Of a stretch of DNA of 28,353 bases, positions 1 to 28,353 are shown piece by piece (the stretch's first letter is position 1; every line of letters begins with the position of its first letter). The DNA is taken from positions 1 to 28,353 of the IMG/VR virus record IMGVR_UViG_3300042562_001318; one strand, 5' to 3'. This stretch comes from a virus. Under the pieces are notes generated by a model that was not told the DNA's origin, did not search any database, and was given only the letters and a program-made list of their open reading frames with translations. Both the position numbers and the translations under genes were made by a program.

Positions 1-342
1 AAGATTAAGAACATCAACACGGAATTACTTCTTGAGGGGAAGCTTCAATACTGGCGATTGACTTATGAGGTAGAGATTAACACCAGCTTAAGCCCCACGG
101 ATGGAACCACAGTGATAGGGTGGGATATGCACCTTTTAGATATGGGCTATCGGATTAGGAAAGATGATGGTGAGAGGGCACCGATCTTTGAGGGTGGGGT
201 AAAAATCACGCAACCAGTGAGATTAAATGGAGCAGGAAAGAAAACTGCTGCGGGTGCTGCTAATAGCTATGTAGTTTTTGCCAGTGCGGATGTCTACGGA
301 ACCATCGATTATTCCACTTTACCAGGACTAGGATTCTTCTAA
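1..342 (+). CDS. Tail/structural protein, C-terminal part (5' truncated by window edge)
   Basis: The reading frame is open from base 1, so this is the 3' end of a longer gene whose start lies outside the window. A TTG at 58 is in frame but has no ribosome site, and codons upstream of it read on as ordinary protein. The visible 113 residues are rich in beta-prone segments (for example YEVEIN, GWDMHLLDMGYRI, NSYVVFASADVYG) and end in GLGFF. No catalytic motif is visible. The stop overlaps the start of the next fibre-type gene by one base, which puts it in the tail/adhesion operon. I infer a baseplate or tail-tip structural protein. The family is not recognised. Confidence 0.6.
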   Translation, partial: KIKNINTELLLEGKLQYWRLTYEVEINTSLSPTDGTTVIGWDMHLLDMGYRIRKDDGERAPIFEGGVKITQPVRLNGAGKKTAAGAANSYVVFASADVYGTIDYSTLPGLGFF

Positions 343-1439
343 TGCCAGATCCAGTAGCATTTGAATTCGAGACAGCAAAGCAACTCCTAAGACTTCTGAA
401 GAAATCCAAGGATGGCACCTTCAATTCAGAGGTTGATGATGAAATCCCATTAGATCATGCACCTGCATTTATCTGGGCATATGTACCCGCAACAGTTACC
501 TGCACCTATGACGAAACAGTTAAGGCTTGGATAATTGGTGGGGCAACCACTTGCTATCCAATCAATTCAGGGGTGGATGCTGCAGGGTTAATGCAGTGGG
601 GAAAGAATAATACTGATGGAATCGTGACTGGGGGAATTACCTGCACGACTTTCACACCTAAGCTTGGGAGTGAATCCGCACCAGTCATAGGCAAGGGCTT
701 CTACCTTGGCACGATTTTTGGGTACAACGGATCCGAACAACCAAGAGTCCTGATTGGGTTACCACCTGCACCAGCGGTGACTTCCGGTGGTTCCGCAACC
801 ATTGAAGTGGTGACGGATGTTATTTGTACACCCACAGGAATAGAAGTATCCACAGTTACTTTGTCAGGTGCTGATTATGATAACGCAGTAATACGGCAAT
901 TTTTAGCTTTATCCGATGTCACGCCATCATCTTACTTAGCTAATCAAGGACGAGTAGTAAAGGTGAATGATGCGGCCACTGCGCTGGAATTTGGCCCTAT
1001 AGTTGATGCAAATTACACCACCTTTATTGCTTTATCAGACACACCAAATGTTTACGGAACCAACCCCTATAAAGTGCTAACTGTTGCTAGTGGTAGCGCA
1101 TCAATAGTATTCTCAGCCAACAACATCACCACTACAAAAAGTTTGGCAGGTGGTGGCAACCCTAACGACCCTGCCTATGTTGCTCTCAGTTTATTAAATG
1201 ATGAAACAAGCCCAGGGAATAATCGGGTGTATGGAACCACATCTGCTGGGGTCAAGGGTTACAGAACTTTGCAGCTAACAGCATTGACAGATTTCCCAGC
1301 AACCACAGGGAATGGAGGAAAATTTGTAAAGGTCAACAGTGGTGGAACTGGATTGCAGTACACAGAAGTTGACATTCAAGCCATGTTAGATGCCATCACA
1401 GACTTAACCGCCAGAGTGGTAGCACTGGAAGCGCTCTAA
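342..1439 (+). CDS. Tail-fibre-type protein with three 'LSD-P-Y...VKVN' repeats
   Basis: This 365-residue protein starts in a TAATG overlap with the upstream gene, so translation is probably coupled. After a unique N-terminal half (about 1-185) come three copies of a repeat common in phage fibre proteins, of the form 'LSDxPxxY...(K)VVKVN..xTxLEF', at roughly residues 188-217, 229-257 and 313-340. The last 20 residues (DIQAMLDAITDLTARVVALE) have a heptad pattern that could trimerise the fibre. No enzyme motif is seen. Position and repeats support a virion adhesion or baseplate-appendage protein. Which layer of the tail it occupies cannot be told from sequence. Confidence 0.7.
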   Translation: MPDPVAFEFETAKQLLRLLKKSKDGTFNSEVDDEIPLDHAPAFIWAYVPATVTCTYDETVKAWIIGGATTCYPINSGVDAAGLMQWGKNNTDGIVTGGITCTTFTPKLGSESAPVIGKGFYLGTIFGYNGSEQPRVLIGLPPAPAVTSGGSATIEVVTDVICTPTGIEVSTVTLSGADYDNAVIRQFLALSDVTPSSYLANQGRVVKVNDAATALEFGPIVDANYTTFIALSDTPNVYGTNPYKVLTVASGSASIVFSANNITTTKSLAGGGNPNDPAYVALSLLNDETSPGNNRVYGTTSAGVKGYRTLQLTALTDFPATTGNGGKFVKVNSGGTGLQYTEVDIQAMLDAITDLTARVVALEAL

Positions 1440-3523
1440 TGCTAGTAACTAAACTTACCTTTGGAAGCGTTACGAATGTCACCTCAACAGGCGAGCTAGG
1501 AGGCTTGTTTTTGCCTCTAGCTGTTGGTTATCGAACAGCTTTGGCAGGAGGTTCATCAGCAGGCTTCTCAAGAAAAACTTATGCCACCTACGATGAGGCT
1601 AGCAACTACCTTAACCCTTACATTAATAAAGTAATGGTAACGCCTCCAACACTTGGCACACCATGCCGAGCAGCTACCACCGCTAACATCAGCTTAAGCG
1701 GACTTCAGACGATTGATGGAATAGTTTTGATTGCTGGCGATAGGGTGCTAGTAAAGAATCAAACCACGGCAACGCAAAACGGAATTTACACCGTAGCATC
1801 TGGATCATGGACTAGGCCTTTTGATACCGACACCGGAACAGAACTACAGGTCAGATCGTTTTTTAAGATAACATCTGGCACCGTAAACGCAGACTATTAC
1901 GCAGTAATACAAAACACCGGAACGATCACCGTAGGCACGACAGCAATAAACTATGATCTGATTTTAGATCCTGTTTTGCTAGAAAGTCAAACGGTGTACT
2001 GGTTACGGTTTAAGGATATGACAGCAGCGCCACAGTACTACGCAACCGACAATTACACTAATTCGATTAATCCAAAACTAGCTACTACCGGAAACATTAC
2101 TTTGAGCGGATTGCCAATAATTGATGGAGTTCAGACAGTTGTTTTTAATTATGTGCTAGTAAAAAATCAAACAACACTTAGCGAAAACGGCCTTTATACG
2201 GTTCGAACTGGGGCATGGGATTTTATTGACTTTGATATTTCTAAACCTTGGCTAATTTATGTCTCTTCTGGCACAGTCAATGGTGGCAGAACTTTTGCGT
2301 CTAGTCGTACTGTTGCCTACACACCGTTCGCAGTTTACACCAATGTTTACACCTTAGTTTCCATGATCCTTTACCCTACGCTTGCAGATGCCACCGCAGA
2401 AACCAACGCACTAATACCAGCATACAAAACATCTTTTGATATTGAGTGGATTACAAAACCTTACACGCCTATCGGTTGCGTGGAGATGGCAGCAGCAGAT
2501 GTTGCAGATATCTACTGCTGTCCGCCACCTACTGAATACTTGCAAACTTTTCCTGACCATGTGGAATTAGTTTTCCCAACGGAAACAGTAGTGGCAAGGT
2601 TGTTCGATCCTTCAGCAACTTATGTCAGCACCTACAACGGAGCTATATATTCAGGCATCAATTACTTTGTTCACTATGAATATGATGCGCCTATTTTATG
2701 CAGCGGCGTTTCACGAACAAATAACAGAAGATTTTTTTGGTTCCGTGTAGTTGACGGCATCGGCACCTACCAAGCACAGATTTTAAATTATATTCTCGGT
2801 TCTGGTGCCGATGTATGCGCTGCCTCTTGGACTTATTATTTAGATTACTATTATCGTGTTTGGCGCAGCAATGAGAACTATTCCTATGAATCTCCAGTTT
2901 CTTTACCTTCCTATGCGGCCTTTGACTTTTCGCAGGCAACACCGCACGAATGGACAAGCTACAACACGGCATTGAGTCCGGCAACATTTTCATCTAATTA
3001 TCCAGCGAGTTACTCGCCAACTCTTTTAAGCTTTGATATTCAATACGGCCAAACCATACCTACCACAATCACCTGTTATCTGATTGATGCAGTATTTAGG
3101 CGAACGACTGTAGACATACCATCTGGCGATGATATCGCACTTGGCACACTTAGTGTTACCTTGACTTACGACGCAGCAAGCAGCACCTACTATGGGCCAG
3201 TGGCGAACTATTTCAACATACCAGGCAGATTAACGCTTCCTGCCAATCTCTTGCCGACTGTTGCTAGTGGTAAAAGATTCCTTAATTCATCGCTTCTATT
3301 CTGGAAAGTGAACTCCTCTAACCAGATTTACTACGAGCATTATCTAAGTTCTGGCGGTCTAAGTAGCGATATCACCTTGTTCTATAGTGGTTACTCAGAC
3401 GCAAGAAAACCGCAGGCAGCAACACTAAACTTTTACAAAACAAACTCCTACTATGTTTACACCAATACCAATGGCTCGCTAATGCGATCCGATCCGACAA
3501 CGCAAACGGCAACACCAACCTAA
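1439..3523 (+). CDS. Large tail fibre/receptor-binding protein with duplicated N-terminal module
   Basis: This 694-residue protein starts in a TAATG overlap with the preceding fibre gene. It carries two copies of a widespread phage tail module, at about residues 76-175 (AATTANISLSGLQTIDG, then GDRVLVKNQTTATQNGIYTV) and about 214-310 (ATTGNITLSGLPIIDG, then NYVLVKNQTTLSENGLYTV). The second copy is more diverged and has lost the GDR. The remaining ~380 residues are Tyr/Ser/Thr-rich with strong beta propensity and no recognised domain, as expected for a host-contacting tip. It is the largest fibre gene of the cluster and so the leading receptor-binding candidate. Low similarity in the C-terminal half would be normal for such a protein. 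Confidence 0.72.
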   Translation: MLVTKLTFGSVTNVTSTGELGGLFLPLAVGYRTALAGGSSAGFSRKTYATYDEASNYLNPYINKVMVTPPTLGTPCRAATTANISLSGLQTIDGIVLIAGDRVLVKNQTTATQNGIYTVASGSWTRPFDTDTGTELQVRSFFKITSGTVNADYYAVIQNTGTITVGTTAINYDLILDPVLLESQTVYWLRFKDMTAAPQYYATDNYTNSINPKLATTGNITLSGLPIIDGVQTVVFNYVLVKNQTTLSENGLYTVRTGAWDFIDFDISKPWLIYVSSGTVNGGRTFASSRTVAYTPFAVYTNVYTLVSMILYPTLADATAETNALIPAYKTSFDIEWITKPYTPIGCVEMAAADVADIYCCPPPTEYLQTFPDHVELVFPTETVVARLFDPSATYVSTYNGAIYSGINYFVHYEYDAPILCSGVSRTNNRRFFWFRVVDGIGTYQAQILNYILGSGADVCAASWTYYLDYYYRVWRSNENYSYESPVSLPSYAAFDFSQATPHEWTSYNTALSPATFSSNYPASYSPTLLSFDIQYGQTIPTTITCYLIDAVFRRTTVDIPSGDDIALGTLSVTLTYDAASSTYYGPVANYFNIPGRLTLPANLLPTVASGKRFLNSSLLFWKVNSSNQIYYEHYLSSGGLSSDITLFYSGYSDARKPQAATLNFYKTNSYYVYTNTNGSLMRSDPTTQTATPT

Positions 3524-3551
3524 CCCCACCCCCGCCTTAAAGGATTCAACC

Positions 3552-3812
3552 ATGGTTATTCACTTTGAATTGCATCCTAGCTGGACTCAATCTCTACTGT
3601 TTGGAGATGCCATCAAAGCTGGGGTATCCTTAGGGAAGGATAATCACTGGCATTATCAGGGCATCACTGGTTTATATGTGGTTTCAGCAGGTTATCTGAT
3701 TATTGAAATCATTGAAAAGCCTAGCGATATTGCACCCAGTTTGATCAGGGTAACGATCAGGCAGATCCAAGCAAGGTTGATGCAGCCACGAAAGAACAAA
3801 AATGGCAAGTGA
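3552..3812 (+). CDS. Small hypothetical protein in fibre cluster
   Basis: This 86-residue protein starts at an ATG preceded by AAAGGA seven bases upstream. It has no recognisable domain. The sequence has beta-type segments (VIHFELHPSW, GLYVVSAGYLIIEII) and a basic tail (RQIQARLMQPRKNKNGK). It sits between the large fibre gene and a beta-sandwich-type fibre accessory gene, so a tail-associated or assembly role is a reasonable guess and no more. The 87 bases after it contain no convincing gene. Confidence 0.55.
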   Translation: MVIHFELHPSWTQSLLFGDAIKAGVSLGKDNHWHYQGITGLYVVSAGYLIIEIIEKPSDIAPSLIRVTIRQIQARLMQPRKNKNGK

Positions 3813-3899
3813 AGAGGTTAGCTATGAGGGGTATAAGTCCAGCACCCTGAGTCAGACGGCTGATGAAACGATGGTGGTAATTTTTTCTAGGAGATCATT

Positions 3900-4247
3900 A
3901 TGCCAGCCGGACAGTACACATTTAACGCTGAGCAGGGTGCAACCTTAGCCCGCACCATTCTTTATACCGATGCTGACGAGGTCGAAACCAATCTCACAGG
4001 CTACACCGCAGCTATGCAAGTCAGGGCCACCGCAGCGAGCGCAACCGTAATACTAGAACTCACCACCGAAAACACACGAATCACGCTAGGTGGTGCTGCA
4101 GGCACTGTTGATTTATTAGTCGATGCTGCCACCATGGAAGCCCTTACTCCTGGCAGATACTTCTATGATCTGGAGCTATACACCGGATCAACAGTAATCA
4201 GATTGATTGAAGGTATTTTCAATGTCAAAGCGGAGGTGACCCGATAA
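3900..4247 (+). CDS. Baseplate/fibre accessory protein, BppU-N-like beta domain
   Basis: This 115-residue protein starts at ATG 3900 after TAGGAG. It follows a pattern I recognise from small phage tail proteins: an opening strand with 'GATLARTI', 'TNLTGYTAAMQVRA', 'LELTTENTRITLGG', 'GTVDLLVDAATMEAL', and the closing 'GRYFYDLELYTG..VIRLIEGIFNV'. This resembles the N-terminal attachment domain of BppU-type baseplate proteins, here as a free-standing polypeptide. It overlaps the next gene at TAATG. The likely role is as a structural adaptor that docks fibres. The family assignment is from pattern memory and not from a search. Confidence 0.65.
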   Translation: MPAGQYTFNAEQGATLARTILYTDADEVETNLTGYTAAMQVRATAASATVILELTTENTRITLGGAAGTVDLLVDAATMEALTPGRYFYDLELYTGSTVIRLIEGIFNVKAEVTR

Positions 4248-4486
4248 TGCCAGACATCGTAGTGGTCACAGAATCCGATATCGTCACAGTCACGCAAGGC
4301 GAAACGCTAGTCACAGTCTACGATGGCCGAGGGTTGACAGGGCCAGCGGGTGCTGCTGGTGCTGCTACACTTAATGAGCTTACCGACACCACCATTACTG
4401 GGGTGGCGAATGGCGACCTTTTAAAATATTCATCGGCATCAACGCAGTGGGTCAACACTAATAAACTAGATGGTGGTAATTTCTGA
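4247..4486 (+). CDS. Short fibre-type protein with collagen-like segment
   Basis: This 79-residue protein overlaps the previous gene at TAATG. An N-terminal beta segment rich in V/T (residues 1-27) leads into a short collagen-like stretch (GLTGPAGAAGAA), followed by the fibre motif 'LNELTDTTITGVANGDLLKY' and the ending LDGGNF. The whole protein looks like a miniature fibre or connector. The terminal GG-x-F motif recurs in two downstream fibre proteins. No enzymatic function is expected. Confidence 0.65.
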   Translation: MPDIVVVTESDIVTVTQGETLVTVYDGRGLTGPAGAAGAATLNELTDTTITGVANGDLLKYSSASTQWVNTNKLDGGNF

Positions 4487-4515
4487 AGGTAACTTCTAAC
4501 TAAGGAACTTGAATC

Positions 4516-5370
4516 ATGGCGAACACGATCAGAATTAAGCGCAGAATAGGTGGCTCCACTGGCGCACCTACAACTTTAGGCGCAGCAGAACTTGCCTTCA
4601 ACGAGAACTCAGGCGGGAGGATTCTTTACTATGGACTAGGTGATGACAGCTTCGGGGTGGCAACATCAGTAATTGCAATCGGTGGCCCTGACTTTGCAGT
4701 AACAACAACTACAAATGCCAACATGACTGGCCCGATAACATCAGTAGGGAACGCAACCTCGGTGGCAGCTCAGACCGGAACAGGCACCACCTTTGTGATG
4801 AACACTTCACCAACGCTGGTAACGCCAGCACTCGGCACACCTTCAAGCGGTGACTTAACCAATTGCACCTTTCCCACCTTGAACCAGTCCACCAGTGGGA
4901 ACGCTGCTACAGTGACCACCAATGCCAACTTAACCGGAGTTATCACAAGCAGTGGTAATGCAACTGTAATTGCTAGCCAGACCGGAACCGGATCAAAGTT
5001 CGTAGTTGATACGAGTCCTACGCTTATCACTCCTGACATAGGAGTGGCGACTGGCACTAGCTTGGTTCTCAGTGGTGACCTCACCGTCAACGGCACGACC
5101 ACCACGATTTCTTCAACGACCTTGGCAGTAGGCGACAAGAACATTGTTCTTGCTAGCGCATCCACTACCGATGCGGGTGCAGATCAAGGTGGGATTACCA
5201 TCAAAGGTCTCAGCGATAAAACATGGAACTGGGTAGATGCAACCGATGCCTGGACAAGCAGCGAGCATATCAACATCGCATCAGCGAAATCCTATTACAT
5301 CAACGGCACCATAGTTTTATCAGCGACCAGCTTGGGAAGTGGAATTATTTTAGATGGCGGGACTTTCTAA
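4516..5370 (+). CDS. Modular tail fibre protein
   Basis: This 284-residue protein has recognisable phage-fibre modules in order. The N-terminus (MANTIRIKRR, then LGAAELAFNE) is a common tail attachment motif. Two related repeats follow, one with NANMTGPITSVGNATSVAAQ and the other with NANLTGVITSSGNATVIASQ, each followed by 'TSPTLxTPxxG'. The C-terminal part is a module found in T4-like and cyanophage fibres ('SGDLTVNGTTTTISST', 'DKNIVLASAS', 'DQGGITIKG', 'DAWTSSEHINIASAKSYYIN'). It ends in LDGGTF. It belongs to the virion adhesion apparatus and shares its first and middle modules with the two genes downstream, a sign of module exchange inside the cluster. Confidence 0.72.
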   Translation: MANTIRIKRRIGGSTGAPTTLGAAELAFNENSGGRILYYGLGDDSFGVATSVIAIGGPDFAVTTTTNANMTGPITSVGNATSVAAQTGTGTTFVMNTSPTLVTPALGTPSSGDLTNCTFPTLNQSTSGNAATVTTNANLTGVITSSGNATVIASQTGTGSKFVVDTSPTLITPDIGVATGTSLVLSGDLTVNGTTTTISSTTLAVGDKNIVLASASTTDAGADQGGITIKGLSDKTWNWVDATDAWTSSEHINIASAKSYYINGTIVLSATSLGSGIILDGGTF

Positions 5371-5371
5371 C

Positions 5372-5650
5372 ATGGCCAATCTAATCAAGATAAAACAAAG
5401 CGCAGTAGCTGCAAAGGTGCCAACCACTGGGGATCTGGTTCTTGGTGAACTTGCGCTCAACACCTACGATGGCAAGCTCTATGCCAAGAAGGATAACGGC
5501 ACCGCTAGCGTTGTCCAGATCGGTGCTTCCACATCCAGTGCGCTACCTGTCACGCTATTTAGTGGCAGTGTGACCAATGTCAGTATTTCTAATGGCTCGT
5601 TGCCAGTGCTTTTGTTTGGTGGCAGCACCGTAAATATAACCGTCACCTAG
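5372..5650 (+). CDS. Short tail fibre/attachment protein
   Basis: I place the start at ATG 5372 and not at the in-frame ATG 5354, because from 5372 the protein begins MANLIKIKQ, matching the MANTIRIKRR start of the preceding fibre, and because GGCGGGA lies upstream. The 92-residue product carries 'LVLGELALNTYDGKLYAKKDNGT', the standard fibre module that ends with display of a sampled value, then a Val/Ser-rich beta tail. It appears to be a free-standing copy of the N-terminal module of the upstream gene. It is probably a connector or a reduced fibre. Confidence 0.62.
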   Translation: MANLIKIKQSAVAAKVPTTGDLVLGELALNTYDGKLYAKKDNGTASVVQIGASTSSALPVTLFSGSVTNVSISNGSLPVLLFGGSTVNITVT

Positions 5651-5658
5651 GAGAAAAC

Positions 5659-6297
5659 ATGGCAGCAAGATTCCCGTTAGTAATCAATACGACCACGGTG
5701 CAAGAACTTCAAAGCGGTGACACGCTTTCGCTGACATCACCTACGCTAGTGACTCCTATTCTTGGCACACCAACATCTGGAACGCTAACCAGTTGCACCG
5801 GACTTCCTATCTCAACAGGTGTAAGCGGACTCGGTACTAGCGTTGCAACTTTCTTGGCTACACCATCAAGCGCAAATCTTGCCTCATGCCTCACGGATGA
5901 AACTGGCACAGGGGCAAATGTTTTTGCCACTTCACCAACGCTCACAAGTGCAACGATCACCAGCCTTATCGAAACGAAAACCGCACCAACGATCTCCAGC
6001 GGAACGCTCACGCTAAACTGTGCGCTTGGGAATGTGTTTCATGTCTCGCTGAATGCAGCGATCACGACACTTACCATAAGCAACATACCGACCACAGGTT
6101 CAGCTTTCGGAATCACTCTGGCATTCACGATGGATGGAACGGCTCGAGCAGTGACATGGGGTGCTGCAATTAAGTGGGCCTCTGGTGGTACGGCACCAAC
6201 ACTCACAAGTACCAATAACAAAGTAGATATCTTTTGTCTCACAACATGGGATGGCGGTACTACATGGTTTGCAATGGTTGGAGGCCAGAACTTCTAA
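5659..6297 (+). CDS. Tail fibre protein with T-rich repeats
   Basis: This 212-residue protein starts after a strong TAGGAG site. The first half contains the common fibre repeat 'TSPTLVTPILGTPTSGTL', 'TGLPISTGVSGLGTSVATFL' and 'SSANLAS'. The second half is a typical fibre end domain ('NVFHVSLNAAITTLTISN', 'AVTWGAAIKWASGGTAPTL', 'DIFCLTTWDGGTTWFAMVGG') that closes in GGQNF. The 'SPTLVTP.LGTP.SG.L' module is shared with the gene at 4516. It overlaps the propeller gene by one base (TAATG). A structural adhesin component is strongly suggested. Confidence 0.72.
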   Translation: MAARFPLVINTTTVQELQSGDTLSLTSPTLVTPILGTPTSGTLTSCTGLPISTGVSGLGTSVATFLATPSSANLASCLTDETGTGANVFATSPTLTSATITSLIETKTAPTISSGTLTLNCALGNVFHVSLNAAITTLTISNIPTTGSAFGITLAFTMDGTARAVTWGAAIKWASGGTAPTLTSTNNKVDIFCLTTWDGGTTWFAMVGGQNF

Positions 6298-7304
6298 TGC
6301 CTATTAATAGAAAAATCATGGGTGTGAGTAGGGGCAAAGTGTTTACTGGTGCGTTGAGTGGTACTAGCACGATTGCGACTGGATCTGGCCCTAGAGGCGT
6401 TTGTATTTCCGCAGATGGCAGCAGCGTTTATGCTTCTTGTTTTAACGATACAGTATCAATCTTTAGCCGAAACACTTCAACAGGAGCTTTGTCTGGAACT
6501 AGCACCATTGCAACTGGATCACTTCCTTTCGGGATTTGCATCTCGGCAGATGGAAAGAGTGTTTACACTCCTAATTTCAGTTCAAATACAGTTTCAATCT
6601 TTAGCCGAAACATTTCAACAGGAGCCTTGTCTGGAACTAGTACCATTGCGACCGGGGCAAACCCTTACGCCATTTGTATTTCAGCAGATGGCACTAGCGT
6701 TTACGCAGCTAATTTAGGGGGTACGACGGTTTCAATCTTTAGCCGAAACACTTCAACAGGGGCTTTGTCTGGAACTAGCACCATTGCAACTGGGACAAGC
6801 CCTAGAGGCGTTTGTATTTCCGCAGATGGCACTAGCGTTTATGTGTGTAATTATGGAGCAGCGACTTTATCAATCTTTAGCCGAAACACTTCAACAGGAG
6901 CTTTATCTGGAACTAGTACCATTGCAACAGGAGGGCAACCACTTTTTGTTTGCATTTCGGCAGATGGTAAAAATGTATATGTAAGCAATGAAGGGTCTAC
7001 GACAGTTTCTATCTTTGATCGAAACACTTCAACAGGGGCTTTATCTGGTACTAGTACTATTGCAAGTGGCGCACAACCTTACGGCATTTGTATTTCCGCA
7101 GATGGAAAAAGTGTTTATGCAACTAATTTAGGAGGTACGACAGTTTCAATCTTTAGCCGAAACACTTCAACAGGAGCTTTGTCTGGAACTAGCACCATTG
7201 CAACTGGGACAAGCCCTTTCGGAATCTGCATTAGTTCTGACGATGCTAGTGTTTACACTGCTAATTCTGGGTCGGCCACAGTCTCAATCTTCACTCGGAG
7301 CTAA
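6297..7304 (+). CDS. Seven-bladed beta-propeller protein of near-identical YVTN-like repeats
   Basis: I place the start at ATG 6297, which overlaps the preceding stop (TAATG); the in-frame codons upstream lie inside the previous gene. After about 17 residues the 335-residue protein consists of seven blades of the form 'STGALSGTSTIATG' - variable turn - 'CISADG.SVY' - variable turn - 'TVSIFSRN'. Blade 1 is 45 residues and the others are 46, with no indels. The pattern matches YVTN/lactonase-like propellers (SADGxSVYVxN). Blades differ mainly in two short loops, so the propeller face is where binding could vary. Context suggests a virion adhesin or glycan-binding tip, not an enzyme. No catalytic residues are evident. 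Confidence 0.8.
   Translation: MPINRKIMGVSRGKVFTGALSGTSTIATGSGPRGVCISADGSSVYASCFNDTVSIFSRNTSTGALSGTSTIATGSLPFGICISADGKSVYTPNFSSNTVSIFSRNISTGALSGTSTIATGANPYAICISADGTSVYAANLGGTTVSIFSRNTSTGALSGTSTIATGTSPRGVCISADGTSVYVCNYGAATLSIFSRNTSTGALSGTSTIATGGQPLFVCISADGKNVYVSNEGSTTVSIFDRNTSTGALSGTSTIASGAQPYGICISADGKSVYATNLGGTTVSIFSRNTSTGALSGTSTIATGTSPFGICISSDDASVYTANSGSATVSIFTRS
6348..7304 (+). repeat. Seven tandem repeats of 138 bp (propeller blades)
   Basis: The conserved blade start (GGxGCnTTGTCTGG-type sequence) recurs at 6348, 6483, 6621, 6759, 6897, 7035 and 7173. Spacing is 135 bp for the first unit and exactly 138 bp for every later interval. Long stretches are identical at the nucleotide level, including third codon positions, which points to recent duplication or continuing gene conversion. 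Confidence 0.9.
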
Positions 7305-7310
7305 TCAACC

Positions 7311-7673
7311 ATGCAATACGCAAAAATAAACGGTGACACAGTCCTTGAGTTTCCATCCTATCCACAGCGTGACCACCCAAACACATCCTTTGGCGATGGC
7401 TGGCAGGGTGGCGAGATTGAAGGCAGCACTTATGTGCTTGTCGAAATTGAGGACACACCGCAAACCGACCACCTCACACAAGACACGGAAGTTGAACCAC
7501 CGAAAAAGGTGAAGGGCAAATGGACACAGAAAACCAAGGTGAAGGACATCAGCGTAGAGGAAAAAGCTAAACGCAAAGCAGAGAAAGCGCAGCGTGACGC
7601 AGAGCAAGAGGATAACTTCCTCACCAAAGCAGAAATCAAAGCAATACGCAAACTACTTAAGGCGCAACCATGA
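7311..7673 (+). CDS. Tail-fibre-associated small protein, possible fibre chaperone
   Basis: This 120-residue protein lies immediately after the adhesin genes. The N-terminus 'MQYAKINGDTVLEFPSYP' with 'RDHPNTSFG' is a pattern I associate with small proteins encoded beside phage fibre genes. The middle is acidic and the C-terminal third (VSVEEKAKRKAEKAQRDAE-like region, then FLTKAEIKAIRKLLKAQP) is strongly helical and probably coiled coil. A role in fibre folding or attachment is inferred from position. Its stop overlaps the next start (ATGA). Confidence 0.55.
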   Translation: MQYAKINGDTVLEFPSYPQRDHPNTSFGDGWQGGEIEGSTYVLVEIEDTPQTDHLTQDTEVEPPKKVKGKWTQKTKVKDISVEEKAKRKAEKAQRDAEQEDNFLTKAEIKAIRKLLKAQP

Positions 7674-8332
7674 ACCTAATACTAATATCTTTTTTTTTAG
7701 TAGTTGGACAACAGGTTACCATTCCCTTAGAAATCCATGGGCAACCAGGGCAATTCATCAGCATCCCCAGTGTGACCGACTGCAAGTCAGTGCAATGGGT
7801 GGTCCTTGATGTTGGGCTTAATCTGTTTCCTGTGGAGTTATTACGAGACAGTACCACCGCAGTAGTGAGCGCAAATAGTCCTGGTAAATACAGAGTCCTA
7901 GCCTATGCTGCTAAAGGGGATGCAGCCAGCAAACCTGTGATTACTACTGTCATTATTGGTGATCCACCCGAACCCATACCAGCACCGGATGAGGCAGCCA
8001 GCAAACTTCAAAAGGAATTAAAATCACTTTATGTATCACTAAGTGAGGATGATAAACAGGGCAAGGCTAAGAAACTATCTAGCCTTTATGCCAGCTTTGC
8101 CACCACTGTTAAGGGTGAGGAAGTCCAAACCGCAGGGGAGTTATTAGCCCTATGCAAAGAAGCAGTGGGAAGGGTGCTAAGTCCATCCGATTTGCGAGAA
8201 ATAAGAGTGCGGATACAATCAGACTTGGCTGGATTTCCTGAAGATCCCGATACCAAATTAGATGAAAGCTTAAGGAAATCCATGTCTAAAAAATTCACGG
8301 AAATTTCCAAGGCACTAGGCACATTGAAGTGA
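7670..8332 (+). CDS. Secreted or membrane-anchored hypothetical protein
   Basis: This 220-residue protein begins MNLILISFFLVVGQQV, a short hydrophobic N-terminus that reads as a signal peptide or anchor. Next is a beta-rich domain of about 75 residues (VTIPLEIHGQPGQFISI through PGKYRVLAYAAKGD, Ig-like in pattern), a Pro-rich linker (GDPPEPIPAPDE) and a helical C-terminal half. The order signal, Ig-like, Pro linker, helical is one I associate with planctomycete secreted proteins and their phages. The gene overlaps both neighbours (ATGA and GTGA junctions) and directly precedes the papain-like peptidase, so the two may work together, perhaps in lysis. Function unknown. Confidence 0.6.
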   Translation: MNLILISFFLVVGQQVTIPLEIHGQPGQFISIPSVTDCKSVQWVVLDVGLNLFPVELLRDSTTAVVSANSPGKYRVLAYAAKGDAASKPVITTVIIGDPPEPIPAPDEAASKLQKELKSLYVSLSEDDKQGKAKKLSSLYASFATTVKGEEVQTAGELLALCKEAVGRVLSPSDLREIRVRIQSDLAGFPEDPDTKLDESLRKSMSKKFTEISKALGTLK

Positions 8333-9240
8333 CACCAAACAATCTAGGATGGATCCACCCTGATCAGCGCACTCCTTCACAGGTGACCCTAGATGCAGCT
8401 ATAAAATTGCGGATGCCAGCTTTTAGTATCAAGGGCAAATACGCAGAACCAGATAAAGCACTTCTATATCTCTTCATCAAAAACATGAAACCATTCAGCC
8501 AGCAAACTGGAAGCTGTGTGGGCAATGGCCTAGGCATGGCTTTGTGGTGTCTGGAATCCGTTGAGGTAACGCAGCTCGGACAGCTAGAAGATCCTGTCTG
8601 CCCCTTTTGGTTACTTCCTTACGGAAAATCGCGCGAACTCGCAGGGTTAAATGGCAAGGGTGAAGGCAGTTTCGGATCTGCTGCAATAGAGGCACTCACC
8701 AAGTTTGGCACCTTACCCTACAACACACAAGGACTACCACCAGTACAGATCAAAGATGGTGCCATGACCTGGGGAGAGAGTGCCGAGATGCAGTGGAGTG
8801 ATGGTGAATCCATTGCAGAGGTCTGGTTAGCAGCATCAAAAAAACACACGATCAAATCATCGGCAAGGATTACCAAGTGGGAGCAGGGCAAGGCCAGCCT
8901 TATCAATGGATTCCCCATGACCTGCGCTTCTAACTGGGGAGGCCAGATGGATCCACCCATCAAAGGTAACCCATCCATCATTCTAAATAAACGAGTCACC
9001 CAGTGGGGTCATCAGATGTGCTGCCTAGCATGGGCACTGCATCCTGAGTTTGGCGATATTTTTTGGATTCAAAATAGCTGGGGTGTGTGCCATGGGAAAA
9101 GCCCAGGGTATTATTCCGAACCCGATGGTGGATTCTGGATCACCGCTAAAGAATTTCAATGGATCTGCTCAGATGGTGAAGTGTTTGCCCTGAGTAATTT
9201 TGCAGGATTTCCTGCCCAGAAACTAGACTGGTATATCTAG
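8329..9240 (+). CDS. Papain-like (C1-type) cysteine peptidase, candidate lysin
   Basis: This 303-residue protein starts at GTG 8329, overlapping the previous stop. It shows the C1 peptidase signature in order: an oxyanion Gln and nucleophile in FSQQTGSCVGNG (Gln58/Gln59, Cys63), the histidine in QWGHQM (His228), and the asparagine in WIQNSWG (Asn249; papain has NSWG at the same site). There is no signal peptide or propeptide. Between secreted and holin-like genes at the end of the late operon, it could cut peptide cross-links or cell-surface protein during release, a job normally done by NlpC/P60, CHAP or lysozyme folds. A virion-processing role is the alternative. Fold call is firm; substrate is inferred. 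Confidence 0.78.
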   Translation: MTPNNLGWIHPDQRTPSQVTLDAAIKLRMPAFSIKGKYAEPDKALLYLFIKNMKPFSQQTGSCVGNGLGMALWCLESVEVTQLGQLEDPVCPFWLLPYGKSRELAGLNGKGEGSFGSAAIEALTKFGTLPYNTQGLPPVQIKDGAMTWGESAEMQWSDGESIAEVWLAASKKHTIKSSARITKWEQGKASLINGFPMTCASNWGGQMDPPIKGNPSIILNKRVTQWGHQMCCLAWALHPEFGDIFWIQNSWGVCHGKSPGYYSEPDGGFWITAKEFQWICSDGEVFALSNFAGFPAQKLDWYI

Positions 9241-9250
9241 AGGAGATGTT

Positions 9251-9412
9251 ATGAGCTTTATTTTATTCGCTGCCCTGATGGTTAACGCTGATTCAAGTTG
9301 CAAAGAATGCAAAGCATATAACGCAAAGCCAGCTATCAGTTCCAAAGTCCAAGGGAAAAGATTCCAACAACTAGGGAAGAGATTACGCAGAGGTGGTAAA
9401 TCCTGTGTATAG
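9251..9412 (+). CDS. Tiny 53-residue secreted-type protein
   Basis: ATG 9251 is preceded by AGGAG with good spacing. The product starts MSFILFAALMVNADSS, a short hydrophobic N-terminus ending in a plausible signal-peptidase site, followed by a Cys-x-x-Cys (CKEC), a Lys/Arg-rich middle and a final Cys. It overlaps the holin-like gene by 20 bases in another frame. The strong ribosome site and lysis-cassette position argue that it is real. It may be a secreted lysis accessory or spanin-like peptide. No family is recognised. Confidence 0.5.
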   Translation: MSFILFAALMVNADSSCKECKAYNAKPAISSKVQGKRFQQLGKRLRRGGKSCV

Positions 9413-9671
9413 TTTCGACTGGCTAACTATCATTGATCGCTTAGGGCTACCATGCGTGGCCCTAATTGCAATTGGTTATGGCCTACACAACTCTGCTAGA
9501 TGGTTAGGAAATAACATCCTAATGCCCATTCATCAAAGGCACTTGGTTTTTTTAGACCGATTAGAAGCTGGCTTGAATCGGATTGTAGAAACCCAGCACG
9601 ACCAAAGCAGTCAGATAATTAACCTTACACAAAAGATTTCAGACTCGCTGGAATCACAGGAGAAGAAATAA
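9393..9671 (+). CDS. Holin-like protein with one transmembrane segment and coiled-coil tail
   Basis: This 92-residue protein starts at GTG 9393. Residues about 11-33 (LTIIDRLGLPCVALIAIGYG) form one hydrophobic span, followed by a basic junction (HNSARWLGNN) and a long helical, polar tail (HQRHLVFLDRLEAGLNRIV...IINLTQKISDSLE) with heptad character. Size, topology and position next to the peptidase fit a holin or pinholin, or a membrane-anchored lysis regulator. No family-specific motif is seen, so the assignment rests on topology and context. The stop overlaps the next start (TAATG). Confidence 0.5.
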   Translation: MVNPVYSFDWLTIIDRLGLPCVALIAIGYGLHNSARWLGNNILMPIHQRHLVFLDRLEAGLNRIVETQHDQSSQIINLTQKISDSLESQEKK

Positions 9672-10000
9672 TGTTACTACCATTTCCACAAGACCTCCCT
9701 ATTGAGGGTGTAGGAATCTTAATCGACAGACTCAGGGGTAAACCCATTCCCCTGCAAACAGCCCTGAACGCAGCTTGGAATTTGGCAGGGTATGCTGCCA
9801 CCCAAGTACCCCTGACCCCACCTAAAGATGAACCTGTGCAGGACTATCCTATCTCGGATGCTGAGGTGGTCACCTTATTAGAGAAACTTCAAGGCGAATA
9901 CCTACCAGCACCAGCAGGGGCACCCATTGAATTTGCAATCATCCCCTGGAAAATTGTGTTGAAAGTTCTGATCAAGATGCTGATCAATGCTGCCCTATAG
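9671..10000 (+). CDS. Hypothetical protein of the late operon
   Basis: This 109-residue protein starts in a TAATG overlap. It has a Pro-rich beginning (LLPFPQDLPIEGV), a helix (LQTALNAAWNLAGYAATQ), an acidic middle and an amphipathic C-terminal helix (IIPWKIVLKVLIKMLINAAL) that could associate with a membrane. Position after the holin-like gene allows a lysis role, but nothing in the sequence proves it. I do not recognise the family. Confidence 0.5.
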   Translation: MLLPFPQDLPIEGVGILIDRLRGKPIPLQTALNAAWNLAGYAATQVPLTPPKDEPVQDYPISDAEVVTLLEKLQGEYLPAPAGAPIEFAIIPWKIVLKVLIKMLINAAL

Positions 10001-10319
10001 ATTGTTCTTTGGTAAACCCAGATCTTCAAGGTGGGTTTCTGTAAGGAAGTCCCACCTTATTTCCAACCCTTTTTGTGCTGGGTGTGGGTGTGCCGACCCT
10101 ACGAAATTGAATGTCCACCACATCACCCCCTACCATGTTGACCCCAGTAAGGAACTATCCTCAGATAACTTAATCACCTTGTGTGAATCCAGTGCCAAGT
10201 GTCACTGGGTACTCGGGCATTTATTAGATTGGAAATCATGGAACCCAGACATTAGAATAGATTCTCAAAGATACTTTAGGAAATTGGAAAATAAACCAGT
10301 ATGGAAACGAACAACCTAG
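9987..10319 (+). CDS. HNH endonuclease-like protein
   Basis: This 110-residue protein overlaps the preceding gene by 14 bases. It has the HNH arrangement: CAGC (Cys30, Cys33), the catalytic-strand motif VHHITP (His44, His45), NLITLC (Asn61 to Cys66) and CHWVLGH (Cys72, His73, His78). The four cysteines fit a structural zinc site. It lies with late genes and away from the packaging HNH gene at 19399, so it could be a free-standing homing nuclease or an accessory in DNA metabolism. The fold is clear from motifs; the role is not. Confidence 0.7.
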   Translation: MLPYRLFFGKPRSSRWVSVRKSHLISNPFCAGCGCADPTKLNVHHITPYHVDPSKELSSDNLITLCESSAKCHWVLGHLLDWKSWNPDIRIDSQRYFRKLENKPVWKRTT

Positions 10320-10331
10320 GAGAAGGTTTCC

Positions 10332-10721
10332 ATGCGCAGAATGATCCATTGTCTTTTATGTGGTGAATTCAAGCCCCACAAGTCTCGTTATCTGTGCATG
10401 AAATGTTATCAAAATCCCCTCTCTAAAAATCTTAAGATACCAGTAAACTTCAGAGTGGAACGGATGGACCGTGAAGAGGTCGTCAGGTGCCCAGTTTTGC
10501 CACCCGATGAACCAACCATGGCAAAGCCTGGCACACAGGAAAAGATCGAAATCCTGACCGCACGATGGGCAGCAAACAGACTCTTATACCACCCCGATGA
10601 TAGTAAGGAAAACTACCAGCCGATAGTGCCAGAGGTGGGGGATGTGGACTGGACCAGCACTAAACCATCGGCATCTAAAAAGATTTTTAGGCTGACTTGT
10701 GATGCCCCAGAAGAGGATTAA
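10332..10721 (+). CDS. Zinc-ribbon hypothetical protein
   Basis: This 129-residue protein is preceded by TAGGAGAAGG. The N-terminus CLLC...YLCMKC (Cys7, Cys10, Cys22, Cys25) forms a probable zinc ribbon. A second conserved-looking block is 'PTMAKPGTQEKIEILTARW' with 'LLYHPDD', a pattern I have seen in hypothetical phage proteins. It is the last gene before the attachment region. A nucleic-acid-binding role is plausible. This gene shows that the DNA left of the attachment core is still phage. Confidence 0.55.
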   Translation: MRRMIHCLLCGEFKPHKSRYLCMKCYQNPLSKNLKIPVNFRVERMDREEVVRCPVLPPDEPTMAKPGTQEKIEILTARWAANRLLYHPDDSKENYQPIVPEVGDVDWTSTKPSASKKIFRLTCDAPEED

Positions 10722-10724
10722 TCT

Positions 10725-10954
10725 GTACTACATTTCAACCCAAATAACCACTATATACACATGAAAACGGATGCTAAACAGTACGACCAAACGCAACATA
10801 AAGCCTTAAATCAAAGGGGATTACAAGGATTTTAGGGGGTGTTGTATGATAGGTTGGGGTGGAAGAGGTCGCAGGTTCAAATCCTGTATCCCCGACTAGG
10901 GTTTGGTGAAAAAAAGGTGTGGTCAAAAAGTAGTACTGTACTACTTAGTACCAC
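10725..10954. repeat. Heptamer GTACNAC cluster flanking the att core (candidate integrase arm sites)
   Basis: GTACTAC occurs at 10725-10731 and 10938-10944, GTACGAC at 10781-10787, GTACCAC at 10948-10954, and the inverted form GTAGTAC at 10930-10936. Two copies lie left of the core and three lie right of it, as the arm-type sites of lambda-like integrases do. Assignment as integrase or excisionase sites is inferred. Confidence 0.45.
10854..10895 (+). other. attP core: 3' half of tRNA-Pro(GGG)
   Basis: The sequence reads as a tRNA from the anticodon loop to the discriminator: loop TTGGGGT with anticodon GGG (10856-10858), 3' anticodon stem GGAAG, variable loop AGGTC, T-arm GCAGG/TTCAAAT/CCTGT (10871-10887), acceptor strand ATCCCCG and base A10895, followed by CTA where CCA would be expected. 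The 5' anticodon-stem strand (expected CTTCC) is ATAGG, so there is no complete tRNA gene. A fragment beginning at the anticodon loop beside an integrase is the classic attachment core of tRNA-targeting phages. Confidence 0.8.
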
Positions 10955-10966
10955 ATCTGCTATGAT
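10928..10966 (+). promoter_or_regulatory. Palindrome plus extended -10 element upstream of integrase
   Basis: AAGTAGTACTGTACTACTT (10928-10946) is a perfect 9-bp inverted repeat around T10937. Twelve bases further is TGCTATGAT (10958-10966), an extended -10 element. The palindrome covers the -35 region, so a protein bound there could control the integrase promoter. No good -35 hexamer is present. Confidence 0.45.
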
Positions 10967-11013
10967 TCTTTGCATGTCAGCTACTTTGGCTGGCTTTCTA
11001 AAGGGTTGTAGTC

Positions 11014-12201
11014 ATGAAGAAAATTAAAGTGCCTGGGCTTTTACATCATAAGGCTAGGGATCTGGGTTACTCCATTGACCCACGCAATCGCAAGACCACC
11101 TACCATGGACCATTCGGTCTGGCCCAAACCACCGCAAACTATAAAAAATGGTTGTCAGAATATCTGGCCCAGGCTGATACCCAGATCCCAACCACACCCA
11201 CCGATAAAAAAGATCCTACCATTGCTGACCTTGTTGTGCACTTCTCCAAGTGGGCTGATATGTATTTCAGAAACCCTGCCACAGGTAAACCCACTAGCCA
11301 GATCCATGTTTTGAAATCAGCAATTCGGGAGCTTAAAGATTATCTGCAAACACCGATTGCAGAATTCACCCCTAGGGATCTCATCGCAGTCAGGGCTGGA
11401 TTGGTTCATCGTGACATCATGCCCCAGTCTATCTTTACCAAGAGAAAAAAACTAACCATCTCATCAGTCAATGGCTTGATCATTAAGATCAGGATGATGT
11501 TTAAAAGGGGTGTGGAATGGGGCTTGGTTCCCATCAATGTTTTTTCGGCACTCATGTGTGTCAAACCTTTGTCCTGGCGAACTGCTCCAACACTCCGAGA
11601 CCCTGCCCCAATTCAGCCTGTCGATGAGGCACACCTTGACCGCATTCAACCCCACCTTGCTCCGGTCTATCGGGTACTCATGTCTGTCCACCTTGCTACT
11701 GGGATGAGGATCAAAGAATTGATCGGGATGCGCTGGTCTGAAATCTCACAACATCCAGTTAAGCCTTGGCTCTATGTCTACCAGCCCACCACGCACAAGA
11801 ACTCCCACCGAAAACAAGACCGGAAGATCTTTATCCATGAATCATTCGTCAACCTAATGAAGATGACTAGGAAACCACTCTGGGAAAAAGACTTTGTGTG
11901 GTGCAGTAAAGGTAAGGGGATTAATGCTGGCTACTCAGGGCAGATGACCACGGCTGCATATTATCTCGCTGTCAAAAGTGCGATCAAGAAACATAACAAG
12001 ATCTCTAAGGTGAAGGTTCCCAACTTCACACCACTTCAGATCAGGCACACAGTAGCTACAAAAATAAATGAGTCTCATGGAATCCAAGCAGTGGCAGCAG
12101 TGCTGGGGCATGCGAAAATAAACACGGCCCAAATCTACGCTGAAACAAGCTTTACTGCTGCCATGGAGATTGCTGAAGTTACTCAAGTTAATTCCAGATA
12201 A
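11014..12201 (+). CDS. int: Tyrosine-type integrase
   Basis: This 395-residue site-specific recombinase would insert the phage at a host tRNA-Pro gene. The N-terminal part contains a SAM-like core-binding domain (about 67-175). The C-terminal catalytic domain (about 200-390) shows Arg232 in ATGMRIKEL, Lys262 in THKNSH, Arg344 in TPLQIRHTVAT, His366 in VLGHAKI and the nucleophile Tyr375 in TAQIYAE. The box II histidine (normally HxxR) is Leu341 here, an unusual substitution that some divergent phage integrases tolerate at this position. The gene lies 118 bases from the att core. An extended -10 element and a palindrome precede it. The start at 11014 has only a weak AAGGG ribosome site. Confidence 0.9.
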   Translation: MKKIKVPGLLHHKARDLGYSIDPRNRKTTYHGPFGLAQTTANYKKWLSEYLAQADTQIPTTPTDKKDPTIADLVVHFSKWADMYFRNPATGKPTSQIHVLKSAIRELKDYLQTPIAEFTPRDLIAVRAGLVHRDIMPQSIFTKRKKLTISSVNGLIIKIRMMFKRGVEWGLVPINVFSALMCVKPLSWRTAPTLRDPAPIQPVDEAHLDRIQPHLAPVYRVLMSVHLATGMRIKELIGMRWSEISQHPVKPWLYVYQPTTHKNSHRKQDRKIFIHESFVNLMKMTRKPLWEKDFVWCSKGKGINAGYSGQMTTAAYYLAVKSAIKKHNKISKVKVPNFTPLQIRHTVATKINESHGIQAVAAVLGHAKINTAQIYAETSFTAAMEIAEVTQVNSR

Positions 12202-12235
12202 AATGATTATCTTATTTATTTTTGTTTTTTATTCT
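12196..12235 (+). terminator. Weak terminator-like hairpin after integrase
   Basis: AGATAA (12196-12201) pairs with TTATCT (12207-12212) across a five-base loop and is followed by a long T-rich run. The stem is only six weak pairs and overlaps the stop codon, so termination would be inefficient. From here to 12379 I see no gene. Confidence 0.25.
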
Positions 12236-12379
12236 TTTTATGTTTGACCAGCTGATTTCAAATGCTAACTTGTTCAGATCTAATGAGTCACGGATGACCA
12301 GTGGTGGCAGGATGCCAACCAGAAATCACAATTGATTTTCGGTCCACACATCATACGTTTCCCGAAAGGATTCCTGCCC

Positions 12380-12679
12380 ATGCCTTTGACTCTGTTTATT
12401 AATGATTTGCAAAACCCCTGCCTAAACCCCCCAGACATGGTTTCCCCCCCCCCCCTGTTTAATTTATCTCAAAAGGATGCTGGGAAAAATTGGAAGTTTC
12501 TAACCCAGGCTGAAGAAGAGATACTTGTAGTGCTGAAAGACAGCCCTGATGTTAAAGCAATTGTTGTGGCTAAGTTATTAAAACGCAATAACGACAGCAG
12601 TTTCAGAACCATCTTGGCGAACCTTGTTGAAAGGCAGATTCTTAACAAGAGTCGCAAGGGTTATGTTCTAATAAAATAA
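12380..12679 (+). CDS. Small winged-helix regulator with poly-C tract near its start
   Basis: I choose ATG 12380 because AAAGGA (12365-12370) precedes it at nine bases; an in-frame TTG at 12332 and an ATG at 12437 are alternatives. The product has about 99 residues. After a Pro-rich start interrupted by a 12-C tract (codons for SPPPL), the last 60 residues read as a winged helix: LTQAEEEILVVLKDSPDVKA, VAKLLKRNN, SFRTILANLVERQIL, SRKGYVLIK (helix-turn-helix followed by a beta wing). It lies between the integrase and a strong terminator, a usual place for lysogeny control genes. Target and effector are unknown. Slippage in the C tract would shift the frame before the DNA-binding domain. Confidence 0.6.
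   Translation: MPLTLFINDLQNPCLNPPDMVSPPPLFNLSQKDAGKNWKFLTQAEEEILVVLKDSPDVKAIVVAKLLKRNNDSSFRTILANLVERQILNKSRKGYVLIK
12444..12455 (+). repeat. Homopolymer of 12 C inside regulator gene
   Basis: Twelve consecutive C residues lie within the first third of the winged-helix gene. Tracts of this length are prone to replication slippage and also to sequencing error. Confidence 0.85.
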
Positions 12680-12697
12680 TATTTTTATCCTAAATAT

Positions 12698-12730
12698 AGC
12701 CAGTAGGAAATATCCCTGCTGGCTTTTTTT
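12698..12730 (+). terminator. Rho-independent terminator after winged-helix gene
   Basis: AGCCAGTAGG (12698-12707) pairs with CCTGCTGGCT (12715-12724), ten pairs with one G-T, across a seven-base loop and is followed at once by a T run. It separates the integrase/regulator unit from the early replication genes. Confidence 0.85.
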
Positions 12731-12858
12731 ACGCCTATTCCTCACCTAATTAGCAAAGTCTGACATTGTCCAACTGTTGTTAGCCAGCTGTCAAGCAGAT
12801 TTAATTCAATCACTTGCTTAGAATTCTTTTTAGATGAACAACATCTGAAAGGAAACTA

Positions 12859-13170
12859 ATGGAAAACTTTAAAGAACTTATCCCAGCAAACTCTATATCT
12901 GTGCAGCAACTTGCTACTGCATGGGGCAGGAGCATCAACCAGATTTATTGCTGGATCAATGAGGGTGTGGATATACCTGGTGGAAGTCAAAGGGTTTATC
13001 TGCGAGCAGTTCGCATCGGCAAAAAATTTGCCATCACCCCCAGTCAAGCTGCGGACTTTATCAAAGACTGCAACCCAACCCCAGAAGCAACCAAGGAAAT
13101 CAAAGGCAAAACTAAATCCAAGCTGGACTCGGCAACCACAGCCGAAGCTCTCGCTTGGTTACAGAGTTAA
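12859..13170 (+). CDS. HTH DNA-binding protein, DUF1580/excisionase-like
   Basis: This 103-residue protein starts after GAAAGGAAAC. Residues about 12-68 (ISVQQLATAWGRSINQIYCW, INEGV, VYLRAVRIGKKFAITPSQAADFI) have the MerR/excisionase winged-HTH layout: helix pair, 'W...G' turn, and a wing with 'RIGKKFAIT'. The pattern resembles DUF1580, a family I associate with Planctomycetes. The tail is basic. It is the first gene after the terminator and opens the early operon. It could be an excisionase, a transcription activator or a replication accessory. The 128 bases upstream contain no promoter I can defend. Confidence 0.6.
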   Translation: MENFKELIPANSISVQQLATAWGRSINQIYCWINEGVDIPGGSQRVYLRAVRIGKKFAITPSQAADFIKDCNPTPEATKEIKGKTKSKLDSATTAEALAWLQS

Positions 13171-13182
13171 CAAGGAGGTTAC

Positions 13183-13395
13183 ATGACACCAGCGCAAGTT
13201 CAGCTAATGCTCGAACTGCTAACCAAAGCTAACGAGTATAGCAACCAACTACACCCTGAGAACACTGACCGAGAGCAAAAGAATATTGAACGGAGGTTTA
13301 AAAAAACTTTGGAATCCATGTGTGAATATCTGGCAGTGATGACCGAACCACCATCAGGAGGCTATGGCAATGGCACTGATTCTAAAACGATTTGA
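13183..13395 (+). CDS. Small hypothetical helical protein
   Basis: This 70-residue protein has a strong AAGGAGG site before ATG 13183. It is mostly helical and charged (QLMLELLTKANEYSNQL, DREQKNIERRFKKTLESM) with a Gly-rich end. Its 3' end overlaps the next gene. No family is recognised. Early position and strong translation signal suggest a regulatory or host-takeover peptide. Confidence 0.5.
   Translation: MTPAQVQLMLELLTKANEYSNQLHPENTDREQKNIERRFKKTLESMCEYLAVMTEPPSGGYGNGTDSKTI
13356..13361 (+). promoter_or_regulatory. Ribosome site AGGAGG deciding the CsrA-like start
   Basis: AGGAGG lies two bases before ATG 13364 but eight before ATG 13370. The second distance is the normal one, which supports a start at 13370, where the protein would begin MALILKR like CsrA. 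Confidence 0.6.
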
Positions 13396-13564
13396 TGATG
13401 AAGTTATTCTAGTGCGCCATGAGGCTGCACCCACCGAAGTTTTGCAGATTTCCATCAGGCGAAATGACACTGATGGCAGTTTTAAAGTTGCGTTAACTGG
13501 CCCGATAAGCTTTGACATTATCCGAGGAGAACTAAAAAATGACCCAAGTAAAACCAAGAAGTGA
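13370..13564 (+). CDS. CsrA-like small RNA-binding protein (divergent)
   Basis: This 64-residue protein has the CsrA outline: first strand MALILKRF (CsrA: MLILTRR), alternating strands (DDEVILV, VLQISIRRN), the central 'FKVALTGPISFDIIRGEL' (CsrA: 'VRIGINAPK.V.VHREEI') with the conserved Arg before Glu, and a basic tail. It lies inside overlaps with both neighbours in the early operon. CsrA dimers bind GGA in mRNA leaders and block translation, so a phage copy could redirect host or phage translation. The conserved GLN/NAP region is altered (TGP), so RNA specificity may differ. Similarity is seen by eye only. Confidence 0.5.
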   Translation: MALILKRFDDEVILVRHEAAPTEVLQISIRRNDTDGSFKVALTGPISFDIIRGELKNDPSKTKK

Positions 13565-14246
13565 ATCTGCTGCCAAGGCAGATCAAGTCCTGATCCAAGG
13601 GGATCTAACCAGCCTGAGCGATGAGCAAAGAGCATCTTACTATTTGCGGGTATGCGATAGCCTAGGGCTGAACCCACACACCCATCCTTTTGAGTACATC
13701 AAGCTATCTGGCAAGCTCACCCTTTATGCCACTAGAGCTTGCAGTGATCAGCTTAGAAAGATCAATGGGGTATCTATTGAAATCATTTCTAAAGACTTGA
13801 CGGATGAGATCTACACCGTAGTAGCTCGAGCAGAAGATACTGCTGGAAGGCGAGATGAATCCTGTGGGGTTGTTTCGCTTAAAGGCTTAACAGGTGAGAC
13901 AAGAGCTAACGGAATCATGAAGGCTGAAACCAAGGCTAAGCGCAGGGCTACGCTGAGCATCTGTGGTCTTGGCTGGCTGGATGAAACCGAGGTGGAAAGC
14001 TGTGGCACTAAGGTAGTAGCACCTAGCCCATCAAGACCCATGCTAACCATGAATGAACCCAAGCAAGAAACCATGCTGAGTAATTTCAGAAGGTTGCTGC
14101 TAAGTGTTGACACCCAGTTCCCTGGCACCATGCAAAAGATGCTAGTTCATTATCAGTGTGACTCGGTGGAAATGATGACTGATGAAATCATGATTCAGGC
14201 TACAGAACTTTTGAATGCCAAACTTAGAAAGGGTGGTGCTGTATGA
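13539..14246 (+). CDS. Putative single-strand annealing/recombination protein
   Basis: This 235-residue protein starts 26 bases inside the CsrA-like gene after CCGAGGAG. Its core (about 17-155) includes 'LGLNPHTHPFEYIKLSGKLTLYA', 'DQLRKINGVSIEI', 'SLKGLTGETRANGIMKAETK' and 'KRRATLSICGLGWLDETEV', a pattern common in phage early regions. The ordering (L-NP-PF-Y...KLTLYA...K.ETKAKRR) resembles RecT/Redbeta-type annealing proteins. It is followed at once by a Gp157-family gene and an SSB-like gene, the standard partners of phage recombination. I infer ssDNA annealing during replication. The superfamily assignment needs profile confirmation. Confidence 0.55.
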   Translation: MTQVKPRSESAAKADQVLIQGDLTSLSDEQRASYYLRVCDSLGLNPHTHPFEYIKLSGKLTLYATRACSDQLRKINGVSIEIISKDLTDEIYTVVARAEDTAGRRDESCGVVSLKGLTGETRANGIMKAETKAKRRATLSICGLGWLDETEVESCGTKVVAPSPSRPMLTMNEPKQETMLSNFRRLLLSVDTQFPGTMQKMLVHYQCDSVEMMTDEIMIQATELLNAKLRKGGAV

Positions 14247-14752
14247 GCTTACTAGATCTAGCTTCAGGAGCTGCTGTGTTGAGGTTCTGGATGGAGAAGG
14301 ACACCATTACCGAAGAGGGAGAACTTAACCCAGTCATTGATGAACTGTTTGAAGAGCTGGAAGGGTCCATCGAAAACAAGGTGGAAGCTTATTGCAGAAT
14401 CATTAGGGAACTGGAACTGACTGCAGAATCCAGAACAGCAGAGGCTGACAGGATCAAAGCCCTGGCTGTTACAGATGCCAACGCAGCAAAGAACATGAAG
14501 GGAAGGCTGGTTTATTTCTTTGGATTACAAAACATCAAGAAGATGGAAACCCAAACCTTCAGGCTTTCGATCTGCGCTAATGGTGGTCATGCTCCTATTG
14601 AAGTGACAATCCCACCCGATCAACTCCCAGCAGAATTCCAAAAGCTGGAAATCAAACCAAACATGGAAACAATCAGGGAGGCTTTGAAAATGGGCACCTT
14701 CCTAATTGGTGTTACTGAACTTGCCCGTGGCACACATTTGAGGATTAAGTAA
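14243..14752 (+). CDS. Siphovirus Gp157-family protein
   Basis: This 169-residue protein overlaps both neighbours (ATGA and TAATG). Order of features: a helical N-terminal half (DELFEELEGSIENKVEAYCR, IIRELELTAESRTAEADRIK, ALAVTDANAAKNMKGRLVYF) followed by 'MGLQNIKKMETQTFRLSI'-type strand with a short 'ANGGHAPIEV' turn and a C-terminal beta part ending 'GVTELARGTHLRIK'. This is the Gp157 layout (KaetkRL..., T..F.i.i...g). The family is associated with phage recombination and replication modules and in some phages is reported to contribute to phage resistance of the host. Its molecular action is not known. Confidence 0.75.
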   Translation: MSLLDLASGAAVLRFWMEKDTITEEGELNPVIDELFEELEGSIENKVEAYCRIIRELELTAESRTAEADRIKALAVTDANAAKNMKGRLVYFFGLQNIKKMETQTFRLSICANGGHAPIEVTIPPDQLPAEFQKLEIKPNMETIREALKMGTFLIGVTELARGTHLRIK

Positions 14753-15219
14753 TGACTGTATCTGGTGAACCCGATTATGAAAAGCAAGTGGATCTGAATT
14801 CTAATTTTAGAAGCACCAAAGCTTCTGACCTAGAGGATGGCACCTACCTTGGTAGGGTTGAAAACGCATGGATCAAAGAGGTCAGTTCCCCTGTCACACC
14901 CTCAGGGAAACAAAAGGTCTTTGAGATTAACCTGGTGGTGGATGGCAGGTCTGTGCAGATCAGCTACTGGCTAGCCTCTGATGCCAACATGAAACGCTGC
15001 TTAATCAATTTGCAGAAAATTGGTTTTGATGTTCCGCAGTGGGGGCCGATGTTTGACCGACCCTACCTGGTTGAAATGGATAAGGCAGGGCTAGCGATGC
15101 GGGGCAAGACCCTGAGTTTTAGAAGAGATACCAATGGGCAATACAAGAATGTCACCCTTATGGCCTTGAGTGCGGACAGCATCCCCAGTCAGCCATCGGA
15201 AGATGACCTGCCCTTTTAG
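14752..15219 (+). CDS. ssDNA-binding-like protein with acidic EDDLPF tip
   Basis: This 155-residue protein starts in a TAATG overlap with the Gp157 gene. A beta-barrel-like core ('DGTYLGRVENAWIKE', 'KQKVFEINLVVDGRSVQISYWL', 'RGKTLSFRRDTNGQYKNVTLMAL') resembles DUF669-type phage proteins with an OB-fold. It ends EDDLPF, almost identical to the DDDIPF tip with which bacterial SSB recruits repair and replication proteins. It probably coats ssDNA for the annealing protein and recruits host factors. It is the last gene of this early block. Confidence 0.7.
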   Translation: MTVSGEPDYEKQVDLNSNFRSTKASDLEDGTYLGRVENAWIKEVSSPVTPSGKQKVFEINLVVDGRSVQISYWLASDANMKRCLINLQKIGFDVPQWGPMFDRPYLVEMDKAGLAMRGKTLSFRRDTNGQYKNVTLMALSADSIPSQPSEDDLPF

Positions 15220-15270
15220 ATACCCATTAGGGGTGGCGGGGTAACTCATGCTCCGAGACCTTTTGATGGG

Positions 15271-15296
15271 GCTGCTGTCACCCACCCAACAGCAGC
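15271..15296 (+). promoter_or_regulatory. Hairpin GCTGCTG/CAGCAGC in early intergenic region
   Basis: A seven-pair perfect stem (15271-15277 with 15290-15296) with a 12-base C-rich loop. The loop's CCCACCC could also pair with GGGGTGG near 15232. No T run follows. It forms part of a 193-base gene-free, structured segment (15220-15412). Confidence 0.4.
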
Positions 15297-15313
15297 AATA
15301 ATATTCATGCGCT

Positions 15314-15388
15314 TCAGCCTGGTTCGAGCCATATGAGATATACGGCCAAGTAACACACCTGACTTGTTGTCAGAACTGACCAGGCTGA
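15314..15388 (+). ncRNA. Putative three-helix RNA element in 5' leader
   Basis: TCAGCCTGGT (15314-15323) pairs perfectly with ACCAGGCTGA (15379-15388). Inside it are a hairpin GCC-ATAT-GAG-ATAT-AC-GGC (15328-15346) and a hairpin CTGAC-TTGTT-GTCAG (15359-15373), together a three-way junction of 75 bases. TTTTATATCACGGAGG and a GTG start follow, so it could be a leader regulator, a weak terminator or a small RNA. It is not a tRNA: no anticodon or T-arm fits. Confidence 0.4.
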
Positions 15389-15412
15389 TTTTATATCACG
15401 GAGGATTTTAAA

Positions 15413-16006
15413 GTGGATCTGATCGAACTAGGGAACACCAGTTTTCCACCGGACTTTCAACAAGAACCCAGCATTGAAACTGTAGCAAAACTTGCCAACA
15501 TCATGCTGGAAAATGAATGCTCCAAGCACATCCTTAAAGTGCAGAACATGGTGGTTACTCTGCGCAATGGTCATGTAAGCTTTGATCTGCTCGCACAGGT
15601 GCAGGGTGGGGTGAATGATGGGCTTAACATTCTCTACCCCATGACGATCACCGACATGGATGGGCTGAAACTCTGGGCTACCCAGATGACCTGCCTAGGA
15701 GCAAAGCCCTGGGAACTTGGCTATGGTCAACCCCTGTCCTTCGTTGAGGGTTGGGATGTTCTGAAGGCTGAGCTTAAGGATCAACTGATAGTTAGCCTAG
15801 CCACTCATTCTGTCTGTATTTATTTTCGTGCCAGTTACATCCTTTACGATGCTACCTGCTCTGAGTGCGTTAAAACCAGCCCACACTTCTGGTCGATCAC
15901 AGACCTTGAGATGTGGCTGAATCAAAAGGAATGGCTGGAATTCCCTGCTGAAGTTGGGGTGAAATATTTCTGCAAGAAATGTACCCGCAAGATTTTAAAA
16001 TTCTAA
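15413..16006 (+). CDS. Hypothetical protein with C-terminal zinc ribbon
   Basis: This 197-residue protein starts at GTG 15413, fixed by GGAGG ten bases upstream. The N-terminal 130 residues are of unknown fold. The C-terminal third has CSEC (Cys149, Cys152) and CKKC (Cys187, Cys190), a likely zinc ribbon. It lies downstream of a structured leader in the replication region. Nucleic-acid binding is plausible. The family is not recognised. Confidence 0.55.
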   Translation: MDLIELGNTSFPPDFQQEPSIETVAKLANIMLENECSKHILKVQNMVVTLRNGHVSFDLLAQVQGGVNDGLNILYPMTITDMDGLKLWATQMTCLGAKPWELGYGQPLSFVEGWDVLKAELKDQLIVSLATHSVCIYFRASYILYDATCSECVKTSPHFWSITDLEMWLNQKEWLEFPAEVGVKYFCKKCTRKILKF

Positions 16007-16020
16007 GAAGGAGAGATGAC

Positions 16021-16254
16021 ATGAATGAAAAACTACACCTACCCAACCCAGAACGATTGGCAGTATCTGCTAAGGAAGTTGCCAGAATGTTAGGCATTGG
16101 AAAGTCACAGGTGTTCAAACTGCTTCATGAAGGCCAGTTCCCTGAACCAATTCCCTTGGGGAAAAGGAATCCAAGATGGCTGATTTCTGATTTGGAAAAG
16201 TTCTTGGCATCTGGTGGAACCAACTATGAAAACCAAGGGGCAGCACCACTATGA
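16021..16254 (+). CDS. AlpA/excisionase-type HTH protein
   Basis: I place the start at ATG 16021, preceded by AAGGAG; an ATG at 15979 lacks a ribosome site and lies within the previous gene. The 77-residue product has the MerR-like winged HTH seen in AlpA and Xis proteins: 'AVSAKEVARMLGIGKSQVFK', then 'LLHEGQFPEPIPLGKRNPRW' and 'LISDLEKFLA'. It may direct excision with the integrase or act as an activator. Overlap ATGA with the next gene. Confidence 0.7.
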   Translation: MNEKLHLPNPERLAVSAKEVARMLGIGKSQVFKLLHEGQFPEPIPLGKRNPRWLISDLEKFLASGGTNYENQGAAPL

Positions 16255-16532
16255 AAGACCAGCAAACTTTCTTACCCTTTATGAAGGGTGATGGCTCAGC
16301 GATCAAACAAAACATCCAGCACCAGATGGAAGATGAACCAGACATTTTAAAAGAAGGACAGATGAAGGTGATTAAGAGAGCCTTAGAAACCTATCTGGAC
16401 ATCAGGTATTCTTCTAGGCGATTGCTTCTTCAAGAAGTATCAGCACACATAGATTCCTATGTTCAGAGATGGATTGAAGCAAAGTATCGAACCAATCGTC
16501 AGATATTAAAAACTAAAAGGCCTAAACAATGA
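16251..16532 (+). CDS. Small hypothetical protein
   Basis: This 93-residue protein is coupled to the HTH gene by ATGA and overlaps the next start. It is charged and mostly helical (KEGQMKVIKRALETYLDIRY, LLQEVSAHIDSYVQRWIEAK) with a basic C-terminus. The beginning 'MKDQQTFLPFMKGD' resembles a short protein-interaction peptide. No family is recognised. Confidence 0.5.
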   Translation: MKDQQTFLPFMKGDGSAIKQNIQHQMEDEPDILKEGQMKVIKRALETYLDIRYSSRRLLLQEVSAHIDSYVQRWIEAKYRTNRQILKTKRPKQ

Positions 16533-16825
16533 CTAGCCAACGCATCCCACATTTACCACCAGACGAACATGAAAACATCAGCGCATTCTTTGAGAGGTGC
16601 TCTGACCTAATCAAGGAACGAGCATCTGAGTATGAACCCCCAGCAATTAGCCTGGCTAAAATCGCATTGCACTGGCAGACCTACACCGACTGCAAAACCA
16701 CTCCCTACGATGTTGCCATAATGATGGCACTGTTAAAAATCGCGCGACTTTCTAAAGGGCATCATCAGGACAGTCTAGAAGATGCAGCAGCTTACTTAGC
16801 AATCGCAAACAGTCTAAAGGAGTAA
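16529..16825 (+). CDS. DUF6378-like all-helical protein
   Basis: This 98-residue protein overlaps the previous gene by four bases. The pattern 'FFERCSDLIKERASEY', 'LAKIALHWQTY', 'TPYDVAIMMALLKIARLSKG' and 'HQDSLEDAAAYLAIA' is that of the phage family DUF6378: helices with a conserved K-I-A-R and a D-S-L-x-D-x-A-x-Y motif, likened to MazG-type nucleotide pyrophosphatases. The acidic residues (Asp in TPYDVA, SLEDAA) could bind metal. A role in nucleotide pools is possible. Recognition is by pattern only. Confidence 0.6.
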   Translation: MTSQRIPHLPPDEHENISAFFERCSDLIKERASEYEPPAISLAKIALHWQTYTDCKTTPYDVAIMMALLKIARLSKGHHQDSLEDAAAYLAIANSLKE

Positions 16826-16826
16826 T

Positions 16827-16890
16827 CCACTGCACTGGGCCACCTCATCCTACCTGGGAATGAGGCAAGGCTGGTTAGACTTTGCAGTGG
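16827..16890 (+). promoter_or_regulatory. Structured element with terminator-like outer stem
   Basis: CCACTGCA (16827-16834) pairs perfectly with TGCAGTGG (16883-16890), enclosing a hairpin CCTCAT/ATGAGG (16843-16848 with 16860-16865). GTTTTTAT follows, so it may terminate transcription between the DUF6378 gene and the initiator, or act as a leader switch. Confidence 0.45.
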
Positions 16891-16903
16891 GTTTTTATCA
16901 CAA

Positions 16904-16923
16904 GGTGGGGGAATTACCCCACC
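16904..16923 (+). promoter_or_regulatory. Strong hairpin in the leader of the replication initiator
   Basis: GGTGGGG (16904-16910) pairs with CCCCACC (16917-16923) across the loop GAATTA, ending 19 bases before ATG 16943 and next to its AAAGAGAG ribosome region. It could limit initiator translation or be a protein-binding site. Confidence 0.45.
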
Positions 16924-16942
16924 CATAAATAAAGAGAGAAAC

Positions 16943-17707
16943 ATGAGCTACAAAATACGCAACTGGGAGAACTACCAGCACTTCAAGAATGGTTCACGGA
17001 ATCCACCATGGATCAAGCTTTACAAAGACCTCCTGAATAACCCTGATTGGCATGAGTTAGATGGTGACTCATGCAAGGTGCTAATCATGCTCTGGATGGT
17101 AGCCTCCGAGAACAGCGGTAACCTGCCTGATTTGAAAAAGGTGGCTTTCAGATTAAGGATGAATGAAGCCAAGCTAACTAAGGTAATTTCAGGGCTTTCT
17201 GGCTGGGTTTTGCCCAACGATATCAACATGATATCATCACGATATCAAGATGATATAGCAGATAAGAGTAGAGTAGATGAGAGTAGAGTAGATATAGAAA
17301 AAGATGTAGATGTAGATGTAGAGGTAGAGCATAGTTGTTCAGAACTGGAAGCCAGTTCCAAACCCTATGGCGATTTTGGTGAACCCCCAATCACATTTCC
17401 CACCAAAGGAACCCCTGCAGAATGGGTACTACCTATGGGGTTATTTTATGAGATTGAATTAACCTTCAAGGATGCCCCTATTTTGGATTGGATCAAACAG
17501 GCAAGGCTTTGGACCATTGCCAACCCAACCAAGCAAAAAACAGCAAGAGGGATGCCATCCTTTTTGATTGGATGGGTTACCCGACAGAATGATAGGCCAG
17601 CGCAGCCAAGAAGCTTTCAGGCCAATGGCAAAGCCAAACCCAATCTTCAAGAAGCCTTGGCAGCAATGCCCAAGGGATTTCAGTTACCACAGAGAGGCCA
17701 ACCGTGA
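16943..17707 (+). CDS. Phage replication initiator (replisome organiser) with internal origin
   Basis: This 254-residue protein has an N-terminal winged-helix type DNA-binding region of replisome organisers (about 1-90; 'PPWIKLYKDLLNNPDWHELD', 'VLIMLWMVASENSGNLPDLKKVAFRLRM'), a low-complexity linker (93-130; repeated S-R-V-D and DVDVDVEVE) coded by iterons, and a C-terminal part ('DWIKQARLWTIA', 'GMPSFLIGWVTRQND') typical of helicase-loader interaction domains. Its neighbours are Zn-finger and nuclease genes, with no helicase visible, so it probably recruits the host helicase. The architecture, with an origin inside the linker, is like lambda O. The upstream structured leader suggests controlled expression. 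Its stop overlaps the next GTG start. Confidence 0.75.
   Translation: MSYKIRNWENYQHFKNGSRNPPWIKLYKDLLNNPDWHELDGDSCKVLIMLWMVASENSGNLPDLKKVAFRLRMNEAKLTKVISGLSGWVLPNDINMISSRYQDDIADKSRVDESRVDIEKDVDVDVEVEHSCSELEASSKPYGDFGEPPITFPTKGTPAEWVLPMGLFYEIELTFKDAPILDWIKQARLWTIANPTKQKTARGMPSFLIGWVTRQNDRPAQPRSFQANGKAKPNLQEALAAMPKGFQLPQRGQP
17219..17329 (+). other. Putative replication origin: four iterons and a C-free tract
   Basis: GATATC or GATATA recurs at 17219, 17230, 17241 and 17252, exactly 11 bp apart. Bases 17260-17329 (70 nt) contain no cytosine and include two direct copies of GAGTAGAGTAGAT (17266-17278 and 17281-17293) and AGATGT triplets from 17302. Iterons followed by a strand-asymmetric, easily melted tract inside the initiator gene is the lambda ori design. 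Function is inferred. Confidence 0.6.
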
Positions 17708-18378
17708 ACATCACAATTAATGCAAACCAACCTTATTTCGACTGGCCCGATTGGATCCAGTTTCATTCAACTTTTTATGGCTGGGATGGCGAAAGGGAAT
17801 TAAAAATGCTACTCGCATGGTCAGTCTATTTTGCATCAGAGGGTTATGGACCTGAAGAACTGCTTGCAGCTTCAAAGGATCTGACAGGGGTCAAAATATT
17901 CAAACGAGAGGAAACCATTCACGAATTGGAAAAGGCTTTGCGGATCCGCAGGGAGAACTACCGCAGGACTACCAAACATGAGATGGCTGATTGTTCCATG
18001 TGTCGTGGCACTGGTCTAGTTCTGGTACCTTTCCTTAGCCATGTTAAGAATGGGATCTGGTCAAGTAAATCAAAGTGCTGGGTGAGCTGCATCTGCATCA
18101 ACTCCCTACCATTCAAAACCAGTGCATCAGGTGAAGGAAAGAAATCCGTCATGACCTTGGAAATCTATGAGCTAAAGAATCCAGACTGGATGCGACAGAT
18201 GGCGCAGTGTGAAGAGAGTGAGCGCAACCTGGCTAAAACCATTAACGAACTAAACCCCAATGGCAACAAGCCACTGGATGATATTCTTGACCGCATCACC
18301 AAACGATTCAAAGAAAATCCAGTTGCAGAACCACCACCCAAAATGATTGTTGATGCATCTGTTCGGACTTATGGTTAG
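17704..18378 (+). CDS. DnaJ-type zinc-finger protein of the replication region
   Basis: This 224-residue protein starts at GTG 17704, overlapping the initiator's stop. The middle has CSMCRGTG (Cys97, Cys100; the DnaJ-like CxxCxGxG) and a partner set CWVSCIC (Cys125, Cys129, Cys131). The N-terminal 90 residues are helical ('REKMLLAWSVYFASEGYG'-type), and the C-terminal part is charged. There is no Walker motif, so it is not a standard DnaC-like loader. Immediate coupling to the initiator suggests it helps origin firing or helicase loading. The exact family is unknown. Confidence 0.55.
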   Translation: MNITINANQPYFDWPDWIQFHSTFYGWDGERELKMLLAWSVYFASEGYGPEELLAASKDLTGVKIFKREETIHELEKALRIRRENYRRTTKHEMADCSMCRGTGLVLVPFLSHVKNGIWSSKSKCWVSCICINSLPFKTSASGEGKKSVMTLEIYELKNPDWMRQMAQCEESERNLAKTINELNPNGNKPLDDILDRITKRFKENPVAEPPPKMIVDASVRTYG

Positions 18379-18422
18379 ACTCTGCTTAGGGATGGATCCC
18401 GTAACAGGAAAAGGAATCCATC

Positions 18423-19040
18423 TTGCTTAGCACCGTTCAATTTAATCACAATGATACTGCCCTGCTTTGGATGGCAGGCAGTGCTAAGGCTGAGTGGTTC
18501 AGATCACATCGATGGCCTAACACCAAGACTCCCAAGCTCGCATCCTACAACCTCACACCCGATGAGGAACAGCACTACATGCAGTTCATTGGGCTGGCAG
18601 GTGAAGCTGCCATCCATCGGATCCTCTATGGTGATCTGCATAGGTTTTGGATAGCGCAAGGACTGCAACAGAAATCACACAGGGGAGATGGTGGCAATGA
18701 TCTGCCAGGGCTGGACATCAAATGTGCAGACATGATCGGTGGGAAAGTTCCCAACCTTCTGATTCAAGCAAAGCTAATCAAACCCGAAACCATTTACATC
18801 TTAGCAATCGCTTCAGTGGATGAACCCAAGAAGCCTGAACTGCTCGAGGTGAAGGTGCTGGGCTGCATCAGGGGTAGTAGTGCCAGAGTGCATGGATCTA
18901 TCGTTGAATTCCATTACCTCAACTACCTAGTATCAGCCGAACAGCTAACCCCTATTGATGTGCTGAAGTGGCCAGAGTTAGCAGGAGATCAACAACTACA
19001 ATTTGCAGATTGCTCACCTCATGCACAGGATGGGGTATGA
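18423..19040 (+). CDS. PD-(D/E)XK-like nuclease
   Basis: This 205-residue protein starts at TTG 18423, supported by AAAGGA (18410-18415). The core 'FIGLAGEAAIHRILYG' (Glu61) followed by 'GDGGNDLPGLDIK' (Asp93, Asp98, Lys100) and a strand 'LLIQAK' matches PD-(D/E)XK nucleases of the 'GDGG-D..G.DVK' type found in phages. It could be a resolvase or a restriction-like host-DNA nuclease. It overlaps rusA by ATGA, so it may serve recombination with RusA. The target is not predictable. Confidence 0.6.
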   Translation: MLSTVQFNHNDTALLWMAGSAKAEWFRSHRWPNTKTPKLASYNLTPDEEQHYMQFIGLAGEAAIHRILYGDLHRFWIAQGLQQKSHRGDGGNDLPGLDIKCADMIGGKVPNLLIQAKLIKPETIYILAIASVDEPKKPELLEVKVLGCIRGSSARVHGSIVEFHYLNYLVSAEQLTPIDVLKWPELAGDQQLQFADCSPHAQDGV

Positions 19041-19399
19041 AATTGCAGCTACCCATTCCACCATCGGCTAACCACATATTCCGAGCTACTAGGCGAGGTC
19101 AGGTGTATAGGTCCAAGAAATACATCGACTGGCACCACGCTGCTGAACTCATGGCATTGGCAACCAAGCAGGGCAAGCCAATCAGCCCACCCTATGCGGT
19201 CACCATGCTGATCATTGGTGGTCAGGGCTGGCGCAAGGATAGAGATTTGGACAACATCTGGAAGCCAGTGCTTGATCTGTTGCAGCACATCCATTTAATC
19301 AAAGAGGATAACTGTCAACACATAACCCGATTGGTTGTAACCTATCAGCCTGGGGATGGTAGACCCGCAGAATGCCATCTGACGATTGGAGCTGCCTGA
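19037..19399 (+). CDS. rusA: RusA-family Holliday junction resolvase
   Basis: I place the start at ATG 19037 (ATGA overlap with the nuclease gene), giving 120 residues, the same length as E. coli RusA. The family features are all visible: 'IPPSANHIFR' near the N-terminus, 'SKKYIDW', the catalytic acids Asp70 and Asp72 in KDRDLDN, Lys76, and Asp91 in LIKEDN, each at the number used for the E. coli enzyme. RusA cuts four-way junctions symmetrically, which would resolve branched DNA before packaging. An in-frame ATG at 18968 lies deep in the upstream gene and is unlikely. Confidence 0.9.
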   Translation: MKLQLPIPPSANHIFRATRRGQVYRSKKYIDWHHAAELMALATKQGKPISPPYAVTMLIIGGQGWRKDRDLDNIWKPVLDLLQHIHLIKEDNCQHITRLVVTYQPGDGRPAECHLTIGAA

Positions 19400-19710
19400 T
19401 GCCTTGGGATCCTAAGCCACACAACCCAGAAGGGAATGGGAAGAAAAAGAAACAGCACCCATCCAGACCTGACCGCAGACATCGAGGGTATGACCACACC
19501 TGGTCTAAGATCCGATTAGCGGTACTCAGGGAAGATCCTGTGTGCGTTAAGTGCTTATCACCTGCCACAGTAGTGGATCATATCAAGCCCCTCAAGGATG
19601 GTGGCAGCAATGACAGGCTAAACCTTCAGCCTATGTGCGCATCATGCCACAACAGCAAGACATGGCATGAAACATGGGAAAAAAAGATAGTTAGGAAGAA
19701 AAAGCCCTGA
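19399..19710 (+). CDS. HNH endonuclease beside terminase
   Basis: I place the start at ATG 19399, overlapping the rusA stop (TGATG); 103 residues. After a Lys-rich start the HNH core is clear: CVKC (Cys49, Cys52), VVDHIKPLKDGG (Asp60, His61), NLQPMC (Asn75 to Cys80) and CASCHNSKT (Cys80, Cys83, His84). HK97-type phages carry such an HNH gene just before terS and terL, where the protein is needed for cos cleavage together with terminase. That role is the best inference here. Confidence 0.85.
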   Translation: MPWDPKPHNPEGNGKKKKQHPSRPDRRHRGYDHTWSKIRLAVLREDPVCVKCLSPATVVDHIKPLKDGGSNDRLNLQPMCASCHNSKTWHETWEKKIVRKKKP

Positions 19711-19792
19711 AAATCAACATGACAGATTGACAGGGTAGGGGGGGGTCGAGAAATCCGACAGGTGTACAGAAGTACCCTCTCGTAAAGTCGCA

Positions 19793-19822
19793 CGATTTTG
19801 AACCGATTTTTTAACCGATTTT
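19793..19822 (+). repeat. Three CGATTTT repeats upstream of terS
   Basis: CGATTTT occurs at 19793, 19804 and 19816, about one helical turn apart, with the spacers GAAC and TTAAC. They precede the GAAAGGA ribosome site of terS. Position suggests binding sites for the small terminase or a regulator. An eight-G run lies at 19738-19745. The gap 19711-19834 holds no gene. Confidence 0.45.
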
Positions 19823-19834
19823 GAAAGGATATGT

Positions 19835-20317
19835 ATGAAGCGAGGGAAGAAGCCAATTAAAAGAGTCTTGATATCTCAAAAAGCTGATCCGAGACCAGGC
19901 ACAATTAATCCAAACCCTGTTGAATGGAAAGTTACTGACCCAGTGATGCCCGACTGGTTAGATAAAGTTGGAAAAAAGAAATGGCTCGAGTTGATGAATG
20001 GATTAAAGCCGATGGCAATTTTATCACCAGTGGATTCAGATCTGATTGCTAACTACTGCGCCTTGTATTCTCAGGTGGTGAGATGCCAGCACAAAATAAA
20101 TGAGACAGAAGGTTTCATCGAGACTGCAGGTGGCAGTGTGAAAAGTCATCCAGCAGTGGATCAGTTCACCGCACTTTCATCACGCATGCTAGCCATGGGA
20201 AAATGCCTGGGCTTATCACCACTGGCCAGAGTTAAGTTAGTGGCAGATCCACAGGTGCAGGAAAAAAACTGGCTGAGTGAAATCTGTGGAGTAGATGACA
20301 AGGAGGCTGATGAGTAA
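19835..20317 (+). CDS. terS: Terminase small subunit, P27 family
   Basis: This 160-residue protein starts at ATG 19835 after GAAAGGA. 'PVMPDWLDKVGKKKWLEL' (the family's W-x-E motif region), 'LSPVDSDLIANYCALYSQVV', 'GGSVKSHPAVDQF' and 'LGLSPLARVKL' are in the order seen in P27-type small terminases. The subunit recognises packaging DNA and passes it to the large subunit. Position between the HNH gene and terL is standard. Its end overlaps the terL start. Confidence 0.85.
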   Translation: MKRGKKPIKRVLISQKADPRPGTINPNPVEWKVTDPVMPDWLDKVGKKKWLELMNGLKPMAILSPVDSDLIANYCALYSQVVRCQHKINETEGFIETAGGSVKSHPAVDQFTALSSRMLAMGKCLGLSPLARVKLVADPQVQEKNWLSEICGVDDKEADE

Positions 20318-21836
20318 ACCCGATCCCATGATAATTCCCTTTATCGAAAGAGCATTACGGCATCATAAAGGGGAGTGGGCAGGGAAGGGATTTAAGCTGC
20401 AGGGATGGCAGAAAGAAATCTTAAGAGAAGTATTCGGGAATGTGGACAAGCATGGTAACCGAGTTATCAGGCAAGTTTATTTGGAAGTGCCCAGAAAATC
20501 TGGCAAAACAACTTTGGCAAGTGCCATTGCACTTTGGCTACTGATCGAAGGCGAGCCTGGTGCAGAGATATATTCCGCAGCAGCTTCCAGAGAGCAAGCC
20601 CACATCTGTTTTGACAGTGCCAAAAACATGGTGGAGGGATGCCCAGCACTCAAGAATAAGCTGGAACCCTATAAGCAGACGATCATTTATCCTCAAACGA
20701 AAAGCATTTACAAGTCCATCAGTGCCGATGCCTACACAGCGCATGGGGCAAATGCCCATGGAATCATCATCGATGAATTGCACACTCAGAAATCGCGCGA
20801 TCTTTATGATACTTTGCTGACCTCAACGCTATCCAGACGGCAGCCTTTAGTGGTAATGATCACCACAGCAGGGTCTGATAGAACATCATTCTGTCATGAG
20901 ATGCATACCTACGCTCAGAGGTGGATGGATGGCACGATTAAAAACAAAGCTTTTTACGCAAAGATCTATGCTGCGGATCTCGATGATGACTGGACCCAAG
21001 AGGAAACATGGCGCAAGGCTAACCCAGGCTATGGGATCACCGTGAAGCCCGAATATTTTTTTCAACAGGTGCAGGAATGTAAGGACAACCCAGCCAAGGA
21101 AGCGAGCTTTCGCAGAGATCATCTGAACCAGTGGGTGGAAACTGATGTCAGGTGGATCAGTCCTTTGAAGTGGGATGAATGTCAGGTGCCTATGCCCGAT
21201 CTGATTGGTAGGGAATGTTATGCTGGACTGGATCTTTCAGCCACGATGGATCTTACTGCGCTCACTTTATTTTTTCCAAGTACCTATGAGGATGAACCAC
21301 ACTTCATGCTGCCGATCTTCTGGGCACCGAGTGAAGCAAACAAACTGCGGGAGAAATTGAATCGTCAAAGGATTGGACCATGGGTGAAACAGGGATTCAT
21401 CAACGAGACCGAAGGAAACCGGATCGACTACAGAAAGATCAAGCAGCAGATCATGGAACTGGGGGAGAAGTATAAGATTTTGGAAATCGCTTTTGATCCA
21501 TGGCATGCTGATCAGATCGTTCATGAATTATCAGATCATTTCGAGATGGTGAAGTTCGGCCAAACACCAGCGAACCTATCACCACCCACCAAAAAACTAG
21601 AGGAATTCATCCTGACTAAGCAGGTGGCGCATGCTGGAAACCCTGTTTTAAGGTGGAATCTTGGGAACATTGCTTGCAGCCTTGATGACAACAATAACTA
21701 CAAGTTGTCGAAAAAGAAATCTCGTGACAAGATAGATGGAATTATAGCTGGAGTTATGGCCGTAGGTCGATGGATGGTGACAGCGCAGAACGAAAGCACC
21801 GAAAACAACACAGGAGCGGGAATAGAATTCCTGTAA
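20310..21836 (+). CDS. terL: Terminase large subunit
   Basis: I place the start at ATG 20310, behind AGGAGG and overlapping the terS stop; ATG 20295 lies before that site. The 508-residue motor-nuclease has an N-terminal ATPase with Walker A PRKSGKT (61-67) and Walker B IIIDE (152-156), and motif III near VVMITTAG. The C-terminal RNase H-like nuclease has metal-binding acids in GLDLSATMD (Asp308), FDPWHAD (Asp396) and KIDGIIA (Asp476). It is an HK97-type large terminase, so the phage probably packages by the cos mechanism. Complete length; no damage seen. Confidence 0.95.
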   Translation: MSKPDPMIIPFIERALRHHKGEWAGKGFKLQGWQKEILREVFGNVDKHGNRVIRQVYLEVPRKSGKTTLASAIALWLLIEGEPGAEIYSAAASREQAHICFDSAKNMVEGCPALKNKLEPYKQTIIYPQTKSIYKSISADAYTAHGANAHGIIIDELHTQKSRDLYDTLLTSTLSRRQPLVVMITTAGSDRTSFCHEMHTYAQRWMDGTIKNKAFYAKIYAADLDDDWTQEETWRKANPGYGITVKPEYFFQQVQECKDNPAKEASFRRDHLNQWVETDVRWISPLKWDECQVPMPDLIGRECYAGLDLSATMDLTALTLFFPSTYEDEPHFMLPIFWAPSEANKLREKLNRQRIGPWVKQGFINETEGNRIDYRKIKQQIMELGEKYKILEIAFDPWHADQIVHELSDHFEMVKFGQTPANLSPPTKKLEEFILTKQVAHAGNPVLRWNLGNIACSLDDNNNYKLSKKKSRDKIDGIIAGVMAVGRWMVTAQNESTENNTGAGIEFL

Positions 21837-21839
21837 ATC

Positions 21840-23693
21840 ATGCCTTTTAAATCCATCAGATCCCTCTTTGCAAACACCATCAACAAATTAGCTGGCTATA
21901 GTTTGGTTACCGACTCTGGATCTTGGACCTACACAGGCATTTCTACCACTGGCCAGAATGTTAATCAAGCATCATCGATGACTTATTCCGCAGTGTGGGC
22001 AGCAGTCAGGGCTATCTCTGAAGGTGTTGCCAGTCTGCCATTGCAAGTATTCCGCAGGGGTCATGATGGTTCAAGATCAAAGGCTAATGATCATCCTATT
22101 TATAGAATCCTGCACGATCAGCCAAACCCAGAAATGAGTGCCTTAACTTTTCGTGAAACCCTCATGGGGCATTCGCTCGTTTGGGGTAATGGCTATGCAG
22201 AAATAGTCAGGGATAAAAACTCTGGGAGAGTGCAACAACTCTGGCCACTCGATCCTTCACAGGTTGAACCTGTGCGAGATGAGAATGGCGAACTGTTTTA
22301 CAAATACGGATCAGTGATCTTTTTACCCTCAGAGATTTTGCACATCAAGGGTCTAAGCTTTGACGGTGTGAAAGGGTACTCAGTAATTGCCCAGGCTAAA
22401 AATTCAATCGGTCTTGGAATGGCTGTAGAAGAATTCGGCTCAACCTTCTTTGGTCAAGGTGGAAAACCTGCTGGGGTCATCAGCGTTCCTGGCAAGCTTA
22501 ATTCAGAAGCTATCCAGAACATGCGGAAATCATGGGAGGATATGCATGCGACTGTTAAGAATGCACATCGAGTAGCGATATTGCAAAATGGTGTAACCTA
22601 TCAGACCATAGGAACCCCACCCGATGATGCACAGTGGATAGCCTCTAGGCAGTTTCAACTTCAAGAAGTGGCTAGGTGGTTCAAGATTCCAGCCAGCAAA
22701 ATAGGAGCAGGTGCAGGAACTTACAGCAGTTTAGAACAGGACAACCTAGCATTCCTTCAGGAAACTTTGAGACCATGGTTAATCCGATGGGAGCAGGAAA
22801 TTAACTTCAAGTTGATAAGCTCGCTGGACCAGCTTTATGCAGAGCATAATCAAGATGCATTACTTAGGGGTGACACCGCAGGCAGATCAGCATTTTATGC
22901 TAGTGCGCTTAGTTGGGGATGGTTATCTAGAAATGATGTGAGAGCATTGGAGAACCTACCACCCTTTGAAGGTGGTGATGCCTACATGGTACCAAAGAAT
23001 ATGGATCCTGCGTTTGGACCAGGACAAACACCAGCAGCAGTAGACCAGGCAAAAACTTTAGGCCAGATGCCAACCCCACCCACACCCGATCCAATCCCAG
23101 CACCAATAGCACCACCCACCGCAGATGTGGCAGCAACAGCTTTAAATGGCGCACAGATCACATCGTTAGTCGATCTAGTGGCTAAGGTTGGTGAAGGTTT
23201 AATACCAATGGAATCGGCCAAGGCTATTGCCCTAGCATCATTCCCATTTCTGGATCAGACTATTTTGGATTCCATCTTCTCAGGTCTGAAGATTACCCCA
23301 CCCACACCCGATCCAATCCCTGCACCACAACAAAACAGCTTTGGCTTTGCTAAGTTGTTAGAAGCTGCCAGAAAACAAATCAGAAAGATTGAAGCAAACC
23401 ATTTGGGAAGGATCAGCAATAAGCCTGGGGAATTCATCCCAGCCTTAGAAAAGTTTTTGGAAGCCCATCAGGAAAGGGTGCAGATCATCCTTGAACCTGT
23501 CCTTGAATTCATTCAGCCGGAATCGGGTGGTGGTGTCCGAGCTGCTGCAGATCACTGTGAAGCATTGAAGGCTGAATGGTTAGACTTAGCTGGATCAGCC
23601 ACACCTAGAAATCTAAAACTTTTGGCCGATGAGAAACTTAAGAACTGGATCGATACCAAAGCTAACTGGGAGAAAGTCACATGGTTAAACTAG
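21840..23693 (+). CDS. Portal protein, HK97 type, with long C-terminal extension
   Basis: This 617-residue protein starts at ATG 21840, three bases after terL. The HK97 portal core is in the first ~390 residues: 'MTYSAVWAAVRAISEGVASL', 'RILHDQPNPEMSALTFRETL', 'NGYAEIVRD', 'LWPLDPSQV', 'EILHIKGLSFDG', 'SLEQDNLAFLQETLRPW'. The remaining ~200 residues hold two Pro-rich linkers (PPTPDPIPAP) flanking a helical segment 'NGAQITSLVDLVAKVGEGLI', 'AKAIALASFPFLD', then another helical domain. The extension is unusual for HK97 portals and might bind scaffold, DNA or minor head proteins. The portal is the dodecameric DNA channel. It overlaps the protease gene by 13 bases. Confidence 0.9.
   Translation: MPFKSIRSLFANTINKLAGYSLVTDSGSWTYTGISTTGQNVNQASSMTYSAVWAAVRAISEGVASLPLQVFRRGHDGSRSKANDHPIYRILHDQPNPEMSALTFRETLMGHSLVWGNGYAEIVRDKNSGRVQQLWPLDPSQVEPVRDENGELFYKYGSVIFLPSEILHIKGLSFDGVKGYSVIAQAKNSIGLGMAVEEFGSTFFGQGGKPAGVISVPGKLNSEAIQNMRKSWEDMHATVKNAHRVAILQNGVTYQTIGTPPDDAQWIASRQFQLQEVARWFKIPASKIGAGAGTYSSLEQDNLAFLQETLRPWLIRWEQEINFKLISSLDQLYAEHNQDALLRGDTAGRSAFYASALSWGWLSRNDVRALENLPPFEGGDAYMVPKNMDPAFGPGQTPAAVDQAKTLGQMPTPPTPDPIPAPIAPPTADVAATALNGAQITSLVDLVAKVGEGLIPMESAKAIALASFPFLDQTILDSIFSGLKITPPTPDPIPAPQQNSFGFAKLLEAARKQIRKIEANHLGRISNKPGEFIPALEKFLEAHQERVQIILEPVLEFIQPESGGGVRAAADHCEALKAEWLDLAGSATPRNLKLLADEKLKNWIDTKANWEKVTWLN
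23074..23327 (+). repeat. Duplicated Pro-rich linker in the portal gene
   Basis: Two 32-bp copies (23074-23105 and 23296-23327), differing at one base, code for the PPTPDPIPAP linkers either side of the inserted helical segment. The near-identity suggests a recent duplication and a recombination-mediated domain insertion. Confidence 0.75.
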
Positions 23694-24250
23694 AAACACG
23701 ATTCACCACAGAATTTAGGGTAGAGCAAGATGGAAAAAAGCTAGTAGGTTATGCTGCAAAGTTTAGTCCTAATAGGTCTCAGGATTTGGGTGGATTCCTT
23801 GAACAGATTGACCCTAAAGCTTTCACCCGATCACTGGCACAGGGTGCAGATGTTCGCGCACTTATTAACCATGATCAGAACTTAATCCTAGGTAGGTCCA
23901 CCAGTGGCACTCTTAATCTTTCTGTGGATTCTGAAGGGTTACTAGTCGAGATCACCCCACCGGACACCAGCTATGCAAGGGATCTAATGGTCTCGATGAG
24001 CAGAGGAGATGTTACCCAGATGTCATTTGCATTCATCACCAAGAAGGATGCATGGGATAAAGAGGGTGAGAAGAACATCCGAACCCTGCTCGATGTCGAT
24101 CTGCATGATGTCAGCGCAGTAACCTATCCAGCCTATTTAAATACTGAAATAGGGCTGAGAAGCCTGTCAAGTTTCTTAGCAGAAAAACAGGAGCAGGAAT
24201 CAGAGATTCAAAGAAGAATAAATTTGGTTAGCCTGTTAAAAGTAAAATAA
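23681..24250 (+). CDS. HK97-type prohead maturation protease
   Basis: This 189-residue protein overlaps the portal gene by 13 bases. It shows family S78 features: 'LVGYAAKFSP', the 'IDPKAFTRSL' helix, 'RALINHDQNLILGRSTSGTL' with His64, 'GDVTQMSFAFI' with the nucleophile Ser115, and the acidic strand 'LDVDLHDVSAVTYPAY'. The enzyme removes the scaffold part of the capsid protein and itself during head maturation. It has a long, charged C-terminus. Gene order portal, protease, capsid is conserved, though an extra gene is inserted before the capsid here. Confidence 0.92.
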   Translation: MVKLETRFTTEFRVEQDGKKLVGYAAKFSPNRSQDLGGFLEQIDPKAFTRSLAQGADVRALINHDQNLILGRSTSGTLNLSVDSEGLLVEITPPDTSYARDLMVSMSRGDVTQMSFAFITKKDAWDKEGEKNIRTLLDVDLHDVSAVTYPAYLNTEIGLRSLSSFLAEKQEQESEIQRRINLVSLLKVK

Positions 24251-24312
24251 TCTTGGTATCCCAAAAGTGATCTGATAGCATGGTTTCATTACTCTTTCAT
24301 GAGGATGGAACC

Positions 24313-24738
24313 ATGATTTTTAAAGACCGTTGGGCTATGCAAAGATGGGCAGTTGAAAAGGTTGGGACCGGATGGTCTCCAGGTGCCAAGGGCACTGATG
24401 CAGCAGATATCATTCATGAAATGCCAAATCGCCCACCTTATAAAACGGATTGGACAGAATTCATTTCTACACTTCCAGATGATTTGGAAAACATGGTGGA
24501 TCAGCATTTCCACCAATTAAAGCCCAAAAAAGATTTTATCGCAGTAGTCGAACTGGAAGATAAAAAAACTAGGGTTCTTGGCATCATGTCCGAACGAGAT
24601 AAGAATGATTGCTTTAGGCAGATCTATCATTTCTTCCCTGAGCTTGTGACATCACAGGCAAAGATAGTAATGAAAACCAAATCAGAATTAAAAGTATCAG
24701 AAAAAAAACAATTAGAAAATCTTCCTAGATTATCTTAA
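24313..24738 (+). CDS. Unknown moron-like gene between protease and capsid
   Basis: I prefer ATG 24313 because GAGGA precedes it, although an in-frame ATG at 24280 exists without a ribosome site. The 141-residue product begins MIFKDRWAMQRWAVEKVG and has 'PDDLENMVDQHFHQL', 'KKDFIAVVELEDKKTRVLGI', 'DCFRQIYHFFPELV'. No family or motif is recognised. It is followed at once by a strong terminator and a promoter-like region and breaks the protease-capsid pairing, as inserted 'moron' genes do. It could be a lysogenic-conversion or anti-phage gene, but nothing in the sequence shows its action. Confidence 0.55.
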   Translation: MIFKDRWAMQRWAVEKVGTGWSPGAKGTDAADIIHEMPNRPPYKTDWTEFISTLPDDLENMVDQHFHQLKPKKDFIAVVELEDKKTRVLGIMSERDKNDCFRQIYHFFPELVTSQAKIVMKTKSELKVSEKKQLENLPRLS

Positions 24739-24757
24739 TAACACCATTTAATCCTCT

Positions 24758-24787
24758 AGCCCCTAGCTAATCCTAGGGGCTTTTTTT
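24758..24787 (+). terminator. Rho-independent terminator upstream of capsid gene
   Basis: AGCCCCTAG (24758-24766) pairs perfectly with CTAGGGGCT (24773-24781) over the loop CTAATC, followed by a T run to 24787. It stops transcription between the moron-like gene and the capsid leader. Confidence 0.9.
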
Positions 24788-24850
24788 ATTGTAGTCACGC
24801 TACAACATGAAACCTCAACCCATCCATATCTCAGGCTGGGTGCAACATAG

Positions 24851-24882
24851 ATTTGATAACGAAATCTGTTTCGTGATCAAAT
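24851..24882 (+). promoter_or_regulatory. 32-base near-perfect hairpin/operator-like palindrome
   Basis: ATTTGATAACGAAA (24851-24864) pairs with TTTCGTGATCAAAT (24869-24882) over TCTG, with a single A-G mismatch. No T run follows, so it is not a simple terminator. It could be an operator for a dimeric regulator, an RNA processing site or a stabilising 5' hairpin for capsid mRNA. Confidence 0.6.
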
Positions 24883-24941
24883 GGCAAAAGCCTTAGTTTC
24901 TAGCCATTCAGCATGCGGTGTTTCCCATCATTCCATACGAT

Positions 24942-24969
24942 TTGACACATCCCCAACCCATGTGAAAAT
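24942..24969 (+). promoter_or_regulatory. Candidate promoter for the capsid gene
   Basis: A consensus -35 TTGACA (24942-24947) is followed after 16 bases by GAAAAT (24964-24969), four of six to the -10 consensus. It sits just after a terminator and a palindrome and about 108 bases before the capsid start. Further structure (GGTGGCCACC at 24997, CCGGA/TCCGG at 25005-25018, GGTGCC/GGCACC at 25022-25046) lies in the leader. No gene is supported in 24788-25076. Confidence 0.4.
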
Positions 24970-25076
24970 GGGGTTAGCCCTGCAGTATTTACGCATGGTG
25001 GCCACCGGAGCATTCCGGCATGGTGCCACTGCGTTGAGCGGGCACCTTGAAGAATTCTTTTCAAGGAAAAATACCT

Positions 25077-26399
25077 ATGAGTATTAGTGAAATCAAAGCC
25101 TTACAGGCAGATCGCAGCGAGAAAGTTAACTCCATGGAAGCCATGGCAGTTCGAGCATTGACCCCAGAAGAGCAAACCAGCTTTGATAATCTTGCAGCAT
25201 CTGTTGCTGATATTGATATCAGACTTGCAGTCCTAGAAGACAATGCTGCTGGTAGTGCATCGATTCAACAAAATTCAGAAAAGCTGGAAGCTGTCAAACG
25301 CAGTGTAAGAAAATCTGCACCTATCGCAGCTCCAAACTTTGTTGCTGATCTGTCTGATAAAAAATCCAAGCGCACCAAAGCCAATGCTGTTCGTGGTTGG
25401 TTCCTGAGAGGCACCAGGGGTTTCAGGTCTGAATTTGCTGCTGCAGCAAATGAAATTGGCCTAGACCTTAATTCCAACGAACTCAACCTTGAAGCTCGTG
25501 CGCAAGGTGTTGGTTCTACTGGCATCGGTGGTGCCTTGGTTAATGATGAATTCTACGGCACTTTGACCCAAGCTATGCGCGATTATAATGCTGTGCGCCA
25601 AGTGGCAACTGTAATCAGCACCAGCAATGGTTCAAACATTCAGATGCCATGCCTTGATGATACTTCCAATGCTGGAACCCTGATTGCTGAAAATGGTTCT
25701 ATCAGTGAAGTAGCTTTGACTTTCACCAATAAAACCATGGCGGCTTATAAGTTTTCATCGGGTCAGGTTCTGACCAGCTATGAACTTATGCAAGATGCCT
25801 TGATTGATGTTGAATCCCTTGTTGCTGAACAAGCTGGCATTAGAATTGGCAGAATTCAGGAAACATTGTTTACCACTGGTACTGGATCATCCCAGCCCCA
25901 AGGTATTGTGGTTGGTAGTGCTGCTGGTAAAACAGCTAGCGCAACTAATGCGATCACTATCGATGACATCATTGATTTGGTGTTCTCAGTAGATGAGGCA
26001 TATAAGACCACTGGCAATGTTGGTTTCATGTGTCACCCTTCTATTTTGGCAGCTATTGCTAAATTGAAAGACACTAGCGGCACTCCTGTATTTTCCCAGA
26101 ACTATTCTGGTGCAGAAGCTAGGGTGCCAACCATCATGGGTTATCCTGTGACCCTCAACAGCAACATGGCATCCAGCCTATCTGCTGCTGGCAAAGTCCT
26201 GTTGTTTGGTGATTTCTCCAAATACTTTGTGCGTGATGTTGCAGGCGATGGCGGTATCACCATTGTGCGACAATCTGAAACCTATGCAACTTCTGGCCAA
26301 ATCGGCTGGGTAGCTATTGCAAGGTCCAGTGGATTGTTGCTCACAGCTAATGCAACCACTTATAACCCTGTTAAACACCTAATCATGGCGGCTTCCTAA
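25077..26399 (+). CDS. Major capsid protein, HK97 fold
   Basis: I choose ATG 25077, with AAGGAA eight bases upstream, over the in-frame ATG at 25047, giving 440 residues. The first ~110 form a helical scaffold-like delta domain (EIKALQADRSEKVNSMEAMA, TSFDNLAASVADIDIRLAVL), probably removed by the upstream protease. The rest shows phage_capsid features: 'AIGLDLNSNELNLEARAQGV'-type E-loop region, 'NDEFYGTLTQAMRDYNAVRQ', 'FSSGQVLTSYELMQDALIDV', 'TGTGSSQPQGIV', 'MGYPVTLNSNM' and 'LFGDFSKYFVRD'. It forms the icosahedral shell. It is probably translated from a structured leader after a promoter. Confidence 0.93.
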   Translation: MSISEIKALQADRSEKVNSMEAMAVRALTPEEQTSFDNLAASVADIDIRLAVLEDNAAGSASIQQNSEKLEAVKRSVRKSAPIAAPNFVADLSDKKSKRTKANAVRGWFLRGTRGFRSEFAAAANEIGLDLNSNELNLEARAQGVGSTGIGGALVNDEFYGTLTQAMRDYNAVRQVATVISTSNGSNIQMPCLDDTSNAGTLIAENGSISEVALTFTNKTMAAYKFSSGQVLTSYELMQDALIDVESLVAEQAGIRIGRIQETLFTTGTGSSQPQGIVVGSAAGKTASATNAITIDDIIDLVFSVDEAYKTTGNVGFMCHPSILAAIAKLKDTSGTPVFSQNYSGAEARVPTIMGYPVTLNSNMASSLSAAGKVLLFGDFSKYFVRDVAGDGGITIVRQSETYATSGQIGWVAIARSSGLLLTANATTYNPVKHLIMAAS

Positions 26400-26665
26400 T
26401 GCTAGTAACTATTTTAAAAAACCTGTCTGGATTGGGAAAATCATTCCAAGACAGACAGGTAGTTGATCTCCCAGATGATGTGGCTGTTGAATGGTGCAGG
26501 ATTGGTTATGCCAGTCCTGCAAAACCAGCAGCAACTGAAAAGGCTAGTTCAAAAGTCATACCTGAGGTAAGAAAAAATGGAAATCAAGGGTCGAACGCAG
26601 GTAGTGACACAACCGACAACCGAACCTCTGACACTGTCAGAACTAAAAAACCATCTAAGGATTGA
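26399..26665 (+). CDS. Small head-associated protein
   Basis: This 88-residue protein overlaps the capsid stop (TAATG). The N-terminal 45 residues, 'ILKNLSGLGKSFQDRQVVDL' and 'PDDVAVEWCRIGYASPAKP', resemble the small protein found just after capsid genes in HK97-type phages. The tail is low-complexity Asn/Ser/Thr/Asp. Its last 89 bases are shared with the connector gene in another frame. It probably assists head-tail connection or capsid decoration, but this is inferred from position. Confidence 0.65.
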   Translation: MLVTILKNLSGLGKSFQDRQVVDLPDDVAVEWCRIGYASPAKPAATEKASSKVIPEVRKNGNQGSNAGSDTTDNRTSDTVRTKKPSKD

Positions 26666-27152
26666 TGGTAGTTTTGATGATGCTTTGCTTAATAGCTGCA
26701 TCACCAGTGCAAGGATGTACTTTGAATCGCAGTGCGAGATATCCATAGCCAGTCAGACACTTCTGCTGGCTTTGGATTATTTCGATGACATCATTTATCT
26801 TCCTAAAGGCCCAGTCCAATCGGTACAAGATATTAGTTACGCAGACTCAAAAAACATTGCTCAGGACATGGATGATTGGATTGAAGATTTAGTTTCTAAC
26901 CCTGCTAGGATCACCCCTGCCTTTGGGGATTCATGGCCAGCCACTGCAGATGTGGTTAATGCTGTGGAGGTCAGTTACACCACTGGCTATGCCAATGCAA
27001 ACCTAGTGCCTAAATTGCTGAAATCAGGAATGTTATTCTATGCTGCACATCTTTATGAAAACCGATCAGCGGTCACAGATGGTGACCTTAAAGAAGTTCC
27101 TATGGCTGTGGAATCGATCATCCAACAGTACACCACAGGGATCTACCACTAA
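26577..27152 (+). CDS. Head-tail connector, HK97 gp6-like
   Basis: This 191-residue protein carries the gp6 pattern: 'PLTLSELKNHLRIDGSFDDALL' (the ADDYLRI-like helix), 'CITSARMYFESQCE', 'LPKGPVQSVQDISYAD', and 'VEVSYTTGYANANLVPKLLK' with a helical end. It forms a ring below the portal. It starts after GAGGTAAGAAAA within the previous gene, and its stop overlaps the next start (TAATG). Confidence 0.8.
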   Translation: MEIKGRTQVVTQPTTEPLTLSELKNHLRIDGSFDDALLNSCITSARMYFESQCEISIASQTLLLALDYFDDIIYLPKGPVQSVQDISYADSKNIAQDMDDWIEDLVSNPARITPAFGDSWPATADVVNAVEVSYTTGYANANLVPKLLKSGMLFYAAHLYENRSAVTDGDLKEVPMAVESIIQQYTTGIYH

Positions 27153-27472
27153 TGCGCCCAGGACTATTACAGTATAGGGTGGAGATTCAAACACCGACAT
27201 CCACAAGGGATGCCATGGGTCAACCTGTGATGAGTTGGACCACCTCCCAAACAAGGTGGGCAGGAATAATCCCACTGACTTCCAGAGAAGGTTTTTACGC
27301 TAAATCGGTTAGACCAGAACTATCCCACCGGATCACCCTGAGATGGTTTACTGGTTTGGAGCATGGCCACCGAATCAAAATGGATGCAAGAATCTTTAAT
27401 ATTGCCAGCATCATTAATGTCGATGAGGGTGACCACACTTTGCAGGTTGACTGCGTGGAGCTGGTGAACTAA
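27152..27472 (+). CDS. Head-tail joining (stopper) protein
   Basis: This 106-residue protein starts in a TAATG overlap and fits the phage head-tail joining family (SPP1 gp16/HK97 gp7 type): 'GLLQYRVEIQTPTSTRDAMG', 'WTTSQTRWAGIIPLTSREGF', 'HRITLRWFTGLEHGHRIKMD', 'FNIASIINVDEGDHTLQVDC'. It closes the portal channel and joins the tail to the filled head. Confidence 0.85.
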   Translation: MRPGLLQYRVEIQTPTSTRDAMGQPVMSWTTSQTRWAGIIPLTSREGFYAKSVRPELSHRITLRWFTGLEHGHRIKMDARIFNIASIINVDEGDHTLQVDCVELVN

Positions 27473-28059
27473 TGAGTAAACTAGATAGAAGCCAGTTGAT
27501 CAAAAAAGGCAAGGTTTCCATTGAAGGATTGGATGCCTTATTGCAGACTTTTAAAGATTTAACGGGTGGCAAGTCTGATACCAAGCTTGTTTCAGCAATG
27601 CGCTATGCCCTGCAGCCCTTGCAGAAACAAGTGAAGGCGAATGCACCAAGGCAAAGAAGCAACAAGAATAAATCAGGTAGGACCGGACTATTAAGAAAAT
27701 CAATTGCAATGAAGGCAAAAAAGTTTGGCAGGGGAAGTAAAAAGAAAATATTAGGCCTGGTAGGTCCAAAGTTTAGTACATCCATCACATTAAAGAATGG
27801 TCTTAAAATTGAACCTTTTCGTTATGCACACCTAGTAGAAAAAGGAACAGTGCCCCACACAGTTTCGCCAAGACGCAAAGAAAAACAGAAAAGATTTGTG
27901 GGTCCGATTATGCCTGGGAGATTTAAAAGCTGGCAACATCCTGGTGCAACCAAAGAACCATTCATGAAGCCCGCACTGGAAGCGGTGGGATCTCAAATCT
28001 TTAATCGGTTTGCCGAGAAGATGAAAGAAATTATCTCTAAAATAGGGGTAAAGAAATGA
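27472..28059 (+). CDS. Tail-completion protein, HK97 gp10 family
   Basis: This 195-residue protein starts in a TAATG overlap. It has the gp10-type order: helical N-terminus 'EGLDALLQTFKDLTGGKSDT', 'AMRYALQPLQKQVKANAPRQ', a basic loop 'NKNKSGRTGLLRKSIAMKAK', 'YAHLVEKGTVPHTV', 'HPGATKEPFMKPALEAVG'. It is strongly basic, and the loop is longer than usual. It sits at the neck between stopper and tail-terminator genes and caps the tail tube. Confidence 0.85.
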   Translation: MSKLDRSQLIKKGKVSIEGLDALLQTFKDLTGGKSDTKLVSAMRYALQPLQKQVKANAPRQRSNKNKSGRTGLLRKSIAMKAKKFGRGSKKKILGLVGPKFSTSITLKNGLKIEPFRYAHLVEKGTVPHTVSPRRKEKQKRFVGPIMPGRFKSWQHPGATKEPFMKPALEAVGSQIFNRFAEKMKEIISKIGVKK

Positions 28060-28353
28060 TTGAAGCAGATTTTTATTCCTACCTCACAAGCCAAACAAGC
28101 ATCACCACACTGCTGGGAACTAGGATCTACCCAGATGCCAGCCCACAGAATGCAACGCTACCACTTCTGGTGTATGAAAAAACATCTGTGGATAGGCAAT
28201 TAACTTTGCGTGGGGCAACAGGTGTCTGCACTGCCAGAATCACTTGTGATATTTTTGCTGCAAGCCGTACGGTTTGCGAATCGATAGTTGAATCCATTAG
28301 ACTCAGGGTAGATGGTTTTCGTGGGAACTGGAACACCACTTACATCCATCAGT
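28056..28353 (+). CDS. Tail terminator-like protein (DUF3168 type), 3' truncated by window edge
   Basis: An ATG at 28056 in an ATGA overlap with the previous gene opens a frame that runs off the window. The visible 99 residues include 'MIEADFYSYLTSQTSITTLL', 'RIYPDASPQNATLPLLVY', 'GVCTARITCDIFAASRTVCE' and 'SIRLRVDGFRGNW', the layout of DUF3168/gp17-type tail terminators. The major tail protein would be expected next, beyond the window. Confidence 0.75.
   Translation, partial: MIEADFYSYLTSQTSITTLLGTRIYPDASPQNATLPLLVYEKTSVDRQLTLRGATGVCTARITCDIFAASRTVCESIVESIRLRVDGFRGNWNTTYIHQ

Follow-up and report, generated by a model that had tools for sequence, protein, structure and literature searches.

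Short iterons one helical turn apart inside a phage initiator gene: a probable gene-embedded replication origin shared with uncultivated phages

Iterons situated inside the gene of their own initiator are already known. In lambda, whose ori lies within gene O, several iterons are likewise followed by a presumed opening region, and in pSK41 the Rep boxes lie inside rep, a layout that fits the locus described here as well as that of lambda O does (PMC5043065 and PMC5703833, in the portions accessible to us). Exchange of a DNA-binding domain together with its origin is known as well: in pPR9 the N-domain and the ori were exchanged together (PMC5703833, accessible portion), and in PLE, a Vibrio phage satellite, the DNA-binding domain of RepA co-varies with the origin while the C-domain stays constant, as here, the PLE ori being intergenic, with three semi-palindromic iterons of about 30 bp, unlike the intragenic 11-bp array of this report (PMC8263062, as excerpted). 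Plasmids, too, commonly have iterons in phase with the helix (PMC5043065, as excerpted). What is different in the present case is the use of 6-8 bp cores one turn apart, a two-class GMTAKC code, a fixed YAGAG tract and the environmental breadth of the family, and no published description of such arrays was found in the literature searched, mainly open-access.

The window, by which we mean the whole stretch of DNA analysed, is a 28,353-base IMG/VR record of a temperate tailed phage. The element in question is contained in a replication initiator gene and, judging from sequence comparisons, is probably that half of the phage's replication origin to which the product of the gene binds. The relevant features are as follows.

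11014-12201: integrase
15979-16254: excisionase-like gene
16943-17707, plus strand: replication initiator gene, 254 aa (P0001), containing the whole element; phrog_26426 match
17024-17233, plus strand: codons of the winged-helix-type domain, residues 28-97 (AlphaFold2, structural neighbours)
17219-17224, plus strand: iteron 1, GATATC
17230-17235, plus strand: iteron 2, GATATC
17234-17392, plus strand: linker codons (residues 98-150), the linker being largely disordered by prediction (AlphaFold2 pLDDT)
17241-17246, plus strand: iteron 3, GATATC
17252-17257, plus strand: iteron 4, GATATA, degenerate here and in relatives
17259-17329, plus strand: purine-rich YAGA tract, C-free at 17260-17329
17393-17704, plus strand: C-terminal domain, a type that relatives exchange (AlphaFold2, relatives)
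17704-18378, plus strand: next gene, P0002, 224 aa, whose start overlaps the initiator end (29 related loci)
18968-19399: RusA
19835-21836: terminase subunits
21840-23693: portal

An earlier note on this DNA had claimed four GATATC/GATATA units at 11-bp spacing, followed by a 70-nt tract without cytosine, and both are in the sequence, the former at 17219-17257, the latter at exactly 17260-17329. The four GATATM units (GATATC at 17219, 17230 and 17241, GATATA at 17252) are spaced by exactly 11 bp and form the strongest lag-11 stretch in the window (24 of 33 comparisons). Chains of three or more GATATM at a constant spacing of 7 to 40 were absent from all 400 first-order Markov windows (plus strand), all four units are expected in about 7e-5 of synonymous recodings that follow codon use elsewhere in the family's ORFs, and a general repeat-lag statistic places the window at p = 0.020 against synonymous shuffles. 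The offsets of the iterons from the start codon, modulo 3, are 0, 2, 1 and 0, and since the units thus occupy three codon frames, the repeat belongs to the DNA and not to the peptide (DINMISSRYQDDI).

As to the tract, it is the window's only run of at least 50 nt without C or without G, and it starts in the phase typical of relatives, with CAGA at 17259, 7 nt behind the start of iteron 4. The codons at 17258-17329 contain a single C, versus a mean of 7.0 after synonymous recoding (none of 5000 recodings is as low), so that the C-free run goes beyond the needs of the peptide. With 64-66% A+T it is only mildly A+T-rich, and neither strand is predicted to fold (0 kcal/mol). The array itself may form a hairpin (z -3.3 in the window), because its units are palindromes; an Rfam search returned nothing at gathering score.

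The locus had been called lambda-like, and this description holds for the layout, iterons and then a presumed opening region inside the initiator gene, but not for the geometry nor for any detectable similarity to O. That the nucleoprotein geometry may differ had been part of the same claim, and the iteron geometry does: the lambda record annotates 18-bp iterons spaced 20, 24 and 23 bp, values that our lag scan recovers, versus 11 bp here, and the lambda iterons are inverted repeats that bind O dimers, whereas the window's family has 6-8 bp cores. Homology with lambda O or P was looked for, and none was found by Pfam search or direct comparison; hhalign gives the initiator and lambda O a probability of 0.3%. 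A remote kinship may exist.

The initiator matches phrog_26426 "replication protein" over residues 4-110 (E 6.7e-10), and so do all 58 members scanned in set A2, which also match, position disregarded, families of DnaD-like loaders (19), primosomal proteins (15) and O-like proteins (14). AlphaFold2 models a confident winged-helix-type domain (block-mean pLDDT 90-97 at residues 31-90), presumed to bind the array, whose iterons 1 and 2 are overlapped by the last helix of the domain. The block means then fall to 62 (residues 91-100), 53 and 40-46 up to residue 150 in the linker (below 50 at 119-148), and the C-domain is modelled as helical at moderate confidence, with weak matches to the replication initiation protein family phrog_1032 (E 0.19 and 0.047). 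Foldseek found no structural match at E<=0.001. The top VIA-align entries are 4pql_A (Z 5.9), 4pt7_B (5.8), 5kbj_C (5.6) and 4pta (5.2), and entries labelled "initiator" or "Rep-DNA" are tied with DnaD N-domains, LexA and MntR (Z 5.2-5.9). We take the initiator/Rep entries to be staphylococcal plasmid initiators (RepA_N, pSK41-type). Such an identity fits PMC5703833. The fold match of RepA_N initiators to the window's N-domain is middling and common also to DnaD, LexA and MntR, and the RepA_N Pfam model does not match the initiator up to E 1; the fold is a common one, and the ranking is no more than suggestive.

The product of the next gene is a candidate helicase-loading or primosomal partner by its position. 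Its PHROG and Pfam matches are at E 0.14 or worse, NCBIfam gave none, no similarity to lambda P was found, and its AlphaFold2 model failed (pLDDT 34). Among named relatives, the initiator is followed in some by a gene for a replicative helicase, by dnaC or by a primase gene (the relative with the primase lacks an array), and in others by a cytosine methyltransferase gene or hypothetical genes. These neighbors bear on one alternative, that the array serves partition, packaging or phage exclusion, and not replication. Phased short repeats beside the gene of a DNA-binding protein are also found in partition loci; the uniform phrog_26426 matches of the host gene argue the other way, as do the replication genes next to it in some, not all, named relatives, and we regard such a role as very improbable.

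Turning to the relatives, at least 600 stretches of environmental phages match, and among those listed 575 encode a relative. The same array layout, in two main spellings, is found in some two hundred distinct sequences, mostly of uncultivated phages. Named relatives are few, 33 records at E up to 1 and 9 with a second query; 23 of the 33 are Vibrio phages and, among those listed, mostly weak C-terminal matches. One named record, Limnohabitans phage DC33 (PQ492659.1; L007, L504), is filed under Inoviridae, yet measures 39 kb and carries this initiator; the filing is probably a taxonomy error.

The claim of the earlier note would be refuted, by its own standard, if related phages kept the protein linker and lost the iteron spacing. 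The comparison of iteron regions found the 11-bp spacing retained in most of the relatives examined and so does not refute it. Among 95 distinct regions (from 114 protein-retrieved loci with the domain, identical or cut regions left out), lag 11 is the best of lags 7-20 in 85.8, ties being shared, and 79 are significant against synonymous shuffles at p<0.05 (41 at p<=0.005). Of 98 ORFs, 47 contain the peptide D.I..IS..YQ.D, and all 47 use ATA, TCA and TAT, codons whose usage elsewhere in the ORFs is 20%, 25% and 61%, respectively; the 98, like the composition, array-type and element counts below, exclude identical or cut ORFs. The lag-11 and codon results in relatives together argue that selection acts on the DNA. 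There are exceptions: L009 and L208 have no array (the linker of L208 resembles the HNH type described below), L221 has one clean unit, L222 two, and L223 three at 12 bp, while the rhizobial L209, L210 and L214 show a regular 10/11-bp alternation, i.e., 21 bp.

Over 218 distinct elements the conserved unit reads GMTAKCA plus 3-4 free bases, the fourth unit being degenerate; these elements were drawn from 361 ORFs with the domain, after removal of identical and cut ORFs and of elements that had more than 3 mismatches. The evidence supports a row of GMTAKCA units, one helical turn apart at the border of DNA-binding domain and linker, that is kept by selection on DNA. In 175 of the 218 the first YAGAG stands exactly 7 nt behind the start of unit 4, and further YAGA steps follow mostly at 6 nt or multiples. 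The purine content of the tract in relatives is 76%, versus 72% in synonymous nulls, and a purine excess beyond the needs of the peptide is significant (p<0.05) in a minority (38 of 96 and 51 of 127). The same 60 nt have a mean GC content of 46-47% in relatives and are C-free in 3 of 223, the window's copy included. An A+T-rich or C-free tract was consequently rejected as a conserved feature; the A+T, strand-biased unwinding region that had been proposed by analogy with lambda is not supported as a general feature, the A+T, C-free composition being a local form, and what is conserved is the purine-rich YAGAG tract at its fixed phase.

The repeat might alternatively be a by-product of a conserved peptide, or result from microsatellite expansion. 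The tract does encode in-frame repeats (DKSRV/DESRV, ET) that may expand by slippage, and the 21-bp period of the L358 type is also a 7-codon repeat. For the iterons, this reading is contradicted by the three frames of the window's units, by the exclusive use of ATA, TCA and TAT in all 47 ORFs, by GCTAGC arrays that encode different residues at the same place, and by minisatellites (GCTATCCCACG)n, in which the whole 11-mer is repeated, outside initiators. For part of the tract it is possible; as an account of the DNA repeat we find it hardly credible.

The arrays can also be retrieved by DNA pattern alone. GATATC(N5)GATATC(N5)GATATC is found in at least 119 stretches of viral contigs and, among those listed, 101 of the matches lie within an initiator ORF, defined as an ORF with the N-domain by an HMM of ten seeds at E up to 1e-3; for TGCTAGC(N4)TGCTWGC(N4)TGCTWGC, 57 of 71 do so, reverse orientation counted. 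Full control scans with three GATATC units gave 19 stretches at 12 bp and 14 at 10 bp, and no initiator ORF contained any of them. The HMM domain ends a few bases ahead of the array (median 6 and 5 nt for the two patterns). Inspected by eye, the remaining 18 and 14 stretches include truncated gene copies (L076, L174), a DUF6291 protein (L055), a weak DUF1376 match (L185), unrelated genes and tandem repeats. A scan for four GMTAKC units returned 112 stretches; 61 of the 111 examined lie within an ORF with the N-domain, and the other 50 are minisatellites, other initiator types or unassigned places. Near-identical 11-mer minisatellites of the (GCTATCCCACG)n kind were seen outside initiator ORFs in L419, L420, L433, L449, L463 and others. 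When 398 genomes from the same phylum as G004 were searched with A1, the seed genome was the only one found.

Similar arrays were observed in a few other settings. In L062 (near 540) and L099 (near 1449) a GATATC array at 11 bp stands just before a likely start codon, the genes behind the two arrays being similar to each other and the one in L062 carrying an HTH_36 domain. In L439:979-1716 (minus strand; DUF1376, E 2.9e-22) the linker holds GCTAGC, GCTAGC, GCTATC and GCTATC at 11 bp, and in L185:1644-2642 (plus strand; weak DUF1376, E 0.0034) GMTAKC units at 11 bp lie in the linker. Of 30 DUF1376 loci in genomes one was masked; in the other 29 the longest ORF spanning the locus centre was used, with no case-by-case check, and 5 of them scored higher at lag 11 than every one of 60 synonymous shuffles, so that the 11-bp rule is not general among DUF1376 proteins; the DUF1376 loci L326, L329, L345, L349 and L350 have significant 11-bp repeats behind the domain, with different unit sequences. 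In L409:335-1153 (plus strand) the N-part of a glutamine amidotransferase is joined to an initiator array and C-part, which may be a frameshift, a chimeric contig or a real fusion.

Array type follows the N-domain. Among 201 distinct initiators, 126 have GATATC-type and 64 GCTAGC-type arrays, and 11 are mixed or unclear. Leaving out these 11 and requiring BLAST alignments of 60 residues for the N-domain and 50 for the C-domain, array type differs in 23 of 6234 pairs at N-domain identity of at least 60%, in 47 of 182 pairs at C-domain identity of 60-80%, and in 2 of 98 at 80% or above. One example is the pair L056/L190, with 83% identical C-domains (over 110 residues), 44% identical N-domains and different array types. 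A change of domain thus goes with a change of array type, with C-terminal domains common to both types. These natural module swaps show that the domain-array unit can be exchanged against the C-domain, though the domain adjoins the array and linkage alone would preserve the pairing.

The window's own kin, traced through the next gene, illustrate this in 29 loci, 28 of them with the initiator domain, in three modules. The GATATC module is found in L356, L357 and L378; L356 and L357 encode the same protein as the window. Eighteen kin loci have GCTAGC/GCAAGC with spacings of 11, 10 and 11 bp, which makes a period of 21 bp, two helical turns (in L375 and L376 one unit is altered). Seven (L363-L367, L383, L384) carry an in-frame HNH domain that separates the DNA-binding domain from the YAGAG tract, the HNH motif being present in all seven and the Pfam HNH match at E 1.5e-12 and 5.6e-13 in the two tested. 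These lack the 11-bp array: L367 and L384 have a 21-bp repeat behind the HNH domain and the other five no clear array, while a YAGAG-type tract follows the HNH domain in all seven. Their C-domains are 60-83% identical to the window's; for L367 the figures are 83% in the C-domain and 50% in the N-domain. HNH-carrying initiators recall Odn, a nuclease joined to an origin-binding domain, with the difference that Odn consists of nuclease and DNA-binding domain only and the initiators here retain the C-domain (PMC8263062, as excerpted).

Binding by the neighboring domain would explain the co-change equally well if the array were an operator, at which the initiator's gene is repressed by its own product or by another regulator, with replication starting elsewhere, and the arrays of L062 and L099, each of which directly precedes a likely start of an HTH-type gene, are in an operator-like place. 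In the window the array lies 276 bp inside the ORF, between DNA-binding and C-terminal domains; promoter-like sites at 15200-18500 are not in excess (3 found versus 5.4 expected, one of which, 17210-17237, overlaps the array), and an operator leaves the fixed YAGAG tract behind the array unexplained. We consider an operator improbable. Taken together, the DNA-only scans and the lag, codon and swap results indicate that the array is very likely what the initiator itself binds, and part of a gene-embedded origin.

Such an origin might work as follows. Winged-helix domains of several initiator copies would bind neighboring units along about four turns of the DNA, all from the same face; the complex would open the unstructured purine/pyrimidine tract, presumed to be the site of strand opening or helicase loading; and the C-terminal domains would recruit a helicase or loader, perhaps with the product of the next gene. 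The flexible linker would tolerate any peptide that the origin dictates. The tract may serve as a single-strand binding register, as a helicase landing site or as a place for primase starts on the pyrimidine strand. GC skew was tried as an origin locator and rejected: in two complete relatives and in the window the minima lie away from the array and lend no support to an origin there (L505, array at 9451 versus minimum at 17115; L504, initiator gene at 10211-10942 on the minus strand, its array unmatched by the script, and minimum at 19121; window, minimum at 13270).

A broader and rather doubtful proposal is that of a portable, widespread cassette, made of the winged-helix domain, the one-turn GMTAKC array and the YAGAG tract, and moved from one C-terminal recruiting domain to another, each time joined through the shared tract. 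It would include the DUF1376 linkers (L439, perhaps L185), the HNH invasion and a YAGAG register in which the repeats would serve single-strand binding like DnaA-trios. If true, a cassette with such a register would make origin and specificity class readable from sequence in uncultivated phages. In the family examined here, the fixed geometry of the DNA pattern indicates where the origin likely lies, along with the specificity class (GATATC or GCTAGC) and the cognate domain. The natural swaps suggest which part carries specificity and offer a ready test of how a small winged-helix initiator, from sites one turn apart, opens DNA, and the locus is a case of protein sequence dictated by an overlapping DNA signal.

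Some further observations concern the rest of the window. An ORF at 16529-16825 (98 aa) matches PHROGs labelled "phosphofructokinase" (best E 1.2e-18), a doubtful label at such a size. An HNH endonuclease gene is found at 19372-19710 (phrog_144, E 4e-21), and behind it, just before the small terminase gene, a near-tandem 11-12-bp repeat at 19793-19825 is a possible packaging site. The ORF at 6234-7304 contains, at 6359-7232, tandem repeats with a unit of 138 bp, or 414 bp on another reading.
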